A stretch of 64,000 bases of DNA, from positions 1 through 64,000 of the IMG/VR virus record IMGVR_UViG_3300042471_000650; one strand, given 5' to 3'. Position 1 is the stretch's first letter, and each line of letters starts with the position of its first letter. Made by a program: the position numbers and the translations under genes. This document shows positions 1 through 64,000 of the stretch, piece after piece. The notes below the pieces were generated by a model, which was not told where the DNA came from, searched no databases, and saw nothing but the letters and a program-made list of their open reading frames with translations. The stretch comes from a virus.

Positions 1-1744
1 TTGTAATTGTGCCGACACCAGTGTAAGTAAGTCTGGTGCCAGAAATATCAGTTACAATACCGACATCAATATTGGCATTATTAGCATTCAGATTAGTAAA
101 ATCAGAATTTGTATAAGTTACATTTGTGCCACTTAAGGTTGTAATACTTCCAGTAGTTGCATCTAAAGTAGTAATCGTAGCAATACCACTAGTCAATCTG
201 GCGTTAGAAATATCAGTGATGATGCCAGTTACAATGTATCCATTATCTGCGTTCAGATTAGTGAAGTCAGAATTGGTTGATACAATATTGGTACTGTTAA
301 TTGTGGTGATTGTACCGACACCAGAAACATTCAGTTGTGGTGTTTGTAGTGTATCGTAAACAGTAACGCCATATCCAGTGGTCTCAAATTTTTTGAGGTT
401 GTCGTAATAAAGTTCTGCTGAACCATTTCTGTTAAAGTAAGCAGCAGTTTCTGTATCATTAACTCTTATAGCAACATCATCCCAGTTTGATATACTTAAT
501 AGTCCCTGATTATTTGTATATCCAACTCCAGCAGTAAATGCACCATCAACGACTCTGTATAGTGTAGTCGGACCAAAAGCATTAATTACAAATCCACCAG
601 TAGAAGTTGTAACGTTAGTAATCGTAAGATTATCATTAACGTTGACCGTTCCACCATTAGAATCAAGTGTTAAATTACCAGTGACGGTATCAATTGTATT
701 ATCATCAGTAATTCCAATTTGAATATTATCAATCGTAGCTCCGCCGTTCGCATCAATCGCACCATCAAATGTAGAAATACCAGAAACATTTAGATTGGTT
801 AGATTAGTCTGAGTGCTATTCAGTGTGGTAATCGTGCCAACACCAGTATAATTCAGATTTGTGCCACTGATATTAGTTATAATTCCACTATTAATATAAG
901 CATTGGTAGAATATAATGTAGCGATACTACCAATACCACTGTTCAGAAGATTATTGGTTAGATTATTAATTGTACCAGTTGAACTATCTAAAGTAGTAAT
1001 TGTAGCGATACCACTTGAAAGTCTTGTGTTTGTGAGGTCTGTTACGACACCAACATTAATATAACCATTCGATGCATAAAGATTGGTAATCGTGCTAGTA
1101 CCAACAACTTCTCTAGTAACATCTAGATTTGTAATTGTACCGATACCAGTATAGTTAAGTCTTGTACCAGAAATATCGGTTACGATACCTACATCAATAT
1201 AAGCATTATTAGCATTTAGATTAGTAAAATCGGAATTAGTTGAAGTAATATTAGTGCTATTCAGAGTAGTGATTGTGGCAATACCACTCACCATTCTTAA
1301 ATTATTAATATCAAGAATTGTTGCAGTATTGGTGTTAAGAGTCGTAATAGTACCGACACCAGTATAATTCAGTCTTGTTCCTGAAATATCGGTTACGATG
1401 CCTACATCAATATTTCCAAAATTAGCATTTAAATGATCAAGATCATTATTAGTAGAAACAATCGTTGTGGCGTTGATTTGAGTAATAGTGGCAATGCCGC
1501 TCAACATTCTTAAATTATCAAGATCAAGAATTGTTGCAGTATTACTATTAAGAGTTGTAATAGTACCAACACCGCTTGTCAATCTAGTATTGGTTAGATT
1601 GACAATAGTGCCAATCCCAGAGTTAATATTTCCGTTAAATGTCGTAGATGTGACTACACCAGTAACTAATACATCTCCAATAACGTGTAGAGCAGATGTT
1701 GGATTGGTTGTACCTATACCTGTATTAGTCTTAAGTAGTGCCAT
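1..1744 (-). CDS. Tail-fibre-like repeat protein (3' end beyond window)
   Basis: The reading frame starts at ATG 1744 and runs open off the window edge, so at least 581 residues are present and the C-terminus is missing. The protein is built of degenerate repeats rich in T, N, I and G, such as 'TGVGTITTLNST' and 'VGIVTDISGTRL', recurring about every 20-25 residues. This is typical of the beta-structured shafts of cyanophage tail fibres. A non-repeat block near residues 370-460 contains 'NGSAELYYDN', a peptide seen in many cyanophage virion proteins. It is the last of five collinear virion genes. An AATAAATA element lies about 20 bases upstream, one base off the late consensus. The exact fibre type is unknown. 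Confidence 0.75.
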   Translation of the reverse strand, partial: MALLKTNTGIGTTNPTSALHVIGDVLVTGVVTSTTFNGNINSGIGTIVNLTNTRLTSGVGTITTLNSNTATILDLDNLRMLSGIATITQINATTIVSTNNDLDHLNANFGNIDVGIVTDISGTRLNYTGVGTITTLNTNTATILDINNLRMVSGIATITTLNSTNITSTNSDFTNLNANNAYIDVGIVTDISGTRLNYTGIGTITNLDVTREVVGTSTITNLYASNGYINVGVVTDLTNTRLSSGIATITTLDSSTGTINNLTNNLLNSGIGSIATLYSTNAYINSGIITNISGTNLNYTGVGTITTLNSTQTNLTNLNVSGISTFDGAIDANGGATIDNIQIGITDDNTIDTVTGNLTLDSNGGTVNVNDNLTITNVTTSTGGFVINAFGPTTLYRVVDGAFTAGVGYTNNQGLLSISNWDDVAIRVNDTETAAYFNRNGSAELYYDNLKKFETTGYGVTVYDTLQTPQLNVSGVGTITTINSTNIVSTNSDFTNLNADNGYIVTGIITDISNARLTSGIATITTLDATTGSITTLSGTNVTYTNSDFTNLNANNANIDVGIVTDISGTRLTYTGVGTIT

Positions 1745-1785
1745 CTTATTTCTTTATATAAGGTTATTTATTTGCCACATTACGA

Positions 1786-2655
1786 CTAATAATTTACGTT
1801 GTAACCAGTATATATGGTCCAACTTGTACCATTACTGTTACCTTCAAAAACATAACTTTGATTTTGCGATAATGTATAAGTCGCATATTGCGTAGTTGCA
1901 CTCGCAACCATTCTTGCACCAGTTAATCGACTATGATTACCGACTAATAATTCAAGAACATTATTGCCACCAGTTACACTTGGATTAAATAATGTAATTT
2001 CAAGAACGATGTTTGGAGAACCCACAATACCAGAAGTTGCTGCAGTTCCTTCATAACGAATTCTTTGATAATCAGTTCCAAAGGCAAATCTAGAAACTCT
2101 TTGATAAGAGTTATCGGCAGAGCCAAAATGAAACTTTGGAACTGGTGGGCGAGTTGCACCTAATGCACCAAGATTTCCATATTCGCTTGCGCCAGCACTG
2201 AATGTCAAATAGGTATTCGAACCCATATAAGTTGTAGTATATCCAGATCCGGCAATATAAAATGTAAATGGAAGGCTAATAGTTAAAAAGTTATCATCTA
2301 CAGAGGCATTTTGTATTCCAGTCCAACTTCCGGTAGGAGGATAAGTTCCACCACCTGTCCCATAAACTGGTAATTTATTACCAGCAACAATACTATAGGT
2401 AGCAGCAGGAGCAGGAGGAGTTACATCACTTACACCAGTCAGTTCATCAAAATAATCATAAACTCTCAAGTCTTTATTATTCACAATTCTCATAGGAACA
2501 GTGCCTGATAATTCTGAAAATGTTCCTTCTTTCATTGTGTTGGAGTAAAAAACTCCATACTGGTCTACACTTACATTTCTACTTGGTGAAGAAAACTCAT
2601 CAAATAGATTTGCAAAAAGCACACCATCAGATCTTAATCTTGCTACAGTATTCAT
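1786..2655 (-). CDS. Virion structural protein, probable fibre or tip
   Basis: This 289-residue protein shows no catalytic motif that I recognise. The N-terminal 75 residues ('MNTVARLRSDGVLF...') look like an attachment region. The rest is rich in G, S, T, Y and N and looks beta-structured, which suits a fibre head or receptor-binding domain. Its start codon overlaps the stop of the preceding fibre gene (TAATG), so the two are probably translationally coupled. The assignment to the virion rests on position and composition, not on a recognised family. Confidence 0.55.
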   Translation of the reverse strand: MNTVARLRSDGVLFANLFDEFSSPSRNVSVDQYGVFYSNTMKEGTFSELSGTVPMRIVNNKDLRVYDYFDELTGVSDVTPPAPAATYSIVAGNKLPVYGTGGGTYPPTGSWTGIQNASVDDNFLTISLPFTFYIAGSGYTTTYMGSNTYLTFSAGASEYGNLGALGATRPPVPKFHFGSADNSYQRVSRFAFGTDYQRIRYEGTAATSGIVGSPNIVLEITLFNPSVTGGNNVLELLVGNHSRLTGARMVASATTQYATYTLSQNQSYVFEGNSNGTSWTIYTGYNVNY

Positions 2656-3314
2656 TAGATAAAGATAAAGTCCAGAGAATTAAGAGCAGCATTATGTTGA
2701 ATTTCAAAACGATTAGAAGACCCACTTGCCTGCACACCAACCGTACCAATTACATCTAGAGTCTCTCTTGGGTTTGTGGTTCCCACACCGACCGTACCAG
2801 AAACGTAAGCACCTCCAGTTACTTGAAGTCGCTGTGATGCTGTTCCTGTTGTTGTACCAGACCCAATGAATACTGGACCATTGTTGAATGTGGAGATGCC
2901 AGAAACTTGTAACTGGGAAAATGAAGTTCCGGCAGAAACAATACGACCAATTGTTGCTCCAGTTCCAATGATATTGGTAATAGTTGCAATGCCAGTGATA
3001 TTAGCATTGCGAATTGTGGCAATACCAGTAACATTAATATTACGAGCAATAAACTCATCAAAAACTAAATCGTCAGCAACATAAAGATCTCCACCAACAT
3101 ACAAGTCACCACCAGTGGTTGTAATTCCTCCAGCAGAAGCAAGTGTAGTAACACCTGTTGTTTGTGTATCACCAATTACATATAAACTTCTACTCCCAGC
3201 GTTTGTCGTCCCGATTCCGACCTTGCCAGTAACCTGAAGCACTGTCCTACTTTCAGTACTTGAGGATACTCCTACATTTAATTGTGATTGTCTACCGGAA
3301 AGAAACTTTGCCAT
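2655..3314 (-). CDS. Tail-fibre-like structural protein
   Basis: The 219-residue protein begins 'MAKFLSGRQSQLNVGVSS' and continues with short repeats of the form 'VGIGTTN', 'NVTGIATI' and 'GGDLYVGGDLYV'. These are the same repeat types as in the gene at 1-1744. This pattern is common in cyanophage fibre proteins that trimerise through beta-repeats. It ends in 'SLDFIFI' and its stop overlaps the next start by one base. It probably forms part of the same fibre as its neighbours. Confidence 0.6.
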   Translation of the reverse strand: MAKFLSGRQSQLNVGVSSSTESRTVLQVTGKVGIGTTNAGSRSLYVIGDTQTTGVTTLASAGGITTTGGDLYVGGDLYVADDLVFDEFIARNINVTGIATIRNANITGIATITNIIGTGATIGRIVSAGTSFSQLQVSGISTFNNGPVFIGSGTTTGTASQRLQVTGGAYVSGTVGVGTTNPRETLDVIGTVGVQASGSSNRFEIQHNAALNSLDFIFI

Positions 3315-3322
3315 TTAGAGTA

Positions 3323-3664
3323 TTAGTTAAGAGTTTCTAGAACACTAGCAATAAATTTAATATTAGATGCGTTACTTGCAGAAAGAACTAACACATCATT
3401 CGATTCAAGAGTGAGTTTGCCAGAAAGCAAACTTACAGTATCATTGCCCTGAACTGCAAAATCTTTTAAAATTTCAGTTGTTACGGCAATACCTGAAGTT
3501 GTTCTTTGATGTGAAAATGAAACTGTATGAGTTGTATTACTAATATTCGCACACTGTGCAAGCAGAACGACTCCAGTATATCCAACTGGAGCAGTATAAA
3601 TTCCAACCGGATTTATTGTTGCTACTTTAGTAATTGTTTTAAATACATTTAATGGTAATGCCAT
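3323..3664 (-). CDS. Small virion structural protein
   Basis: This 113-residue protein starts 'MALPLNVFKTITKVATIN' and has alternating hydrophobic residues, consistent with an all-beta fold. No enzyme motif is visible. It lies 3 bases after the large fibre gene upstream and 8 bases before the next, so it belongs to the fibre operon. A small neck, whisker or fibre-connector role is possible but not shown. Confidence 0.5.
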   Translation of the reverse strand: MALPLNVFKTITKVATINPVGIYTAPVGYTGVVLLAQCANISNTTHTVSFSHQRTTSGIAVTTEILKDFAVQGNDTVSLLSGKLTLESNDVLVLSASNASNIKFIASVLETLN

Positions 3665-3667
3665 TGA

Positions 3668-5521
3668 TTAATCTCCTCCTAATGCTAGGATGAATGGTGT
3701 GAGTGTTGAAAACAAACTTTTAGAATAGAAAATACCAGAGATAGAACCTGTTGTTTGATTGACAACAACACCTTCACCAATTCTAAAGTTTCCTGCTTGG
3801 TCCGTACTTGTATAGACTACAAGACCACCATTTCTCATATCAACTTCATTATCTTGAATTGGAACACCACCTTGATTTGGAAGAGCAGAATTGATATCAG
3901 TTCCAGAACCAATGTATTCAAAAGAGTGTCCAGAAGCAAGAATTCGACTCTGTTTAAAAAATGGAATTGAAGATCCGGCACTTACTACATATGGGACATT
4001 TTCATTCACTGTAATAGTAGTTATCCCTGCAGAAATGGGTGTTGAGCTTAAAATTGCATAATATGTTGGAAGCGTTTCAAGTATTGCAGTTGCTGTATTA
4101 ATACCAACATCAGGAGATGAAATTGTAATTGTGGGTGGAGTCACATATCCTCTACCACTTGAAATTAATTCAATATTAACTACACTGCCGTTTCTAATTT
4201 CAGCAGCAGCTTGAGCACTAACTCCCCAATCTGTAGGAGGTGCTGAAATTGTAACTGTGGGAGCGTTTAGATATCCAGTTCCTGCAGATCCAACACGAAT
4301 TTTAGATACTGTATAATAAAGAGTATTAAAATAAATGACCTGACCATCAAATGGACGAATTAGATTTAGTTTAACTGTTCCACCAGAAACATAAGTATGG
4401 GGTAAAGTAGAAGTTCCAACATTAGCACTGAAAGTATATGTTGTTGGTGTAGATAATACATCAAAAACATATCCATTATTTCCACTCGGATATGTTACAA
4501 TTCCAGGTCCAGAAGGACAAGAAAAATTAAGACCTGCAATTGTAACTCCCATTCCAACTTCAAATCCGTGCTCATTATCAGTTGTAATCGTCACAATGCC
4601 TGTTACATTATTGTAAATTGCATTTGTAACATTAAATGTTGGATTATTAAAAGCTACTGCAAATGTATCTGCATTAACATCACTTGATGTTGAAAGTATT
4701 CCAGAGTATTTTTTAGGTCCAACACCATCAGAAACTAGTCCATAATTTCCAAATGATGCATTAGAATTTGTAAGATCGCAAGCACCACCACTTCCACAAA
4801 ATACTGCGGTGTCTGGGCAGATGGTAAAGAGTGAAACTAACTGTGCATATCCTTCATTTGTAATTGAAACACCAATACCACCTTGATTATATTGAGTATA
4901 AGAGTCAAGGACCATTGATTTAGTTGGTCCAATCGAATATCGCCCATCAACTTTCATTCCAATGCTGCTTGGAATAAAGTTAGTGCAATTTTGAATATAA
5001 GGAGACTGATTGTTATAAACTGGTTTACTAGGGTTAAATGCAAAAATAGCACCTGTATTTGAAGGTCCTACAAACGACATTTCAGCAATATAATTTCCAT
5101 TGCTCACATAAAAGAGATCTCCCTGATTTTGAGGAGTAACTGAAACTTCTCTTAAACTATCACCAACAATACTTACTTGGTTTGGTAGTGCAATTGGATT
5201 ATTTTCTACATAAGATCCAGCAGCAACTTTAATAACAGTTCCCGTTGTTGCTGCTGTGACTGCTGCTCCGATTGTTCTTTTTGCGTCTCCGAGTTTGAGT
5301 CCTGTGTTTGTGTCTTTTCCATCAGGAGTAACATAAAGAATATTTGTAACAGTAGCACCCGCTGCCACCCTAACGACTTCCGATCCAATACCTACTCTAT
5401 TTCTGACAGCATAGAGTTCAGCATCATTAATATTGTAAGCTAATTCGCCATATTGGAGCACTCCTTGTGCAGGTATTTTACCTGGCACGGCAGAGCGTTT
5501 AATTCGAATCGGAGTTGCCAT
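3668..5521 (-). CDS. Large virion protein with beta-helix-like region
   Basis: The protein has 617 residues. Residues 1-60 ('MATPIRIKRSAVPGKIPAQG', then 'LQYGELAYN') match the N-terminal adaptor seen in many cyanophage fibre proteins. Residues 65-200 contain 'YVTPDGKDTNTG' and 'GTVIKVAAGSYVENNPI', the usual opening of a right-handed parallel beta-helix. The C-terminal half carries repeats such as 'GTGYLNAPTVTIS' and 'GRGYVTPPTITIS'. It is the first gene of the fibre operon, and an AATAAATA late-like element lies upstream near 5566-5573. I infer a fibre or tailspike-like role; carbohydrate binding or cleavage is possible but no catalytic residues can be named. Confidence 0.65.
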   Translation of the reverse strand: MATPIRIKRSAVPGKIPAQGVLQYGELAYNINDAELYAVRNRVGIGSEVVRVAAGATVTNILYVTPDGKDTNTGLKLGDAKRTIGAAVTAATTGTVIKVAAGSYVENNPIALPNQVSIVGDSLREVSVTPQNQGDLFYVSNGNYIAEMSFVGPSNTGAIFAFNPSKPVYNNQSPYIQNCTNFIPSSIGMKVDGRYSIGPTKSMVLDSYTQYNQGGIGVSITNEGYAQLVSLFTICPDTAVFCGSGGACDLTNSNASFGNYGLVSDGVGPKKYSGILSTSSDVNADTFAVAFNNPTFNVTNAIYNNVTGIVTITTDNEHGFEVGMGVTIAGLNFSCPSGPGIVTYPSGNNGYVFDVLSTPTTYTFSANVGTSTLPHTYVSGGTVKLNLIRPFDGQVIYFNTLYYTVSKIRVGSAGTGYLNAPTVTISAPPTDWGVSAQAAAEIRNGSVVNIELISSGRGYVTPPTITISSPDVGINTATAILETLPTYYAILSSTPISAGITTITVNENVPYVVSAGSSIPFFKQSRILASGHSFEYIGSGTDINSALPNQGGVPIQDNEVDMRNGGLVVYTSTDQAGNFRIGEGVVVNQTTGSISGIFYSKSLFSTLTPFILALGGD

Positions 5522-5577
5522 TTATGATATGCGGTATCTACCATAAGGTCAGTATTTACTGCCTTTGATATATTTAT

Positions 5578-5949
5578 TCAAGTTGCATTATTGCGTCTTG
5601 GGCGATAAGAAAATAGATTTGTAGGAGGATCTGGTTTCATCCACTCTTCTATTTTATTAAATTTATCTTCACTATAAAAATCTTGCTGGACATACCATAA
5701 CTTCCAGTGCTCGTGTCCCTTCGATTGATTACAAGAATGGCAGCAGCACACTACATTCTTTGTGAAATCTGCACCCCCTTTACATTGTGGAATGATATGA
5801 TCAATTGTTAGATTGTCTTCAGATCCACAATAAGCACATTTATTTTCCCAACTGTCCTTTATGTTTTGTCTCCATAATCGTTTCGCATCCCCACTATTTG
5901 TCACATATAAATGAAACAAATATTCTTGAGGCGAATGGAGAGGAACCAT
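5578..5949 (-). CDS. HNH endonuclease
   Basis: This 123-residue protein has a compact HNH fold at residues 36-85. A zinc CxxC pair ('CAYCG') is followed by 'LTIDHIIPQCKGG', an Asn ('TKNVV') and a second cysteine pair ('CHSCNQSKG'). The D-H pair and downstream N-H residues form the metal-binding nuclease site. Free-standing HNH genes of this size are usually homing endonucleases in T4-like phages. It sits between virion genes and a run of small genes, a typical site for a mobile nuclease. Confidence 0.8.
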   Translation of the reverse strand: MVPLHSPQEYLFHLYVTNSGDAKRLWRQNIKDSWENKCAYCGSEDNLTIDHIIPQCKGGADFTKNVVCCCHSCNQSKGHEHWKLWYVQQDFYSEDKFNKIEEWMKPDPPTNLFSYRPRRNNAT

Positions 5950-5982
5950 AAAAACCTTTGCTTTTCTTTTATTTATTTTCCT

Positions 5983-6255
5983 TCAGATCAATACTGGGTT
6001 TCCTAGTCCCTCTGGAAGTTTTTCTATAACTTCATCCAAAACCAATGCTGGACCATGAGGAAGTCCAATCTGTCCAGGAAGTTGCTTATCAGTTGTAGAA
6101 GTTACATCGATAATTTGATCTAAAATAAAACGATAACGATTATAAGAACGATTGTTTGGATCTAATCCGACCATCATTATTGCATCGTTTACGTCACCAC
6201 AATGAGCAATGACTCTTCCTGTTCTTGTTTCAGTTACAATCCAGTATTCATTCAT
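5983..6255 (-). CDS. Conserved hypothetical protein
   Basis: This 90-residue protein begins 'MNEYWIVTETRTGRVIAHCG'. I do not recognise it. No membrane segment or metal site is evident. The start at 6255 is preferred over the in-frame GTG three bases upstream. It overlaps the 3' end of the previous gene by 8 bases, so it is in a tight operon with 6248-6478 and 6480-6611. Confidence 0.5.
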   Translation of the reverse strand: MNEYWIVTETRTGRVIAHCGDVNDAIMMVGLDPNNRSYNRYRFILDQIIDVTSTTDKQLPGQIGLPHGPALVLDEVIEKLPEGLGNPVLI

Positions 6256-6478
6256 CACCAGGCGCCTTTGATGAAATTACTGGATTGCGATTCACATTTT
6301 TAATCACAATGAAAGCATCGTTCTGATAACTTGTGGTTCCATAAGGTTTTGACCACTTCGGATTGGCACCTTCTATTTGCTCAATACCACTGAAAGCAAC
6401 TCCACCAATATGAACTTCTAATTTATCATTCTTATCCCATCCAAGTTTTTCAAGAGCAATTGCCAGTTGTCCCAACAT
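6248..6478 (-). CDS. Conserved hypothetical protein
   Basis: I chose the ATG at 6478 (76 residues, 'MLGQLAIALEKLGWDKNDK'). It has AGG a few bases upstream and follows directly after the stop of the small gene at 6480-6611. A longer frame reaching 6583 would overlap that gene almost completely. The protein has a predicted N-terminal helix then a mixed region with 'HIGGVAFSG'. The function is unknown. Confidence 0.5.
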   Translation of the reverse strand: MLGQLAIALEKLGWDKNDKLEVHIGGVAFSGIEQIEGANPKWSKPYGTTSYQNDAFIVIKNVNRNPVISSKAPGDE

Positions 6479-6479
6479 A

Positions 6480-6611
6480 TCACCTGTTGCTTGTATCATT
6501 TTGCTTATCTGTAGTGGAAGTATTATACGACTTTTTTGGAGGATTGTAAAGACCAGGCCAAGTATCTCTAATAATCTCTGCAAGTTTATATGGTGTTTCT
6601 GAACTAATCAT
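6480..6611 (-). CDS. Small hypothetical protein (43 aa)
   Basis: This short frame begins 'MISSETPYKLAEIIRDTWPG' and ends 'NDTSNR'. Its ATG overlaps the stop of the phosphoesterase gene (TGATG), and its own stop is followed after one base by the next start codon. That stop-start arrangement on both sides is the main reason to believe it is translated. The function is unknown. Confidence 0.55.
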   Translation of the reverse strand: MISSETPYKLAEIIRDTWPGLYNPPKKSYNTSTTDKQNDTSNR

Positions 6612-7315
6612 CAATATTTCTCAAGTGAATAAATGCCATTTTTCTCTACAATGGCAGAACAAGTATCACACCAATCTCCACAGCACATATAAGTGATTTT
6701 ACCAAAGTTGCGAATATGCCCGTGATGAATATGCCCACAAATCACACCATCATACTTCTTATCTCTTTGAGCACAATATGAAGCAATATCAGTCTCATAT
6801 TGATTAATATAATTTTTTCCACGCACCGTATTCTTCAGAGCATAGACCAAAGAGAATCGGAAAAATCGTTCCAACCAAAAACTTAATGGAGTGATAATCT
6901 CATAACCTTTATTGAATACCAACTGCTTCCAAGACCCAGAAGAATACTCTGAATACTTGTCACCGTGAACACAAAGAAACTTATTTCCGTTTGAGTCCTT
7001 GTGAATATATTCATCTACCATTTTAAAGTTTTTATGCTCAAAATCACAATAGCGACGAATCTGTGCCTCGTGATTTCCAAGAATATAAATGACCTCTGTT
7101 CCTTTCTTTGCAAGGTTAAGAATCTGATGAACACATTCAGTGTGCTCTTTCTTCCAACGAGTATTATATTTTTCCATACAGGCAATATCAATAATATCAC
7201 CAACTAAAACTAATTTCTTGGTCTTAAGTTCTTTAAGAAACTTCAGAAACTTTTGAGTATTACAACGAGGGGTTCCTAGATGAACATCAGAAATAAAAAC
7301 TGTATCGTAAGTCAT
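6611..7315 (-). CDS. Calcineurin-like metallophosphoesterase
   Basis: The protein (234 residues from the ATG at 7315) carries the full two-metal phosphoesterase signature. It has 'DVHLG' near residue 9, 'GDIID' near 40, 'GNHEA' near 80, 'VHGDKY' in the middle and 'GHIHHG' near 195. The order and spacing resemble the LpxH/UDP-diacylglucosamine hydrolase branch, but the substrate cannot be read from sequence. The ATG is preferred to an upstream TTG because AGAGG lies eight bases before it. The start region overlaps the stop of the 53-residue gene upstream. Confidence 0.8.
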   Translation of the reverse strand: MTYDTVFISDVHLGTPRCNTQKFLKFLKELKTKKLVLVGDIIDIACMEKYNTRWKKEHTECVHQILNLAKKGTEVIYILGNHEAQIRRYCDFEHKNFKMVDEYIHKDSNGNKFLCVHGDKYSEYSSGSWKQLVFNKGYEIITPLSFWLERFFRFSLVYALKNTVRGKNYINQYETDIASYCAQRDKKYDGVICGHIHHGHIRNFGKITYMCCGDWCDTCSAIVEKNGIYSLEKY

Positions 7316-7317
7316 AT

Positions 7318-7479
7318 TCAAGACCTCTTTGGGGTGTAATTCATATCTTCAAGAAGTTCGTCTAGCATTGCTCCATATTCTTTAAATCTTCTGTCTCCTG
7401 CAATAAAACATCTTTGTCTCATCCACACAGCATCTGCTAAAAGTTTGATTTGCTCTTCTGAAAGTGAGAGGGTTTTCAT
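7318..7479 (-). CDS. Small hypothetical protein (53 aa)
   Basis: The frame starts 'MKTLSLSEEQIKLLADAVWM' and ends 'MNYTPKRS'. It looks like two amphipathic helices. The stop codon lies just before the phosphoesterase start, with that gene's AGAGG site inside this reading frame, so both are likely on one transcript. No function is recognised. Confidence 0.55.
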   Translation of the reverse strand: MKTLSLSEEQIKLLADAVWMRQRCFIAGDRRFKEYGAMLDELLEDMNYTPKRS

Positions 7480-7504
7480 TGTTATGAAGTAACTGTTTTA
7501 TGTA

Positions 7505-7585
7505 TTAAAGTTCTTGTGTAAGGGACATCAGGAAAAGGAAGAATCCAAAGAGTTGGAAGAGTAGGAGGATGAGAAGGAAGGTCAT
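7505..7585 (-). CDS. Tiny hydrophobic membrane peptide (26 aa)
   Basis: The frame encodes a 26-residue peptide that is almost wholly hydrophobic, starting 'MTFLLILLLFQLFGFF'. It would form one transmembrane helix. Its ATG overlaps the endonuclease stop as ATGA, a typical coupling arrangement. Short hydrophobic peptides of this kind occur in several operons of this window. Function unknown; it could be a chance frame. Confidence 0.4.
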   Translation of the reverse strand: MTFLLILLLFQLFGFFLFLMSLTQEL

Positions 7586-8103
7586 TGGTGTTTTTGTAGG
7601 TATTTAACTGCACTACTTAATGTATTTAAGTTATCACCAACCAATCCTAACATTCTATTACAATTACTACAGAGCAATCCACGAACTTTTCCAGTCTTAT
7701 GATCGTGATCTACATAAAGACTATTACTATCCTTTCTACCATTAGTATTTGGATTTAAACAAATAGCACACACTTCTTTTTGTTCTTGGAGGATATTTTC
7801 ATATTGCTCCAATCCAAAGTCTTCACCATATGTATATCTTAACATATAGTCTTTCTTCTCACTATAAGAAGGTCTCTTATGTTTATAACTTTCACTATAA
7901 CAACTCTTACACCTTTTATGTCCCTTATAATATTCTGATATTGGTTTTTCTACACTACATTTATTACAGATAATATGAGTTTTACTAGACCAATTTTCGG
8001 CATAAGTTTTTTCCTCACACCTCAAACATCTTCTACGACCTTCTCTAAAATCAGAGACAGGAAGTTCTTTGGTGCAAGTTCTGCAAATCTTCGTGGTTCT
8101 CAT
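7582..8103 (-). CDS. Endonuclease VII-like homing endonuclease
   Basis: The 173-residue protein has two N-terminal Cys4 zinc-binding units (residues 7-32 'CRTC...CLRC' and 48-70 'CNKC...CKSC'). They are followed by a recombination endonuclease VII domain with 'CAIC' near 113, 'YVDHDHKTGKVRGLLC' near 130-145 and 'CNRMLGLVGDN'. The DHDH-to-N core is the His-Me nuclease site. It lies directly downstream of the intron-bearing psbA. In phage S-PM2 the nuclease F-CphI occupies this place and cuts intron-free psbA, so I infer the same role here. A late-type TATAAATA element sits 22 bases upstream of the start. Confidence 0.82.
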   Translation of the reverse strand: MRTTKICRTCTKELPVSDFREGRRRCLRCEEKTYAENWSSKTHIICNKCSVEKPISEYYKGHKRCKSCYSESYKHKRPSYSEKKDYMLRYTYGEDFGLEQYENILQEQKEVCAICLNPNTNGRKDSNSLYVDHDHKTGKVRGLLCSNCNRMLGLVGDNLNTLSSAVKYLQKHQ

Positions 8104-8124
8104 TATGGTATTTAATCTTTTAAG

Positions 8125-8132
8125 TATTTATA
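8125..8132 (-). promoter_or_regulatory. Late promoter (TATAAATA) for homing endonuclease
   Basis: A perfect TATAAATA lies 22 bases before the endonuclease ATG at 8103 and just after the psbA terminator. T4-like phages use this element as the late promoter -10. It would let the nuclease be expressed separately from psbA. Confidence 0.6.
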
Positions 8133-8155
8133 AAATCTTAAAGTCCATCATAACA

Positions 8156-8183
8156 TAAAAAAAGAGACCCGTAAAGGGGTCTC
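8156..8183 (-). terminator. Rho-independent terminator of psbA
   Basis: Reading the minus strand, GGAGACCCC and GGGTCTC pair across a TTTAC loop and are followed by a run of seven T. It begins eight bases after the psbA stop codon and would end the psbA transcript before the endonuclease gene. Confidence 0.85.
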
Positions 8184-8191
8184 CAATTTTA

Positions 8192-9497
8192 TCAACCGAT
8201 GGTTGGAGCAGTAAGAGCAACAGGAGTTGCTTCTACACTAGCAAGGTCCAAAGGAAAATTATGTGCATTTCTTTCGTGCATTACCTCTAAACCGAGTCCA
8301 GCACGATTAAGAATGTCTGCCCATGTATTAATTACATGACCTTGACTATCTTGAATTGACTGATTGAAATTAAAACCGTTACTCTGTTCCCTTAAATTTA
8401 CCATCTTTAAGGAGAGGACTATATCTTCATCCCAGTAGGATGTTGGGCGCTATTGGTGTATTACATCTCACGCTTGAGAAACCACCTAGTCTCTGAACCT
8501 TCCACAGAAGCGTCTGTGGCTTGGCTGCTGATTGCCCGTTTAGGAGGGATTCCAGCAATTCACCCAAAGTTTACCGTCAAATTGCTAGGACGGGACCCCG
8601 ACGATTGAGGTTAAATGCCATCGTAGAAACACCAAGAGCAGTAAACCAAATACCAATTACCGGCCAAGCAGCCAGGAAAAAGTGGAGACTGCGTGAGTTA
8701 TTAAAGGACGCATATTGAAAGATAAGTCGTCCAAAGTATCCATGTGCAGCCACGATGTTGTATGTCTCTTCTTCTTGCCCGAACTTATAACCATAGTTCT
8801 GACTTTCAGTTTCGGTTGTTTCACGAACCAACGATGAGGTTACTAATGAACCATGCATGGCTGATGCGAGAGAACCACCGAAGACACCAGCAACTCCAAG
8901 CATATGGAAGGGGTGCATCAGGATGTTGTGCTCTGCCTGGAACACCAGCATGTAGTTGAAGGTTCCAGAGATACCCAGAGGCATCGCATCAGAGAAAGAA
9001 CCTTGACCGAAAGGATAGACCAGGAATACGGCAGATGCAGCAGCGACAGGAGCACTGTAAGCAACACAGATCCAAGGACGCATACCTAGACGGTAAGAAA
9101 GTTCCCATTCACGTCCCATATAAGCATAGATACCGATGAGGAAGTGGAACACAATCAGTTGGAAAGGTCCACCGTTATAGAGCCATTCATCAAGACTTGC
9201 TGCTTCCCAAATAGGATAGAAGTGAAGACCAATGGCGTTGCTTGAAGGAACAACAGCACCAGAAATGATGTTGTTTCCGTACATAAGTGAACCAGCAACA
9301 GGTTCACGAATACCGTCAATGTCCACCGGAGGTGCGGCAATGAAGGCGACGATGAAACATACAGTTGCAGCAAGCAGTGTAGGAATCATCAGGGTTCCGA
9401 ACCAACCAACATAAAGACGGTTGTTCGTTGAAGTAACCCACTGGCAAAATTGTTCCCAGGAGTTAGTAGATTGTTTTTGTGCAATAGTAGCAGTCAT
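8192..9497 (-). CDS. psbA: Photosystem II D1 protein, gene split by an intron
   Basis: Exon 1 runs 9497-8608 and exon 2 runs 8381-8192; joined they encode 359 residues, the normal D1 length. Numbering aligns with host D1 without gaps. Residue 130 is Glu ('GREWELS'), the form linked to high-light D1 in cyanobacteria. Exon 1 carries Tyr161, Asp170, Glu189, His198 and His215. Exon 2 carries the manganese ligands His332, Glu333, His337, Asp342 and the Ala344 end ('[14 protein letters not shown]'), so splicing is essential for function. Unspliced RNA reads only a few codons into the intron, to a TGA at 8577-8579. Phage D1 is known to sustain photosystem II repair during infection. A consensus promoter lies 170 bases upstream. 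Confidence 0.97.
8382..8607 (-). other. Group I intron in psbA
   Basis: The 226-nt insert splits the codon for Leu297. The boundaries chosen give U as the last exon-1 base and G as the last intron base, the group I rule, and restore '...FNLNGFNFNQ...'. Two conserved P7 strands are visible: GTTCAGAGACTA at 8498-8487 and AAGATATAGTCC at 8427-8416, both close to T4 td-type introns, which suggests subgroup IA. It has no internal nuclease gene. S-PM2 psbA is known to carry a similar 212-nt intron. Sliding the boundary by three or four bases would also keep the frame. Confidence 0.9.
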
Positions 9498-9660
9498 TTT
9501 TCGTTAAAGGGTAAGTAAAAGTCCAGGGGGTTCTGGATGTTACATTATTCCCCACACTACCCTCCAGTGTGGGTATGAGAGACTGTGTTTTACCTCCCCA
9601 TAGGTCTCGGTTGAAAGAGGACAACATTAAGGATTTGTTACATTCCTTAACTTGTTGTTG
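9498..9660 (-). promoter_or_regulatory. Structured 5' leader of psbA
   Basis: About 160 untranslated bases separate the promoter from the psbA ATG. The minus strand holds three plausible stems. TTAAGGA pairs with TCCTTAA near 9627-9651. GAGAC pairs with GTCTC near 9581-9611. CCCACACT pairs with AGTGTGGG near 9553-9576, looping out a GGAGGG. Conserved RNA motifs (PhotoRC types) are known upstream of psbA in cyanobacteria and cyanophages; I cannot confirm that this is one. Confidence 0.5.
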
Positions 9661-9665
9661 TATTT

Positions 9666-9694
9666 ATCATAGCATTGTCAGGAAATCCTGTCAA
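9666..9694 (-). promoter_or_regulatory. Sigma70-type promoter of psbA
   Basis: TTGACA at 9694-9689 and TATGAT at 9671-9666 are separated by 17 bases. An inverted repeat CAGGA-TT-TCCTG (9690-9679) overlaps the end of the -35 box and runs into the spacer, and could be an operator. The promoter begins just after the stop of the 76-residue gene. Confidence 0.85.
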
Positions 9695-9707
9695 TAGGTA
9701 TGAGTGC

Positions 9708-9938
9708 TTACTTGGGTTGCTTTTTTGCTTTTGCCACTTTCTTATCAATTTCTGGGTTTCCAGTTGGTGGCATCGACATTGCACTTGTCTTGTCTAGAGT
9801 GTTATACATACCATCTCTTTGACCATAATCCTGATGAAATCCATTAGGCAATTGTCTTGGTGGTTCTTGATCTGGAAATCCATTTGGGGATGGTTGTCCT
9901 GGATATAATGCTTTTTGAAATTGTTTGAATGTTTTCAT
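9708..9938 (-). CDS. Hypothetical protein, possible head-associated
   Basis: This 76-residue protein begins 'MKTFKQFQKALYPGQPSP' and is rich in P, G, N, Q and K with little predicted structure. The MKTFxQF opening resembles the N-termini of T4-like internal head proteins. It starts one base after the stop of the large gene upstream (11544-9940), so they form one operon. The function is not established. Confidence 0.5.
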   Translation of the reverse strand: MKTFKQFQKALYPGQPSPNGFPDQEPPRQLPNGFHQDYGQRDGMYNTLDKTSAMSMPPTGNPEIDKKVAKAKKQPK

Positions 9939-9939
9939 T

Positions 9940-11544
9940 TTATATACCTAAATTAATTCCCATAGACTTAAGTTTATTTGCATTATTTGATCCTGGTTTT
10001 ATGTGTTGCTTTAATTGATCCAATGCATTATTCCTTGTTTGTCCTGACGGACTTTTCAAAACAATACCAGCAAGAGTTGAAATTTCCAAAGGATTTAATC
10101 CAGAAGCAACTTGCCCATAATCCTTTTCCATTTTACTTGTATCAAATGTTGATGCAGCGGTTGCAGCATTTTCTTCTGCAGATTTACTCCAAGTATTATA
10201 AGAAGCTTCTTTACCAATTGGAGATTGTTGAAAATCACGAATACCAGAAGAATTGGAACCTGGAAAATTAGAACCAAACTTTGTAGTTGTATACTCCTTA
10301 CTTGCTCTCAATTGTTCCATTACTTTTCTATATCGTTCTCCTGGAGTTCCTTTCTCATTGTCTCCGACACGAATAAAAGAAACTGCTTCAGGAGAATCTA
10401 ATGGGACAAGAACACTTACGGGAGTTCTTCTTTGAAAGTTTAAATTAGTAATACCGTAAGTCAGAGGATTTTTTCCATACTTAACTCCATCTATGGTAAT
10501 GATAGTATCCGAAAAATCAATAAGAATAGCATTCCAAAGCGCCAAATAATCATCACCACCAAATGCTTGAGTAAGTCCTTCAACTGGTGAAGGATAACCA
10601 GGAACACTTGGCCAACCACCACCAGTATATTCATCTTGCAATGTTGCCCATAATTGAAATAATAATGTAGTTAATGATGAATTATTAATATCAAATTGAT
10701 TATAGTCTAATAGAATTTGACTACAAATAATTGATGCACTTTCATTCATCTCACTCGGATGCACATTAGTTATTACTTGCCCCTCTAGACGTTCAGAATA
10801 TAGAGGCGGATTTAATTCTTGCAAATAGAATGCTACATTTTTATCCTTTGCTTCTGCTGGCAATGCAAAAGAAAATCTACCAGAAGAAGAATTTTTAGGA
10901 ATAAATCCAAGAAAACCTCCAGAAGTATCAGAATACCAAATGACGTATAAGTCATTGTTTGGTATTACTGCCCCATTTGTTCCATTTCCAATAAAGGCAT
11001 CTATGGTTATATGTGTATAAGTTTCGGTGTTTGTTGTAATAAATGCAGCATCTCTAGAATAATTACCACCTTCAATCGGCAGAGCAACACCATCAAACTG
11101 CAAATAGTCTCCACTACTATCAGTGAATCCACCATCAGCAACTTCTGTTCCAACTCCATTAAAGGTGAAAGAATCTTGATTTCCTGCAGATATAGTTTCT
11201 AAATTTACTTCCCCGGTTGATTGGTAATCATTAAAAAATACTCCGGAAGATGTCATACCTTCATTCATTTCCGTTCTCCAATTGGATTTCAAACGATCGG
11301 GAACTTTGGTTTTAACTTCTTCAATAATTTGTGTTTCTTGATTCTCCTCAACAAATAAATCACTTCTCCAGTCTGATTTTAATGGTGAAGAAAGTTTTTT
11401 AATTTCCTTTATTTCTTTTTGCCCTTCTTTAATAAATTGTTTTTTTTCAAAAGACGAAAGTTTCTGCTCATCAAGAATGCGATGATGAGTTTTTTTGAAA
11501 TCTTTATGATTTACGTGCCTTAAGGCTTTCGAATATATACTCAT
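9940..11544 (-). CDS. Large cyanophage protein, probably virion
   Basis: The 534-residue protein has a charged, helical N-terminus (1-100) holding two copies of a short motif, 'LKSDWRSDLF' near 55-64 and 'LKSNWRTEMN' near 84-93. The middle (100-260) is beta-rich and resembles a carbohydrate-binding or jelly-roll domain ('NQDSFTFNGVGTE', 'TITIDAFIG'-like strands). The C-terminal third is helical with many S, N and K. No catalytic site is seen. The paired W-R motif suggests docking to a repeated partner. Function unknown. Confidence 0.5.
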   Translation of the reverse strand: MSIYSKALRHVNHKDFKKTHHRILDEQKLSSFEKKQFIKEGQKEIKEIKKLSSPLKSDWRSDLFVEENQETQIIEEVKTKVPDRLKSNWRTEMNEGMTSSGVFFNDYQSTGEVNLETISAGNQDSFTFNGVGTEVADGGFTDSSGDYLQFDGVALPIEGGNYSRDAAFITTNTETYTHITIDAFIGNGTNGAVIPNNDLYVIWYSDTSGGFLGFIPKNSSSGRFSFALPAEAKDKNVAFYLQELNPPLYSERLEGQVITNVHPSEMNESASIICSQILLDYNQFDINNSSLTTLLFQLWATLQDEYTGGGWPSVPGYPSPVEGLTQAFGGDDYLALWNAILIDFSDTIITIDGVKYGKNPLTYGITNLNFQRRTPVSVLVPLDSPEAVSFIRVGDNEKGTPGERYRKVMEQLRASKEYTTTKFGSNFPGSNSSGIRDFQQSPIGKEASYNTWSKSAEENAATAASTFDTSKMEKDYGQVASGLNPLEISTLAGIVLKSPSGQTRNNALDQLKQHIKPGSNNANKLKSMGINLGI

Positions 11545-11570
11545 CCACTCTTTGTGTTTTTATCTATTTA

Positions 11571-11732
11571 TTATACCCTATATTCTTCTATCTTATCTAA
11601 TACCTTGTTCAAATACTTATGAGCAAGTCCCTTTGGGTCTGAAGTATATCCGATATTTTCTTCATATAATTCGTGCTTATACATCAACAATATTCTCTTT
11701 ATTTCTTGCTTCGTCAGTTGTCCGCGTGGCAT
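11571..11732 (-). CDS. Small hypothetical protein (53 aa)
   Basis: The frame starts 'MPRGQLTKQEIKRILLMYKH' and ends 'DKIEEYRV'. It looks like a helical, charged protein. It lies just after the peroxiredoxin terminator and ends 27 bases before the 9940-11544 gene. Codon use matches its neighbours. Function unknown. Confidence 0.6.
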   Translation of the reverse strand: MPRGQLTKQEIKRILLMYKHELYEENIGYTSDPKGLAHKYLNKVLDKIEEYRV

Positions 11733-11735
11733 ATA

Positions 11736-11769
11736 CAAAAAAACTCTGCCTTATTTAGGGGCAGAGTTT
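11736..11769 (-). terminator. Terminator of hli-peroxiredoxin operon
   Basis: On the minus strand AAACTCTGCC and GGCAGAGTTT form a 10-bp stem around CCTAAATAA, followed by a T-run. It lies 20 bases after the peroxiredoxin stop. Confidence 0.85.
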
Positions 11770-11789
11770 CAGTAATATTACCTATTATA

Positions 11790-12317
11790 TCAGACTTGTG
11801 CGGTTTCCCTCACAGTTGACTTGATATATTCTAAAACTGCTTCGGGGGTTGATGCCTCATAGGGGTCCGAGTCTGCGTTGTCACGTAGACCCTCTTCAAC
11901 GAAGAGTTTTTCAATGATTCCATTCTCCACCACAGCAGCATAACGCCAACTGCGCTGACCGAAACCAAGATTAGACTTGTTAACCAGGTAACCCATACTA
12001 CGGGTGAAATAAGCGTTTCCATCGGGGATAAATTTTACTTTTTCAATATTTTGATCTTGTGCCCAAGCATTCATAACAAATCCATCGTTAACAGAAACGC
12101 AGTAAATAGCGTCGATGCCGAGACCAATAAAGTCGTCATATTTCTCTTCGAATCCAGGCAACTGATAGGCACTGCAAGTAGGAGTGAAAGCACCAGGCAG
12201 GCTAAAAATGACCACACGCTTCCCATCAAAAAGTTCTGCAGTTGTGCGAGTTACGAATTCACCAGACTCACGGAAAACAAATTCAACTTGTGGAACTTGA
12301 TAACCTTCTTTACGCAT
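11790..12317 (-). CDS. Peroxiredoxin
   Basis: The protein (175 residues) belongs to the Prx5/AhpC-TSA type, which reduces peroxides with a thiol. The peroxidatic cysteine is in 'PGAFTPTCSAYQLPGF' near residues 42-57, followed by 'CVSVNDGFVMNAW' and 'FIPDGNAYFTRSMG'. The start at 12317 is chosen because GGAGG lies six bases before that ATG; a longer in-frame start exists at 12341. It is the last gene of the hli operon. In an infected cyanobacterium it would limit peroxide made under high light. Phage copies of this enzyme are uncommon but known. Confidence 0.85.
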   Translation of the reverse strand: MRKEGYQVPQVEFVFRESGEFVTRTTAELFDGKRVVIFSLPGAFTPTCSAYQLPGFEEKYDDFIGLGIDAIYCVSVNDGFVMNAWAQDQNIEKVKFIPDGNAYFTRSMGYLVNKSNLGFGQRSWRYAAVVENGIIEKLFVEEGLRDNADSDPYEASTPEAVLEYIKSTVRETAQV

Positions 12318-12330
12318 TTTAACCTCCATT

Positions 12331-12450
12331 TCACCATACATTTGGAATAATCTGCCCGGTCGTCAGATAAGCACCAACGGCAGCAACGAATCCAATCATT
12401 GCAAGTCTTCCATTCAGACGTTCTGCTGCTTCAGTAAAGATTTTGTCCAT
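12331..12450 (-). CDS. hli: High-light-inducible protein
   Basis: This 39-residue protein has the HLIP chlorophyll-binding core 'ERLNGRLAMIGFVAAVGAY' (residues 10-28), with Glu, Asn and Arg at the usual places in a single membrane helix. Very short HLIPs are typical of cyanophages. They are thought to bind pigment and dissipate excess light energy next to photosystem II. It lies between the 28-residue peptide and peroxiredoxin. Confidence 0.9.
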   Translation of the reverse strand: MDKIFTEAAERLNGRLAMIGFVAAVGAYLTTGQIIPNVW

Positions 12451-12462
12451 TGTTTTTTCTCC

Positions 12463-12549
12463 TTAAAATGTTTCAGAAAGTTGATTAATAGCATGTGCCA
12501 GAAGCACAAAGAAAGCAATACTTGTAAGAGTAAAAATAACTTCAGTCAT
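12463..12549 (-). CDS. Small membrane peptide in hli operon (28 aa)
   Basis: The peptide starts 'MTEVIFTLTSIAFFVLLAHA' and is a single predicted membrane helix with a short polar tail. Its ATG overlaps the stop of the upstream HLIP gene (TGATG) and ATTTTAAGG leads to the next HLIP. Position suggests a photosystem-associated small protein; it resembles small Psb-type subunits in size only. Confidence 0.55.
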   Translation of the reverse strand: MTEVIFTLTSIAFFVLLAHAINQLSETF

Positions 12550-12743
12550 CAGAAGATTCCGAAGAAGAGTTTACCAGTGAGAGCATAAGAAATAAACCCA
12601 GCAATAATACCGACCATTGCCCAGCGTCCATTGATGCGCTCCTTTACTTCTGCGGGGGAATACATCCCATAATTCTCATAATACATTTGTGGTTCTTTAG
12701 CAAACATATTTTGCTGCCCACGGTCATTAGTCGTTACGGTCAT
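12549..12743 (-). CDS. hli: High-light-inducible protein
   Basis: This 64-residue HLIP has a polar N-terminus and the core 'ERINGRWAMVGIIAGFISYA' near residues 35-54, again with the E-x-x-N-G-R pigment-binding pattern in one membrane helix. It is the first gene of the operon hli - small peptide - hli - peroxiredoxin and sits 27 bases after a perfect consensus promoter. Confidence 0.92.
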   Translation of the reverse strand: MTVTTNDRGQQNMFAKEPQMYYENYGMYSPAEVKERINGRWAMVGIIAGFISYALTGKLFFGIF

Positions 12744-12769
12744 TTCGTTTTATTACGAAGTGTTACACA

Positions 12770-12798
12770 ATTATATAGGAAATCTTAAGACCTGTCAA
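12770..12798 (-). promoter_or_regulatory. Consensus sigma70-type promoter of hli operon
   Basis: TTGACA (12798-12793) and TATAAT (12775-12770) are 17 bases apart, both perfect. The stop codon of the upstream glycosyltransferase gene (TGA, 12797-12795) is inside the -35 box. A small AGACC/GGTCT hairpin surrounds the -35 and may act as a weak terminator of the glycan operon. Confidence 0.9.
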
Positions 12799-13604
12799 GG
12801 GGTCTGCGCTTGAGAGGGGTGAGTAATTCTTCCCAAAAACGGATCATAATTCATCAAATCGTCAATCTTCATATCGTGACCCTGCTGCTCCCAGAATTGC
12901 AGAAGTCCATCGTGACTTGCTCTGTGGAAAACATCAATGTGCTCTGGATGAATTGAAGACCCTAATTCAATTCGATAAAGAAAAATAGGAATCGAATATG
13001 TATTTCCAGAGTTGTAAACCAAATCATCAGCAACTGCTCTTGGTTTTACACCATTATCAAGTTTATACTTATCATCACGAACGTGAAACTTAAGAAGTTT
13101 TTCTGCGTGATGACGAGTAATCATATATGCGGCAGTAGAGAAATCATTGACAAATCTCTTGTGCAACTTAACGTGCAAATCTCCAGTGCAGATAATTGCA
13201 AGTTGCACTACATCCCAATCGTAAGGAATCTTGGAGACAAAATCTGCCCAAGTAAAATCCCAAAATCTTGCAAGTTGAATATCAACATCATCTTCCATAA
13301 TGATTGCATATGGAGAATCAGAAGTTTCATACCAATGTTTAATTGCTTTTAGGTGAGAAGTTGTGCAACCAATCTCCCCAGAAGTCATCGTGTCTGGATA
13401 TCTACCTTTAATGATATCTCCCAAATCATCATCACGACCATCATAAGCAGAGATACGAGTATAATTCTCAATCTCCCAATACTTAAATTGGTCTTCCATA
13501 TATTGCTTTCTTTCTGGTTGACCATCTAAATTCAAGTAATAGATTGGTCCAATATTTTTAAGTTTATATGCTGATTTGTTTTTGTCCATCACATTCTCAT
13601 CCAT
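12795..13604 (-). CDS. Glycosyltransferase family 25
   Basis: The 269-residue protein shows the GT25 (LPS glycosyltransferase) pattern. It has 'IYYLNLDGQPERKQYMEDQF' near 21-40, 'SGEIGCTTSHLKAIKHW' near 75-91 and the metal-binding acidic 'EDDVD' near 104-108. Members move galactose or similar sugars onto LPS or protein glycans. It is the last gene of the glycan operon, and its start overlaps the fucosyltransferase upstream by 16 bases. Substrate unknown. Confidence 0.82.
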   Translation of the reverse strand: MDENVMDKNKSAYKLKNIGPIYYLNLDGQPERKQYMEDQFKYWEIENYTRISAYDGRDDDLGDIIKGRYPDTMTSGEIGCTTSHLKAIKHWYETSDSPYAIIMEDDVDIQLARFWDFTWADFVSKIPYDWDVVQLAIICTGDLHVKLHKRFVNDFSTAAYMITRHHAEKLLKFHVRDDKYKLDNGVKPRAVADDLVYNSGNTYSIPIFLYRIELGSSIHPEHIDVFHRASHDGLLQFWEQQGHDMKIDDLMNYDPFLGRITHPSQAQTP

Positions 13605-14395
13605 CTTTCTGGAATTAAATCTTTAGTGTTTTTATCTTTACAGGTTTCCCCAAACCAATTTATAGGTGCAACGACGTGGTTAGAATTAGACAACCAAGCA
13701 CCCCACCAGGAGAATGAGGAATTAGCAATAATATGATGTTTGCAGAGAGACATTAGACATAGGTCAACATACTGGTCTCCAGATTCAGAAAGCATAAACC
13801 TCTCATCAGAGAAGATTTCCTGCTCCCTGCACCACTCAATATCATCAGAAAAGATAATGACTGGAAGATTCGAATCAAACTGTTGAAGTGCTGTTTGATA
13901 ATACTCCAAGTCAAGAGCAGTGTGATTTGGATTTTGAAGGTAGTCTGTGCGACGAATATGAAGACTGATTGCTTCTCCGACAGACCCCATCATTTCTTTA
14001 CAAGGTTCTAGAATCTCATCCTTGAAAGAAAAGTCAATCCGAATCTCATCTGTAATATGTGCAAAATATTTTTCTGACTGAAAAAATCCAGCAAGAGTAA
14101 TTTCATCTGGACACATATTGAAGAGAATCTCATCAAAGTGAAAATGCCTTTCTTCTGCTACTGGAGCATATCCCCTATCAAGAAGTTTAATGTTATGAGG
14201 AAGGACATACGACATCTTAAATGGATAGAAGATTTCAATCTTCAAATCAAATCCATAAGGGTCCTTAACAACTTGACTATGATTTGGAACGCAAAAATCG
14301 TATCCTCTATTAGAAGCAATACCTCTCAAAGAGGCATACTGAAACATTTGATTTCCTAATCTGCCCAGTCTACCAAGATGATTAAACGCCAGCAT
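13589..14395 (-). CDS. GT11 fucosyltransferase (copy 1)
   Basis: The 268-residue protein matches family GT11, alpha-1,2-fucosyltransferases using GDP-fucose. Visible motifs are 'RLGRLGNQMFQYASLRGIA' near 10-28, the donor-binding 'HIRRTDYL' near 146-153 and 'NSSFSWWGAWLS' near 226-237. A homologue lies at 15202-16053 with the same motifs. GDP-fucose synthesis genes are in the same operon, which supports the donor assignment. The acceptor glycan is unknown. Confidence 0.85.
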   Translation of the reverse strand: MLAFNHLGRLGRLGNQMFQYASLRGIASNRGYDFCVPNHSQVVKDPYGFDLKIEIFYPFKMSYVLPHNIKLLDRGYAPVAEERHFHFDEILFNMCPDEITLAGFFQSEKYFAHITDEIRIDFSFKDEILEPCKEMMGSVGEAISLHIRRTDYLQNPNHTALDLEYYQTALQQFDSNLPVIIFSDDIEWCREQEIFSDERFMLSESGDQYVDLCLMSLCKHHIIANSSFSWWGAWLSNSNHVVAPINWFGETCKDKNTKDLIPERWMRM

Positions 14396-15209
14396 TCAGT
14401 TGTCTCCTTCTTTCTTTAACATAATTTTGGTCTTCATAGTATCTTATTATAGCATCTTTATCCAATGTTCGGATTACCTGCCAAAGATTATGATTGTCCA
14501 TAAACTTTGGATTGTGATAGTGTGAGTTGAAAGTCCGAGAGTGGTCAAAATGATAAACCATATCATTTACTCTTCCTACATTATATCCAAGTGCTTGCAG
14601 GCGATAATAATATTCACAGTCTTCAGCACCCCAAGAGATGAAGTTTTCATTCCACATATAAGAGTCAATATAAACTTGACGCTTAATCATTTGACCCCAA
14701 CCCATTACAGAAGGTTGCAGTTTACAATTTGGTTGCAAAACAGATAGGTTAAATTCAGATGAAATAAAAGCATCAAAAAGAGAAATGGGATAATCAACTG
14801 CCCATTGATAAACTCCACAACCATATGGATAGACTGCATCAAATCCACCTTGAGTAATCATATTATAAGCAGTGGTATAACTTGATACTGGGTAGACAAC
14901 ATCAACATCGTAATTATAAACTACCTCTGTCTTTGCTGCAAGAAGTAGGTCATTCAAAATACGTGTCTTGTAGAAGAATTTATCTTCAGATTGTTCAAAG
15001 ATGTGATAGAGATTTGACGGAATATCTCCAACAATTCTTTCAATAACGGGAAGTGCCTTATCTTGAAAAACAGATTGCCTATCATTCTCCTTGACAATAA
15101 TAGGAGATTGTGGGAAATGGTGCGTGATATAACTGATTGAAGTGATAATGTTTTTCAGTCGGTCTTCACTTTCAATTCGACAAGGCATTAAGAATGTAAG
15201 ATTATTCAT
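14382..15209 (-). CDS. GT-A glycosyltransferase (galactosyltransferase-like)
   Basis: This 275-residue protein has a GT-A layout. The acidic metal site is 'YDVDVVYP' near 98-105. A C-terminal 'FISWGAEDCEYYYRLQALGY' near 216-235 is the GWGxED signature of the galactosyltransferase-type GT2/GT7 group. It sits between the two GT11 genes and overlaps both (14 and 8 bases). Donor and acceptor unknown. Confidence 0.75.
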   Translation of the reverse strand: MNNLTFLMPCRIESEDRLKNIITSISYITHHFPQSPIIVKENDRQSVFQDKALPVIERIVGDIPSNLYHIFEQSEDKFFYKTRILNDLLLAAKTEVVYNYDVDVVYPVSSYTTAYNMITQGGFDAVYPYGCGVYQWAVDYPISLFDAFISSEFNLSVLQPNCKLQPSVMGWGQMIKRQVYIDSYMWNENFISWGAEDCEYYYRLQALGYNVGRVNDMVYHFDHSRTFNSHYHNPKFMDNHNLWQVIRTLDKDAIIRYYEDQNYVKERRRQLNAGV

Positions 15210-16053
15210 AACTTACCTCCACCCATCTCTCTGGCAGAAGGTCTTCCATATTGTAATGATCATACATCGACCCAAACCAAGGATTAGGTGCAACAATCGG
15301 TTGTGTAGGATTCTCAATCAACCAGGCACCCCACCAACTCATTGTGCTGTTGGCAATAACACCACCATTACACAGAGACATCATACACAAATCAAAGTAA
15401 GGAATCAATGCCTGTTGACGACCTTGAAGTGTATCACAAGTTTGTGGATACTTTTCAGTATATTCCGAAAGCATAAACCTGTCATCTTGAAACAATTCTT
15501 GCTCTCCACACCACTCAATATCATCAGAGAATACAAGCACTGTAGAATTTTCATCAAAGTGAGTCAGTGCCTTCTCATAATACTCAATAGGACAAGCAGG
15601 GTGTGCCTCTGGTTTGACCAGATAATCTCCCCTCCTTACGTGAAGGAAAATAGGATTCTCAATCTCGTCGATGATTTCTTTACAAGGTTCTAGAATATCA
15701 TCTTTGAATGTGTAATCTTTACGAATAACATCTTCTACATTCAGAAAGTATTTTTCGGAGGTAAAGTAATCGTGAAGATTTACATTGTCAGGACACTCAT
15801 CAAAAAACTTTTGAATGAAATGAAACTCTCCAGTAGAGACACTAGGAGAATTTAAGATTCCAAAATTACTCTCTTGGACTGATTCCATTTTGAAACAATC
15901 AAAGAGACCATAGTTGGAATCTCCATAACTATCTGGACGAGGAATCAACCAATCAAATCCTCGATTTGCAGCAATGCCACGAAGAGCAGCATACTGAAAC
16001 ATCTGATTGCCCAGGCGCCCATTAGAACCTAGTCGATTATAACTGATTGTCAT
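15202..16053 (-). CDS. GT11 fucosyltransferase (copy 2)
   Basis: The 283-residue protein is a second GT11 alpha-1,2-fucosyltransferase. It has 'GRLGNQMFQYAALRGIAANR' near 12-31, 'HVRRGDYL' near 150-157 and 'ANSTMSWWGAWL' near 237-248. Compared with copy 1 it has an extra loop ('EYTEKYPQTCDTLQGRQQAL') before the last motif. The two copies are clearly related but well diverged, so they probably act on different acceptors or positions. Confidence 0.87.
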   Translation of the reverse strand: MTISYNRLGSNGRLGNQMFQYAALRGIAANRGFDWLIPRPDSYGDSNYGLFDCFKMESVQESNFGILNSPSVSTGEFHFIQKFFDECPDNVNLHDYFTSEKYFLNVEDVIRKDYTFKDDILEPCKEIIDEIENPIFLHVRRGDYLVKPEAHPACPIEYYEKALTHFDENSTVLVFSDDIEWCGEQELFQDDRFMLSEYTEKYPQTCDTLQGRQQALIPYFDLCMMSLCNGGVIANSTMSWWGAWLIENPTQPIVAPNPWFGSMYDHYNMEDLLPERWVEVSYE

Positions 16054-16054
16054 T

Positions 16055-16672
16055 TCACTTCCTCACATAAAGAGCATCTCCCCAGAGAGTTCCTGCCCAA
16101 TCAGTTTCAACTCTTTCCATACTGTAGTCAGCAAGAAATACATCCAAATCTTCTACAAAAGCATTTCCTTCATAAAGTTCATCACGATTGATTTCACAAT
16201 AAACATAATCAACGTGCTTCATTGTTTCAGCACCACCCTTCAAAACTTCAAGTTCATATCCTTGAACATCCATATTGATGAAATTAAAGTTTTGGGTTTC
16301 ATCTGCAAAACTATCCAGACGCTTCATTTCAACTTCTTCTGTTCCAGGAAATCCAACACCAGGATGCAATTGAAGATGAACTTTGGGACGCAACACAGAA
16401 CTGCTAATCAAATCATTGTCACTCAAATACATTGTGACATTCTTTTCTTCATTGCCAAGAGCAACCTGATAAGCAGAGATATTGGCATTTACATCCTGCA
16501 TTCGCTTCTCAAGAATATTAAAGTTTAAACTCACAGGTTCAAACATAATAATATCTTGGACACCATTATCAACATATTCTTCAATCTCTTGTCCTCGATG
16601 AGCACCAATATGGATGATACCTTTGATATCCATATTGTATTTTTTCACCATACTGGTAAAACTTAAAATCAT
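16055..16672 (-). CDS. FkbM-type methyltransferase
   Basis: This 205-residue protein has the SAM-binding opening 'IIHIGAHRGQEIEEYVDNG' near 19-37, 'FEPVSLNF' near 45-52 and 'NMDVQGYELEVLKGG' near 129-143, which is the FkbM family pattern. Such enzymes O-methylate sugars in surface glycans. It starts with an ATGA overlap with the GT10 gene and ends one base before the second GT11, so it is co-translated with fucosyltransferases. Methylated fucose is a reasonable guess for the product. Confidence 0.82.
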   Translation of the reverse strand: MILSFTSMVKKYNMDIKGIIHIGAHRGQEIEEYVDNGVQDIIMFEPVSLNFNILEKRMQDVNANISAYQVALGNEEKNVTMYLSDNDLISSSVLRPKVHLQLHPGVGFPGTEEVEMKRLDSFADETQNFNFINMDVQGYELEVLKGGAETMKHVDYVYCEINRDELYEGNAFVEDLDVFLADYSMERVETDWAGTLWGDALYVRK

Positions 16673-17490
16673 AATTCTTGTAGATAAGTTTTGTAAATGT
16701 AGTCTTCGTTGATGGGATAATTTTTAACTCTTTCCAGATTATCCTTGACTGCTTCCAGTTTATCATAATAAAGGTCTGAAGTCAATTGAGAAACATCAAA
16801 GTCATCAGTTAAGAAAATAATACCATCAGGATTAAAAAACTTTCCAATATCTGGAGACCCATAATAAACTGGAATTGTCCCAGTGGCAAAGCAGTCTTGA
16901 ATCTTTTCGGTGAAATAAGTCTCATAACAGGCATTCTCAATTGCAACCGAAAACATATAGTCTGCTAGACCTTCTTCTTTCGATTGAATCTCATTGAAAC
17001 CACGACCATAGAAATCAACTTTGCCCTGAAGTTTTTGTGCCCAAGACAAACGATGTTGATGCCCCTCACACATTAACTTGTTGGAGCAAATCATTGAAAC
17101 TAATTTACTCTTTTCATAGAGTTGTGGTTCAGTAATCCAACTCCCATACAAAGGAGCAAATTTAAATTTGGGATGCAGTTTAATTAATTCTTGATGATGC
17201 GTAAAAATAGCATCATAAACTCTCACATAGTGAAGATAATTTCTTTTTACATCTTCCAAAACATCAGGACAGATGTTTGCAGACTCCAATAACCAAGCGT
17301 ATTTTTTCTTACTTGTATCATCGTCAAATGCTAATCCAATGTATCGGTCCACATAGAAGGTTTCCTCTGCTCCAGAATCTACCCACTCTATAAACTTGGA
17401 CTCTTGTTTATGAATGGAAGATGCTTTGTTTCCATTATCATAATTGTTGAATCCGCCGCCGACCAAATTATACGGTTTTTTCGCAGTCAT
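16669..17490 (-). CDS. GT10 fucosyltransferase
   Basis: The 273-residue protein carries the family GT10 (alpha-1,3/1,4-fucosyltransferase) signature in its C-terminal half: 'FSVAIENACYETYFTEKI' followed by 'GTIPVYYGSPDIGKFF', near residues 172-212. The N-terminal half is an acceptor domain with many aromatic residues. With two GT11 enzymes and GDP-fucose genes nearby it makes a three-transferase fucosylation set. It begins 25 bases from the divergent plus-strand gene at 17515. Confidence 0.87.
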   Translation of the reverse strand: MTAKKPYNLVGGGFNNYDNGNKASSIHKQESKFIEWVDSGAEETFYVDRYIGLAFDDDTSKKKYAWLLESANICPDVLEDVKRNYLHYVRVYDAIFTHHQELIKLHPKFKFAPLYGSWITEPQLYEKSKLVSMICSNKLMCEGHQHRLSWAQKLQGKVDFYGRGFNEIQSKEEGLADYMFSVAIENACYETYFTEKIQDCFATGTIPVYYGSPDIGKFFNPDGIIFLTDDFDVSQLTSDLYYDKLEAVKDNLERVKNYPINEDYIYKTYLQEL

Positions 17491-17514
17491 ATATAATAAA
17501 GATTTTATAATAGT

Positions 17515-18198
17515 ATGAAAAAAGTCATTTCCTTTTCATTATACGGTGATAATCCGAAATATACAATCGGAGCAATCAAAAATTCAGAATTAAAAGAAAC
17601 TTATTTTCCTGGTTGGGAAATGAGAGTCTATCATAATGACTCTGTTCCTAACTATGTATTAGAGCAATTAGAAGCAAATAATGTAGTTTTAATCAATACT
17701 GGAGTAGACCAGGGTTTCTGTAATGCAATGTGGAGATTTGCTCCAGCATCAGAAAAGGTAGAATGCTTTATTTCTAGAGATTGTGATTCCCGTTTATTTG
17801 AAAGAGATGCTGTAGCAGTCAATGAATGGTTAGAATCTGGCAAGTGTTTTCATATCATTCGTGACCATCCTGGCGGACACGCTTGGGAAATCAGTGCTGG
17901 TATGTGGGGAGCAAGAGGATGTTTTGTGGAAAACATTCAAGATAAAATTAACGAATATATTCAAACAAGTTCTTGGGTGAATGACAGAGCAGTAGATCAA
18001 AGATTCCTACAAGAAATAATTTATCCAAGAGCTTGTGAAAGTCTTTTTCTCCACGATGAATACTTTAATTATGAAGGTATTGGAACTGCAATTAAAAGAA
18101 ACCGCCAATTAGATGACTTTGCTTTTATTGGAGAACCATTTGATGAAAATGATAATCAATTATCAAATCATCGTGATATGATTATTCAAAGATACTGA
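17515..18198 (+). CDS. Putative glycosyltransferase, reversed in operon
   Basis: The 227-residue protein is the only plus-strand gene in the glycan cluster. It begins 'MKKVISFSLYGDNPKYTIGA', has an acidic GT-A-like site 'FISRDCDSRLF' near 85-95 and then 'IIRDHPGGHAWEISAGMWG' near 119-137. This arrangement occurs in uncharacterised virus and bacterial glycosyltransferases. The start is preceded by AT-rich sequence with TATAAT at 17504-17509. Its 3' end overlaps the convergent GT2 gene by 13 bases. Confidence 0.65.
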   Translation: MKKVISFSLYGDNPKYTIGAIKNSELKETYFPGWEMRVYHNDSVPNYVLEQLEANNVVLINTGVDQGFCNAMWRFAPASEKVECFISRDCDSRLFERDAVAVNEWLESGKCFHIIRDHPGGHAWEISAGMWGARGCFVENIQDKINEYIQTSSWVNDRAVDQRFLQEIIYPRACESLFLHDEYFNYEGIGTAIKRNRQLDDFAFIGEPFDENDNQLSNHRDMIIQRY

Positions 18199-18893
18199 AG
18201 ACATTCTGGAAGAATTTTTCTTTGGTATAAACCCATATTGTGCTGATAGATTGCGTGGTCTTTTGGATGAGACGTTGCAACTTTACTAGCAGGTAGAGAG
18301 CAGACTTTGATATGCCTTAAGTCTTTAACCTTATATCCAAACTGGTAGGCACGATAAGACATATCTCCATCGGCACAGTAATATTCATATTCTGGATTAT
18401 ACATTCCAATCTCTTTAAAGATTTTCTTTCGATACAATCCATAATTCATCACAATTTCCCCACCAGAATCTGCAATATTACACAGACACCATCCGTCACT
18501 ATGGTCTCTACCCTTTAACCATTCTGGGTTTTTTGTATCTTCATAAGTCCCATACTTCCAATTGAAAAGATAGAAGTCGTGATTTGATTGAAGTTCTAGA
18601 AATACTTCAGACCACTCATTACATAAAATTACATCATCATTCCATTGGCAAATAACATCGTATGTTGCTGCTTGAATGCCCAGATTCATAAAGTGTGGAT
18701 ATGAACTACGACCACCAACTTCAATTAGTTTAATCTGTGGGTGATTAAGTTTTTGAATATAATCAATCGTGCCATCATTGCTTCCACCATCAACAAGCAC
18801 AAGTTCTAATCTTTCATCAGATAAAACCGTATTTGCAATGAGTGCAGGAAGCATACCTACACGATTTAAGGTTCCAGTTACAATACTAATCAT
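18186..18893 (-). CDS. GT2 family glycosyltransferase
   Basis: This 235-residue protein opens with the GT2 fold 'ISIVTGTLNRVGMLPALIAN' (2-21), then 'LVLVDGGSNDGTIDYIQKL' near 31-49, and the metal-binding 'CQWNDDVILC' near 80-89. GT2 enzymes are inverting transferases using nucleotide sugars. It overlaps by one base the next gene upstream and is convergent with the plus-strand gene. Donor unknown. Confidence 0.85.
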   Translation of the reverse strand: MISIVTGTLNRVGMLPALIANTVLSDERLELVLVDGGSNDGTIDYIQKLNHPQIKLIEVGGRSSYPHFMNLGIQAATYDVICQWNDDVILCNEWSEVFLELQSNHDFYLFNWKYGTYEDTKNPEWLKGRDHSDGWCLCNIADSGGEIVMNYGLYRKKIFKEIGMYNPEYEYYCADGDMSYRAYQFGYKVKDLRHIKVCSLPASKVATSHPKDHAIYQHNMGLYQRKILPECLQYL

Positions 18894-19570
18894 TAGTTTA
18901 TCTCAATAAAAGGATTAAGACCAGAGGAGTTCATTGACTCATCATATTGCCTTACGTAGTTATGCTGATACAGTTTGGGTTTATCTAACTTGTAGGAGCA
19001 CATTAACTCTTTGAAAGAAGACTGCATAAAATGAATCTCTTCTGCATTTTCAATCAGAGTAATATAATCAAAAACATTGAATCTCTTATCATTCATAATC
19101 ACTTTGTATTCAGTTTCAATTCGATTCATATCGATTGAGAATCCACGAGAGGCATCATCGTGTACAAAAATATATCTCTCACCAGTTGGATTCAGAGTAT
19201 TCAATACTTCTTTCTCCTTTCCCAAATCCCGTTCAAAGTAAAACTCATCAAACCTAACTGAAAAATCTAATCCGGCAAGTTTATAGAATGCCTTATCGAA
19301 TGGAAATTCTGGCATTACTCCAGACAAATCACCAAATCCAATCTTTAAGCAATCCAACTTTTGATTTGAAATATAATAGTCTGCTTGAGCATCGCTTTCC
19401 ACTCCAAGAACTTGAAACTTCTCTAGGTCACGATACATATACTGCACATTTTTTACATTATGATTGTATGCAAATAGTGTAATTGCACCATATTCCTTGT
19501 AAAAATGTCTAACCATACCATTATTAATGATATGGTCACCTAGTCCCAAATGATGATAGATATATTTCAT
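18893..19570 (-). CDS. GT-B-like protein of glycan cluster
   Basis: The 225-residue protein begins 'MKYIYHHLGLGDHIINNGMV', the phosphate-loop-like opening seen in GT-B transferases of the heptosyltransferase type. Later 'YIFVHDDASRGFSIDMNRI' and 'AEEIHFMQSSFKELMCSY' fit the C-terminal nucleotide-binding half. It is shorter than most GT-B enzymes. It overlaps both neighbours by one base. Assignment to a family is tentative. Confidence 0.6.
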   Translation of the reverse strand: MKYIYHHLGLGDHIINNGMVRHFYKEYGAITLFAYNHNVKNVQYMYRDLEKFQVLGVESDAQADYYISNQKLDCLKIGFGDLSGVMPEFPFDKAFYKLAGLDFSVRFDEFYFERDLGKEKEVLNTLNPTGERYIFVHDDASRGFSIDMNRIETEYKVIMNDKRFNVFDYITLIENAEEIHFMQSSFKELMCSYKLDKPKLYQHNYVRQYDESMNSSGLNPFIEIN

Positions 19571-20337
19571 TAATTTAAATTAAGAATTGTTTGATGATGA
19601 TTTGCCCCCATAATCAATGCTAGGAGACTGACATTCGAAAAACTATACAAAAAGTGACTACAACTTGAAAGAATAAAAACGCTCGATAATACTTCTTCAT
19701 TGATTATATCTCTATTGGGTAAATTATGCAATGGAGCATTATCTGAACTAATATGAATTGTATCGTCATATACGACTACATTTCCATATCTTTCTTTGAT
19801 AGGATTTAGATACTTAATATCATCTGTTGCCAAAAAGATATTTTGTATGTCCACCATATCAAAGTATCTGTCAATTTTTTGAATAATATTATCTATACTT
19901 GGTTCAGGTATCTCATTTTTCTTATCTGTGCCTCTAATTTGAATCCCAAGTGTTTTATCAGTAATTCCTAAATCGGCAAACTTCTTTTCAAATAGTTTTC
20001 TTTTATCGTCTTTAATCTTAAGAATACTATCAAACACTTTATTCTTCAATTTTAAATTTTCTACATTAGCAATTGTATGTGCAGTGTAGTCAGAATGATG
20101 CAATTGATTCTGAAAAAATCTATCTAACCACCAAGACCCCGCATCATATTCATCATCACCATCCTCATAGACATTATCAAAGAGTTTAAGAGTTTGTGAT
20201 TCAAAAACAGAGCAGTTTAAGTTTTCATAGACACAATAATGCTCCAATGCAATATCAATAATTGCACATACGATGGAGCAGAATCCTTTGTATGAATAAT
20301 TGAATCTAGGGTCTTGAAGAGTTATGCAGGCATTCAT
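19570..20337 (-). CDS. Putative fucosyltransferase-like protein
   Basis: The 255-residue protein has 'LGIQIRGTDKKNE' near 148-160 and 'IFLATDDIKYLNPIKERYG' near 181-199. These are the two donor-site motifs of the GT11/GT23/GT65/GT68 fucosyltransferase superfamily (HxRxxD-like, here QIRGTDK). A C-terminal 'VSLLALIMG' matches the S-x-x-x-x-A pattern in that fold. If correct, this is a fourth fucosyltransferase-like protein in the cluster. It overlaps the HAD gene by four bases. Confidence 0.55.
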   Translation of the reverse strand: MNACITLQDPRFNYSYKGFCSIVCAIIDIALEHYCVYENLNCSVFESQTLKLFDNVYEDGDDEYDAGSWWLDRFFQNQLHHSDYTAHTIANVENLKLKNKVFDSILKIKDDKRKLFEKKFADLGITDKTLGIQIRGTDKKNEIPEPSIDNIIQKIDRYFDMVDIQNIFLATDDIKYLNPIKERYGNVVVYDDTIHISSDNAPLHNLPNRDIINEEVLSSVFILSSCSHFLYSFSNVSLLALIMGANHHQTILNLN

Positions 20338-20675
20338 AGTCCAGTGTCTCTATCTAAATTATAAGCATATGCAGTTTTAAGACCGCTTGGTTTTTTATCG
20401 TTGAATAATATCCTTTCACCTATAGGCAAATCATAAATGATATGGTCAAATCTAATATTATTTTCTTTAAGAAACTTTTCAGTAATTTCTTTATACTCTA
20501 AAGACCTTGCAGTTAGAATAACAATTTTATCATCCTTTGAAATCTTTGAGAAAAAATCCTTCACACCAGGAAGCAATTCTTCACCGGCATTCTTATAACC
20601 ATTATGTTTGACTAATGTCCCATCCATATCAAACAACCAGGTTTTATTTAAATTAGAGTAATTGCTTCCGTCCAT
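20334..20675 (-). CDS. HAD-family phosphatase
   Basis: This 113-residue protein is a minimal HAD hydrolase: motif I 'WLFDMDGTLVKHNGY' near 13-27, motif II 'KIVILTARSLEYKEI' near 50-64 and a C-terminal 'ILFNDKKPSGLK' near 88-99 supplying the Lys and acidic residues. Small soluble HAD enzymes of this type remove phosphate from sugar intermediates in activated-sugar pathways. It overlaps the kinase-nucleotidyltransferase gene by 28 bases, which argues for a joint pathway. Confidence 0.8.
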   Translation of the reverse strand: MDGSNYSNLNKTWLFDMDGTLVKHNGYKNAGEELLPGVKDFFSKISKDDKIVILTARSLEYKEITEKFLKENNIRFDHIIYDLPIGERILFNDKKPSGLKTAYAYNLDRDTGL

Positions 20676-22171
20676 AACTCACATCCTTTATAAAATGAAT
20701 ACAAAACCGCATCAATATCTTCCTTTACATAACCAGATAAAGAAAACCAAATACCAGCGTGGAGTAAAATCATTTCAACTTTGGTCATTCTTGACCTCTG
20801 AATAATATACTCACCAAACTGCTCATACCCATTGGATTCAATATCCAATTTGATACCATTGCTCATATCTACACTAAACTTTTTAGAATTAATTTTATCA
20901 TAGTTTCCCACTGCAGAATAATAAAGTTTTGCCCAATCATATCTGGGGTCTCCGTAGATTTTATTTCCCCCAAAAGTTCCTCTGGGGTCAATAAACCAAA
21001 CTTGATTCTTGTCATCGACCAGAGTGTTACTAAAAGTGCAGTCACCGTGAATAACCGTATAATGAAGATTCTTGAGAAGATTATTTTCCATAATCTCTTC
21101 AAAACTTCTCATATCACAAAAAGGATTCCTACAAGACTTACGATTGATTTGAATTACTGGTTTAGAGAAGTCTTCTATAATATGCCTAACCTGCATCACT
21201 CTCTGATAAGGTTTAAACATATAGGTATCGGCACAATCATAATCATTATTTGGAGCACATTCATTAATTGAATGTAATTCTTGAAGTGCATTACAATAAT
21301 TTTCAATTATCCAATCCTTACCTTGCTTTATATCCCAAGCGTGTTTTCCTTCCACTTTAGACATAATTAAAGGTTCTGTGGAATAAATCTTTGGTATTCT
21401 TTGAAAATCATTCTTTACATAGGCATACCATTCTTTTTCTGCCTGATGAACTTTATCATACTTTGAGTCAATACATCTTTTATAGACTTTATCATCTTCT
21501 ATTTTAACTTCATTAAAGAATCGATGATTGACTGATTTATTCAATAATTCCTCATACTTATCCACAGTTCCAACCTCAAAGCAATCATGATTTGTAAAGG
21601 ATGATATCTCATAAGGCATATAAGTATCAGATAAAAATCCTCTCACCAATGACTTATCAGTTTTTAAATTTTCAAATCTTTGCTTATTTTTAAAAGCAAA
21701 AAATCCAGATACTCCCTTTTCTTGAGAAGGAATGTTTTTAAAGACTCCATTCTCTAATGACCACCGACAATCAAAATTGCCTGCAAGTCCCACAAGCATT
21801 TCATTGTCAAACTCAAACTCCTGCTCCCGTTCAAAGAACAAATCAGACCAGGTGATAATAAATGGTTCTCCATCAGGAACATTTTGAAGTGCTGATTGAA
21901 TACCTGCAGCAGTGCCCTCTTCTTCAGTCTGCATAAGAATATAATTATCAAAATTACTAATCTCACAAATATAATGCAAAAGCATTTTAAAGTGAGTATC
22001 GCCAATAATAATGACAGTTTTGTCTCTGTATGTTTCCAAAGTCTGCTCAATCATTGGTTTACCATAAACTGGCACCAAACACTTTGGGCGATTCATCGTA
22101 TATTTGCCCAGACGAGTGCCTTTACCACCCGCCTGGACAATTACATACTTAATATCTTTATGAGTAATCAT
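20648..22171 (-). CDS. Nucleotidyltransferase-kinase fusion
   Basis: The 507-residue protein has two enzymes. Residues 8-235 are a sugar-phosphate nucleotidyltransferase ('VIVQAGGKGTRLGKYTMNRP', 'PKCLVPVYGKPMIEQ', 'ITWSDLFFE'). Residues 250-500 are an APH/choline-kinase-type kinase with catalytic 'VIHGDCTFSNTLVDD' near 375 and metal site 'WFIDPRGTFGG' near 393. Together they could phosphorylate a sugar or amino-alcohol and activate it as an NDP derivative. Between an isomerase and a HAD phosphatase this resembles the logic of the GDP-heptose pathway, but the families differ. Substrate unknown. Confidence 0.8.
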   Translation of the reverse strand: MITHKDIKYVIVQAGGKGTRLGKYTMNRPKCLVPVYGKPMIEQTLETYRDKTVIIIGDTHFKMLLHYICEISNFDNYILMQTEEEGTAAGIQSALQNVPDGEPFIITWSDLFFEREQEFEFDNEMLVGLAGNFDCRWSLENGVFKNIPSQEKGVSGFFAFKNKQRFENLKTDKSLVRGFLSDTYMPYEISSFTNHDCFEVGTVDKYEELLNKSVNHRFFNEVKIEDDKVYKRCIDSKYDKVHQAEKEWYAYVKNDFQRIPKIYSTEPLIMSKVEGKHAWDIKQGKDWIIENYCNALQELHSINECAPNNDYDCADTYMFKPYQRVMQVRHIIEDFSKPVIQINRKSCRNPFCDMRSFEEIMENNLLKNLHYTVIHGDCTFSNTLVDDKNQVWFIDPRGTFGGNKIYGDPRYDWAKLYYSAVGNYDKINSKKFSVDMSNGIKLDIESNGYEQFGEYIIQRSRMTKVEMILLHAGIWFSLSGYVKEDIDAVLYSFYKGCELWTEAITLI

Positions 22172-22743
22172 ACAACTGTCTTTCCAATACTACCACCTGG
22201 ATGATTTTGCACAAACTGTTTGAGTGTAAGATTTTTTCTTCTTGATATTTCACAAGCAACAGATTGAAGAAAAATTGTAAATATCGCAATTGAAGAAGTT
22301 GGCACAATATTCAAGTGGTCTGCTTCTTTATCGACGTGCAAGTTAATATCAAGAGATGAATATTTTTGAGATTGATTACCATTATTAGAGTGAATGGATA
22401 CAATCTTACAGTTTTTATGACTTACGTGATGTAAAAAATTAACCAGTTCATCAGTGTTTCCACTTTTTGATACTGCGATTAAAAGGTCATTCTCATCAAT
22501 TACCCCCATATCACCGTGAACACTATCAACAGCATCAATAAAAAAACAAGGGACTCCGATTGAAGATATTGTAGATGTTGCTTTAGCAGCAACGTGACCG
22601 TTCTTTCCAATACCTGTAAAGAGTATTTTGCCCTTACAATTCATAATAAGGTCTATCATCTTCTCTACATTTTCATCCTCAAGATGCTCATAAGAAGTCT
22701 GAATTGATTCAATATGAGATTTATAAAAGTCCCTTACCGACAT
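22168..22743 (-). CDS. SIS-domain sugar-phosphate isomerase
   Basis: The 191-residue protein is a single SIS domain of the KdsD/KpsF/GutQ type: 'GKILFTGIGKNGHVAAKATS' near 33-52, 'DSVHGDMGVI' near 72-81, 'SKSGNTDELVNF' near 90-101 and 'NHPGGSIGK' near the end. Family members convert ribulose-5-phosphate to arabinose-5-phosphate; the usual C-terminal CBS pair is missing. It overlaps the nucleotidyltransferase-kinase gene by four bases and the fucose synthase by ten. Confidence 0.85.
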   Translation of the reverse strand: MSVRDFYKSHIESIQTSYEHLEDENVEKMIDLIMNCKGKILFTGIGKNGHVAAKATSTISSIGVPCFFIDAVDSVHGDMGVIDENDLLIAVSKSGNTDELVNFLHHVSHKNCKIVSIHSNNGNQSQKYSSLDINLHVDKEADHLNIVPTSSIAIFTIFLQSVACEISRRKNLTLKQFVQNHPGGSIGKTVV

Positions 22744-23663
22744 TCTTTATACCAATGATAAGTTGACTCAATACCTTCACGAAGTCCAATCTTTGGTTGC
22801 CATCCAAGTGCTTTAATCTTATCTACATTCAAAACTTTGCGAGGAGTGCCATTTGGTTTAGTTGTATCCCAATTAATATCACGAGCGTATCCAACAACAT
22901 CAGCAATCATTTCTGCAAGTTGTTTGATTGTTACATCTTCACCAGTCCCAACATTGATGTGCTCTGCTTCTTCATATTTTTGCATACAAACATAACACGC
23001 TTCTGCAAGGTCATCGACGTGCAGAAACTCCCTCATTGCCGACCCATCTCCCCACAATTTAACTTCATAATGCTCACTATGCTGAAGAGCACCGTGAAAC
23101 TTGGCAATCAGTGCTGGAAAAACGTGGGATGTCTCTAGATTAAAATTATCATTAGGACCATAAAGATTTGTAGGCATCAACGAAATTGCATTGAAACCAT
23201 ACTGTTGACGATATGCCTGGCACATCATAATTCCAGCAATCTTTGCAATCGCATATGCATCATTCGTTGGTTCCAGAGGACCAGTCATTAGTTGGTCTTC
23301 TGTGATTGGTTGCATTGCAAACTTGGGATAAATGCAGGATGAACCAAGAAACAGAAGTTTCTTCACACCAAAATTATAAGACTGTTGAATGATATTAGTT
23401 TGAATTTGAAGATTCTCTGTAAGAAAATCTGCCTTATAGTTATTGTTTGCCATAATGCCACCAACTTTGGCAGCAGCAAGAAAAACATATTCAGGTTCTT
23501 CTGAAGAAAAATATCTTTCTACTTCTTCTTGATTTGTAAAGTCTACATCTTGACGAGTGCCTTTGATGATATTTGTATAACCTTTGCTCTCAAGATTTCT
23601 AACGATTGCTGACCCAACCATCCCATTGGCGCCAGCAACTAATACTCTAGAATTATTGTCCAT
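22734..23663 (-). CDS. fcl: GDP-L-fucose synthase
   Basis: The protein (309 residues from ATG 23663) is a short-chain epimerase-reductase. It has the NADPH loop '[20 protein letters not shown]', 'LGSSCIYP' near 104-111 and the catalytic Tyr-Lys in 'YAIAKIAG' near 134-141. It turns GDP-4-keto-6-deoxymannose into GDP-L-fucose, the donor for the GT10 and GT11 enzymes downstream. The ATG at 23663 is preferred to a TTG at 23681 because GAGGA lies upstream. It overlaps gmd by 11 bases. Confidence 0.93.
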
Positions 23664-24654
23664 AAATGCACATATCCTCAATCAATTGGTCAAATGTAAT
23701 TTTAGGTTCCCATCCTAATTGTGTTTTTGCCTTCGTGGCATCCCCCAATAAGGTTTCTACTTCAGCGGGTCGAAAATATTTAGGATTGACCTTAATAACC
23801 TCTTTTCCGGTAAAAACATCATATCCAATCTCATCCAAACCCTCACCCCTCCAGGTAATTTGCATTCCAAAGTAAAGTGCTGCTTTTTCAACAAACTCAC
23901 GCACAGAGTATTGTTCTCCAGTAGCAATCACATAATCTTCTGGAGTTTCCTGCTGCAGCATCAACCACATTGCTTCAGCGTAATCTTTTGCGTGACCCCA
24001 GTCTCTTTTAGCATTTAGATTACCAAGATATAAACAATCTTGAAGTCCTACTGAAATTTTTGATAATCCTTGAGTTATTTTTCTAGTAACAAACGTCTCA
24101 CCCCTGCGAGGAGATTCGTGATTAAAAAGAATTCCTGTGCAGGCATACATTCCGTATGCTTCACGATAGTTTTTAGTAATCCAGTAGGCATAGAGTTTTG
24201 CTACACCATATGGAGATCTTGGATAGAATGGAGTGGTTTCTTTTTGGGGAATCTCCTGCACAAGACCATACAATTCACTTGTAGATGCTTGATAGATTCT
24301 TACTTTATCTTCCATACCCAGAAGACGCACTGCTTCTAGAATACGAAGAGTGCCAACACCATCAACATCAGCAGTATATTCAGGCATTTCAAAGGATACC
24401 TTCACGTGACTTTGGGCACCCAGATTGTAAATCTCATTGGGTTGAACCTGCTGAATGACTCTTACCAGATTTGTAGAATCAGTAAGATCCCCATAATACA
24501 ACTTAATCCTGTTGTAAATATGGTCGATTCTTTGAGTGTTAATTTGAGATGCACGACGAATAATGCCGTGAACTTCATATCCCTTTTCTAAAAGTAATTC
24601 TGCAAGATAAGAACCATCTTGTCCTGTAATGCCAGTAATTAATGCTTTTTTCAT
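23653..24654 (-). CDS. gmd: GDP-mannose 4,6-dehydratase
   Basis: The 333-residue protein matches GMD over its whole length. It has '[20 protein letters not shown]' (4-23), '[20 protein letters not shown]' near 78-97, the serine-threonine site '[16 protein letters not shown]' and the catalytic Tyr-x3-Lys in '[20 protein letters not shown]' near 148-167. It makes the first intermediate of GDP-fucose from host GDP-mannose. It overlaps the gene upstream by four bases. Similar genes occur in some cyanomyoviruses. Confidence 0.95.
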
Positions 24655-25475
24655 ACTTCACAATTTGTAAAATCTATTTGACCATTTCTGGTTGCCCAGA
24701 TTGGATACTCTTTACCATAAGTATTCCAAACATTTGCTTGTGCGTGACCAACCGGAATACCGGTCATTCCAGTAGCATTCCAAATTGTTTCATAGGTGTC
24801 ATCCTCGTGAAAAGTAAAGTCGTGAGATTCTGCCTGCTGTTTCAAAAGCAAAGACAAGATAGATTGGTCGTGCCTATTTTCTATAAAAATGGAATCATTA
24901 GATAGACTTGAACGACTATCATCTAAATACTTTCCACCATCCTCAACACAAATATCCATCCATTTCCTAACCAACTCTCTCATCATAAGAGTATTCTTGA
25001 GAAAGAAGATACCAGAAATAATTTGCCGAGTCATCAGATATTCATCATTATCTCCAAGTATATGGCGATATGTGTCCATCTTCGTCCATTGAATCTCTGG
25101 TAGGTCTAGTGTAAAAAATACACCTTCAGTCTCTACACATTCCTGATAATATTGCTGAAGTTTCTCTAATCCATTCTTATTCAACTCACAACCAGAATCC
25201 ACATAAAGAAGAACCTCATTTTCAGGAATACTTTCAAGTGCTTTTAAAACAAAGTAAGGTTTACAAGCGTAATACCCATAATATCGTCCAGGCATTCCTA
25301 AACGAGGTGCCATCATTGGTTTGGCGTATTCTTCCCAGAATGCATTGTTTTCTAAATCAGATTCTCCAAATTCCAGAATAGAATCAAATACTTCAAAATT
25401 TTCTGCTTGTTTTTTAATTCTACTTTTACCTATAGAGAAATTTTCATCTCCAAAGTAAGTTAAATGCAACTTCAT
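24651..25475 (-). CDS. Putative glycosyltransferase, first gene of glycan operon
   Basis: The 274-residue protein begins '[20 protein letters not shown]' and has the acidic site '[14 protein letters not shown]' near 90-103, a DxG/DxD-like GT-A metal site. Later 'GIFFLKNT' and '[13 protein letters not shown]' fit a GT-A lid with a DQ pair. Family not identified. The ATG at 25475 is chosen over a GTG six bases earlier. It is 24 bases downstream of a TTGCAT-17-TATAAT promoter. Confidence 0.6.
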
Positions 25476-25498
25476 ACACACTAAAGTATTATTCTGGT

Positions 25499-25527
25499 AT
25501 TATAGCAAAAAAGGAGAGTTTATGCAA
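25499..25527 (-). promoter_or_regulatory. Sigma70-type promoter of glycan operon
   Basis: TTGCAT (25527-25522) and TATAAT (25504-25499) are separated by exactly 17 bases. The -35 box lies in the loop of the terminator at 25506-25536, so the same bases end one transcript and start the next. Confidence 0.8.
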
Positions 25528-25536
25528 CTCTCCCTT
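25506..25536 (-). terminator. Terminator before glycan operon
   Basis: On the minus strand GGGAGAGTT pairs with AACTCTCC around a short loop, followed by six T. It would end transcripts of the DUF2061-like and oxygenase genes. Confidence 0.8.
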
Positions 25537-25630
25537 TAGTATATAACGGAGTTGCGCTTCTCCAGGTTGCTCGCCACTTGCCCTTTGACTGGAGGCAAGA
25601 AACCAGGCGGGGTTTCCCCATCCGCACCAC
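25537..25630 (-). other. GC-rich spacer with direct repeat
   Basis: This stretch is richer in G and C than its surroundings and encodes nothing convincing. On the minus strand TGGTTTCTTGC ... AAGTGG occurs twice, once at the end of the DUF2061-like gene (about 25657-25625) and once inside the spacer (about 25603-25571), with diverged bases between. A GCAACCTGGAG/GCGCAACTCC tract follows before the terminator. Confidence 0.5.
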
Positions 25631-25801
25631 TTACTTTTTAATGGGAAAGCAAGAAACCAAATACTTATACCACAAAATATCATAAAAATAGTAAAGTAGA
25701 AATAACCCAATATTTAAAATAATTGATGTTGCAATTCCAGTAAATAATGAAGTGAACAAGATTGCAATTATTCTAAATCCTACTGCTTTAAAAAACAACA
25801 T
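25631..25801 (-). CDS. DUF2061-like small membrane protein (56 aa)
   Basis: The frame starts 'MLFFKAVGFRIIAILFTSLF' and continues 'TGIATSIILNIGLFLLYYFY'. It has two hydrophobic segments separated by a turn and ends 'CFPIKK'. The K-A-x-x-x-R-I-I-A opening and the L-x-Y-Y-x-Y-D-x-x-W pattern are typical of DUF2061 membrane proteins, also found in other cyanophages. It follows the oxygenase gene after 5 bases. A different frame here (25489-25710) was rejected. Confidence 0.65.
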   Translation of the reverse strand: MLFFKAVGFRIIAILFTSLFTGIATSIILNIGLFLLYYFYDILWYKYLVSCFPIKK

Positions 25802-25806
25802 AGATT

Positions 25807-26307
25807 TTAATTTTTTGGTGGCATACTTGAGAAAAAGGTAAGTGTCATCCTACTGTTTTCTTTATTATCACCAAATAAATCGGTTGGTCCATGCATATTT
25901 CTTGCATTGTAGAAAATCATTCTATTGAACACATTTTCTACAGATGATAGTAGATTGCGGTTATCATCATAAAATGATGTTCCAGTATTGGAAGGTGGGT
26001 TTGGTGTGAGATACACTAACCCAGCATAATCGCAAAAATCAGGATGTACTTTCCATTGATGAAAATCATATGGACAAGTCCATTTATTCTTTTCTAGAGA
26101 ATATCTAAAAACAAAATAAAACCTTTCAATTTCTTTAGATTCACTAACGCAATTATGAATCATATTAGTAAACTTATTTGAAAGATTTTCATCAGTTACA
26201 TAATGTGTATATCCCAGAAAAGGATCTTCAAAATATTCAGATTTAAGAGAAATGTCTCTTATTTCATCCGGATATTGGAAAAAATTTTCTACTATTTTAA
26301 CGTTCAT
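25807..26307 (-). CDS. Putative 2OG-Fe(II) oxygenase
   Basis: The 166-residue protein has the layout of the cyanophage 2-oxoglutarate-iron oxygenases. The H-x-D iron pair is 'WKVHPDFCDYAGLVYLTPNP' near 85-104, a distal His follows in 'NARNMHGPTD' near 134-143, and the 2OG-binding Arg is in 'SRMTLTFF' near 152-159. Such enzymes are common in cyanomyoviruses and are proposed to hydroxylate protein or glycan substrates. Substrate unknown. It lies just upstream of the glycan operon but is separated from it by a terminator. Confidence 0.72.
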   Translation of the reverse strand: MNVKIVENFFQYPDEIRDISLKSEYFEDPFLGYTHYVTDENLSNKFTNMIHNCVSESKEIERFYFVFRYSLEKNKWTCPYDFHQWKVHPDFCDYAGLVYLTPNPPSNTGTSFYDDNRNLLSSVENVFNRMIFYNARNMHGPTDLFGDNKENSRMTLTFFSSMPPKN

Positions 26308-26333
26308 AAGAGGGGGTCTTTTGGTTCCACCAC

Positions 26334-26573
26334 CTAGTTTACCGACAAACTAGGAAAGGTTAGTTGAATGAGTTTTGGAACTTCAATTGCGGCATAGAAA
26401 CCACAAAGAATGAGAATGTCCCAAAACTTATACTTGATTGCAAATGGAATGACAAAAGCATTTCCAACACATTTTACAAGTAATCCAACTCTGGGATCTC
26501 CCCATAAAAGGACAAAGTATCCTGATAAGAGAAGAATGTTTCCAATGTATCTTGATACATCAGTATTTTTCAT
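26334..26573 (-). CDS. Small membrane protein
   Basis: The protein from ATG 26573 has 79 residues, starting 'MKNTDVSRYIGNILLLSGYF', with two or three hydrophobic segments ('LLLSGYFVLLWG', 'VGNAFVIPFAI', 'ILILCGFYAAIEV'). GGGAG lies about ten bases before this ATG; the longer frame to 26624 would overlap the previous gene more. Function unknown; conserved small membrane proteins of this type recur in cyanophages. Confidence 0.55.
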   Translation of the reverse strand: MKNTDVSRYIGNILLLSGYFVLLWGDPRVGLLVKCVGNAFVIPFAIKYKFWDILILCGFYAAIEVPKLIQLTFPSLSVN

Positions 26574-26598
26574 AAGGGTTTGCTCCCGACCAGTACTT

Positions 26599-26865
26599 TT
26601 AGAGACTCTCCGTGTCTTCATCATCTCCTTTCACATAAGCAGGAACCCTATCAGGATCTAACCAGCAAGTATAAGAAAAATCCTCCATTGCAGTCATAAG
26701 TTGCATTTCATTGTCCAAAAGATACATATCTCGGTATCTTCCAGTATATGAGTCTACTTTCTGAATGCGATAGTCAGGTTTGCCATTGATTTCTAGAATG
26801 CCGCATTGAATATAGCGATATGGAAACCGCTCAAGAAGAACGGTTGGTTTCCTAACAACTTTCAT
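26599..26865 (-). CDS. Hypothetical protein (88 aa)
   Basis: The protein begins 'MKVVRKPTVLLERFPYRYIQ' and contains 'YTGRYRDMYLLDNEMQLMTA'. No known motif. The ATG overlaps the stop of the previous gene (TGATG). Third in the operon that starts at the promoter 27104-27132. Confidence 0.55.
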   Translation of the reverse strand: MKVVRKPTVLLERFPYRYIQCGILEINGKPDYRIQKVDSYTGRYRDMYLLDNEMQLMTAMEDFSYTCWLDPDRVPAYVKGDDEDTESL

Positions 26866-27080
26866 CAAGCAACCTCTACAGTTTCAAGATCTTGAGCGAC
26901 ATACTCCATAAGCATTTCATAGTCGTCCAGAGGGTCACCCGAAAATACAACCCCTACATTTTCATAGTAGCGGCGCACCTTTTTATAAAGTTTCGGATTC
27001 TTTACATCAAGGTAGATTTCCCCGTTAGCAGCAAGACGAAGAGTGCTAACATCTTTCTTGAATTTTGAGATCAGAGACAT
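26865..27080 (-). CDS. Hypothetical protein (71 aa)
   Basis: The protein starts 'MSLISKFKKDVSTLRLAANG' and has an acidic C-terminus. Function unknown. It is the first gene after a perfect promoter, about 24 bases downstream of the -10 box. Confidence 0.6.
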   Translation of the reverse strand: MSLISKFKKDVSTLRLAANGEIYLDVKNPKLYKKVRRYYENVGVVFSGDPLDDYEMLMEYVAQDLETVEVA

Positions 27081-27103
27081 TGTTTTGTTTTGTTTGCTCT
27101 AGT

Positions 27104-27132
27104 ATTATAAGGTGTTTGAGACTTTATGTCAA
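27104..27132 (-). promoter_or_regulatory. Consensus sigma70-type promoter
   Basis: TTGACA (27132-27127) and TATAAT (27109-27104) with a 17-base spacer. It lies between tRNA-Pro and the 71-residue gene. Confidence 0.9.
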
Positions 27133-27156
27133 GTGTGCCAGTGAAGAAACTGGCAA

Positions 27157-27228
27157 TCCAGAAGGTTGGGATCGAACCAACGTCTTCACCGCCCCAAACG
27201 GTGCCGTCTACCGCTGACTTACTCCTGG
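27157..27228 (-). tRNA. tRNA-Pro (UGG)
   Basis: A 72-nt cloverleaf: acceptor CCAGGAG/CTTCTGG, short D stem GTC/GAC, anticodon arm CACCG-TTTGGGG-CGGTG with anticodon UGG, and T arm GTTGG-TTCGATC-CCAAC. The 3' CCA is not encoded. Confidence 0.88.
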
Positions 27229-27349
27229 TTACACCGTTATTTAGTTCGGTGTATAAGCATTATACCCATAACGGGCGGAACTGTCAAGCACATCCCAATG
27301 ATAAAGAGTCCTATCGGACTATTCAATATAGTTTCTACAATATGAAAAA

Positions 27350-27535
27350 TCATACCCCCCTCCAATTTTTATATTCGTAATGAAAGTATTGGTCTACTGT
27401 ATTATCCAGTGGTGGTGTTACATCCCAATCTGACCATTCTCTACAAAACTGTTTGATATATTCATCATTCAATACACTTCTACCATAAGACCTTACAAAA
27501 CAGGTCATAGCAAAACTATATCTTTGCTTATCCAT
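27350..27535 (-). CDS. Hypothetical protein (61 aa)
   Basis: The protein starts 'MDKQRYSFAMTCFVRSYGRS' and is rich in aromatic residues. Its start overlaps the end of the 28-residue peptide gene. Unknown function. Confidence 0.5.
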   Translation of the reverse strand: MDKQRYSFAMTCFVRSYGRSVLNDEYIKQFCREWSDWDVTPPLDNTVDQYFHYEYKNWRGV

Positions 27536-27614
27536 ATGCGTGAGTCAAACCCCATTGAATGAATAAAGCGATTGTCAAAAAAAGTATAACTGCTGATATT
27601 AAAGTATTAGTCAT
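27528..27614 (-). CDS. Small membrane peptide (28 aa)
   Basis: The peptide starts 'MTNTLISAVILFLTIALFIQ', one membrane helix, ending 'WGLTHAYG'. It overlaps genes on both sides, in the pattern of coupled small genes. Confidence 0.5.
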   Translation of the reverse strand: MTNTLISAVILFLTIALFIQWGLTHAYG

Positions 27615-27720
27615 CTTCTTCGTCCTCATAAGTTGAAGGTTCTTCAAAAAGTTCTTCTATTTTTTGTTTGAAAACTCTTTTTTGGAGTTCTTTTATATCT
27701 TCTTCTGTAATTGTTGCCAT
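27607..27720 (-). CDS. Small acidic protein (37 aa)
   Basis: The frame starts 'MATITEEDIKELQKRVFKQK' and ends in a run of acidic residues. It forms one charged helix. Its stop overlaps the next gene and its start abuts the previous stop. Function unknown. Confidence 0.5.
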   Translation of the reverse strand: MATITEEDIKELQKRVFKQKIEELFEEPSTYEDEEDD

Positions 27721-27920
27721 TAATTTAATGTAATTTTAAGAAATGGTAGTAATGGTGGAATAATTCCAATCAACCTTAATAGTCCTTCAGCAAATAAAGC
27801 AAGAACCACCCAACCGACGCACATACTAATGATAGAAGCATTACGATTGTGTCTCCGTATAGCAGCATCGATCATCTCCTGAACTTCAGAACGACTCACA
27901 TATTCATCATAAGGTTCCAT
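27720..27920 (-). CDS. Small membrane protein (66 aa)
   Basis: The protein begins 'MEPYDEYVSRSEVQEMIDAA' with a polar helix, then a membrane segment 'IISMCVGWVVLALFAEGLL' and a hydrophobic C-terminus. The ATG at 27920 is used; the codon before is GTG. Function unknown. Confidence 0.55.
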   Translation of the reverse strand: MEPYDEYVSRSEVQEMIDAAIRRHNRNASIISMCVGWVVLALFAEGLLRLIGIIPPLLPFLKITLN

Positions 27921-28069
27921 CACTTTTCATCTCCAAGATACTTTGCGAGAGGATCTCTTTTAGTTTTGACTATTTCACACGCTCTTCGGTAAAACATATT
28001 ATCAGTATTACCAGAAGATTCAAAAGTTGCCTTGATCTTCACCCAATTTTGGTAAGTGTGGTCATCCAT
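27920..28069 (-). CDS. Small hypothetical protein (49 aa)
   Basis: The frame starts 'MDDHTYQNWVKIKATFESSG' and ends 'LAKYLGDEK'. The stop overlaps the next gene as TGATG. A similar small protein is frequent in cyanophages by memory, but this was not checked. A weak TTGACA with a poor -10 lies upstream at 28103-28124. Confidence 0.55.
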   Translation of the reverse strand: MDDHTYQNWVKIKATFESSGNTDNMFYRRACEIVKTKRDPLAKYLGDEK

Positions 28070-28166
28070 TGGGATTTAAGTTGAATACTACTAGTTATGC
28101 TAGTGAGTATTTTGGCGGTGTCAACTATGTTAGGATTTGATGATAGTGGTTAAGAAAATATTAAAT

Positions 28167-28403
28167 TCAGAGTCCCAGAAGTTCTTTGAGTTCTTCTACT
28201 GTAAGTCCTGCTGCTTCAAGTTTTTGTTGTGGTGTTAGAGGTTCTGGTTCAGGTTCTGGGTCTGGTGGTAATGGTTCGTTTCCTTCTTCTAACCATTTTA
28301 GGTATTCTTCCCATCTTGTAGCGTCACCAGACATTCTAATTAGTCCATCATCATCTATTTTACCAACGATAGTTTGTTCTTGATTTAAAAATTTGTAATT
28401 CAT
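28167..28403 (-). CDS. Small virion-type protein with acidic Pro linker
   Basis: The 78-residue protein starts 'MNYKFLNQEQTIVGKIDDDG', has a linker of alternating P and E ('PPDPEPEPEPL') near 48-58 and a C-terminal helix 'LEAAGLTVEELKELLGL'. That C-terminal helix is frequent in cyanophage virion proteins. The ATG overlaps the stop of the fibre gene upstream (ATGA), so it may be a fibre chaperone or cap. Confidence 0.6.
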   Translation of the reverse strand: MNYKFLNQEQTIVGKIDDDGLIRMSGDATRWEEYLKWLEEGNEPLPPDPEPEPEPLTPQQKLEAAGLTVEELKELLGL

Positions 28404-29746
28404 AGTTCTGCGCTCCATCCTAGATATGCAGCAGTATTTGCTGCAACAGCATAAGTTGAATTACCCGCAGTTAATCCACCTGAAACAGTAAAAGCTGTTT
28501 CTCCGTACCATAATCCAGCTATATTATATGATGGTACGGCAGTGCAAACAATACCCGACCCAACAGAGTTAAAAATTTGATAATGACTTGCAGTTCCACT
28601 TTGTTCTACACTAGTGGGAACAGTTCGCATTTCCACTGGAAAAGGAGTTACTGCAATCGCTCCGTTAGAAGCATATGCAAATCCTGAGGTAGATAATCTA
28701 GAATTTGAGATATCACGTTTTACACGATAGTAATACCGCTGACACAATGCCAGTTCTTGTCCATAACTTCTTCTCTCAAACGGGGTAGCAACGGTTCCTG
28801 CTTCTAGTTGAACTCCAGTGATTTGCCAAGTTCTACCAGCAGTTCCCATAATATTAGTTGTTCCACTTGCTCCTCTATTTGCAGCAGCTCCATTAAACCA
28901 AGTATTGAAAGAAGTGGTGGTTGAAGCTCCACCACCGTCTCCTAAATGCCAATATACTCTCATCCATCCATTGATTCCGTTATCATCAACAATTCCATAA
29001 CTCGTATCACCAACAAAAGTCATAGTTTTATATTCCCAAGTATTAGTTGAGTTAACTGTGTATGTAACATTGTTCCATCTTTCTTGAACACCATCATAAT
29101 GTGTCATATTAACTGTATAAAGACCGGCAACACTCGCCTTTACCCAAAAAGATAACGTAACAGGACTAGCAGATGAAGTTCCCCATTTTAAATCGCTAAC
29201 ATTAAATCCTTCAATTCTTTGATGAAATGCCCCCCAATTAGTTGTGCCTCCAAAAGTTGTAGACCCAGCTGTATATTTTACCGAACTAATAAATCCTACG
29301 GGAGCATCAGCAACTCTTTGTATTGATCCTGCATTTGATGAAACGGATTGTTCAAAAGAAAATCTATCCACTGGAAATGTATTAGAAGATGTGGTGACGT
29401 TAACGCTTGCCCCAGCATTTCTTTGATCAATTCTAAAATCTCCATTAATAATTCTATTCCTTGCACCAGAAAGAGGACCGTCATTTACTGAACCAATATA
29501 AGCAGTAGTAATACCAGCTGTTGTTACACCTACAATACTTGTTGCTCTTAAAGTTGTAACAGTAGAAACTCCACTACTATTAACGTTGCCATTAACATTA
29601 CCAGTTACATTCCCAACAAACCCACTCGCAGTAACAATACCAGTTGCATTTAAGTTCGTTACAGCAGACAATTCGGCACCACTGACGGTCAAGGCACCAT
29701 CAATCGCTGTAATAGTATCAGTATTTCCGTTTATCTGAATACCCAT
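28400..29746 (-). CDS. Tail-fibre protein with carbohydrate-binding-like domain
   Basis: The 448-residue protein has an N-terminal shaft (1-90) with 'NATGIVTASGFVGNVTGNVN'-type repeats. It is followed by 'ARNRIINGDFRIDQRNAGAS' and a beta-rich domain (100-335) with 'LSFWVKASVAGLYTVNM' and 'WQITGVQLEAGTVATPFE'. That arrangement is common in phage proteins that bind surface glycans. The C-terminal 110 residues may be the receptor tip. ATG 29746 is preferred to an upstream TTG. A perfect TATAAATA lies 22 bases upstream. Confidence 0.72.
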   Translation of the reverse strand: MGIQINGNTDTITAIDGALTVSGAELSAVTNLNATGIVTASGFVGNVTGNVNGNVNSSGVSTVTTLRATSIVGVTTAGITTAYIGSVNDGPLSGARNRIINGDFRIDQRNAGASVNVTTSSNTFPVDRFSFEQSVSSNAGSIQRVADAPVGFISSVKYTAGSTTFGGTTNWGAFHQRIEGFNVSDLKWGTSSASPVTLSFWVKASVAGLYTVNMTHYDGVQERWNNVTYTVNSTNTWEYKTMTFVGDTSYGIVDDNGINGWMRVYWHLGDGGGASTTTSFNTWFNGAAANRGASGTTNIMGTAGRTWQITGVQLEAGTVATPFERRSYGQELALCQRYYYRVKRDISNSRLSTSGFAYASNGAIAVTPFPVEMRTVPTSVEQSGTASHYQIFNSVGSGIVCTAVPSYNIAGLWYGETAFTVSGGLTAGNSTYAVAANTAAYLGWSAEL

Positions 29747-29767
29747 TAGTCTCAAAGACTTTTCTGG

Positions 29768-29775
29768 TATTTATA
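29768..29775 (-). promoter_or_regulatory. Late promoter (TATAAATA) for tail fibre
   Basis: TATAAATA on the minus strand, 22 bases before the fibre ATG and only four bases after the 3' end of tRNA-Ser. Confidence 0.7.
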
Positions 29776-29778
29776 AAG

Positions 29779-29861
29779 CGGAGAGAACAGGAATCGAACC
29801 TGCGAAGCTTTTACACCCAGCCGCTTTCAAGGCGGTGTCCTCGACCAACCGGACTCTCTCC
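29779..29861 (-). tRNA. tRNA-Ser (UGA)
   Basis: An 83-nt class II tRNA: acceptor GGAGAGA/TCTCTCC, anticodon arm CCGC-CTTGAAA-GCGG with anticodon UGA, a long variable arm, and T arm CAGG-TTCGATT-CCTG. Confidence 0.92.
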
Positions 29862-29870
29862 ATATGTTAT

Positions 29871-29899
29871 AATATACTATATGTATTTGATTTTGTCAA
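29871..29899 (-). promoter_or_regulatory. Promoter of tRNA-Ser
   Basis: TTGACA (29899-29894) and TATATT (29876-29871), 17-base spacer, ten bases before the tRNA 5' end. Confidence 0.75.
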
Positions 29900-30508
29900 G
29901 TGTTTATCAAACCATCACAAAAAAGAATTGAATTTGAAAGACTTCTGCACGAACTTGGATATAAGGACCGACTACCAGTCTATCCAAAAGAAGATAAAAG
30001 ATATCAACAAGTCAATTTCAAGTGCTCTGATGGAGCAATGGCAATTTACACATTCATCATACTCTATCAAACTAAAAAAAGTTATTTGTATTTAGAGTTT
30101 AAAGACCATTATAATTCACCAAATCTGAAAGAAAAAATTCAATCCCTTGCAGAAAAGATTCACTTTCACGAAAAAACCAGAGTTGCTGAAGTTGGTTGGG
30201 AAGTCAAGTATACAAAGCAACCAGATGAGTTTTCATTAGAAGAAAGAAAACAAATCTTCTATCACTTTATGAAATACACATATCAAAATCTTGAAGAAGG
30301 TATGGTAAATCTTTCCCCAAGACCTGGTGATATTTTAGCAGCAAAACCTCACGGTCCAAAAATCAATGAAGGGTTTACAGAGTCTTCATTAGTAATTGGA
30401 AAGCACCAGAGGTCTTTGGTTGCTCGTAAATTTGGATTTGGTGAATTACAAGAAGATGGATTCCAATACGCTCGTTATGATGAAAACTGCGTATTGAAAC
30501 CTATCTGA
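29900..30508 (+). CDS. Hypothetical plus-strand protein (202 aa)
   Basis: The frame opens with GTG and encodes 'MFIKPSQKRIEFERLLHELG' onward. It shows charged helices and a C-terminal region 'GDILAAKPHGPKINEGFTES' and 'GELQEDGFQYARYDENCVLK'. I do not recognise a family. It is one of few plus-strand genes and ends convergently, overlapping the next gene by eight bases. The start is uncertain: no ribosome site is visible, and TATAAT at 29868-29873 is the only promoter-like element. Confidence 0.6.
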   Translation: MFIKPSQKRIEFERLLHELGYKDRLPVYPKEDKRYQQVNFKCSDGAMAIYTFIILYQTKKSYLYLEFKDHYNSPNLKEKIQSLAEKIHFHEKTRVAEVGWEVKYTKQPDEFSLEERKQIFYHFMKYTYQNLEEGMVNLSPRPGDILAAKPHGPKINEGFTESSLVIGKHQRSLVARKFGFGELQEDGFQYARYDENCVLKPI

Positions 30509-30758
30509 CTTCAAAATCAAGTCGTCTTACTTTACGCTGCCTTCTTTCTTCTTGCCACATAATATCAGCATTTGACAAAACATTATTTTTTTGTTTTGCT
30601 TGTGGAGAATTAATCATCACCACTTGCCCTAAATCAAGTGCCGTAATGACACCATTACGAATCGTTGCCATATTTGGACAACCACAAGATACTGACTTTC
30701 CAGAGACGCCTTCTAACTCCTTACCACAGGAGCGGCATCTGATTTTAATGTTTTCCAT
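30501..30758 (-). CDS. Zinc-ribbon-like hypothetical protein
   Basis: The 85-residue protein has 'CRSCGKELEG' and 'VSCGCPNMATIRNG', four cysteines in a zinc-ribbon spacing within the first 30 residues, then a basic C-terminus. A nucleic-acid or protein-binding role is possible. It is co-directional with the Dps gene, six bases downstream of it. Confidence 0.6.
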   Translation of the reverse strand: MENIKIRCRSCGKELEGVSGKSVSCGCPNMATIRNGVITALDLGQVVMINSPQAKQKNNVLSNADIMWQEERRQRKVRRLDFEVR

Positions 30759-30764
30759 TTAATT

Positions 30765-31199
30765 TCATTCAGTAAAAGATCTTAACATCCAAATAAACTT
30801 TCCGTGTGCTTCATTTAAGTCATCAACAAGATTTGTAGTGCCTCTTGATTTTTGCGATTCTGCTTCTTCTGCAACCTGCCCCAAAAGATCTACAATTTGC
30901 TGATTACACTTAATGAGGTCATTCACCATACCCATTGCATTCAAAGAACTATCTGCTTCTTCAACTTGAGAAACTTCAGTAATTCTTGTGAGAGTGCTAA
31001 CTGGTTTAACTTTAAGAAACCTCATATGCTCGGTGAGACGGTCAATCTCTTCGAACATTTCCTCATATTGTTCACCAAAAACTTTATGGAATTGGTAAAA
31101 GTCTGTCCCTACCACATTCCAGTGATAAACCCAGGTCTTTTGAAACAATACAAAAAGACTTGCTTGAGTATCAGAAAGTAATTTATATAACTTTTCCAT
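30765..31199 (-). CDS. Dps-like ferritin
   Basis: The 144-residue protein fits the Dps family four-helix bundle. The ferroxidase-type residues lie in 'WVYHWNVVGTDFYQFHKVFG' (23-42) and 'EEMFEEIDRLTEHMRFL' (46-62), with the H, D and E spacing of Dps. Dps stores iron and shields DNA from peroxide. A perfect late promoter lies 18 bases upstream, so it is probably made late and might be packaged or act in late infection. Confidence 0.8.
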   Translation of the reverse strand: MEKLYKLLSDTQASLFVLFQKTWVYHWNVVGTDFYQFHKVFGEQYEEMFEEIDRLTEHMRFLKVKPVSTLTRITEVSQVEEADSSLNAMGMVNDLIKCNQQIVDLLGQVAEEAESQKSRGTTNLVDDLNEAHGKFIWMLRSFTE

Positions 31200-31216
31200 T
31201 ATACCAGTTTTTTAGG

Positions 31217-31224
31217 TATTTATA
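31217..31224 (-). promoter_or_regulatory. Late promoter (TATAAATA) for Dps
   Basis: TATAAATA on the minus strand, directly after tRNA-Val and 18 bases before the Dps ATG. Confidence 0.7.
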
Positions 31225-31225
31225 A

Positions 31226-31297
31226 TGGGCGGTGAGGGATTCGAACCCCCGTCCCTTTCGGTGTAAACGAAACGCGCTACCACTGTGCCAACCGCCC
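31226..31297 (-). tRNA. tRNA-Val (UAC)
   Basis: A 72-nt cloverleaf: acceptor GGGCGGT/ACCGCCC, anticodon arm TTTCG-TTTACAC-CGAAA with anticodon UAC, T arm GGGGG-TTCGAAT-CCCTC. Confidence 0.93.
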
Positions 31298-31305
31298 ATA
31301 AAAAG

Positions 31306-31470
31306 TCAAGACTGACTTAACATATATTCTACTGTATTTGCAATATCATTCATAGCATCACGAAGATTTTCTCTTTGACCCGACTCTTGTTTAATGATTG
31401 GACGAAAATCCTGAACAAGAGTCCAACGCCAAAGATTCATATCTTTACAGTGCCAGAGATTAATTTTCAT
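31306..31470 (-). CDS. Small hypothetical protein (54 aa)
   Basis: The frame starts 'MKINLWHCKDMNLWRWTLVQ' and contains 'RENLRDAMNDIANTVEYML'. Its start overlaps the end of the 52-residue gene. Unknown function. Confidence 0.55.
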   Translation of the reverse strand: MKINLWHCKDMNLWRWTLVQDFRPIIKQESGQRENLRDAMNDIANTVEYMLSQS

Positions 31471-31618
31471 TTTTAAAGTGCTCTAGTTCAATCCAGCGAA
31501 GAAGAGTATTAAACGCTGTAATAGATGCTTGAGTGCAATTATCTTCTTCTAATTTACGAATATAATACTCAAGTGCTTCAATGACCATTTCACGGTCCAT
31601 TTGAGAAATGAGAGACAT
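31460..31618 (-). CDS. Small hypothetical protein (52 aa)
   Basis: The frame starts 'MSLISQMDREMVIEALEYYI', helical and charged. It has AGGAGG seven bases before the ATG and is the first gene after a perfect promoter at 31640-31668. Unknown function. Confidence 0.65.
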   Translation of the reverse strand: MSLISQMDREMVIEALEYYIRKLEEDNCTQASITAFNTLLRWIELEHFKNEN

Positions 31619-31639
31619 AAACCTCCTGACTCGATACTT

Positions 31640-31668
31640 ATTATACTAAAGGGGGGAGTCTTTGTCAA
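31640..31668 (-). promoter_or_regulatory. Consensus sigma70-type promoter in a GC hairpin
   Basis: TTGACA (31668-31663) and TATAAT (31645-31640), 17-base spacer. The -35 box lies between GGGGGG and CCCCCC that pair as a strong hairpin (31651-31674). Confidence 0.9.
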
Positions 31669-31674
31669 CCCCCC
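31646..31674 (-). terminator. Putative terminator after pstS
   Basis: GGGGGG and CCCCCC form a stem around TTGACAAAGACT, followed by only three T. It starts 12 bases after the pstS stop. The weak T-tail makes it less sure than the others. Confidence 0.5.
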
Positions 31675-31685
31675 CCCTATGTATA

Positions 31686-32654
31686 TTACTGACCGATACG
31701 ATTTACAGCAAGTCGTGAGCGATTCAAAATGCTTCCAGAAAGAGGCACATAACCCAAGTCATCAGCAATTCCTTGTGCCTTACCACTCAAAGCATAATTG
31801 ATGGCAGCACGAATATCACTTGCTTTAGCACCATTACCATTCTTATAAGCAAGAATCCAAGTCAAAGTAGAAATTGGATAAGCATTTACACCAGCAGGAT
31901 TTGGGTCTTCACCAGCAAGAGTTACAGGATCAAGTTTGATGTTATTCAATGCTGCAGCACCAGACTTTGCGGTAGGAAGAACAAACTTACCTGCCTTATT
32001 CTGAATTGCTGCTGCCTGAAGACGATTTGCCTTCACAAATCCAGTATTCACATAACCAATAGCACCAGGAGTTTGTCGGATGTTTCCAGCAACACCTTCG
32101 TTACCTTTTCCACCAACACCAACAGTCCACTTGACTGCCTTACCTACACCAGGACCCCAACCACCAAAAGCATCCAGAGAATTAGTGAATGCAAAAGTAG
32201 TTCCAGACCCATCAGAACGATATACGACCCTCATCGGACCTGCAGCACAACCGACTTGTTTCCAGTCCTTAATACGACCAGAGAAAATGTCAACGGTTTG
32301 TTTTTGAGTCAGTTTCAGATTACAACCAGGTTTGTTATAGGCAACTGCAATAGTGCCACCAACCATAGGAATCTGAACGACACCGCGCTTGACCTTTGCT
32401 GCTTCTGATGCCTTGATAGGTTCATCAGAGGCACCAAAGTCAACAGTTCCTGCAATATATTGACGGACACCAGCACCAGAACCAACTGACTGATAATTTA
32501 CACGATTACCAGTTTGTTGAGAATAATCTTGGAACCAACGTTGATAGATGGGTGCAGGGAAAGTTGCACCAGCACCATTCAGAGCAGGTCCAGCAAGTGC
32601 AGCAAAAGGAGTGGCAATAAGACTTGCTGCAAAAATTTTAGTAGCGAGTTTCAT
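31686..32654 (-). CDS. pstS: Phosphate-binding protein
   Basis: The 322-residue protein begins with a signal peptide (MKLATKIFAASLIATPFAAL, cut near residue 21). It shows the PstS phosphate-site motifs 'LNGAGATFPAPIYQRWFQDY', 'SVGSGAGVRQYIAGTVDFG' and 'YRSDGSGTTFAF'. It would bind phosphate in the host periplasm and feed the host PstCAB importer. A Pho-box-like site precedes it. In cyanophages pstS is known to be controlled by the host PhoB. Confidence 0.95.
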   Translation of the reverse strand: MKLATKIFAASLIATPFAALAGPALNGAGATFPAPIYQRWFQDYSQQTGNRVNYQSVGSGAGVRQYIAGTVDFGASDEPIKASEAAKVKRGVVQIPMVGGTIAVAYNKPGCNLKLTQKQTVDIFSGRIKDWKQVGCAAGPMRVVYRSDGSGTTFAFTNSLDAFGGWGPGVGKAVKWTVGVGGKGNEGVAGNIRQTPGAIGYVNTGFVKANRLQAAAIQNKAGKFVLPTAKSGAAALNNIKLDPVTLAGEDPNPAGVNAYPISTLTWILAYKNGNGAKASDIRAAINYALSGKAQGIADDLGYVPLSGSILNRSRLAVNRIGQ

Positions 32655-32677
32655 AAAAATTGATAGACTACGAAAGA

Positions 32678-32717
32678 ATTATAGTATATGAAAGTTAAAG
32701 GATAGTTAAGTGTTAAG
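32678..32717 (-). promoter_or_regulatory. Pho-box-like promoter of pstS
   Basis: On the minus strand CTTAAC (32717-32712), CTTAAC (32710-32705) and TTTAAC (32699-32694) recur; the last two are 11 bases apart, the Pho-box period. TATAAT (32683-32678) follows ten bases later, in place of a -35 box. This is the arrangement of PhoB-activated promoters. Confidence 0.75.
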
Positions 32718-32724
32718 GAATCAT

Positions 32725-32750
32725 AAAAAACCACCCCAGAAAGGGGTGGT
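32725..32750 (-). terminator. Terminator of porin gene
   Basis: ACCACCCC and GGGGTGGT pair around TTCT, followed by six T. It lies between the porin stop and the pstS promoter. Confidence 0.9.
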
Positions 32751-32774
32751 TCCACTCAAGATGTGAGTAGTTTA

Positions 32775-34253
32775 TCAGAAGGTGAATTTCGTCTGAATCA
32801 CACCACCAACATTGCTGGAAGCACCAGAGAATGCTTGGTTGTTGGAGACATAGAACAGTGCAGGAGTGACACTGATATTATCACTTACGCGATAACGATA
32901 GAACACTTCCCACATCGTTGCGTTTGCAGGGAGTCCTTGAGCATTTCCAGGTTGACCCACAGCAACACCAGCGGCATTACCCTTTGCAAAGACATCGCTC
33001 CACTGAAGACCTGCCATCCAAGTTTGGGAGTTGGTTGCGTTAGAAGGAGTCGAAGGACCAGCAACATAGTTCCAACCATAAGCAGCAGAAACAGAAGGAA
33101 CCCAACCACTCTGCAGAGGTTGCCAGTAAGCATTCAGAGCATAACCGTTAGAACCTTGATTTGAACCCAAAGTTCCAGAAGCACCATTCAGACCATTAAA
33201 GGTGCGAATACGAGTGCCTTGAGTGCCGTAACGATAACCGAAAGCAACACCCCAGTTAGGAGCACGATATCCAACTTGAGCAAGAGTATTCAGACCACCG
33301 GTGGAGTTGAATACGCCAGTTGAACTGTTATCACCGTCTTGTGCAACATAGTTGATACCCGCAACGATTCCACCCTTCTTACCAGGTTGAACATACTGAA
33401 TACCAAAACCTTGACCAGTTGCCTTGTTGTAGACACCAGGAGCACCAGCAACAGCAAAGAAGTCAAGAATATCCGACTTATAAGCAGTAGGAATCCACGC
33501 CATTTCGGTGTTACGAACCAGAGCACCAGCAGTCAGAGTTACACCTTTAGCAAGTGCAGGGAAACTGTAATACAGACGGTCAATAATTACACCATCAGCA
33601 GTGGTTTCTGCTTTGTCCAGTTTGAAGAGTGAAGACGAAGAACCGAAAGGTTGAGCACTGAAGTTACCACTACGCAGACGAGTGCGAAGCAGATCCTTAC
33701 CAGTGAACGATGTATCAAAGTTCAAACGAAGATCATAGTTGAAAGCAGTGTTTCCAACTTGAGTTCCGTTACGAAGATTTGCACCATTGACACCACCAAG
33801 AATGAAGTTTGCTTCACCCTTGAGTTTGGTAGTAGTAGAAAACTGCTGTGCTTCCAGAACACCAACTTTCTTTTCCAGACCATCAACACGACCACGAAGG
33901 ACAGCAAGTTCCGATTGGAATTCTGCCAGAAGACGCTTCAGTTCGTCAGTGGTTTCTGAAACACGGTCAAGGCAAGCATTCAGAAGTGCTGCTGCCTCAA
34001 AACGAGTCATTGCCTTTCCACCAACAAAGGTTCCGTTAGGGTAACCAGCAACACACCCATAACGCTCTACAAGGTTAGAAAGTGCCTGATATGCCCAATC
34101 AGTAGGTTGGACATCAGAGAATTGTGAAACACTTGTAACCTGACTCTCGGAGTATTGATTGACTGCCACCATATTCAGATCTGCGGCATTCGCAGCAACA
34201 GGAGCAACCATTCCCAGAGCAACAGGTGCAAGCATCAGTTGATTGAGTTTCAT
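32775..34253 (-). CDS. Cyanobacterial SLH-type outer-membrane porin
   Basis: The protein (492 residues from ATG 34253) has a signal peptide ('MKLNQLMLAPVALGMVAPVA', cut after 'ANAA'). Next comes an SLH domain ('FSDVQPTDWAYQALSNLVER', 'GYPNGTFVGGKAMTRFEAAA'), a coiled coil near 110-145 and an OprB-like beta-barrel ending in Phe ('GGVIQTKFTF'). This is the SomA/SomB plan of marine cyanobacterial porins. Several host porins respond to phosphate limitation, so pairing with pstS suggests a phosphate-uptake unit. A longer start at 34283 is possible. Confidence 0.88.
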   Translation of the reverse strand: MKLNQLMLAPVALGMVAPVAANAADLNMVAVNQYSESQVTSVSQFSDVQPTDWAYQALSNLVERYGCVAGYPNGTFVGGKAMTRFEAAALLNACLDRVSETTDELKRLLAEFQSELAVLRGRVDGLEKKVGVLEAQQFSTTTKLKGEANFILGGVNGANLRNGTQVGNTAFNYDLRLNFDTSFTGKDLLRTRLRSGNFSAQPFGSSSSLFKLDKAETTADGVIIDRLYYSFPALAKGVTLTAGALVRNTEMAWIPTAYKSDILDFFAVAGAPGVYNKATGQGFGIQYVQPGKKGGIVAGINYVAQDGDNSSTGVFNSTGGLNTLAQVGYRAPNWGVAFGYRYGTQGTRIRTFNGLNGASGTLGSNQGSNGYALNAYWQPLQSGWVPSVSAAYGWNYVAGPSTPSNATNSQTWMAGLQWSDVFAKGNAAGVAVGQPGNAQGLPANATMWEVFYRYRVSDNISVTPALFYVSNNQAFSGASSNVGGVIQTKFTF

Positions 34254-34330
34254 AAAAAATTTGTTTTTAGTACTAAACGACATATTGTGTGTTGTGCAAG
34301 TAGTTGAGGCACAATCACTTCACGGTATTT

Positions 34331-34359
34331 ATCTTAACATTTTCTTTGGGATCAGTCAA
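34331..34359 (-). promoter_or_regulatory. Promoter of porin gene
   Basis: TTGACT (34359-34354) and TAAGAT (34336-34331), 17-base spacer; the -10 overlaps GATAAATA, a late-like element. The leader to the porin ATG is about 70 bases. Confidence 0.7.
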
Positions 34360-34386
34360 GCCCTTTCGGTATTTACGATTCTTATA

Positions 34387-34458
34387 AGCGGATTAGGGGA
34401 TTCGAACCCCTGACGAACTGCTTGGAAGGCAGCCATTCTACCACTGAATTAAATCCGC
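34387..34458 (-). tRNA. tRNA-Gly (UCC)
   Basis: A 72-nt cloverleaf: acceptor GCGGATT/AATCCGC, anticodon loop CTTCCAA with anticodon UCC, T arm AGGGG-TTCGAAT-CCCCT. Confidence 0.93.
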
Positions 34459-34534
34459 AGATGTGGGAGATTGCTCTCCCAGCACACTTCCTTCACACAA
34501 GGATAATATAAGACATAATGAGTATTATGTCAAG

Positions 34535-34606
34535 AGCCCCCGATCTGATTTGAACAGACGGCCGGCGGTTTACAAAACCGCTGCTCTACCACTGAGCTAC
34601 AAGGGC
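34535..34606 (-). tRNA. tRNA-Thr (UGU)
   Basis: A 72-nt cloverleaf: acceptor GCCCTTG/CGGGGGC with two G-U pairs, anticodon arm GCGGT-TTTGTAA-ACCGC with anticodon UGU, T arm TCTG-TTCAAAT-CAGA. Confidence 0.92.
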
Positions 34607-34732
34607 AAATAGGTATCGAGTGCCCGACACCCGCAGAAGACACTTTCTGCAACTAGCGGGGGTGATCAAGTCCCCGACCTAATAAAAGTTAGGATTTAGC
34701 AAGGAAGACCCAGACATTTCCAGACCTTCCAA
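34607..34732 (-). other. Inter-tRNA spacer with hairpins
   Basis: No gene. On the minus strand CCTAA/TTAGG (34679-34694), GGGGA...TCACCCCC, and GCAGAAA/TTCTGC form local stems. They may be processing signals of the tRNA transcript or remains of a lost tRNA. Confidence 0.4.
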
Positions 34733-34805
34733 CTCCCCCACCTCGACTCGAACGAGGAACATCAAAGTTAACAGCTTTGCGCTCTGCCAATTGAGCTATA
34801 AGGGA
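34733..34805 (-). tRNA. tRNA-Asn (GUU)
   Basis: A 73-nt cloverleaf: acceptor TCCCTTA/TGGGGGA with G-U pairs, anticodon arm CAAAG-CTGTTAA-CTTTG with anticodon GUU, T arm CCTCG-TTCGAGT-CGAGG. Confidence 0.92.
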
Positions 34806-34826
34806 TTATTTTTTCCCTTTCGGGAA

Positions 34827-34899
34827 TGGAGAATAGGAGACTCGAACTCCTCACCCCCGCCGTGCAAAAGCGGTGCTCTACCAAATGAGCTAATTCCCC
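34827..34899 (-). tRNA. tRNA-Ala (UGC)
   Basis: A 73-nt cloverleaf: acceptor GGGGAAT/ATTCTCC, anticodon loop TTTGCAC with anticodon UGC, T arm AGGAG-TTCGAGT-CTCCT. Confidence 0.93.
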
Positions 34900-34959
34900 A
34901 GAAGGGTTAAGTGTGGTATGCCTCAAGGACATATCAGGGACTTAACCTCTGTCTTTTAT

Positions 34960-34988
34960 ATATTAGGGTATTTTCAAAAATTTGTCAA
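34960..34988 (-). promoter_or_regulatory. Promoter of tRNA cluster
   Basis: TTGACA (34988-34983) and TAATAT (34965-34960), 17-base spacer, 60 bases before tRNA-Ala. It probably drives Ala, Asn, Thr and Gly tRNAs together. Confidence 0.78.
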
Positions 34989-34992
34989 CCCC

Positions 34993-35463
34993 CTACTGAA
35001 ACAAATAGTCCTTCCATTCAGAAACTTTTGTTTTCTGAATATCAAGTATCACTCTACTAATTGGTGCTTGTGGAATACTCTTTAAGACCATATTAGTCTC
35101 TTTAAGAAGTTTATTTCCTTTTTTAAGATTACAAGATGTGCAACAAGCAACTAAATTATCCCAAGTATCTTGACCACCCTTTGAGCGGGGAATTATGTGG
35201 TCAATTGTAAGGTCATTTTTAGACCCACAATACTGACACTCATAATCATCCCGTTTATATATCAGTGCTCTCGTTGGGTAATCTGATCTTCCATAGGAAA
35301 ATGGAATTCTCACATAATTGACCAAACGAATAATTCTTTTTGTAATAAGTTTTGCTTTCTGTTTAAAAAGTAAAACAATTGCACGTTTCCAATTAGTGAA
35401 GTGTAGTGGCTCGTAAGAACTATTCAGAACCAGTATAGTTGAGTATGGTTCTACTAATTCCAT
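34993..35463 (-). CDS. HNH endonuclease (McrA-like)
   Basis: The 156-residue protein has the N-terminal extension typical of cyanobacterial HNH proteins ('ILVLNSSYEPLHFTNWKRAI'). A nuclease core follows near 75-120: 'CQYCGSKNDLTIDHIIPRSK', 'TWDNLVACCTSCN' and 'KKGNK'. All HNH residues are present. It sits next to the tRNA cluster, a common insertion place. It could be a homing nuclease or act on host DNA. It differs from the HNH gene at 5578-5949 by the long N-terminal part. Confidence 0.8.
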   Translation of the reverse strand: MELVEPYSTILVLNSSYEPLHFTNWKRAIVLLFKQKAKLITKRIIRLVNYVRIPFSYGRSDYPTRALIYKRDDYECQYCGSKNDLTIDHIIPRSKGGQDTWDNLVACCTSCNLKKGNKLLKETNMVLKSIPQAPISRVILDIQKTKVSEWKDYLFQ

Positions 35464-35515
35464 TTTCCTATCACACCTCTTGTTTCTATTTAGATGGCAC
35501 TTTTTAAAGGTTAAA

Positions 35516-35589
35516 CGTCTTGGGAGGGACTCGAACCCCCGACCAATTCATTAGAAGTGAATGGCTCTATCCATCTGAGCTACCAAGAC
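35516..35589 (-). tRNA. tRNA-Arg (UCU)
   Basis: A 74-nt cloverleaf: acceptor GTCTTGG/CCAAGAC, anticodon arm ATTCA-CTTCTAA-TGAAT with anticodon UCU, T arm GGGGG-TTCGAGT-CCCTC. Confidence 0.94.
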
Positions 35590-35664
35590 ATAAAGTAGGT
35601 TCCTATCGCCGCCATTCCTGAACCTACTGAAGGGGAATGTCGCAGTTGATCTCTCAACCCCCAT

Positions 35665-35693
35665 ATTATAAGGTATTGAGAGTCGCTCGTCAA
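35665..35693 (-). promoter_or_regulatory. Promoter of tRNA-Arg and HNH gene
   Basis: TTGACG (35693-35688) and TATAAT (35670-35665), 17-base spacer. The leader before the tRNA can fold a GTAGGTTC/GAACCTAC stem. The -35 box lies inside the end of the 62-residue gene. Confidence 0.85.
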
Positions 35694-35878
35694 GCCTTTG
35701 CTTCCTTACGGGCGTTCTTTTCTTCAGTGATTTCGGTTCTACGGGTCTTGACCAGTTTGGCGACTTCCTGAAGTGCTTTACGAGCACGGGTGCCTGCTGC
35801 ATTGTTTCCAGCAGCAAACTTTTCATCTTCTACTTTCCAAGCTTCAACAGCATTCAGTAGTTCTTGTGATACAGACAT
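35690..35878 (-). CDS. Small basic DNA-binding-like protein (62 aa)
   Basis: The protein starts 'MSVSQELLNAVEAWKVEDEK' and has 'AGTRARKALQEVAKLVKTRR' followed by a Lys/Ala/Glu-rich tail. It resembles the histone H1-like small proteins of cyanobacteria and their phages. The ATG at 35878 is chosen because GGAG lies six bases before it. A nucleoid or capsid-DNA role is possible. Confidence 0.6.
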   Translation of the reverse strand: MSVSQELLNAVEAWKVEDEKFAAGNNAAGTRARKALQEVAKLVKTRRTEITEEKNARKEAKA

Positions 35879-35911
35879 AATCATCTCCAAAAATAAGGTA
35901 TGTTTATATAG

Positions 35912-36319
35912 TTAATTTTTAGGGCAATCTTCAACCCAAGAAGCACAGATTCTCATTTCTCCACCCAAAAGTTTTGATTCTCCTGTTTGAAGAGTTGGAT
36001 CAATTGGTTTTTCGGAATATCTTGGTCGATACTTTTGATCCGCTTCTCTAATAATTCTACCATACTCTGGTGTTACATCACGAATTGCTCTGTCTACATC
36101 TCTTACAATTCTACGATTCAGTTTTTCAGGATCTTTAAGTATAAACTCATTAAGGATAGTTTGTGGGAAATATTTTCTTTGAATTTCGTCCAGTAAGTCC
36201 CAAAGTCCATTTTTAGATACTCCAGTGCATTGTGAGAGTGCTGCAATAATAGAAGATAATACAATTCCTATAATTGCATATTGTTTTATATCTGGTTTCT
36301 TTTTACCAAACTTAAACAT
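35912..36319 (-). CDS. Membrane-anchored hypothetical protein
   Basis: The protein from ATG 36319 (135 residues) starts 'MFKFGKKKPDIKQYAIIGIV' with one N-terminal membrane helix, then a charged soluble region ending 'CASWVEDCPKN'. An earlier ATG at 36334 sits inside a terminator-like hairpin and is less likely. It lies next to the lysis genes, so a spanin-like or envelope role is possible but unproven. Confidence 0.5.
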   Translation of the reverse strand: MFKFGKKKPDIKQYAIIGIVLSSIIAALSQCTGVSKNGLWDLLDEIQRKYFPQTILNEFILKDPEKLNRRIVRDVDRAIRDVTPEYGRIIREADQKYRPRYSEKPIDPTLQTGESKLLGGEMRICASWVEDCPKN

Positions 36320-36324
36320 AAGAA

Positions 36325-36346
36325 AGGGGAGCATTAAACTCCCCTT
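36325..36346 (-). terminator. Terminator-like hairpin after tail lysozyme
   Basis: AGGGGAG and CTCCCCT pair around TTTAATG, followed by TTCTT. The T-run is broken, so termination may be partial, leaving read-through into the next gene. Confidence 0.55.
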
Positions 36347-36351
36347 ATATA

Positions 36352-36999
36352 TTAAACTTCTACCTTGATCAGACGGGATGCATAATCATAAGCATAAGAT
36401 GTACGAGCACCATGATGCCCCCATCCAATCCAACTATACGCATAGTCCATATAACGATTGATAGACTTACCAGGAGTTTTCATCCTACTTTCAATCTCTT
36501 TCCATTGGACTTCATTCGTAAGATAACGAAGTTGCGTGTGAAGTGCTGATGGTGAACCACCAAACCTCTTTGCAAAATCACCCAATCCATAATAACGATT
36601 GGCAGATGTCCATTGAATCAGTCCGTAACCGCCACCGCAGTTACTCCAACTGGTTCTGCTACCACCTTCACAAATGTTAGGAATAAAAGTTGATTCCTGA
36701 CGAATATTGCCCATAATGGTAGCAAGGGCGTTTCTGTCTTTAATACCACGTTCCTGGAAGTATGCCAGGGTAGCATTCTCATGTTCATTACACCCTTTAC
36801 AAATTAACCTTGTCTCTTTAGGTTTTTCGGGAGCAACCTCGCGGATTGCTGTCTTTGATGTAGGCTCCTCTTGAACAATTGCGAAGGGTGGTTTTGGAGG
36901 ACCACTCACAGGTGGAGGAGGAAACACTGAAGGCAGTGATGCCGTTGTGGTTGTAACCGTTGCCAGAAGAGGCAGGGTTACTGTAAAGAAATTTTGCAT
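36352..36999 (-). CDS. Tail-lysozyme-type muralytic enzyme
   Basis: The 215-residue protein starts with a hydrophobic, signal-like segment (1-25) and a Pro-rich linker (26-60). Residues 75-210 match the phage tail lysozyme domain: 'ALATIMGNIRQESTFIPNIC' with the catalytic Glu, then 'GGGYGLIQWTSANRYYGLGD' and 'WIGWGHHGARTSYAYDYA'. It cuts peptidoglycan. Its place next to a second lysozyme and a peptidase makes a lysis role likely, but a virion role is possible. Confidence 0.8.
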   Translation of the reverse strand: MQNFFTVTLPLLATVTTTTASLPSVFPPPPVSGPPKPPFAIVQEEPTSKTAIREVAPEKPKETRLICKGCNEHENATLAYFQERGIKDRNALATIMGNIRQESTFIPNICEGGSRTSWSNCGGGYGLIQWTSANRYYGLGDFAKRFGGSPSALHTQLRYLTNEVQWKEIESRMKTPGKSINRYMDYAYSWIGWGHHGARTSYAYDYASRLIKVEV

Positions 37000-37128
37000 T
37001 TAAATTAATTGAACTCTACATCCGTATAGAAGGGGGGTCCACCTTTTTCTCAAAAGGCACCTTCCACGGCTCTGGGTGTCACGGTCAAAGACTCATAAAA
37101 AGAAACCCTGCTCATAACAGGGATTTTA
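37000..37128 (-). promoter_or_regulatory. Structured leader of tail lysozyme gene
   Basis: A transcript from the promoter at 37130-37158 would meet a CCCTG/CAGGG hairpin with T-rich tail (37097-37122) within a few bases. It then meets a CCTTTT-GAGA-AAAAGG stem (37047-37062) flanked by GGT/ACC. The early hairpin could attenuate transcription. I cannot assign a known riboswitch. Confidence 0.45.
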
Positions 37129-37129
37129 C

Positions 37130-37158
37130 ATAATAAGTTAATATTTAGGATTTGTCAA
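37130..37158 (-). promoter_or_regulatory. Promoter of tail lysozyme gene
   Basis: TTGACA (37158-37153) and TATTAT (37135-37130), 17-base spacer, about 130 bases before the ATG. Confidence 0.78.
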
Positions 37159-37181
37159 GTATGACAGTTTGTAAAGTGGCA

Positions 37182-37189
37182 CATAAATA
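37182..37189 (+). promoter_or_regulatory. Late-like promoter (CATAAATA) of plus-strand genes
   Basis: CATAAATA differs by one base from the late consensus and lies 21 bases before the first plus-strand ATG at 37211. Confidence 0.5.
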
Positions 37190-37210
37190 AATTGTTATGC
37201 CTCTACACCA

Positions 37211-37315
37211 ATGGCAAAATCACCAAATAAAGGCAAGAAAGGATCTGCTGGCAGTAAGCAGAATCAAGGTAATGCGACTGCGAAAAAAGCAAAGAACGGT
37301 GGCAAGAAAAAGTGA
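37211..37315 (+). CDS. Small Lys/Gly-rich protein (34 aa)
   Basis: The frame starts 'MAKSPNKGKKGSAGSKQNQG' and ends 'KAKNGGKKK'. It has no hydrophobic residues to speak of and is strongly basic, so it is likely to bind nucleic acid or capsid DNA. It is followed after six bases by the next gene, with GAGG between. Confidence 0.6.
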   Translation: MAKSPNKGKKGSAGSKQNQGNATAKKAKNGGKKK

Positions 37316-37321
37316 GGTCAT

Positions 37322-37513
37322 ATGCCACGAGAGTGGAATACACCAAAGCGTGAGCCTTGGAATGCCCCCATCCATCAGATTTTAAAAGCAATTGATAATC
37401 ACACTCACGAATACTTCATGAGTGGTAATACTTGGCACCTAGAAAAAGCAGAGATATTAAGAAAATATGTTAGTGAATTAAAAACCTGGATTCATCAGCA
37501 AGAGGAAAAATGA
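37322..37513 (+). CDS. Conserved hypothetical protein (63 aa)
   Basis: The protein starts 'MPREWNTPKREPWNAPIHQI' and ends 'SELKTWIHQQEEK'. It appears helical. GAGG lies seven bases before the ATG. It overlaps the next gene by four bases. Function unknown. Confidence 0.6.
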   Translation: MPREWNTPKREPWNAPIHQILKAIDNHTHEYFMSGNTWHLEKAEILRKYVSELKTWIHQQEEK

Positions 37514-37749
37514 AACTCAATCTCACCAAACTAATTTTTATAGTTTGTTTTTCTGCGATTGGGTTTGTCAGTATCAATTTTATTGCTTGTAACTTTATGA
37601 TTCCAGGAACAATCAATAGAGCAAACGTAAAAGGAGAATTGAAAAATCCTCCCCCTTTAGATTGCAAAGAATCTGAAAGAAGAGGATATGAAACACTTTT
37701 AACGATATTAACTACTGTGATTGCATTAAGAACTAAAGTGGAAGATTAA
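37510..37749 (+). CDS. Small membrane or lipoprotein-like protein (79 aa)
   Basis: The protein starts 'MKLNLTKLIFIVCFSAIGFV' followed by 'FIACNFMIPG', a hydrophobic segment ending in a lipobox-like I-A-C. The rest is polar. Size, possible lipobox and location beside the lysis genes fit an outer-membrane spanin, but this is inference. It ends convergently with the GH24 lysozyme, overlapping four bases. Confidence 0.5.
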   Translation: MKLNLTKLIFIVCFSAIGFVSINFIACNFMIPGTINRANVKGELKNPPPLDCKESERRGYETLLTILTTVIALRTKVED

Positions 37750-38210
37750 GACATCCAAAGTTTTCCTTCAGCAATTCTTCTTCTTCGTAGTCCTGCTTCT
37801 ACTTTTGTGCCAGGATTACGATACAATTCTAGAGTCGCAGGAATACCTTTCCAATCTCTTTCTCTCAACTTTCTGGAGATCGTATTGAATCCAGGAGCAC
37901 CATAAAAATCAGCGCCAAGATTATAACTGAAAGAAAGCAGTGCTCCTTTTTGTTTGTCATTCATTTCACTCCAATAAGGAATCTTCGTTAATTTTGGAAG
38001 AAAACGATTGAGTATATCGTGCTCTAATAAACGATCAGCATAGTCTTGAGTAATAACTCTATCTCTCTTGAATGGAGTGTAGTCAAAGTCCCGAGTACTT
38101 CCCCAACCGATTGTGATTGGAAGTCCTCCAGTTAATGGATCTGGATATGCTTTTAGATGACACCCCTCAAACTCTTTAATTAATTTAATTCCGGGTGCTG
38201 GAATTTTCAT
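37746..38210 (-). CDS. GH24 lysozyme (endolysin)
   Basis: The 154-residue protein matches phage GH24 lysozymes: catalytic Glu in 'LIKEFEGCHLKAYPDPLTGG' near 10-29, 'PITIGWGSTRDF' with the catalytic Thr near 33, and 'KQKGALLSFSYNLGADFY' near 87-104. The length is close to T4 lysozyme. It lacks a signal peptide, so it should need a holin to reach the wall. It overlaps the peptidase gene upstream by four bases. Confidence 0.9.
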   Translation of the reverse strand: MKIPAPGIKLIKEFEGCHLKAYPDPLTGGLPITIGWGSTRDFDYTPFKRDRVITQDYADRLLEHDILNRFLPKLTKIPYWSEMNDKQKGALLSFSYNLGADFYGAPGFNTISRKLRERDWKGIPATLELYRNPGTKVEAGLRRRRIAEGKLWMS

Positions 38211-38908
38211 TGCTTTTTTGCGTCAAAGATTCTCCCCCAACCATCATTACCTTTAGGGCACCAGCGGCGAACTAAATCTGAACGCTTATAGACGACACCC
38301 TTACCATTTGTGACTGGACCAGTGTATCCATCATTCAGAGAACCATAAGGATCATTAATCACATAATCTTCTCCTCTTTTACCAATGACTACACATATGT
38401 GCCCACCAGTAGGTGCAGATAGAGAACCGCGATGAAGAATCCCGATACATACAGGTCTACCAGCGGCAAGCTCCCTATCAAGGTTAGCAAAAGAAAGATT
38501 GTAACTAAACTGTGACTTAATACCATAAGACGCAAGAACTTTGGTTTGAACCGTGTGATCTGTCGTGTCACCAATTGCGAAAACCTTGCGAATATATGCA
38601 TCATCGCCCTTTGGTCCAGAAAGTGTGCCTGGTTTAAAGTATTCTAATACCATTGCACAAGAAGATGAATTACAGGTTCTGTTCGCATCTCTGTAATTAT
38701 CTGTCTGTGGATAAAAAGGAACGTCAAGAACGCCAGGAGTCTTTGGTGCTTCTACTTTGGATCTAAAAATTCTCACCCAATTTGCATCATCATCCATTAA
38801 GTCTTCTGCTTTTGCCAGAAGATCCTTTTCAAGTTGCTCTACTGCCGCAACGTGCTTTGGATTCTTCTCATCATAAAATCTAAAGAAGTTATGAAGATCG
38901 ATTTGCAT
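38207..38908 (-). CDS. C39-like cysteine peptidase
   Basis: The 233-residue protein has a papain-like core: 'DVPFYPQTDN' near 62, catalytic Cys in 'RTCNSSSCAMVLEYF' near 78-92, catalytic His in 'GGHICVVIGKRG' near 168-179 and Asp/Asn in 'VINDPYGSLND' near 183-193. This is the Peptidase_C39_2 layout. It may cut peptide cross-bridges of the cell wall or process a phage protein. It is coupled to the lysozyme gene. Confidence 0.8.
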   Translation of the reverse strand: MQIDLHNFFRFYDEKNPKHVAAVEQLEKDLLAKAEDLMDDDANWVRIFRSKVEAPKTPGVLDVPFYPQTDNYRDANRTCNSSSCAMVLEYFKPGTLSGPKGDDAYIRKVFAIGDTTDHTVQTKVLASYGIKSQFSYNLSFANLDRELAAGRPVCIGILHRGSLSAPTGGHICVVIGKRGEDYVINDPYGSLNDGYTGPVTNGKGVVYKRSDLVRRWCPKGNDGWGRIFDAKKQ

Positions 38909-38909
38909 T

Positions 38910-39086
38910 TTATTCTCCGATATATTCTAATGAAAAAATATCATGCTCTGGAATATCAGGATTCAACCATTCACTAAACTCAGATTGAATTGAATGTGCA
39001 TCTTCTAGATCTTTTTCACTCAAATAATGAATACGATCAATTGCCCAATCATGAGAAGTTTTGAGGGTTTGTTCCAAAGTCACCAT
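38910..39086 (-). CDS. Small hypothetical protein (58 aa)
   Basis: The start at 39086 ('MVTLEQTLKTSHDWAIDRIH') is used; the longer frame to 39284 would run through the opposite-strand gene. The protein is acidic and helical and ends 'FSLEYIGE', with its stop one base before the peptidase start. Function unknown. Confidence 0.55.
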   Translation of the reverse strand: MVTLEQTLKTSHDWAIDRIHYLSEKDLEDAHSIQSEFSEWLNPDIPEHDIFSLEYIGE

Positions 39087-39170
39087 AGTATTTAGAGTTT
39101 GATGGGTTTTTTTAAGTCTATCACTTTTAGGTATGAAAGGCAAGTCTAAATAGGAAAATAAGGTATGCTT

Positions 39171-39596
39171 ATGAATTGGCAATATAATGGTGAGGTCTTT
39201 ACTGAAGTTCCCAAAGGAATGGAAGGATTTGTTTACATAATTACGAATCTTACGAACAATAAAAAATACATTGGTAAAAAACATTTTTGGACAAGGCAGA
39301 AAGATAGAAAAACTGGACGTAGAAAAACTTTAGAAAGTGATTGGAAAAATTACTTTGGTTCTTGTGATGAATTAAATGAGGACGTTAAGACTTTGGGTAA
39401 AGAACACTTTCTTCGTGAAATCCTATATCTTTGTCCTCATAAGAAGTCAATGAGTTATTATGAAACCTATGAACAGTTTAAAAGAAATGTTTTATTAAGT
39501 GAAGACTATTATAATACAAATATTGGCGGTACTTTTTATATGAGTGAGTCTGAAAGAATTTATGGTGCGGTCCTTAAGAGCTCAAAGTATTATTAA
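39171..39596 (+). CDS. GIY-YIG-type nuclease-like protein
   Basis: The protein (141 residues) has a GIY-YIG-like opening, 'GFVYIITNLTNNKKYIGKKH' near residues 18-37, with the paired Tyr strands, followed by 'RRKTLESDWKNYFGSCDELN' and a Glu in 'EHFLREILYL'. Related genes occur in most T4-like cyanophages. ATG 39171 is favoured over 39165 because AAGG lies seven bases before it. It may be a homing or repair nuclease. It is on the strand opposite to its neighbours. Confidence 0.7.
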   Translation: MNWQYNGEVFTEVPKGMEGFVYIITNLTNNKKYIGKKHFWTRQKDRKTGRRKTLESDWKNYFGSCDELNEDVKTLGKEHFLREILYLCPHKKSMSYYETYEQFKRNVLLSEDYYNTNIGGTFYMSESERIYGAVLKSSKYY

Positions 39597-39635
39597 ATAT
39601 AACTTATCTTCAACGGAGACAAACCTAGTCTAGCA

Positions 39636-39668
39636 ATAAAAAAGCACCCTGTCAAGAGGGTGCTTTGA
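39636..39668 (-). terminator. Bidirectional-type terminator
   Basis: AAAGCACCCT and AGGGTGCTTT form a ten-base stem; on the minus strand T6 follows. It ends the 39685-40824 gene and could also stop the plus-strand gene. Confidence 0.85.
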
Positions 39669-39684
39669 ATTATGTTAGGATTTA

Positions 39685-40824
39685 TCAATCCTTCTTTGGC
39701 ATTTTAGCGCCAGTTTTATGTCTTTCAACACCTGCAGAATCCCTATAGGTTTCACTTTCTCTTCTTGGTGTTACATAACCAACTCCAGGAACCGCACCAG
39801 TTTGTCCAGCATCTCTAGCAGCATTTCTTGCTGCTGCTCTTTGTGCTGCTCTCTTACGATTTCTATCGTATTTTGCATCTTCATTAATAACTTCTTCGAC
39901 AATATCACGGATGACTTCTGCATCCATTTCCATCATTACATAGAGTGCTTCATCTACAGTCTCTACGTGCCCGTTGTCGATGAGATACTCAAGGACTAAA
40001 TCAAAAGCATCATACTCATAGGACTGGTTTAGCATCTTCTCTCTAGCGGTCTGCCTAGGCGCTACAGGGGTTGGTTTGGGGGTTGCAGCAAGGGCAGCGG
40101 TCTGCTTAACTTCAGGTGCTTTAAATGCTTTTGCACCTGCTTCCTGACCCGCTGATTGAATTTTAGCGGTCGTGCCAGCAGACTTTGCTGCTTGAAGTGC
40201 TTTTTCTGCAGAAGCACCAGATGCTCTTGCTGCTTGTGCTGCCTTTAATTCAGCAGAAGTTGGTGTTCTTCTTTCGAATGAAGTTTTGCCCAACATTCCG
40301 GTTGCAGGTTTTGCAGATGCTGCAGGTCTAGTAGGGGCAACTTTAGCAGCAGCAGGGGCAGCTGCAGGTCTTGCAGGAGTGCCGGCTGCAGGTCTTGGTG
40401 CTGCAGGGGCGCCAGCAGGTCTTGGTGCTGCAGGGGCGCCAGCAGGTCTTGGTGCTGCAGGGGCGCCAGCAGGTTTTGCTTTTAAATTTTGAGCTCCTTG
40501 TTTAAAAACTGATTGAAAAGTTGCTCCAGGCTTGAGCAATGCCGCTCTTCCGCCGCCTGCGGCAAATGTTCTTTGCAGTCCAGATTTCGTAGCTTCTGAT
40601 CCAAGATCTTTTAATTGTTGCTGATTTAATTTAATTTCTTCTAGATATGCCTCATACATCTCTTCCCAAGTATACTCACTCAAATCATAACCTTCTTCTA
40701 AAAGTGAGTTGACCCAGTTTTCAACTTCTTCCCAAATTTGCTCTTCAGTGATTTCTTGTGGCGCATAAATTGCAGCATATGCTTCCATCAAACTCTTTGC
40801 TTCACTGCCAGTAATTCTAGACAT
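39685..40824 (-). CDS. Ala/Pro-rich virion or internal head protein
   Basis: The 379-residue protein starts 'MSRITGSEAKSLMEAYAAIY'. Residues 115-150 hold three exact nine-residue repeats (PAGAPAAPR). A long Ala/Lys/Pro linker follows to about 255. The C-terminus has an acidic helical region 'DALYVMMEMDAEVIRDIVEE' and a basic tail. Composition suits a head-core or internal protein. A gp21-like cleavage motif (L-M-E) lies near residue 12-14. It has a perfect late promoter 28 bases upstream. Confidence 0.6.
   Translation of the reverse strand: MSRITGSEAKSLMEAYAAIYAPQEITEEQIWEEVENWVNSLLEEGYDLSEYTWEEMYEAYLEEIKLNQQQLKDLGSEATKSGLQRTFAAGGGRAALLKPGATFQSVFKQGAQNLKAKPAGAPAAPRPAGAPAAPRPAGAPAAPRPAAGTPARPAAAPAAAKVAPTRPAASAKPATGMLGKTSFERRTPTSAELKAAQAARASGASAEKALQAAKSAGTTAKIQSAGQEAGAKAFKAPEVKQTAALAATPKPTPVAPRQTAREKMLNQSYEYDAFDLVLEYLIDNGHVETVDEALYVMMEMDAEVIRDIVEEVINEDAKYDRNRKRAAQRAAARNAARDAGQTGAVPGVGYVTPRRESETYRDSAGVERHKTGAKMPKKD
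40375..40476 (-). repeat. 27-bp tandem repeats encoding PAGAPAAPR
   Basis: Three near-identical 27-bp units, each encoding nine residues, lie in the linker of the head-type protein. Such units expand and contract easily. Confidence 0.85.
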
Positions 40825-40851
40825 TTCTTCTTTGTAATGCTTTTATAAATT

Positions 40852-40859
40852 TATTTATA
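40852..40859 (-). promoter_or_regulatory. Late promoter (TATAAATA)
   Basis: TATAAATA directly after the T-run of the upstream terminator, 28 bases before the head-type protein gene. Confidence 0.75.
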
Positions 40860-40886
40860 AAAAAAGAGGGTCTTAACGACCCTCAA
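40860..40886 (-). terminator. Terminator after nrdB operon
   Basis: GAGGGTC and GACCCTC pair around GTTAA, followed by seven T. The stem includes the stop codon of the 48-residue gene, and its T-run joins the late promoter. Confidence 0.85.
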
Positions 40887-41029
40887 TAAACATCATTACC
40901 TTCTGCTTCTTTCCAAATATAGGAATAATCAAAGTCTCCAAATAAAAACTTATCGGATTCTGCTGCTTCTTTATAAGCATTTTTCATTGCTTCAATATCC
41001 CATTCTATGTTGGGACTTTCAGTATTCAT
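40883..41029 (-). CDS. Small acidic protein (48 aa)
   Basis: The frame starts 'MNTESPNIEWDIEAMKNAYK' and ends 'KEAEGNDVY'. Its ATG overlaps the nrdB stop. A small gene after nrdB is usual in cyanophages. Function unknown. Confidence 0.6.
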   Translation of the reverse strand: MNTESPNIEWDIEAMKNAYKEAAESDKFLFGDFDYSYIWKEAEGNDVY

Positions 41030-42168
41030 AGTTTAAACCCAGCAAAAGTATCATTCTTCATATCTTGCTTAATGCCACCAATCAAATATTGTTCAATTTC
41101 TACTTCTTGGGGGGCATTTTGAAGACTTCGGGAATTTAACCAGTGGTCCGTCCACGGAAGTGGATTATTCTTTGCGGAAACATCATAAAGTGGTTTGAGT
41201 CCGATTGCTTTCATTCTGCGATTGGCAACCCATTCAACATATTGCTGAAGAAGTTTATCATTTAAACCAATCATTGATCCATTTTTAAACAGATATTCTG
41301 CCCAAAGTTTTTCTTGATTGACTGCCTTCTCAAAGGTCTTATAAACCCACTGTTCCTCTTCTTGTGAGATTTTCTTCATATCGGGGTCATCACCCTCTTT
41401 CCATTTGTTTAGAATGTTTTGTGTGATGACCAAATGTTGACTTTCATCTCTTGCAATTAGAGAAATTATCTTTGCACTTCCTTCCATAAGTTTGAGCTCG
41501 CCAAATGCAAAACTGCAAGCGAAACTGACATAAAAGCGAATACCTTCAAGAATATTAACATTTGCAACTGCTCTGAACAATTTTCTTTTAAGTTCATATC
41601 TTGTTTCTTGTGCGGTGGGAACTTGTTCTAACGCATGAATCCAATCATTAGATGTTCCATATTGTTGGGCACAGTTGATAAAATCATTATAAGATTCAGT
41701 AACACTTACCGCCCTTTCCATTATGCGGTCGTCTTTAAGAATCGTATCGAAAACTTCAGAGGGATCCGAATAAACATTTTTAATAATGTATGTATAAGAT
41801 CTGGAATGAATCATTTCCATGAATTCCCAGACCTTCATACACGCTTCTAATTCGGGAAGAGAACAATATGGCGCAAATGCCATACCAGGACCACGACCTT
41901 GAACTGAATCAAGCATAATCTGATATTTTAAGTTACTCGTAAAAATATGTTTTTGTTCTGGACGAAGAGTTTGATAGTCCCCCCTGTCCTTTTGTAAGGA
42001 AATTTCTTCAGGTCTCCAAAAGTAACCTAATTGTTGTTGAGTTAATTTATCAAAAACTGGATATTTGTATTGGTCATAACGTTGTAGACCTAATGGTTGT
42101 CCAAAAAACATTGGTTGCTTTTTAGTATCTACCTCTTGAGAATTGAAAACGGTCATTGATTCGACCAT
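41026..42168 (-). CDS. nrdB: Ribonucleotide reductase beta subunit
   Basis: The protein (380 residues) is a class Ia NrdB. The di-iron ligands lie in 'LPELEACMKVWEFMEMIHSR', 'ILEGIRFYVSFACSFAFGE' and 'ARDESQHLVITQ', and the radical Tyr in 'HSRSYTYIIKNVY'. It makes the radical used by NrdA to convert ribonucleotides to deoxynucleotides for phage DNA. ATG 42168 is chosen because GAGGAG lies seven bases before it; the frame opens earlier at 42207. It follows nrdA. Confidence 0.96.
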   Translation of the reverse strand: MVESMTVFNSQEVDTKKQPMFFGQPLGLQRYDQYKYPVFDKLTQQQLGYFWRPEEISLQKDRGDYQTLRPEQKHIFTSNLKYQIMLDSVQGRGPGMAFAPYCSLPELEACMKVWEFMEMIHSRSYTYIIKNVYSDPSEVFDTILKDDRIMERAVSVTESYNDFINCAQQYGTSNDWIHALEQVPTAQETRYELKRKLFRAVANVNILEGIRFYVSFACSFAFGELKLMEGSAKIISLIARDESQHLVITQNILNKWKEGDDPDMKKISQEEEQWVYKTFEKAVNQEKLWAEYLFKNGSMIGLNDKLLQQYVEWVANRRMKAIGLKPLYDVSAKNNPLPWTDHWLNSRSLQNAPQEVEIEQYLIGGIKQDMKNDTFAGFKL

Positions 42169-42256
42169 TGATTTCTCCTCTGAATTTTTTCTGAAATTAA
42201 AAACCATACTTCCCTCAATAGATTAACTTTAACTCACACTGTAATATTTAACTGAA

Positions 42257-44557
42257 TCAGATTTTGCAACTTTCGCAATCTTCTTCACCACTTTCCATAA
42301 TGTCATCAAGAAGTGATTGCAATTCTTGCTTGGAATCTTCAACTACTTCATCGGTCTTAATATCGTAAGTATTCTGATAGTATGAAGTCTTCCAACCATA
42401 ACGATAAGTAGTCAACAAGTCATTTGCCATTACGCTAACAGGGACTTCATTATCTGGATAATTTTGCGGGTTATAGGACCAGTTTCCACTAATCGCTTGA
42501 TCGAAGAATTTTTGCATAACAGCAACAATATTGATGTAACCACTATTGCTAGGCATATCCCAAAGAAGTGTATAATTGTTCTTAAGTGTTTGATACTGGG
42601 GAACAATTTGCTTAAGGGGACCTTTCTTGGACTTCTTAACGGACAGGTATCCTCTAGGTGGTTCGATTCCGTTGGTTGCGTTTGACACAACGGAACTGCT
42701 CTCCGATGGCATCTGTGCGGACAGTGTTGAGTTCCGTACTCCATACTGCTTAACCTGCTCCCGTAATGACTCCCAATCATACTTAAGTTCGTTAGGTACA
42801 ATCTCATCTACATCTTTCTTGTAAGTATCTATAGGAAGAATTCCTTGAGCATATTTTGTTCGATTAGAATACTCGCAAGGTCCTTTTTCTCTGGCAAGTC
42901 TTACGGTTGCCTGAATCAAATAATACTGAAATGCTTCGGTAAGATCGTGTACTAGTTTCCAAGCGCCAGGATCGTCGTAATGCTCCCCGTGCTTGGCGAG
43001 ATAGTGTGCAAGACCAATATAACCAACCCCAAGAGAACGACGTGCTCTAGTGGCGATTTCTGCTGCTCTGACGGGATATCCCTGAAAATCAATAAGTTCG
43101 TCAAGACTCCTAACTGTAAGGTCACAGAGACTCTCTAATTCGTCATTTGATTTTAATTTACCAACATTGATGGCAGAAAGAATACAAAGAGCAATTTCAC
43201 CATCAGGATCATCAATATGCTGAATGGGTTTTGTGGGAAGAGTAATTTCTTGACAGAGATTGCTCATCTCAACTTTATCCATAAAGGATGAGTGGGAGTT
43301 GCAATGGTCAATATTCATAATGTAAATACGACCAGTTTCAGCACGTTCTTTCAGGAGGTCCAGAAAGAGTTCTTGAGCGCCGATAGTTTTTCTTGGAATA
43401 GACTCATCTCGTTCATAACGAAGATATAACTCGTCAAATCCATCAGTGCCAAAAGCATCATACAGACCAGGAACAGCGTGGGGAGAGAAGAGTGAGACTT
43501 CTTCGTTACGGATGAATCGTTCATAGAACAGTTTGGAGATTTGGATGGAGTAGTCTAACTTACGAACACGGTTATCTTCAGTTCCTTTGTTATTTTTTAG
43601 TACTAGGATATCTTCGATTTCTTGGTGCCAGATTGGAAAGTGGACAGTAGCACTTCCACCACGAATCCCGTTTTGTGTACAACATCTGACAGTTGCCTCA
43701 AACTTTTTGAGGAATGGGACAACACCAGTATGCTGAACTTCTCCGCCTCTGATTTTAGCGTTGATACCCCGGATGCGACCTGCGTTGATGCCAATTCCTG
43801 CTCTTTGAGCAACATAGCGACCAATTGCCATATCAGAGCTGAAGATGCTATCAAGGGTGTCATCAACATCAACAAGAACGCAACTTGCATATTGACGAAG
43901 TGGGGTTCTAACACCTGCCATGATTGGCGTAGGAATGTTGATTTTGTGCTTTGAGATTGCGTCATAATACTTCTTAACGTAATCTAGACGGGTTTCTTTA
44001 GGATACTTTGAAAAGATAGTCGCCGCAATCAAAAGATACATGAATTGTGGCGTTTCATAAAGATTGCCAGTGCTTCTATCTTGTACAAGATACTTGTCTA
44101 CAACTTGACGAAGACCGGCATAAGTAAACAGATAATCACGTCCATGATCTATAAAACTCTCAAGTTTTTCAAATTCTTCTTCAGAATAAAGATCTAGAAT
44201 TTCAGCATCATAGACTCCCTTCTCAACACACCTCTTCGTATGCTCCAATACAGTTGAGTTGTCATACATTCTTCCAAAAATTTGCTTGCGAATCGCAAAC
44301 AAAAGAAGACGAGCAGCAACAAACTGATAATTGGGATGCTCAAGATCAATCAAATCAGAAGCAGATCGAATCAGAATCTCTTGAATCTCTCCAGTAGTAA
44401 TTCCATTATAAAATTGAATTCCAGACTGCATTTCAACTTGTGAAGCAGAAACTCCAGCAAGATCTTTACACGCCTCTTCAACCATTACATGAAGTTTGTT
44501 TAGATTGAGAGATTCAGTATCACCACTTCTTTTAACAACTTTTGTTCCGTTACTCAT
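42257..44557 (-). CDS. nrdA: Ribonucleotide reductase alpha subunit
   Basis: The protein has 766 residues from ATG 44557. It has the N-terminal ATP-cone ('VVKRSGDTESLNLNKLHVMV'), the active-site cysteines in 'YASCVLVDVDDTLDS' and 'LCILSAINVGKL', the N-x-C-x-E loop in 'MSNLCQEITLPTKP', and the C-terminal thiol pair 'CESC' that accepts electrons from a redoxin. It pairs with NrdB and supplies deoxynucleotides. It starts within the end of the primase gene (four-base overlap). Confidence 0.97.
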   Translation of the reverse strand: MSNGTKVVKRSGDTESLNLNKLHVMVEEACKDLAGVSASQVEMQSGIQFYNGITTGEIQEILIRSASDLIDLEHPNYQFVAARLLLFAIRKQIFGRMYDNSTVLEHTKRCVEKGVYDAEILDLYSEEEFEKLESFIDHGRDYLFTYAGLRQVVDKYLVQDRSTGNLYETPQFMYLLIAATIFSKYPKETRLDYVKKYYDAISKHKINIPTPIMAGVRTPLRQYASCVLVDVDDTLDSIFSSDMAIGRYVAQRAGIGINAGRIRGINAKIRGGEVQHTGVVPFLKKFEATVRCCTQNGIRGGSATVHFPIWHQEIEDILVLKNNKGTEDNRVRKLDYSIQISKLFYERFIRNEEVSLFSPHAVPGLYDAFGTDGFDELYLRYERDESIPRKTIGAQELFLDLLKERAETGRIYIMNIDHCNSHSSFMDKVEMSNLCQEITLPTKPIQHIDDPDGEIALCILSAINVGKLKSNDELESLCDLTVRSLDELIDFQGYPVRAAEIATRARRSLGVGYIGLAHYLAKHGEHYDDPGAWKLVHDLTEAFQYYLIQATVRLAREKGPCEYSNRTKYAQGILPIDTYKKDVDEIVPNELKYDWESLREQVKQYGVRNSTLSAQMPSESSSVVSNATNGIEPPRGYLSVKKSKKGPLKQIVPQYQTLKNNYTLLWDMPSNSGYINIVAVMQKFFDQAISGNWSYNPQNYPDNEVPVSVMANDLLTTYRYGWKTSYYQNTYDIKTDEVVEDSKQELQSLLDDIMESGEEDCESCKI

Positions 44558-45525
44558 ACCTTTTTCCAATTGTTGAATTTAATTTTTGCTTCTAAACCAA
44601 TGTGTGTATTTGATTTTAACATATCCATAACGTTATGTCCAGCGAGTACAAGGTCATTAATATCCTTTTCCTTTAGGTTACTGGACCAAATCACTACTTT
44701 GTCACCTCTGTCGATGGTCTTTGATATTCGGTTGACGATTTCTCTATTGCGTGGTTCATTATCAAAGACGTAAATATAATCGCGCCAACCAAACGACCTA
44801 ATATCAATGTCGGACCCACACATAGCAACAGCATTTTCGATAAACGTGGAGTCGAAAGGTCCTTCAACGATGTAAATGGATTTTGATGAATCCACTTTTT
44901 CAAGTCCGTAAATTTTTGGCGCATCATCAGAAAGCATCACGGTGATGTATTTATTTGGAGAGGGTCCAAGTGCTCTTCCCTGAAATCCTATCAAATTATA
45001 GTCTTTATCATACATTGGTATAATAATGCGACTCTCATCCCTAGTGATAGTGTTAAAAGTTTGTTTTTGCGTGTTTACCCACTGCTTAAATTTGTCAGCG
45101 AAATAAAACTTTTCCGGATCTACTTTTCGCCTTTCCAAATATTCTTTGGCAATTGGAATTTCCGATGCTTTAGGTAAATCAAGTTTCTTTTTAAAAACTG
45201 GTTTGTCAAAATCAAACTTTGGTTCCTCAACCACAAAGTTTTTGCCAGTATGCCCCTCCTTAAACTTCTCCATAATATACTGCTTATGAAGAGTTGAATC
45301 AAGTTCTTTAAGAAAGTTATTAAATGACAAACTTGCACCACAATTGTGACACTTGAAGTTTGTATTATTTTTGACTTGATAAAAATATCCCCTTGTCTTA
45401 CTTTTATTTTTCTGGGAATCGCCACAAAGAGGGCAGCGGAAGTTATAGAGATCTGCCTTAACTCTCTTAAATTTTTGAAGACGCGAAGATACGAGTCCAA
45501 TATACTTGGAGTCAATCAGATCCAT
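44554..45525 (-). CDS. 61: DNA primase (gp61)
   Basis: The 323-residue protein has the N-terminal zinc site of T4-like primase ('CPLCGDSQKNKSKTRG', 'CHNCGASLSF') near 32-70. The TOPRIM core follows with 'YIVEGPFDSTFIENAVAMCG' near 217-236 and 'YVFDNEPRNREI' near 250-261. It makes RNA primers for the gp41 helicase and gp43 polymerase. The size is close to T4 gp61. Confidence 0.9.
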   Translation of the reverse strand: MDLIDSKYIGLVSSRLQKFKRVKADLYNFRCPLCGDSQKNKSKTRGYFYQVKNNTNFKCHNCGASLSFNNFLKELDSTLHKQYIMEKFKEGHTGKNFVVEEPKFDFDKPVFKKKLDLPKASEIPIAKEYLERRKVDPEKFYFADKFKQWVNTQKQTFNTITRDESRIIIPMYDKDYNLIGFQGRALGPSPNKYITVMLSDDAPKIYGLEKVDSSKSIYIVEGPFDSTFIENAVAMCGSDIDIRSFGWRDYIYVFDNEPRNREIVNRISKTIDRGDKVVIWSSNLKEKDINDLVLAGHNVMDMLKSNTHIGLEAKIKFNNWKKV

Positions 45526-45538
45526 TATAAAGAGGTTA

Positions 45539-45952
45539 TTATTTCGTGCTCTCTATTCTAACAGGTTGTGAGTCTGGTGTCAATATATCTACAACCATAT
45601 GGGATTGTGAAACTGCAAAAGAAACTACAACAGCAATTCCAACAACAATCCAACGAAACTTTGCAATATCTTCAACTTTCATTTCCAATGCTTTAATTCT
45701 ATCTGTTACACCCTTATGCTGATCTCTATTTTCATCCTTCAATTCACCAATCATTTTAGAAATCATCTCATCCGTTTTACCACACTGCTCAATTTTTTCA
45801 TCATGAACTGCCAGCATCTTACTGATGTTTTGACTGGTTTTACCCATAATTTGAATTGCTTCATCAATCTTTTTTAGCAAAAGTTCGTATGATGAAAGAC
45901 GCTCTTCTAATACAGCAATTTTGGTGTCGGATGAGGTGTTTTGATTAAACAT
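45539..45952 (-). CDS. Coiled-coil protein with C-terminal membrane helix
   Basis: The 137-residue protein has a long coiled coil (12-95, 'KIAVLEERLSSYELLLKKID') and a single membrane helix near 99-118 ('FRWIVVGIAVVVSFAVSQS'), then a short tail. This design resembles XhlA-type and some holin-associated proteins. No direct evidence of a lysis role. A GTAAATAAATAG late-like element lies upstream. Confidence 0.55.
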   Translation of the reverse strand: MFNQNTSSDTKIAVLEERLSSYELLLKKIDEAIQIMGKTSQNISKMLAVHDEKIEQCGKTDEMISKMIGELKDENRDQHKGVTDRIKALEMKVEDIAKFRWIVVGIAVVVSFAVSQSHMVVDILTPDSQPVRIESTK

Positions 45953-45995
45953 TTTTCTTTCTGGTAAGATTTGCTCATAACAAATCTAATACTAT

Positions 45996-46205
45996 TTATT
46001 TACCCTTCAAATACTGCAACCACCACTTACGTGATCCTCTTCCACCTTTTGCATATCTCTTTTTTTTCTTTGAAGGGAACACTGGAGGAGTACCGGTGTT
46101 GATATTATATCCAAGAGATTTTTCACCATCGCCAACCACGTTTGCAATCTCACCTTCTTCTTTAAGGGTATGAATAATTTGAATTAGTTTATCTAGTTTA
46201 TTCAT
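45996..46205 (-). CDS. Small basic hypothetical protein (69 aa)
   Basis: The protein starts 'MNKLDKLIQIIHTLKEEGEI' and has a strongly basic C-terminus ('KKKKRYAKGGRGSRKWW'). Its ATG overlaps the previous stop. The basic tail suggests contact with DNA or with the negatively charged head interior. Confidence 0.55.
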   Translation of the reverse strand: MNKLDKLIQIIHTLKEEGEIANVVGDGEKSLGYNINTGTPPVFPSKKKKRYAKGGRGSRKWWLQYLKGK

Positions 46206-46576
46206 TAGATTGTTTGCAAATGTGCTAGACAGTCTTCATCTTCTTTAATATTATGCATCTGCGTTTTTGGATATTCCGGAAACCGATTCAGAAATAAAAG
46301 AAAACTTTTTATTGCTGGCCAAAGATCACTATCTAAATTATAAAACAATAATGGGACAGCAGCATCATTAAAGACATTGAAAAGTATTGTCAAGTGATTC
46401 AAAATAAGGTGAGTTCTAAGCTCACCTGTATTTTTATATTTTTTCAACAACCTTTTCACATAACGAATTCGCTTCAAGTCAGATTGAAAATCCTCCATCG
46501 TAAGTGCTTGAGGATTGTCATAAAATTTTATAGCAAATAACAAATAATTGTCTTCATTCAATTCATCAAATCTCAT
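46205..46576 (-). CDS. Conserved hypothetical protein (123 aa)
   Basis: The protein starts 'MRFDELNEDNYLLFAIKFYD' and is helical, with 'RIRYVKRLLKKYKNTGELRT' in the middle. Collinear small proteins of this kind occur beside late genes in cyanophages. Function unknown; a virion assembly role is plausible. Confidence 0.55.
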   Translation of the reverse strand: MRFDELNEDNYLLFAIKFYDNPQALTMEDFQSDLKRIRYVKRLLKKYKNTGELRTHLILNHLTILFNVFNDAAVPLLFYNLDSDLWPAIKSFLLFLNRFPEYPKTQMHNIKEDEDCLAHLQTI

Positions 46577-46585
46577 ACCATATTA

Positions 46586-47140
46586 TCAGCTATCTGGAAA
46601 TCTTGAATCATCGTCAGCGTCACCAGTAATGCTACTACCAGCAACTAATACTTCACTCTTAACTCTGAAGTTGCCATGATTGTCAACATAAGTTGTAACA
46701 CCAACCCATCCAGCGTGAGCAACTGCATAAGCAGCATTTTTACCACCGACAGTTCTTCCGGCAGCAACTGTTGCTTCAGTAGTACCTACACCAAATACTG
46801 CAGAGAATCTACCACTCTTTACATCAGGAGCAAAGTACTGCCCATCTTCAAGAGTGTACTTTGGTTTTTGATTTACTGTGTAAGCAACGCCAGCAATTGA
46901 ACCATTAAGAGGAATTAAGAACTGGGTTGAACCAATAGAAAGTTGCGTAGCAGAAGTTACTCCAGTAATTACTGCCTGACCATAAGTAGCTCCGGCGCCA
47001 ACAACCAAAATATCGCCAGCTGAAATTCCAGCAGTTACGAAAGTTGTACCACTTCCAGTTACTACTTCAGTAGCAAGATTGATTGTTATAGTTCCTGTAA
47101 GACCCGTGCTAAAAGAATCTTTATTGCCCCAAAGAGACAT
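46586..47140 (-). CDS. Virion structural protein
   Basis: The 184-residue protein starts 'MSLWGNKDSFSTGLTGTITI' and is rich in G, T, V and A with short beta strands ('VTGSGTTFVTAGISAGDILV'). The MSLWGNKD opening is seen in several cyanophage virion proteins. A perfect late promoter lies 32 bases upstream. Probably a head or tail decoration protein. Confidence 0.65.
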   Translation of the reverse strand: MSLWGNKDSFSTGLTGTITINLATEVVTGSGTTFVTAGISAGDILVVGAGATYGQAVITGVTSATQLSIGSTQFLIPLNGSIAGVAYTVNQKPKYTLEDGQYFAPDVKSGRFSAVFGVGTTEATVAAGRTVGGKNAAYAVAHAGWVGVTTYVDNHGNFRVKSEVLVAGSSITGDADDDSRFPDS

Positions 47141-47172
47141 ATGCTTTACCTAATAAATTTCTTTTCTAGTAA

Positions 47173-47180
47173 TATTTATA
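47173..47180 (-). promoter_or_regulatory. Late promoter (TATAAATA)
   Basis: TATAAATA directly after the T-run of the preceding terminator, 32 bases before the MSLWGNKD gene. Confidence 0.75.
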
Positions 47181-47212
47181 AAAAAAGGAGACCTTATAAA
47201 AAGATCTCCTTT
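47181..47212 (-). terminator. Terminator after small membrane gene
   Basis: GGAGATC and GGTCTCC pair around a TTTTTATAA loop, followed by seven T. It lies after the stop at 47232. Confidence 0.8.
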
Positions 47213-47231
47213 ATTTTTATTTTGTTAACTC

Positions 47232-47417
47232 TCAAGGAGTTAAATCTTTTGCACCTTTCTTTTTGAGGTGCTCTTGTGCTTGAATAAGAATAAATGAAAG
47301 AATTCCATTTGCTTTAACTTTTGGATTAGCACCAACTGCTTCTGAAATCAGAAACAAAATAGTTGCAATTAGACCTTCATTTGCTGCAACCCAAGCCCAG
47401 ATAGCTGCGACTGTCAT
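47232..47417 (-). CDS. Small membrane protein, holin candidate (61 aa)
   Basis: The protein starts 'MTVAAIWAWVAANEGLIATI' with one or two hydrophobic segments in the first 30 residues and ends in a Lys-rich tail. Size and layout match small phage holins, and no other holin is evident near the lysozymes. GGAGG lies six bases before the ATG. The role is inferred only. Confidence 0.5.
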   Translation of the reverse strand: MTVAAIWAWVAANEGLIATILFLISEAVGANPKVKANGILSFILIQAQEHLKKKGAKDLTP

Positions 47418-47457
47418 AATGTCCTCCGTGTGAAGAGTATCCTGATATATTTAGGAA

Positions 47458-48981
47458 TCAGTCAGATTCACCAGCTCTTGGTTTGTACATATCTTGTGCC
47501 CTTCTTTCTGCAGCAGATTGTTGTACTTTTTTCTTTGCAAGTCTATCTGCTGTAGTTTGACCTTTTGGTGTGGGAGCACCAGGAGTCTTTTTGACTCCCC
47601 TTTCACCTTCATGTTGAGCAACCGTTTTTCCACTTCTAGTCATAAGACCTTGACGAGTGCTTGGCATTTTTCTTAGCATTTCTATAGCACGATCACGTGG
47701 TTTTCTTTGAGTTCCTTTTTCTTCACGTCTTCTTTCATCAAGAATTTCAGTTTCTTCTGTTGAAACCATCACAATAGGATTTTTAGCACCCATCGCTCTT
47801 GCATAATTTTTGGCAAGATTAACTGCGGTTGGAAGGGATCTAGGATCCTTTTCTTCCATTTCCTTTTTTGCTTTATTGTCTGCTTGAGTAACAGTTTCTT
47901 CCTTCATAGAAGTTTTCTTTTCAGGAAGTCCTTTATGAGAAGTTTTAGCAAACTTTTTAGCTTCCTTTTTACTCATTCCAGAAGCTGCCTTTGCAACCTC
48001 TGGAGATGCTGGCATTTCACCTTTCTTTGCAGCGTAAACCATTCCCATAAACTTTTGTTGTGCTTTGCTTACTGCTTTTTCAACAACAAAAGATCCTTTA
48101 ATATCATAATGTGCTAGTTGCATACCATAATTAGATTTTCCACTGTTTGATCCTGGCGCTTCAGGATTGACCTTTACTGTATTTTTTCCTTTCATCACAT
48201 CAATCTTTTTTGCATTTGCATCAGGATTGGATGATTCATCATTAACTTCGCCAATGTATTCTTCCTTTACACTCGAAGTATCTTGACCGTCTGGGGTTCC
48301 ACCTTTTTTACGCTGAATAGCGTTGTGAACTGCACCACGATATTCTTTAGCACCACTTTCTACTTTACCATCTCCATCATAATCTTTTCCTGCTTTTGCT
48401 CTTGCAGTTTGCTCACCCTTCTTCTTTTCACCTTCATAAGGTTCGCCATAACCAGTCATTTCAACTGATTCAATATTTGAATTTGCACGAAGTTCACTAA
48501 TCTTTTGACGATCTGCATATCTAACATATGAACGACCGTCCTTTCCAGTAACTCTAACTTTATATTTTTTATGCTCCGAAGTTTCTAACTTCTCCATATA
48601 AGTTAAACGAATTGGTTCTTGCTCCTCTTGAACCCCTTCAACAAATACTTTAAAGAGTGCGTTTGCTACGCTAGAAGAAGCTAAATCCTCAATGTTAAAA
48701 TCTTCTGCTTGCATACCACCTTTACCAAAAAGTTTTTGCTTTACTATCGTTTTTTCTTGCTGACTCATACTACTGTTTTGCATATATTGAGTGTATGCTT
48801 GGCGAAGAGGAAGTTCTTCTCTCCTAGCTCTATAACGAATATCGTAAATTGCTTGCTTTGCTCTTTTTTCTGGAGATTTTCCACCATCTTTTTTCCCTTC
48901 TTCACCACCCTTTTCAGATGAAGGTGCCTCAACTGGCGAGTGTTTTCTTGCTGGAAGCTCTTCAGCAATATGTTTTTTCAT
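47458..48981 (-). CDS. Large charged virion or internal head protein
   Basis: The 507-residue protein is highly charged, with long K/E/G/P stretches. Residues 300-350 hold 'EKAVSKAQQKFMGMVYAAKK' and 'SPEVAKAASGMSKKEAKKFA', a DUF3008-type block found in cyanophage proteins. The N-terminus 'MKKHIAEELPARKHS' contains I-A-E, which fits the gp21 cleavage consensus. Composition suits a protein inside the head. A CATAAATA element lies 33 bases upstream. Confidence 0.6.
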   Translation of the reverse strand: MKKHIAEELPARKHSPVEAPSSEKGGEEGKKDGGKSPEKRAKQAIYDIRYRARREELPLRQAYTQYMQNSSMSQQEKTIVKQKLFGKGGMQAEDFNIEDLASSSVANALFKVFVEGVQEEQEPIRLTYMEKLETSEHKKYKVRVTGKDGRSYVRYADRQKISELRANSNIESVEMTGYGEPYEGEKKKGEQTARAKAGKDYDGDGKVESGAKEYRGAVHNAIQRKKGGTPDGQDTSSVKEEYIGEVNDESSNPDANAKKIDVMKGKNTVKVNPEAPGSNSGKSNYGMQLAHYDIKGSFVVEKAVSKAQQKFMGMVYAAKKGEMPASPEVAKAASGMSKKEAKKFAKTSHKGLPEKKTSMKEETVTQADNKAKKEMEEKDPRSLPTAVNLAKNYARAMGAKNPIVMVSTEETEILDERRREEKGTQRKPRDRAIEMLRKMPSTRQGLMTRSGKTVAQHEGERGVKKTPGAPTPKGQTTADRLAKKKVQQSAAERRAQDMYKPRAGESD

Positions 48982-48990
48982 GAGGAAACT

Positions 48991-50307
48991 TTACTTCTTA
49001 TTTTTTCTATACTTATTTATGAAATTAAGACCGTATGCTCTTCCACCTTGTTGAAGATTTTCCTTTCCCGTGCCAATTGCACCTGGTGTTTGCTTTGCAG
49101 CATACTTAAAATATCCCAAGGTTCCAACTAAAGTATTTGGTTTTCCTGGTTGGCGATATTCTTTATCCATTTTAACTTCCGTATATTCACGTAAGTCTTT
49201 AATCCAAGATTTGAACATTTGACCAGATTCGGTGACACAAATCAAATAATTAGTGCCTCTGCGAATAATACGTCCCATTAATCCAGTATTCAAATTTTCA
49301 ACTACTTCGCCAATTTTGAAAATAGATTCTGTAATATAATTTTCACGAAGAGATTGAAAATCAAGTTTAGGTGCAATTTCCCAAATATCCCAACCTTCCT
49401 TCACATTCATCGCACCACGAAGAATATTAAATAATTCCTTTGCTTCTGCTGGTTTGACTTCTGGGGGAAGACCTGAACGGAAAGTTTTAAAATCTCCTTC
49501 TGCTGCAGCAAGTCTCATTCTTGATGCAGACATTCCTTCAACACCCTTTGCATCAGGATCTCTGTCTCCAGCAGAAACTACTTCAATATTATCAAAGTTA
49601 TAAAGTTGCCCATTATACTGGTTAGAAAGTTTTTCAAATTCCTTAACTCTATCAGCACCACCAATAATTCTTACCCCAGCATATCCATTATTATGCGCCA
49701 TTTTTAAGACATCAAAAATTGTCTTTGTATTGGCATCATTTACAATATTTCCAGCGTGCTGTGGATAAAACTTTTGCATATAAGCAATCTTTGTATCAGG
49801 ATCAAGAGGATTCTTTTTCTTATCCTGACTTCTTGATGGGAAAATTAAATATTCACCACCATCTTCCTGCGCCGCAGATTGTGCTGCAACATCCATTAAT
49901 TGTTGATGTCCAATTGTGGGAGGATTAAAACGTCCAAATGCAATTGTCAAAGTGCCTTTAGTTTTTGGAACTGGAAGATATCGTGCCGGTGGTTGCTCCT
50001 GTGCTGCTGCTTGTTGCTCTGGTGCAGGTGGTTGCTCTGCAGGCGCCTGTTGTTGAGCGGATTGTTGAGCAGTTGCTGGATCTTGATATCCAGGAGAAGC
50101 AATTGTTTTTTCCTTTTCTGTTTGTTTTGGATCTTTTGCCCCAACTCTTTGACGCTTATTATAAAACTTGAGTTTTCCACCCTCTGTTTTTGCGACAAAC
50201 TCACCTTGACGGTCATACCATCCTCCGTGCCCGTCTCCAACAAGACCAAGACGTTGTGCTTGTTGTGAGGCAGATGCTTCTGATATAAATTGGAAAAAAC
50301 TTTTCAT
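48991..50307 (-). CDS. Nucleotidyltransferase with capsid-targeting-like N-terminus
   Basis: The 438-residue protein starts 'MKSFFQFISEASAS', closely like the capsid-targeting leader of T4 internal protein III (MKTYQEFIAEA), with I-S-E at the expected cleavage point. Residues 60-110 are a Q/A/P-rich linker. Residues 115-300 are a cytidylyltransferase-like fold with 'TIAFGRFNPPTIGHQQL' (the xxGH nucleotide motif), 'VRIIGGADRVKEF' and 'GMSASRMRLAAAEGDFKTF'. The C-terminal part is a small beta domain. NMN or phosphopantetheine adenylyltransferase relatives share these motifs. I infer it may be packaged in the head. Confidence 0.7.
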   Translation of the reverse strand: MKSFFQFISEASASQQAQRLGLVGDGHGGWYDRQGEFVAKTEGGKLKFYNKRQRVGAKDPKQTEKEKTIASPGYQDPATAQQSAQQQAPAEQPPAPEQQAAAQEQPPARYLPVPKTKGTLTIAFGRFNPPTIGHQQLMDVAAQSAAQEDGGEYLIFPSRSQDKKKNPLDPDTKIAYMQKFYPQHAGNIVNDANTKTIFDVLKMAHNNGYAGVRIIGGADRVKEFEKLSNQYNGQLYNFDNIEVVSAGDRDPDAKGVEGMSASRMRLAAAEGDFKTFRSGLPPEVKPAEAKELFNILRGAMNVKEGWDIWEIAPKLDFQSLRENYITESIFKIGEVVENLNTGLMGRIIRRGTNYLICVTESGQMFKSWIKDLREYTEVKMDKEYRQPGKPNTLVGTLGYFKYAAKQTPGAIGTGKENLQQGGRAYGLNFINKYRKNKK

Positions 50308-50347
50308 TATTTACTTTGAATTATGTATCAGATATCTTTATAATATG

Positions 50348-50355
50348 TATTTATC
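50348..50355 (-). promoter_or_regulatory. Late-like promoter (GATAAATA)
   Basis: GATAAATA, one base from consensus, 40 bases before the nucleotidyltransferase ATG and just after the stop of 50358-51692. Confidence 0.45.
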
Positions 50356-50357
50356 AA

Positions 50358-51692
50358 TCATTCTAATTTATAATATGGAGCAGAATAAGTTGCTTGAGAG
50401 CTAGCATAAAGATAAAAATCTTGCACCACATTATCTCTGGTTTCACCAGATATTGAATTTATTATTTGAAATAACTTCATAACAAGATATTTCGAATACC
50501 TATACTTATTTGATTTTTTTTGTATGGCATCTGCAATATCTTCAATTTGTTGTGGTTTAATTATACCATTTTGTGCCATTAATTGAGATATATTCATACA
50601 ATGCTCTATTGTATTTTTTGTAGCAAGAGAAGCTGATTCCGTAGAAGATGGAATTTCCGATAATCCATATCTTCTTAAAATAAAATTTATTGGACCTAAA
50701 GAAATTTTTCCTTGATTAGCAGATGCACCTTTAATTTCTCCCTGCCAACCTGTCAAAGATGTTTCGCCACCAAAACTTCTAAATTGAATTTTTTCATTAT
50801 TAAGAGATCCCCATTGGATATATCCATCCATAGAATCTACATTACTAGTTGTTCCATAAAATTTTGCCTTATTTACTTTCGTATCTGCTGGAAAATTTTT
50901 CTTTGATATTTTTCCACTACCATACATTTTTTTAAGAGATACACCAATGACTTTATTATTTTGGATAAAGTCATACATTTTAGCATTTAATGATCTTAAA
51001 GATCTCTCTTGACTTAATTCCCCCAAATTAGCATTATTACTGATCAGGTAAATATCTGCTGGACTCCATTTATTTAAATTTCCAAATGCCTTTTCATCTT
51101 TATTAATTCTACTAAAAACTGACTCAATTAGTGAAACTTCACTAGAACCTCGGTGAAACGTAAAAGTTCCTTTACCCCTAAAGGTTCGGTATAAAGCATT
51201 TGCACCCAAAATAGATGAATTTATCCAATCATCAGGAAGATCATTAATTATACTTTGGAGAGAAGAATCAATTAATGCTGTAGATGATGCCTTTACAAAA
51301 TTATCTTTTGTAACATCTATAATACTCATTTCCCTTTTCAAAACATTAAATACAACTGCCGCATATAATGCTTGTGCAGATTCGGATAATTTTGTAAGAG
51401 CAGCACCTGCCCCAGATCCCCCACCTCCAGATTTTTTATAAATTAACTTAATTATCGATGCAGATTTCGGTAAAACAATTTTAGTTACTGGAAATGATGA
51501 TTCACTTTTATCAATTTCATTTTTAAAATTAATTCTTCTTGCCTTCAATTGTTTAGATATATTATCCTGATCTTCTGCTCTTTGTGATGATATTATTCTA
51601 ATCTTATCTACCTTTGGTCCAGTTTTAACAACTTTAGTTTCATATCCGGACAACACAGAATTTAAAGCCAATAATATCTCCGAATCCGTCAT
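50358..51692 (-). CDS. Hypothetical protein (444 aa)
   Basis: The protein starts 'MTDSEILLALNSVLSGYETK' and has a Gly/Ser linker 'KSGGGGSGAGAAL' near 88-100. The rest is a mixed fold with 'SPADIYLISNNANLGELSQE' and a helical C-terminus. I recognise no family. Location among late genes suggests a virion or assembly role; the central block could be nuclease-like, but I cannot point to catalytic residues. Confidence 0.5.
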   Translation of the reverse strand: MTDSEILLALNSVLSGYETKVVKTGPKVDKIRIISSQRAEDQDNISKQLKARRINFKNEIDKSESSFPVTKIVLPKSASIIKLIYKKSGGGGSGAGAALTKLSESAQALYAAVVFNVLKREMSIIDVTKDNFVKASSTALIDSSLQSIINDLPDDWINSSILGANALYRTFRGKGTFTFHRGSSEVSLIESVFSRINKDEKAFGNLNKWSPADIYLISNNANLGELSQERSLRSLNAKMYDFIQNNKVIGVSLKKMYGSGKISKKNFPADTKVNKAKFYGTTSNVDSMDGYIQWGSLNNEKIQFRSFGGETSLTGWQGEIKGASANQGKISLGPINFILRRYGLSEIPSSTESASLATKNTIEHCMNISQLMAQNGIIKPQQIEDIADAIQKKSNKYRYSKYLVMKLFQIINSISGETRDNVVQDFYLYASSQATYSAPYYKLE

Positions 51693-51723
51693 AGATCTTT
51701 TTTATTTTATTTTTATTTAGAAG

Positions 51724-51796
51724 TGCCCGTGAGAAGATTCGAACTTCCACTGTATGGATTCTAAGTCCACCCTCTCTACCATTGGAGTACACGGGC
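51724..51796 (-). tRNA. tRNA-Leu (UAG), short variable arm
   Basis: A 73-nt cloverleaf: acceptor GCCCGTG/CACGGGC, D arm CTC/GAG, anticodon arm GTGGA-CTTAGAA-TCCAT with anticodon UAG, T arm GGAAG-TTCGAAT-CTTCT, discriminator A. The variable arm has only five bases, whereas bacterial leucine tRNAs normally have a long one. It lies alone between two late genes. Confidence 0.8.
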
Positions 51797-51805
51797 AAAA
51801 ATAGA

Positions 51806-52204
51806 TTAACGTATGGGCATAAGATCAAATAGTTCTGGATGAAGTCTCCCATACTTCCTCATAATTTCACCTGCCTTAGCATTTGCTTCGTTTTCGGCAG
51901 GACTTCCTGGATGTGATGTAATTTTTTTACCATCCACGATTTGCTTATAGTGTATAAACTCATGAGATACCGTTCTCAAAATGTCAATGGGATGACGATT
52001 GACAATACTAATATAAAGCACGTTTTTTTTCATCATCCCAAATGCCATATGATCTTTAGCAAAATCAGAATCATCTATTAAAACATATGGAATGTCATAT
52101 GTCAAATGAAGTTCTCTTTTAAGAAAGACTAAAAATCTTTTAAGAAGAGCGTCAAACTGCATTCTTGTAGTCGGTCTTCCTTTTCTTTTGCCGATCAAAG
52201 ACAT
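51806..52204 (-). CDS. Zinc metallopeptidase-like protein
   Basis: The 132-residue protein has H-E-x-x-H in 'RTVSHEFIHYKQIVDGKKIT' near 79-98 and a downstream Glu in 'SPAENEANAKAGEIM' near 101-115. That is the zinc site of minimal metallopeptidases (SprT- or M48-like). The N-terminus is basic. Whether it is active, and on what, is unknown. A phage-assembly or host-targeting protease is possible. Confidence 0.65.
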   Translation of the reverse strand: MSLIGKRKGRPTTRMQFDALLKRFLVFLKRELHLTYDIPYVLIDDSDFAKDHMAFGMMKKNVLYISIVNRHPIDILRTVSHEFIHYKQIVDGKKITSHPGSPAENEANAKAGEIMRKYGRLHPELFDLMPIR

Positions 52205-52219
52205 TTTTTTAAATATTTA

Positions 52220-52405
52220 TTAGACACCAAGAACAGCACCAATGTTATCGTCAATATCTTTAATCACTCCACGAATATCAGTAATACGAGGAGGAACACT
52301 CAATTCATCATAAGTGTATCCCTTCTGAGCATCGAATAGGACCTGACGAATTGCAGCGGCGCACCTGGCATCCATTTTAAGTGTTACTTGTTTTTCTTTA
52401 GTCAT
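52220..52405 (-). CDS. Conserved hypothetical protein (61 aa)
   Basis: The protein starts 'MTKEKQVTLKMDARCAAAIR' and contains 'DAQKGYTYDELSVPPRI'. It overlaps mazG by four bases. Function unknown. Confidence 0.6.
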   Translation of the reverse strand: MTKEKQVTLKMDARCAAAIRQVLFDAQKGYTYDELSVPPRITDIRGVIKDIDDNIGAVLGV

Positions 52406-52815
52406 CGATCGTCAGCAGCACGGTTTTCTGAAAAGTATGAGTCAAAAGCACCTTCAGGATAACGCTTCAAAAGTTTTTGAACATTACGAGCAACAACTTC
52501 GTCAAGAGTGACATCAAGTGCAATACACGCTTGAGCAACATACCACATAATATCCCCCAGTTCAATAATCAGATGCTCACGGTTGTCTTCACTATAAGGT
52601 TTGCCCTGAAAGATCATCTTCTTGACAATTTCCATAAACTCACCACCTTCCGCATTGATACCAACAGCACCAGTTAGAAGTCGCTCAATATTTGCACCCT
52701 TTTCGTCCAGAGCAACAAGACGGTCAGAAAGTGCAAGAAAATCTTTAGATGCATCAGATGTGACTACATCCACAAATTCAGCATACTTGTCAAAATTAAC
52801 GTGTTTGGTTTCCAT
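52402..52815 (-). CDS. mazG: MazG-type nucleotide pyrophosphohydrolase
   Basis: The 137-residue protein has the MazG helix-bundle metal site: 'EGGEFMEIVKKMIF' near 57-70 and 'ELGDIMWYVAQACIALDV' near 86-103, with E-x-x-E and E-x-x-D. Cyanophage MazG hydrolyses dNTPs, with a preference reported for dGTP and dCTP, and may help recycle the high-GC host genome into AT-rich phage DNA. It overlaps the helicase gene by one base. Confidence 0.9.
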   Translation of the reverse strand: METKHVNFDKYAEFVDVVTSDASKDFLALSDRLVALDEKGANIERLLTGAVGINAEGGEFMEIVKKMIFQGKPYSEDNREHLIIELGDIMWYVAQACIALDVTLDEVVARNVQKLLKRYPEGAFDSYFSENRAADDR

Positions 52816-54194
52816 TAAAATTTAAATCCCTCAAATGATTTTTTAGGTTTTTTGTCTTCGTAATCATTATACTCGTCTTCGTTTCCAGAGTCAAGTATAT
52901 CTTTTTGTGCTGTTTGTTCGCAATCATAAAGACGCATTTTAGCACGGTCAATTCCTACAATAAAACGTTTGTAAATTGTAGGGTCATTGTATCGGTTCTT
53001 CAACTGCTTCACCATAATCTGTCCCAACTGCTCAAGCTCTTCTGTACTAATAAGGGCAAACATAAGATCAGCAGTAGCAGGCAGACCAAAGGACTCACTA
53101 GTATCAGTAAGTTCAACATCAGAAGAACCAAAACCTGAACGAGTGGTCTGAGTAGCGGAGACAATTGGGACATTAAACTCGACGGCGAGTCCACGCAATT
53201 CCTCAGCAATTGCTTTGATATACGAATATGAATTGACAGAAAGGTTTGATTTATACCTACTGGAAGCACATATATTAAGGTAATCAATGAAAATAATATC
53301 AGGTCTAAATGACTTCTTAAGTGCAAGTTCGTTAAGAAGTGCTTTAAAATGTCCACTATGTGCAGATGCAGTTGGATATTCCTTAATTATAAGGGTTCCT
53401 TGAGTTTTCTTGGAAAGACTTGTGACCTTATTTTCAAACATCTGGCGAGGAAGGTCTACCAGTTGCTGAATTGGCACATTCAATAAGTTTGCGTCAATTC
53501 TTTCAGCAATGCGTTCTTCTGCCATTTCCATCGTAATGTACAAAACGTTCCGTCCTTGGAGCAAGACGGAGCTAGCCACATGGCACATGAATAGAGATTT
53601 CCCGACACCCGTACCAGCAAGAGCGATATTAAGAGTTTTGTTAGGGATCCCACCTTTGGTAATTTTGTTAAAGTATTCAAGATCAAATTCGATTTTGTCT
53701 TCTTTTCGGTGATAAAACTCATATCGTTCCTCATAATTTTGTAAGTAGTCGTGTCCAATATTATTGTCAAAAGATACTGCTAATGCATCAGAAAGAATAC
53801 TGGGAATAGCATCCCGATTCTTTTTTTCATTATTACCATCAGCAATATGAATTGACTCCATAAGTGCTAGATAAATTGCACGGTCACGACACCACTTTTC
53901 AGTAGTATCGAGTAACCATTGTTTTTCTACAAGAGCATCATTTAGAGATTTATTAATTTCTCTGACTTCTTTTATTTGCTCCTCTGTTAAATCTGTGCGA
54001 TTTTCTATTTCAATGCTGAGTGCTTCAATGGTGATTGCCGAACCATACTTAACAATAAATTGGACAATCTCTTCAAAAATGACCTTTTCGGTCTTTTTCT
54101 CAAAATAATCTGGTTGTATGAAAGGAATAACTTTGCGTGAGTAGTCTTCATTAAATATTAGGTTTCTGAGAATTGTGGTCTCAATTCGTTCCAT
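52815..54194 (-). CDS. 41: Replicative DNA helicase (gp41)
   Basis: The protein (459 residues from ATG 54194) is a DnaB-type hexameric helicase. It has the Walker A loop 'LAGTGVGKSLFMCHVASS' near 193-210, 'NVLYITMEMAEERIAERID' near 217-235, Walker B 'IIFIDYLNICASS' near 296-308 and 'PIVSATQTTRSGFGSSD' near 343-359. It unwinds DNA for gp43 and recruits gp61. The frame also opens at 54224; the start at 54194 gives a 14-base overlap with uvsX. Confidence 0.94.
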   Translation of the reverse strand: MERIETTILRNLIFNEDYSRKVIPFIQPDYFEKKTEKVIFEEIVQFIVKYGSAITIEALSIEIENRTDLTEEQIKEVREINKSLNDALVEKQWLLDTTEKWCRDRAIYLALMESIHIADGNNEKKNRDAIPSILSDALAVSFDNNIGHDYLQNYEERYEFYHRKEDKIEFDLEYFNKITKGGIPNKTLNIALAGTGVGKSLFMCHVASSVLLQGRNVLYITMEMAEERIAERIDANLLNVPIQQLVDLPRQMFENKVTSLSKKTQGTLIIKEYPTASAHSGHFKALLNELALKKSFRPDIIFIDYLNICASSRYKSNLSVNSYSYIKAIAEELRGLAVEFNVPIVSATQTTRSGFGSSDVELTDTSESFGLPATADLMFALISTEELEQLGQIMVKQLKNRYNDPTIYKRFIVGIDRAKMRLYDCEQTAQKDILDSGNEDEYNDYEDKKPKKSFEGFKF

Positions 54195-55194
54195 AAGAGA
54201 ATTGCTGTTTCGCGGCAGCATCAAGTTGCTGCATTACTTCTTCTGTAAAATATTGATCTGGGTTTTTCAGGATTTCCTTCCCATAAATTTTCTTACCATT
54301 AATCTCATAACGTCCCGCAACATTCTTCCAGAGTCCAGCGAGTTCCCCGAGTTCCAGAAGACCATAATAACGGTCAAGACCACGCTCATCGTAAAATAGA
54401 CGGACTTCAACTTCTTGATTCTCCTTACTCAAACGCGACTTAGCAGTCTTTGCTTTGATAATGTTTCCAACAACTTCTGTTCCATCCTTTTCTTTCTTTT
54501 TACCAAGATATATGATAGTAGAAGCGGCATACTTAAGACCACTACCACCACCCATCTCTTTAGTAGGAACATAAGAACCAATAACATCGTAGGTATGATT
54601 GGTTACAATCATTGGGATGTTTGCCTGACCCAGTTTAAGAGTGAGCATACGGAAAGCACCTTTCACAAGTTGCGATTTAGTCATATCACGAACTTGCTTA
54701 TCATTCAGTGCGTCAGTAATCTCTTTCTCGGTTGAGAGCATACCCAAAGAGTCTAACACAAACATACAAGGTTTGCGGTCTTCTACAGGTTTTTTTAAGT
54801 ATATATCAACTGCCTTGAGTGCCTTACCACGAAACTCTTCTACAGTAACAACATTTACAACCACAAGACGATTAGTATCAATTCCACGCGATTCTAATAG
54901 AGATTTAGTAATGGCAGCTTCAGTATCAAAGTAGAGACAATAACCATCGGAGTTATTATCAAGAAAATTCTTAACCACAGCGAGAGAGAAGAAAGTTTTT
55001 CCAGTAGAAGACTCTCCAGCAATAGCAGTAATCTTATTCCCAGATACACCGCCAAATATGCTACCTGAAACCAGTGCATTAAAGATGTACGAACCCGTGT
55101 CAACATAAGTCTCAGTCTCATCAATATCAGAAGCGAGTTTGGTATACTCACCTCCAACTTCTTTTACAATTTCTTTAAGAAAGTCCATGGTCAT
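54181..55194 (-). CDS. uvsX: RecA-like recombinase UvsX
   Basis: The 337-residue protein has the RecA core: Walker A 'IAGESSTGKTFFSLAVVKN' near 58-76, Walker B 'KPCMFVLDSLGMLSTEKE' near 138-155 and 'PMIVTNHTYDVIGSYVPTKE' near 193-212. It drives strand exchange and recombination-dependent replication. The ATG at 55194 has AGGA five bases upstream. The small gene 55191-55307 overlaps it. Confidence 0.95.
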   Translation of the reverse strand: MTMDFLKEIVKEVGGEYTKLASDIDETETYVDTGSYIFNALVSGSIFGGVSGNKITAIAGESSTGKTFFSLAVVKNFLDNNSDGYCLYFDTEAAITKSLLESRGIDTNRLVVVNVVTVEEFRGKALKAVDIYLKKPVEDRKPCMFVLDSLGMLSTEKEITDALNDKQVRDMTKSQLVKGAFRMLTLKLGQANIPMIVTNHTYDVIGSYVPTKEMGGGSGLKYAASTIIYLGKKKEKDGTEVVGNIIKAKTAKSRLSKENQEVEVRLFYDERGLDRYYGLLELGELAGLWKNVAGRYEINGKKIYGKEILKNPDQYFTEEVMQQLDAAAKQQFSYGTN

Positions 55195-55307
55195 TTGTTC
55201 CTGTTAAAATTAAAAGTCCACAATTTATTGTACAACTGCTTTTCATCAGTTCTTTTAAGCAATTCTAAAATTTTTTTAAATTCACGTTCAGTAATCGGTA
55301 AATTCAT
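55191..55307 (-). CDS. Small hypothetical protein between gp43 and UvsX (38 aa)
   Basis: The frame starts 'MNLPITEREFKKILELLKRT' and ends 'NFNFNRNK'. Its ATG overlaps the polymerase stop (TAATG) and its stop overlaps the UvsX start (ATGA). The double coupling makes it a likely real gene. Function unknown. Confidence 0.65.
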   Translation of the reverse strand: MNLPITEREFKKILELLKRTDEKQLYNKLWTFNFNRNK

Positions 55308-57808
55308 TAGATAAAAAATGAATCAAGACTTGTTGTTTTCTCTACTTTCCACCCAATTGAATCGAGAATAGATTTAAGGGGGTCAATAAAACTCTTTTCA
55401 AATTGTAAGTCATAGTCAATGTATTTGTCAAGTCCAAGTTCTTTAGGAAAGTCTTGAATAAATGCTATTACATTTTCTTGAATAATATTTGGTTTCTTCA
55501 AAAAAATAAACTTGACTTTTTCTCCATTAGAAATAAGTGAATACTTATTAGTAAGTTTTTTCTCCCTAATATAATGATTGAAAAGAAGTGCTCCACGAAT
55601 ATGAATGGGAGTCTTTTGAGCATAGATTGTTGAAGATGAATGATACTTACGCACATCAGAAGCAGTTCGTGGAAAAGCAATCTGCTCTGGTGGAAGTTTC
55701 TTGAAATCTGAACGACACTTATCAATAAACTCAATTACCTCTTCTTCAGTTCCGCTCATCATCAGTTTCAGACCATCCTTAATCATCTGACGACAAGGTG
55801 CAGGAGTGGAAGATTTAACTGCCTCAATACCCATCATCTTTAGTTTAGGTTCTTCATAACGAACACCTTCACTATCCCAGACATTGAGAATATAACGCTT
55901 CTTCGCAGTCCAGATTCCACGGTCAGCAATATTCTCCCGCTTCATCTGCATCTTCTGGTCATAAGCATTCACATAGTCTGCCAGTTCTTGGTAGCAACTT
56001 TCAATATACTTTTCAAGTTCCACCTTAGCGACCTTATCAAGGAACGAAACAATGCTTTCAGTAGTTTTCTCTCTTCCCTTGAATATAGTTTCAACCAAAG
56101 GACCCATATTAAGATAAATGGAATCGGTATCAGAAGCAATGACATAATCAACATCCTGTGTCTTTAGAACTTTATTCAGATACTTATTAATCTTATCTTC
56201 AATCCAACGAATCGAAACCTGTCCAGAAAGAGTAATTGCTTCAGCATTTGCTAGTTTAAAATAACGGAAATACTGATTGCCGATAGCACCATAAGCAGAG
56301 TTAAGTTGAATCTTCCTTGCCATTTGGATGTTATTGCATCTTGCAATCTCTTTTTCAAGTTCCTTTGTCTTCTTCTTTTCATACTCCTGTTTAGCAGCAA
56401 GCATCTTCTTTTTATAGATGGTGCGGTCTTCATAAATCTTTTCCATCAATTCTGGAAGAAACCCACGCACATCTTTGCGATACATTGCACCGTTAGCACA
56501 AACTGCATAATCCTTATACAGTTCAAAATTAATTTGCTGATTAAGTATTTTATCTACAGTTACAGAAGGATGCCTCTCATCCAAAAGGGTTTCAGGACTA
56601 ATGTTATATTGCATAATCAGGTGAGGATATAGACTATTAAGGTCAAAGTTCACTACCCAATCATACTTTCCAGGAATAGGTTCCTTAACATAAGCACCAG
56701 CATACTTAGAATCTTTATCTGATTTTTCTTTAGGGGGAATTACAATGTTTCTCTGTTTCAAATAATTGTAGATGATTGTATCCCACATTCGAACTTGAGA
56801 GAAAACATCAGAATAGTTTGCTTTAGCGTCATATGCCATCGTCAAAGCAAGTTCAATGAGTTTCATCTTGTCTTCCATACGGTCAACAAGTTCCACGTCA
56901 ATGATGTTGTACTCTACAAACTTTTGCCAACCTTTAGTATAGAAGTCTTTGAAAGTATCAAACTCAGAGTGATCCAGTTTTTTCTGTCCGAGTTCTACAC
57001 TTGCAATATAGTCAAGACGATAAGATTCCTGTGCCTTATAAGTAAACTTTTTATAAAGATTCAAATAATCAAGTTGACTAATACCACCAACATCGTATGA
57101 AATGTGTTTACGACCGGCAACATAAATTTCACTCTCTGTTACGAGTCCCCACGGTGACATACGCTTCATTAGTTTTTCACCAAGAACACGATCCAAACGA
57201 CGAACCAAATATGGAATATCATACAGTTCAGTATTCCAACCAGTTACAACTTCTGGAGTATTCTCTTCTACCATCCACCAGTTAATAAAACCCATCAGCA
57301 GATCACGCTCATTATCAAACGAATGATAAATCACATTCTTTTGTTGATTCTTAAACGGACCCATACCCCAAGTACGAATCTGTTTAGAAGAATAATCCTG
57401 AATAGTAATCAAAAGAACTTCTTCAGCAGCAGACTCCACATCAGGAAATCCATTCTCTGATGCAACCTCAATGTCCAAGGTAGTAACTTTTACTTTACTA
57501 ATATCAAATTTCAGTTCTTCCTCCGGATACATTTCGGAGATATACTGATAAATGTATTGACTATTTCCATAGATCTTAAAGTTTTCTACACCTTCATACT
57601 TTTTAATAAACTCACGACAGTCACGGACAGAACCAGGTTGAACTGATTCAACATATTCCCCATTCAGAGTTTGGTATTTTGTTTTCTTTTTTGAGGGGAC
57701 AAAAAGAGTCGGGTAAAACTTCTCACGGGTCATAAAATGTTTACCATTTTCATAACCACGGACCAAGAAGTGATCCCCGACCATCTGCACGTTTGTATAA
57801 AATCTCAT
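55307..57808 (-). CDS. 43: DNA polymerase (gp43)
   Basis: The 833-residue protein is a family B polymerase. The exonuclease metal site is in 'VTTLDIEVASENGFPD' near 108-123. The polymerase motifs are 'NFDLNSLYPHLIMQYNISP' near 381-399, 'KIQLNSAYGAIGNQYFRYF' near 486-504 and 'VIASDTDSIYLNMG' near 542-555. It is somewhat shorter than T4 gp43 (898). It works with gp44/62 and gp45. Its stop overlaps the small gene downstream. Confidence 0.97.
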   Translation of the reverse strand: MRFYTNVQMVGDHFLVRGYENGKHFMTREKFYPTLFVPSKKKTKYQTLNGEYVESVQPGSVRDCREFIKKYEGVENFKIYGNSQYIYQYISEMYPEEELKFDISKVKVTTLDIEVASENGFPDVESAAEEVLLITIQDYSSKQIRTWGMGPFKNQQKNVIYHSFDNERDLLMGFINWWMVEENTPEVVTGWNTELYDIPYLVRRLDRVLGEKLMKRMSPWGLVTESEIYVAGRKHISYDVGGISQLDYLNLYKKFTYKAQESYRLDYIASVELGQKKLDHSEFDTFKDFYTKGWQKFVEYNIIDVELVDRMEDKMKLIELALTMAYDAKANYSDVFSQVRMWDTIIYNYLKQRNIVIPPKEKSDKDSKYAGAYVKEPIPGKYDWVVNFDLNSLYPHLIMQYNISPETLLDERHPSVTVDKILNQQINFELYKDYAVCANGAMYRKDVRGFLPELMEKIYEDRTIYKKKMLAAKQEYEKKKTKELEKEIARCNNIQMARKIQLNSAYGAIGNQYFRYFKLANAEAITLSGQVSIRWIEDKINKYLNKVLKTQDVDYVIASDTDSIYLNMGPLVETIFKGREKTTESIVSFLDKVAKVELEKYIESCYQELADYVNAYDQKMQMKRENIADRGIWTAKKRYILNVWDSEGVRYEEPKLKMMGIEAVKSSTPAPCRQMIKDGLKLMMSGTEEEVIEFIDKCRSDFKKLPPEQIAFPRTASDVRKYHSSSTIYAQKTPIHIRGALLFNHYIREKKLTNKYSLISNGEKVKFIFLKKPNIIQENVIAFIQDFPKELGLDKYIDYDLQFEKSFIDPLKSILDSIGWKVEKTTSLDSFFI

Positions 57809-58062
57809 CAGGCAGTTAATTCAAGATACTTTTCAACAATTTCTTCTTTTGGATCAACAATAGTAAGAATACTATCAGAATGAATCATCATTTCTCTTTG
57901 GTCAGTTACATCTGGCCAAGGAGTAAGATTTCCTTCTACATCAATACGATATGGATTAATGAGTTTACAATCTGGTTCTCCTAATTCAGATCCAACCTCA
58001 ATAATTTCAGTAACAATCACATTATCAACTTTTAACAAAAGACACTTAACTGTTTTTTCCAT
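57808..58062 (-). CDS. Paralogue pair member, hypothetical (84 aa)
   Basis: The protein starts 'MEKTVKCLLLKVDNVIVTEI' and has 'INPYRIDVEG' and 'DSILTIVDPKEEIVEKYLEL'. The gene just upstream encodes the same plan ('LALLKSGETVISDI', 'NKPYKVL', 'WVVTIVEPLNSVKELYEE'), so the pair arose by duplication. The fold is probably a small beta barrel of LSm or similar type. It is coupled to the polymerase gene. Confidence 0.6.
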   Translation of the reverse strand: MEKTVKCLLLKVDNVIVTEIIEVGSELGEPDCKLINPYRIDVEGNLTPWPDVTDQREMMIHSDSILTIVDPKEEIVEKYLELTA

Positions 58063-58354
58063 TTACTCTTTCCTCATAAAGTTCTTTAACTGAATTAAGC
58101 GGTTCAACAATAGTCACAACCCAATCTAACGGAACTAAAATCTGATCATCCTGCGTAAGAAGTATCCAAGCAGACAAAGATACTTGAATTTTTGCATCAT
58201 AATCTACATCTTCGGTTAAAAGAATAGACCTTTCTGTAAGGACCTTATAAGGTTTATTGAAAATGTATCCACAAGGTTTTTCTTCAGAAACAATTTCTTT
58301 AATATCAGAAATAACGGTTTCGCCAGATTTTAATAGTGCTAATTTAATTGACAT
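58046..58354 (-). CDS. Paralogue pair member, hypothetical (102 aa)
   Basis: The protein from ATG 58354 starts 'MSIKLALLKSGETVISDIKE' and shares the layout of the 84-residue protein downstream. GGGAG lies upstream. It is the first gene after the perfect promoter at 58376-58404 and leads the operon of polymerase, UvsX, helicase and mazG. A regulatory or RNA-binding role is possible. Confidence 0.6.
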   Translation of the reverse strand: MSIKLALLKSGETVISDIKEIVSEEKPCGYIFNKPYKVLTERSILLTEDVDYDAKIQVSLSAWILLTQDDQILVPLDWVVTIVEPLNSVKELYEERVNGKNS

Positions 58355-58375
58355 TTTTATTTTCTCCCTCAACTC

Positions 58376-58404
58376 ATTATACCCAAAAAAATGGGAGGTG
58401 TCAA
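58376..58404 (-). promoter_or_regulatory. Consensus promoter of gp43 operon
   Basis: TTGACA (58404-58399) and TATAAT (58381-58376), 17-base spacer. The -35 lies in the 3' arm of the terminator 58385-58427 and the T-run is in the spacer. Confidence 0.9.
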
Positions 58405-58427
58405 CTGGATTGTGCCAGTTACCTCCC
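58385..58427 (-). terminator. Terminator of hsp20 gene, overlapping promoter
   Basis: GGGAGGTAACTGG pairs with CCAGTTGACACCTCCC (two unpaired bases) around CACAAT, followed by ATTTTTTT. It starts about 20 bases after the hsp20 stop. Confidence 0.88.
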
Positions 58428-58448
58428 TGCGGCGACGATACTTAATAT

Positions 58449-58889
58449 TTAGATATAGTCTTTACGGGCGTGATGCTCTGGCACTACTTTTCCAAGTACG
58501 ATTCGTAGAAGTCCGTCTTCAAATGTGACTTCTCGTACTTCTGTGTCGTCGGATAAAGTCCACGCTCGTTTAAAACTTCTGCTAGCCACTCCCTTGTGGA
58601 TAAACGTCCTATCCGATTCGGAATCTGCTTTTTGCCCTTCGACAAAAAGTTTTCCATACTCTGTGAAAACATTGACCTCTCCTTTCTTGAATCCTGCTAA
58701 TGCGAGTTCCAAATGAGATTCAACATTATTTATTTGGACTAGGTTATAAGGAGGGTAGTTGGTTGTAGTTTCGTGAAGATTAAATAAACGATCAAAATAT
58801 TCATCCATCCCAATGCTATTGCGCGTAATTCTTTCCATCAAGGCAGGAAGATCCGCAGCAGTAAACCGTGATGTTGCAAGGTTAGTCAT
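58449..58889 (-). CDS. Small heat-shock protein (Hsp20)
   Basis: The 146-residue protein has an alpha-crystallin domain at 43-135: 'PPYNLVQINNVESHLELALA', 'GFKKGEVNVFTEYGKLFVEG', 'HKGVASRSFKRAWTLSD' and 'VTFEDGLLRIVLGKVVP' with the G-x-L type end (LLRIVL). It would hold unfolding proteins during infection. Hsp20 genes are usual in T4-like cyanophages. Confidence 0.9.
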   Translation of the reverse strand: MTNLATSRFTAADLPALMERITRNSIGMDEYFDRLFNLHETTTNYPPYNLVQINNVESHLELALAGFKKGEVNVFTEYGKLFVEGQKADSESDRTFIHKGVASRSFKRAWTLSDDTEVREVTFEDGLLRIVLGKVVPEHHARKDYI

Positions 58890-58939
58890 TATGGTAGCTC
58901 CTTAAAAAGCGAGTTTGTGTTTTGTGGACCCTTTCGGCA

Positions 58940-58966
58940 TCCGTATATAATTATACTACTTCTTAC
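58940..58966 (-). promoter_or_regulatory. Possible hsp20 promoter
   Basis: A TATAAT lies just after the regA terminator near 58948-58953, but no good -35 box is present 17 bases before it. The site may use phage factors. Confidence 0.4.
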
Positions 58967-58992
58967 AAAAAAGGCGGGTGTAAAACCCGCTC
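58966..58992 (-). terminator. Terminator of regA operon
   Basis: GCGGGT and ACCCGC pair around TTTAC, followed by CTTTTTT. It begins five bases after the RegA stop. Confidence 0.88.
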
Positions 58993-58996
58993 TTTT

Positions 58997-59437
58997 TCAT
59001 TCGGCATCCTCTACCTTTTTCTTTTTAGCACCAATATTATATTTGGTTTCCAGAATCCAGTCTCCCTTATCCTTATAAGCAAGGACTTTAATTTGATTCA
59101 AAGGAGCAATGTCTTGAATCTTACTTACATCTACAATAGTAATTAGACCCCAATCTGCAAGAAGTTGGGCAATACGATTGCGACGTTGAACATCGTTTAC
59201 GGTCAGGTTTGCGTGTTTGCCATCCAGAGCAAACAATTCCTTAAAGTGAACGAGATAATACCTACCTTGCTTGTGCAGAATATGGCAAGACTGATAGATT
59301 TTCTTTTCTTTTCTTGAAGCAACTCCGATACGGGTCAAAGTCTCACGAACCTTAAGAAAATCATCGGGTTCATTAAGAATCACTTCCACCATTTGGTCGG
59401 GCGTCCACTTCACTTCAGGTTCTTGAACGACACTCAT
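58997..59437 (-). CDS. regA: Translational repressor RegA
   Basis: The 146-residue protein matches RegA, with 'MVEVILNEPDDFLKVRETLT', 'RIGVASRKEKKIYQSCHILH', 'GRYYLVHFKELFALDGKHAN' and 'DVQRRNRIAQLLADWGLI'. It represses translation of early phage mRNAs by binding at start sites. It is about 24 residues longer than T4 RegA. Its start overlaps the gp62 stop by four bases, the usual T4 order. Confidence 0.93.
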   Translation of the reverse strand: MSVVQEPEVKWTPDQMVEVILNEPDDFLKVRETLTRIGVASRKEKKIYQSCHILHKQGRYYLVHFKELFALDGKHANLTVNDVQRRNRIAQLLADWGLITIVDVSKIQDIAPLNQIKVLAYKDKGDWILETKYNIGAKKKKVEDAE

Positions 59438-59814
59438 TTTGTTCCTCCAGTTTCAAATTTCGATTTAATAAATGTTAGTTGTTCTTTGGTAAGAATCCTC
59501 AAAGCTTGTTTTGCCTTTTCATTACTATAACCATAATAACGTTTGACATACTCAAGGTCTTTGATTTTATCTTGTCGGAGCCAGGGAGAAAATCTCTTCT
59601 TTTTCCTCAGACTATTTATAAAAAAGTCATATTGCATCTTCTTTGGGAGGAAATGAAAGCGATTCATTTCATTCGCAAACATAATGCAGTCAATGTGCCC
59701 AGAAAAGCAGCGATTGATAATATAAGGTGCATATTCCTTCTCAAGTGAAGGGTCTTCGTCAATCAGGTGTTGCTTCGTTTGATTGATCGAGTTTAACCAG
59801 TCCTTCAATTCCAT
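59434..59814 (-). CDS. 62: Clamp-loader small subunit (gp62)
   Basis: The protein from ATG 59814 (126 residues) begins 'MELKDWLNSINQTKQHLIDE' and has 'IINRCFSGHIDCIMFANEMN' and 'FINSLRKKKRFSPWL', the gp62 pattern. A longer frame to 59868 has an extra 18 residues that look unrelated. It normally follows gp44, but here a Dam methylase and a small gene separate the two. It loads gp45 onto DNA with gp44. Confidence 0.88.
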   Translation of the reverse strand: MELKDWLNSINQTKQHLIDEDPSLEKEYAPYIINRCFSGHIDCIMFANEMNRFHFLPKKMQYDFFINSLRKKKRFSPWLRQDKIKDLEYVKRYYGYSNEKAKQALRILTKEQLTFIKSKFETGGTK

Positions 59815-60631
59815 AATTAAAAAGCAATAGTTCTTTTCTTTGTTTTTGCTCACGCATATATTCACCAACAGAACGCATCGTATAAGTCAAATCAAACTCT
59901 GCAGCGTTCCAGTTCTTAAACCTATCTTTCACAAGTTGGTCAGAATTATAACTAATCAACTGATCCATATTGTTAGTGTCGCAATCAGCAACAAACTTAT
60001 CGTGATCGAATCCTTTATGCATTGATCCCTTTCTCCCATAGAGATTATCCTTAATATCATAAGGAGGATCGAGATACATAAAAGCACCTTTGTTTCCATC
60101 CATCAGATAATCGTAGGAGTAATTAGTTATGTGCCAGTGAGCAATTAACTTGGAATACTCGGGCAATTTATAGATTCCTCGCAGGGAGAAATTGGAGTTA
60201 CTTGCTTGCTCTGAAAAAGATGAACTTTCGGTAAGACCACTAAAAGAACATTTATTAACAATATAGAAAGCGACAGCACGATTAAAGTTCGATTCAGACT
60301 CATCATTAATATGCTCCTTTGACTTAGTAAATAACTCTCTTGCTAATTCTGGGGTATTATATGCTGTTTTTAAATCCACCAATTCACTTTTTAAATCATA
60401 TCCAAACATCTGGAGTTGCTGCCAGAAGTTTACAAGAGGTTCGTAAAGATCATTGACCCATATATCTAGGTTGGGATATTTTTTAGTAATGTAAATCGCA
60501 ACGCTTCCACCACCAAGAAATGGTTCACGAAACTCATCATAGTTGCGAAGATCTGGAAAGTAAGGCCCCATCTTTTCACAAGCACGGGACTTACCTCCGG
60601 GATATCGCAATGGCGTCTTAAGAGACTTCAT
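59759..60631 (-). CDS. dam: Dam-type adenine-N6 DNA methyltransferase
   Basis: The 290-residue protein is a D12-class methylase: 'PLRYPGGKSRACEKMGPYF' (7-25), 'EFREPFLGGGSVAIYITKKY' near 33-52 with the SAM loop, and the catalytic 'FMYLDPPYDIKDNLYG' near 184-199. Family members methylate the A of GATC. It lies inside the clamp-loader operon, overlapping gp62 by 56 bases and the next gene by 14. It may protect phage DNA from restriction; target site not shown. Confidence 0.9.
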   Translation of the reverse strand: MKSLKTPLRYPGGKSRACEKMGPYFPDLRNYDEFREPFLGGGSVAIYITKKYPNLDIWVNDLYEPLVNFWQQLQMFGYDLKSELVDLKTAYNTPELARELFTKSKEHINDESESNFNRAVAFYIVNKCSFSGLTESSSFSEQASNSNFSLRGIYKLPEYSKLIAHWHITNYSYDYLMDGNKGAFMYLDPPYDIKDNLYGRKGSMHKGFDHDKFVADCDTNNMDQLISYNSDQLVKDRFKNWNAAEFDLTYTMRSVGEYMREQKQRKELLLFNYGIEGLVKLDQSNEATPD

Positions 60632-60827
60632 AATCTTTAGGATGATACTTCAAATATTCTCTAAAAGTCAATTTCATTTCTTTCTGCGTCATTCCACAAT
60701 GCTTTGCTGCAGCAGGAAGCGTCATTTTAGCACGAAAGAGACCTTCATTTGCCTCTTTCACATTTTCAGGAGTTGTTTTAACTGGATACTCGTATAGATT
60801 TTTGTAACTTATTTTATATGGATTCAT
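60618..60827 (-). CDS. Small hypothetical protein with HTH-like region (69 aa)
   Basis: The protein starts 'MNPYKISYKNLYEYPVKTTP' and has 'KMTLPAAAKHCGMTQKEMKL', which resembles a helix-turn-helix ('AAAKHCGMTQKEM'). It overlaps gp44 by four bases and dam by 14. It may be a DNA-binding protein of the operon. Confidence 0.6.
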   Translation of the reverse strand: MNPYKISYKNLYEYPVKTTPENVKEANEGLFRAKMTLPAAAKHCGMTQKEMKLTFREYLKYHPKDYEVS

Positions 60828-61768
60828 TTAAACTCACACTCCACCATTAGTTCAGTAAGAGCAGCAAGAAGATTTATCTCCTGGTCAGCAACGAACGCAC
60901 ATTGGTATTGATACTTAGCAATAACAAGAACGGCAGCAGGAATAGTTGCGAGTGAAAGGCAATCATAACAGGCGTCATAAACCCTGCGAAGAAGGTGAGA
61001 AGCATCGTTGTCCAAGTTGGCGACCACCCACTTACGGACTTCTGTGAAATTCTTTTCTTTGAGCGATTTAACCAACTCATTTACAGAGATGTCCGAGAAA
61101 GATGCAAGAATTCCAGAGTCAATTTGTCCGCCCACCGAATACCTTTGACATTCGTTGAGAACTCGTCTCCAGTCTGGGAAGTGCTTGTTGATAAGTTCCG
61201 CAAGGACTTTTTGATCATATCGGACGCCTTCCGCATCCAAGATGTTTTGTAGACGCTTGAAAAAGGATCCTGCCAGTGCCGCTTTTTCTTTACCTTTAAT
61301 CCCAAAGTCGATGACAGCACATCGAGAGTGGAGAGGTTCAAGGATTTTGTTTTTGTAGTTGCAGGTGAATACGAATCGGCAATTGCCAGCAAACTCCTCA
61401 ATAAACGCCCGTAGGAGGAGTTGTACGTCGTTTCCTGTGTTATCTGCTTCATCAATAATGACGACTTTGTGTTTAGCAGTTGACGAAAGCGATACGGTCG
61501 AAGCGAAGTTCTTCGCATTGTTTCGGACAGTATCAAGGAATCTACCCTCGTCGGATCCATTGATGACATAAAAATCTACCCCCAACTCATTGCATAGTGC
61601 TTTTGCCACTGTGGTCTTACCAATACCAGGAGGACCTGCAAGAAGCATATTTGGAATTTCACCCTTATTTAGAAACTCCTGAAACATACTTTTGGTAGAC
61701 TCTGGAAGAATACACTCTCCAATAGTTTTAGGGCGATATTTCTCAACCCAAATAAAATCACTGTTCAT
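60824..61768 (-). CDS. 44: Clamp-loader ATPase (gp44)
   Basis: The protein (314 residues from ATG 61768) is an AAA+ clamp loader. It has 'WVEKYRPKTIGECILP' (7-22), Walker A 'LLAGPPGIGKTTVAKALCNE' near 40-59, Walker B 'HKVVIIDEADNTGND' near 99-113, and 'LHSRCAVIDFG' with the arginine finger near 146-156. It opens and loads gp45. A TTG start at 61780 is less likely. Confidence 0.95.
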   Translation of the reverse strand: MNSDFIWVEKYRPKTIGECILPESTKSMFQEFLNKGEIPNMLLAGPPGIGKTTVAKALCNELGVDFYVINGSDEGRFLDTVRNNAKNFASTVSLSSTAKHKVVIIDEADNTGNDVQLLLRAFIEEFAGNCRFVFTCNYKNKILEPLHSRCAVIDFGIKGKEKAALAGSFFKRLQNILDAEGVRYDQKVLAELINKHFPDWRRVLNECQRYSVGGQIDSGILASFSDISVNELVKSLKEKNFTEVRKWVVANLDNDASHLLRRVYDACYDCLSLATIPAAVLVIAKYQYQCAFVADQEINLLAALTELMVECEFK

Positions 61769-61898
61769 AATTAAGTCCAATCAGTTTTTTCAAACAACAA
61801 TCTGGGACAACTTCCCACCATTCATTCCCATCAAAAATATACACTGTGTATGTATCTTTGTCAAGAAAAAAATCACCTTTTTTGTATTTTATATCCAT
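61758..61898 (-). CDS. Small hypothetical protein (46 aa)
   Basis: The frame starts 'MDIKYKKGDFFLDKDTYTVY' and has 'FDGNEWWEVVPDCC'. It overlaps the gp44 start and the previous stop. Probably real by coupling. Unknown. Confidence 0.55.
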   Translation of the reverse strand: MDIKYKKGDFFLDKDTYTVYIFDGNEWWEVVPDCCLKKLIGLNYEQ

Positions 61899-62398
61899 TC
61901 AGGTTTACGTTCTGGCATACGAAGATAATTAGATGCAACCCAAGGTTTGGATGCGATATACATCTTGTAAGCAGTAAAAGTATCAATGCTTGTGTCAAGT
62001 TTATACTCATCTGGCATTGCCCTTGCAAATGGTGTTACTTTATTGAGTTTACCTTTAGGAAACAAATAGTATGCTTCAATTAAAGTATTCTGGCACGAAT
62101 GAATTTTATTATATCTCAACGTGTATTCATCACAAAGATTTAGTCCCCACTTAATCAACCAATAAGCATTATCAACTGTTTTTGCTGCCCATTGAGTGCA
62201 AGGATGATTCCTAAATGCACCCTTTTCTGTGGCATAAGCATTGCCGTCTTTCTTATGAATTGGTCCGTAATTATGATACCACTTTGATGCTACAATTGAT
62301 AACATTTGACAACATTCAAGAGGCATTTTGGTTATATGTTTGTCAGGAAGACAAATTGCCGACTCGGCAGGAAATTGATTAGTGACGAAGATATTCAT
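61889..62398 (-). CDS. Conserved phage protein (169 aa)
   Basis: The protein from ATG 62398 starts 'MNIFVTNQFPAESAICLPDK' with 'HITKMPLECCQMLSIVASKW', the opening of a conserved phage family of unclear function. Some members have been annotated as pyrimidine-dimer glycosylase-like. It also has 'FRNHPCTQWAAKTVDNAYWL'. The position next to gp44 fits a DNA-repair or nucleotide role. Its ATG overlaps the previous stop (TGATG). Confidence 0.65.
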   Translation of the reverse strand: MNIFVTNQFPAESAICLPDKHITKMPLECCQMLSIVASKWYHNYGPIHKKDGNAYATEKGAFRNHPCTQWAAKTVDNAYWLIKWGLNLCDEYTLRYNKIHSCQNTLIEAYYLFPKGKLNKVTPFARAMPDEYKLDTSIDTFTAYKMYIASKPWVASNYLRMPERKPEWI

Positions 62399-62808
62399 CA
62401 GAAGCAATACTTGTTTACGTAGTATAGCACTCTCTCTGGTTTATCTTCCAGATAGTATGCTTCAGTTTCATAAACTGGATAAGAATTTTTACTTACCTTA
62501 ACAGAGCGAACGACATCATTAAGTTTATACTTATCTAATGTTGCGTCAGCAATTTTAAGAGATCCTTTCTTACACGCTTGAGCAACATGAACTGCTTCGT
62601 GATAAACAGTTTCGTTTACATAGTGATTTACAGGACTGATAGTATTCTTGATGTTATTCGTACAAATTACAAATCGAGAACCATCTATTCCTCCAAAAAT
62701 TTCCCTGTTCCTACAATATGCAGAGTTTTCTACAACTCTGTAATTTTTCATCATAATTTTACTCACCAGTTCTTGACCGATGGGCGTCAAATAAAGTAGA
62801 AATTCCAT
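62398..62808 (-). CDS. HExxH-containing putative metalloprotease
   Basis: The 136-residue protein has 'YHEAVHVAQACKKG' near 69-82 and a third ligand candidate in 'VYETEAYYLEDKPE' near 112-125. That is a minimal zinc-peptidase site. It is coupled to gp45 by a one-base overlap. It differs from the HEFIH protein at 51806-52204, so the window has two such proteins. Function unknown. Confidence 0.65.
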   Translation of the reverse strand: MEFLLYLTPIGQELVSKIMMKNYRVVENSAYCRNREIFGGIDGSRFVICTNNIKNTISPVNHYVNETVYHEAVHVAQACKKGSLKIADATLDKYKLNDVVRSVKVSKNSYPVYETEAYYLEDKPERVLYYVNKYCF

Positions 62809-63473
62809 TATGCAAAAGTTGAATCAGGTTCCAGAGCAATATAATAGCAGAGATTGTATTTGGGATTCGTGAACTGTGACAGAAGTTTTTGTGATACAAC
62901 TACGTCATAGGCACCAGGAATAATCTTAATGTTTTCAACCTTGAAGTTGAAAGTAAATTCCTTATCAGTCTCACCAACTACAATAGAATATTCGTTAGAA
63001 GTATCATTCTTCTTATCACGAACCACCAGACGAATTACACCTGCATCACCAACTGCCGATAGGTCAGGAAGTTGATAAACTGCTGCTGCCTTCAGAAGTT
63101 TTTCCAGGGTTACACTCTCAAGTTGGAAACAAACATCTTTGGAAGGAAGTTGAATTTCTTTTTCTGGAGGAGAAATGATAACATTCGGGTCGGCAAAGAA
63201 ATACTTCACACGACGCTTACCTTCACGAATAGTAATGTGCGAATCTTCGGCAAAATCAAGGTCTGGGTCCTGATGAAGACTCAAACCATTCAGAAACTGG
63301 TTGAGGTCATAAATTGCAAAGTCACGGGGAAACTCTTCAGTAATATCCGCTTCAGCAAGAATATTCTTTGCAACGGAAATCGTGCGAAGACGATTACCCT
63401 GCTTTACAAGGATGGAGTTGTTAATGCCAGCAAAGTTTTTGAGAAGGGCAAGAGTGTTGTCAGAAAGTTTCAT
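62808..63473 (-). CDS. 45: Sliding clamp (gp45)
   Basis: The protein (221 residues from ATG 63473) begins 'MKLSDNTLALLKNFAGINNS', closely like T4 gp45, with 'EEFPRDFAIYDLNQFLNGLS' near 48-67 and 'SIVVGETDKEFTFNFKVENI' near 159-178. Three gp45 form a ring that tethers gp43 and takes part in late transcription, which suits the late promoters in this genome. An in-frame GTG at 63494 is less likely. Confidence 0.95.
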   Translation of the reverse strand: MKLSDNTLALLKNFAGINNSILVKQGNRLRTISVAKNILAEADITEEFPRDFAIYDLNQFLNGLSLHQDPDLDFAEDSHITIREGKRRVKYFFADPNVIISPPEKEIQLPSKDVCFQLESVTLEKLLKAAAVYQLPDLSAVGDAGVIRLVVRDKKNDTSNEYSIVVGETDKEFTFNFKVENIKIIPGAYDVVVSQKLLSQFTNPKYNLCYYIALEPDSTFA

Positions 63474-63490
63474 AGTTTGGGGTTTGAGTT

Positions 63491-63868
63491 TCACTTGTTT
63501 TCAACTAGATTGAGATGATTAATCAAAAGAATAGTATAGTGCAATACTTTAAACAAGTCAGCACGAGGAGTTCCTTTTGTGTCATAACGATCAATATACT
63601 TGGTCACATTACCTGCACAAAATCCCTCACGACGATTGTGTTTAATCTTATCAAGAGTTTGTTCAGTTCCACCACCAGTCCTATCAACATAATGCTGACT
63701 ATAAGTTCCAGAAATATATTCTTCAAGTTGCTTGAGAATTTTGTCTTCGTTATATTTCCAAAAATGATTTGAGTTGTCGTTCATAATAGATTCTTTGTCA
63801 ATTGAAATTTTACCGTCACTATTCAAATACATAGTGAATTCATTCATTGGATAAGGATGCTCGTCCAT
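63491..63868 (-). CDS. DUF3310-family protein
   Basis: The 125-residue protein has 'SQHYVDRTGGGTEQTLDKIK' and 'FCAGNVTKYIDRYDTKGTPR', the DUF3310 pattern (SaV-like) present in many phages beside replication genes. A role in nucleotide metabolism has been suggested for the family. It leads gp45 and is the first gene after the promoter at 63904-63932. Confidence 0.75.
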   Translation of the reverse strand: MDEHPYPMNEFTMYLNSDGKISIDKESIMNDNSNHFWKYNEDKILKQLEEYISGTYSQHYVDRTGGGTEQTLDKIKHNRREGFCAGNVTKYIDRYDTKGTPRADLFKVLHYTILLINHLNLVENK

Positions 63869-63874
63869 AATAAA

Positions 63875-63903
63875 GGGGGGAGGTCATAGTTTTACCTCCC
63901 CCA
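63875..63903 (-). terminator. Terminator-like hairpin at start of DUF3310 mRNA
   Basis: GGGGGAGGT and ACCTCCCCC pair around AAAACTATG, with a T-rich tail (CTTTATT). The predicted RNA start falls just inside the stem, so the hairpin may act as a terminator for the gene at the right edge. Confidence 0.65.
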
Positions 63904-63932
63904 ATTATATCAGAAAGGAGCGGGTTGGTCAA
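63904..63932 (-). promoter_or_regulatory. Promoter of DUF3310-gp45-gp44 operon
   Basis: TTGACC (63932-63927) and TATAAT (63909-63904), 17-base spacer. The whole promoter lies at the end of the upstream gene; its stop TGA (63912-63910) touches the -10 box. Confidence 0.85.
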
Positions 63933-64000
63933 CGTATTCTACAGTCAGTTCAGGACCAGTAGAAGGCATTTGGAAGTCAGCATCAACTTTATCATAGAGT
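63910..64000 (-). CDS. C-terminal end of an unidentified gene (cut by window edge)
   Basis: The last 29 codons are present and read '...PELTVEYVDQPAPF' before TGA. This is a partial gene in the replication region; gp46/47, gp32 or another core gene may continue beyond the edge, but too little is visible to say. Confidence 0.6.
   Translation of the reverse strand, partial: LYDKVDADFQMPSTGPELTVEYVDQPAPF

Follow-up and report, generated by a model that had tools for sequence, protein, structure and literature searches.

A nucleotidyltransferase with a T4-type capsid-targeting leader as candidate head cargo of a T4-like cyanophage relative

The gene and its surroundings

The stretch of DNA analysed here (the window, 64,000 nucleotides) belongs to a 78-kb virus record that is a metagenomic fragment, and its source virus is a relative of the T4-like cyanophages. 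On the minus strand, at positions 48,991–50,307, an open reading frame with an ATG start, and with its stop codon within these coordinates, encodes a leader-bearing nucleotidyltransferase of 438 residues. The product belongs to phrog_395 (E 5e-103) and to cyanophage cluster T4-GC190, with 42% identity to SSM1_190, which carries the T4-GC190 label as does S-PM2p142; in the literature on the family its members are named ‘citidylyltransferase’, ‘cytidylyltransferase’ or NMNAT. The closest isolate for this protein is S-SRM01, a Synechococcus phage from a freshwater reservoir (66%, tblastn), whose gene order agrees with that of the window: nrdB, nrdA, primase and, further along, mazG, helicase, recA and polymerase.

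The protein is composed of distinct parts, all encoded on the minus strand. Residues 1–10, MKSFFQFISE (50,278–50,307), form a leader of the capsid-targeting type with a predicted cut between E10 and A11, and a ‘DGHG’ module recognized by profile search occupies residues 13–61 (50,125–50,271); this module is also found on a virion kinase of S-CREM2 and on a Cas9-annotated nuclease. The linker at residues 62–115 (49,963–50,124) is rich in Q, A and P, which make up 33 of the 55 residues at 61–115, is fast-evolving as judged by pN/pS, and is predicted, with low pLDDT, to be disordered. The nucleotidyltransferase domain extends over residues about 116–300 (49,408–49,962), as delineated by PF01467, AlphaFold2 and Foldseek, and contains the nucleotide-binding motif GRFNPPTIGH (residues 125–134; 49,906–49,935) and a second active-site motif of the SxTxxR type, SASRMR (residues 260–265; 49,513–49,530). 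A small, mostly beta domain at residues about 317–375 (49,183–49,359), defined by secondary structure, phrog_4808 and S-PM2p144, is followed by a C-terminal tail of lower conservation. The counterpart of this beta domain in S-PM2 is a stand-alone small protein, S-PM2p144. Public records and PHROGs label the domain or S-PM2p144 ‘ribonucleotide reductase alpha subunit’ or NrdB, apparently a propagated misannotation, with the true nrdA and nrdB lying elsewhere.

The gene is part of a block devoted to replication and nucleotide metabolism and lies between nrdA and mazG. Its upstream neighbour (50,358–51,692, minus strand) encodes a 444-residue homologue of S-SCSM1 gp282 (39% over 452 columns, E 4e-89), an annotated virion protein, and its downstream neighbour (47,458–48,981, minus strand) encodes 507 residues, of which 303–356 match S-SCSM1 gp279, also annotated as a virion protein (75% over 55 aa). 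Gene order had raised the suspicion that the products of 46,586–47,140 and 47,458–48,981 are homologues of the S-SZBM1 virion proteins gp136 and gp139, and blastp gave no match. Immediately upstream of the 444-residue gene is a tRNA-Leu (window positions 51,723–51,796), and S-SCSM1 has a tRNA-Ala at the corresponding place, beside gp282.

A late promoter-like motif, ATAAATA (50,348–50,354, minus strand), stands 47 nt upstream of the start codon, and the downstream neighbour has a late promoter-like ATAAATA of its own, 39 nt upstream. The published consensus for late promoters of cyanophages, NATAAATA (PMC2984593), has this heptamer at its core. Its total of 19 copies shows no excess over the 22.6 expected by chance; the motif is informative by position only. 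In this respect it ranks first among 21 heptamers of the same composition, with 65% of the contig's copies and 48% of those in S-SRM01 falling 25–60 nt before an ORF start, against heptamer medians of 3–4%. Among the genes around it, nrdA, nrdB, mazG, gp41, uvsX and gp43 all lack an upstream ATAAATA. The copies are split by strand as well, 18 on the gene-rich minus strand of the window versus one on the plus strand, and 91 versus 7 in S-SRM01; this distribution by strand and position is usable as a late promoter map. An exact ATAAATA precedes the homologous gene in 40 of 79 cases in clade 1 and in 2 of 76 in clade 2, whose homologues are perhaps read from a promoter further upstream.

Enzyme domain and candidate substrates

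The earlier note on this DNA had described a Q/A/P linker joined to a nucleotidyltransferase, and both parts of that description agree with what we find. PF01467 (CTP_transf_like) matches residues 122–225 at 26 bits, above its gathering cut-off of 21, and score, fold and both catalytic motifs place the protein in this superfamily. Seven residues of the first motif (G125, R126, N128, P129, P130, G133 and H134) and four of the second (S260, A261, S262 and R265) are invariant in 61 homologues. The AlphaFold2 model, with pLDDT of about 80–93 over most of residues 117–300 and a whole-protein pTM of 0.45, has a nucleotidyltransferase fold. In Foldseek the model matched NadD 8aih at E 2e-6 and numerous structures of CoaD at E values from 2.5e-6, with target TM mostly 0.6–0.7; these matches came from fold comparison alone, a sequence profile search of solved structures having given no relative. 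Homologues in unrelated jumbo phages align over the enzyme domain only, the one in Serratia phage BF being as short as 172 residues, and this suggests a catalytic role.

The fold and the motifs GxFxPx(H/T)xGH and SxTxxR are common to NadD/NMNAT and CoaD (PPAT). The window protein differs from NadD/NMNAT in scoring below the NCBIfam cut-offs for NMN/NaMN adenylyltransferase equivalogs (TIGR00482, 16.2 versus 112 bits; TIGR01526, 14.6 versus 341) and in having T131 where the first His is usual. CoaD likewise has T in place of the first His. A search of the contig, which is a fragment, gave no NAPRTase or NadV partner. An Alt-type ADP-ribosyltransferase like that of T4 was rejected, PF01467 being the sole Pfam match at E up to 1. 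Of the earlier suggestion of an enzyme acting on NAD or another cofactor, the nucleotidyltransferase fold is borne out, and no specific cofactor is singled out, with NadD and CoaD matching about equally. In our judgement NMN or NaMN is a tentative choice of substrate with a little under an even chance, phosphopantetheine is rather unlikely, and some other substrate is a real possibility to which we give limited credence.

The leader and its occurrence on virion proteins

The resemblance of the N-terminus MKSFFQFISEA to T4 internal protein III, proposed in the earlier note, is borne out by the T4 record, which reads MKTYQEFIAEA for IPIII. Substitutions in T4 IPIII gave most weight to residues 4 and 7 for targeting and to residues 8 and 10 for processing (PMC9026906). 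Residues 4 and 7 of the window protein are both aromatic (F, F), and F4, F7 and E10 are invariant across 61 aligned homologues, the most distant of which are 36% identical. The leader has in common with the IPIII CTS its aromatic residues at 4 and 7, I/L at 8, E10 and A11, and the gene, by its late promoter-like motif at a typical distance, may share late-type expression. The window protein differs in being an enzyme of another fold with a 49-residue module after the leader, and for it cleavage and ejection are proposed steps. In clade 2 (S-SZBM1-like) the leader reads MRFRQFIIEA, shorter by one residue; because the patterns used to gather these homologues lie outside the leader, it is not a search artefact. 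For leader, enzyme domain and linker, pN/pS is 0.20, 0.21 and 0.44 in clade 1 and 0.31, 0.21 and 0.62 in clade 2; in both clades the leader value is near that of the enzyme domain and roughly half the linker value. The tight leader pattern occurs on 156 homologous genes versus 2 antisense false matches at the same loci. As judged from these comparisons, the resemblance is not a product of chance.

The same note had placed the end of the leader, I-S-E, at the head protease consensus, and I8-S9-E10-A11 does fit [IL]xE/A at positions 8–11 (the slash marks the cut). The predicted site FISE/A resembles the T4 major capsid protein site FLTE65/A, and the same pattern occurs in the capsid proteins of S-SRM01 (SFLSEAS), S-CREM2 (GLLTEAP) and S-SZBM1 (GILTEAA), and as FLYEA or FLYES in those of five sister contigs. 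These five contigs are the relatives tested for a gp21-type protease and a capsid protein, and all of them encode both; in one, the homologue shares 98% identity with the window protein. When the contig itself, a fragment, was searched for Peptidase_S77 without a positive control, there was no match, and in the literature searched we found no N-terminal peptides showing leader cleavage for any cyanophage. Judging by the site, the leader is probably trimmed after Glu10.

Homologues of the window protein have been found in virions. By mass spectrometry (MS), cluster T4-GC190 was detected in S-SM1 (Sullivan 2010, PMC3037559), and homologues were detected in S-SCSM1 (PMC9602691) and S-CREM2 (gp154; PMC10665884); the virion table of S-SZBM1 includes another, with emPAI 0.26 (PMC9146016). 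All four carry the leader, their N-termini reading MKKFSAFLNEA (S-SM1), MKSFLQFLKEA (S-SCSM1), MKNFSSFLTEA (S-CREM2) and MRFRQFIIEA (S-SZBM1). With the window protein they share family, leader and a similar gene neighbourhood, and they show no difference in kind, the S-SRM01 protein being the closer relative. S-PM2 encodes a T4-GC190 member, yet this was listed as undetected (Sullivan 2010, PMC3037559); the protein, S-PM2p142, begins VFLATATMDNISAKSG, without the leader. S-PM2 is a single natural control, and its proteomics are older.

The leader also occurs on other proteins. In S-CREM2 the tight pattern is found on four coding sequences, namely the gp154 cytidylyltransferase, the gp14 kinase, the gp6 SAM hydrolase/lyase and gp13, all four MS-detected (hypergeometric P 0.003). 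The patterns were tuned by eye, and enrichment P values and chance numbers are therefore approximate: below 0.01 tight matches are expected per genome (any-position background) and 0.2–0.7 wide ones, varying with background. The pattern initially lacked F at position 8, and widening it added gp136, which is also MS-detected; the tighter count is the fairer number. Looser matches, such as gp37, were dropped. The Cas9-annotated, MS-detected gp12 has LRFASFMAEA from residue 17, possibly reached through a later start. Tight-leader coding sequences number four in S-SRM01 and three in S-SZBM1; S-SZBM1 gp191 and gp192 bear the leader, yet are absent from its virion table (PMC9146016). Leader-bearing proteins of S-SRM01 include gp270 (447 aa), gp208 (102 aa) and the small, cysteine-containing gp61 (67 aa); gp208 resembles S-SZBM1 gp191, whose gene is in the same region of structural genes. 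The contig carries a second leader-bearing protein, outside the window (65,292–65,852, minus strand), of 186 residues beginning MKTFQEFMVEC. It matches PF23780 (S-AdoMet_lyase) at 28.5 bits versus a cut-off of 28 and is related to S-CREM2 gp6, which is MS-detected in virions; on sequence grounds, a packaged anti-restriction enzyme is possible.

The DGHG module is similarly shared. A profile of residues 13–60 matches the S-CREM2 kinase (domain E 1.3e-16) and the Cas9-annotated nuclease (domain E 1.3e-17), and a search in the opposite direction, started from the copy on the kinase, leads to cytidyltransferases across cyanophages; leader and module thus travel together between enzymes. The ME01 kinase has two copies of the module. 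ACG-2014f gp185 (892 aa), annotated ‘cytitidyltransferase’, is by blastp similar to the window protein over leader and module alone (48 aa) and probably represents another kind of enzyme joined to that packaging region. The module is not required for packaging, since it is missing from clade 2 and from S-CREM2 gp154, both of which have the leader. More broadly, we see an even chance that T4-group cyanophages carry modular cargo, in which the leader, often with the DGHG module, is set on varied enzymes (adenylyltransferase, Ser/Thr-type kinase, Cas9-annotated nuclease and SAM lyase) to make up a host-modifying kit that every head would carry and deliver before phage gene expression.

Head-packaged cargo and the alternatives

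We consider it likely that the gene encodes a late-made head cargo enzyme, targeted by its leader, trimmed and ejected with the DNA. The gene would be expressed late; by means of F4 and F7 its product would enter the core of the prohead and then be cut after Glu10 by the prohead protease, a gp21 homologue. The mature enzyme would remain in the head beside the DNA, be ejected with it into the next cyanobacterial cell, and adenylylate or cytidylylate a small cofactor precursor as infection begins, with precursors like NMN/NaMN or phosphopantetheine the most likely. The earlier note had spoken of an enzyme both packaged in the head and injected. Packaging through a T4-type leader is well supported, by the conserved positions, the late motif, the published MS of four homologues and the undetected, leaderless S-PM2 protein; injection with the DNA we infer by analogy with T4. 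The idea of a head-packaged enzyme delivered with DNA is that of T4 Alt, an injected ADP-ribosyltransferase. The window protein differs from Alt in having no ADP-ribosyltransferase Pfam match and in following the IPIII leader pattern, and it would modify a small cofactor precursor, whereas the target of Alt is RNA polymerase.

A leader that targets the prohead could also belong to a head assembly or core protein, an IPIII-like scaffold partner whose nucleotidyltransferase domain binds a ligand or is inactive. T4 IPIII itself affects head assembly (PMC9026906), both flanking genes have S-SCSM1 homologues annotated as virion proteins, and S-SZBM1 virions contain a modest amount of the homologue (emPAI 0.26, PMC9146016). 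Such a structural role is nonetheless improbable: both catalytic motifs are invariant down to 36% identity, pN/pS in the enzyme domain is low, and the jumbo-phage homologues, down to 172 residues long, align over that domain only. The product could also be a routine auxiliary metabolic enzyme working in the cytoplasm, its leader-like N-terminus incidental and its homologues contaminants of virion preparations. This would suit the location of the gene between nrdA and mazG, and the MS authors do name strongly expressed enzymes as possible contaminants of CsCl preparations (PMC10665884, PMC9602691). Against it stand the 156 homologous genes with the leader versus 2 antisense false matches, a promoter-like motif of late rather than early type, the leaderless S-PM2 homologue undetected in virions (PMC3037559), and the absence of nrdA and nrdB from the S-CREM2 virion table (PMC10665884), and of the alternatives we hold this one the least probable.

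An enzyme packaged by its leader might also never leave the head, working in the developing prohead or just trapped there. The literature searched contained no cyanophage ejection data, and most core fragments leave the T4 head (PMC9026906); T4 proteins and reporters with such a leader are, however, ejected (PMC9026906), and it is not obvious what an adenylyltransferase would modify inside a prohead, making retention very unlikely, if a shade less so than a cytoplasmic role. For the cargo enzyme that we favour, virion association of homologues and a possible NAD role are known already, delivery and a role in NAD having been speculated in the S-SCSM1 and S-CREM2 papers (PMC9602691, PMC10665884). 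The leader, its invariance at the positions functional in T4, the lack of a leader on the S-PM2 protein, the late promoter-like motif and the occurrence of the leader on other virion enzymes appear unreported in the literature searched, and we found no mention of the leader in the S-SM1, S-SZBM1, S-SCSM1 and S-CREM2 papers.

Cyanophage virions have time and again yielded enzymes such as kinases, a SAM lyase and an NMNAT-like protein, with authors undecided between cargo and contamination, and a conserved targeting leader offers an answer to how virion enzymes would enter the head. With it, cargo of uncultured phages from the sea and from fresh water could be recognized by a sequence rule. Should precursors of NAD or CoA be the substrates of the enzyme, its arrival with the DNA could allow the phage to influence host cofactors before transcription begins, and such early influence, if true, would be relevant to NAD-based anti-phage defences.
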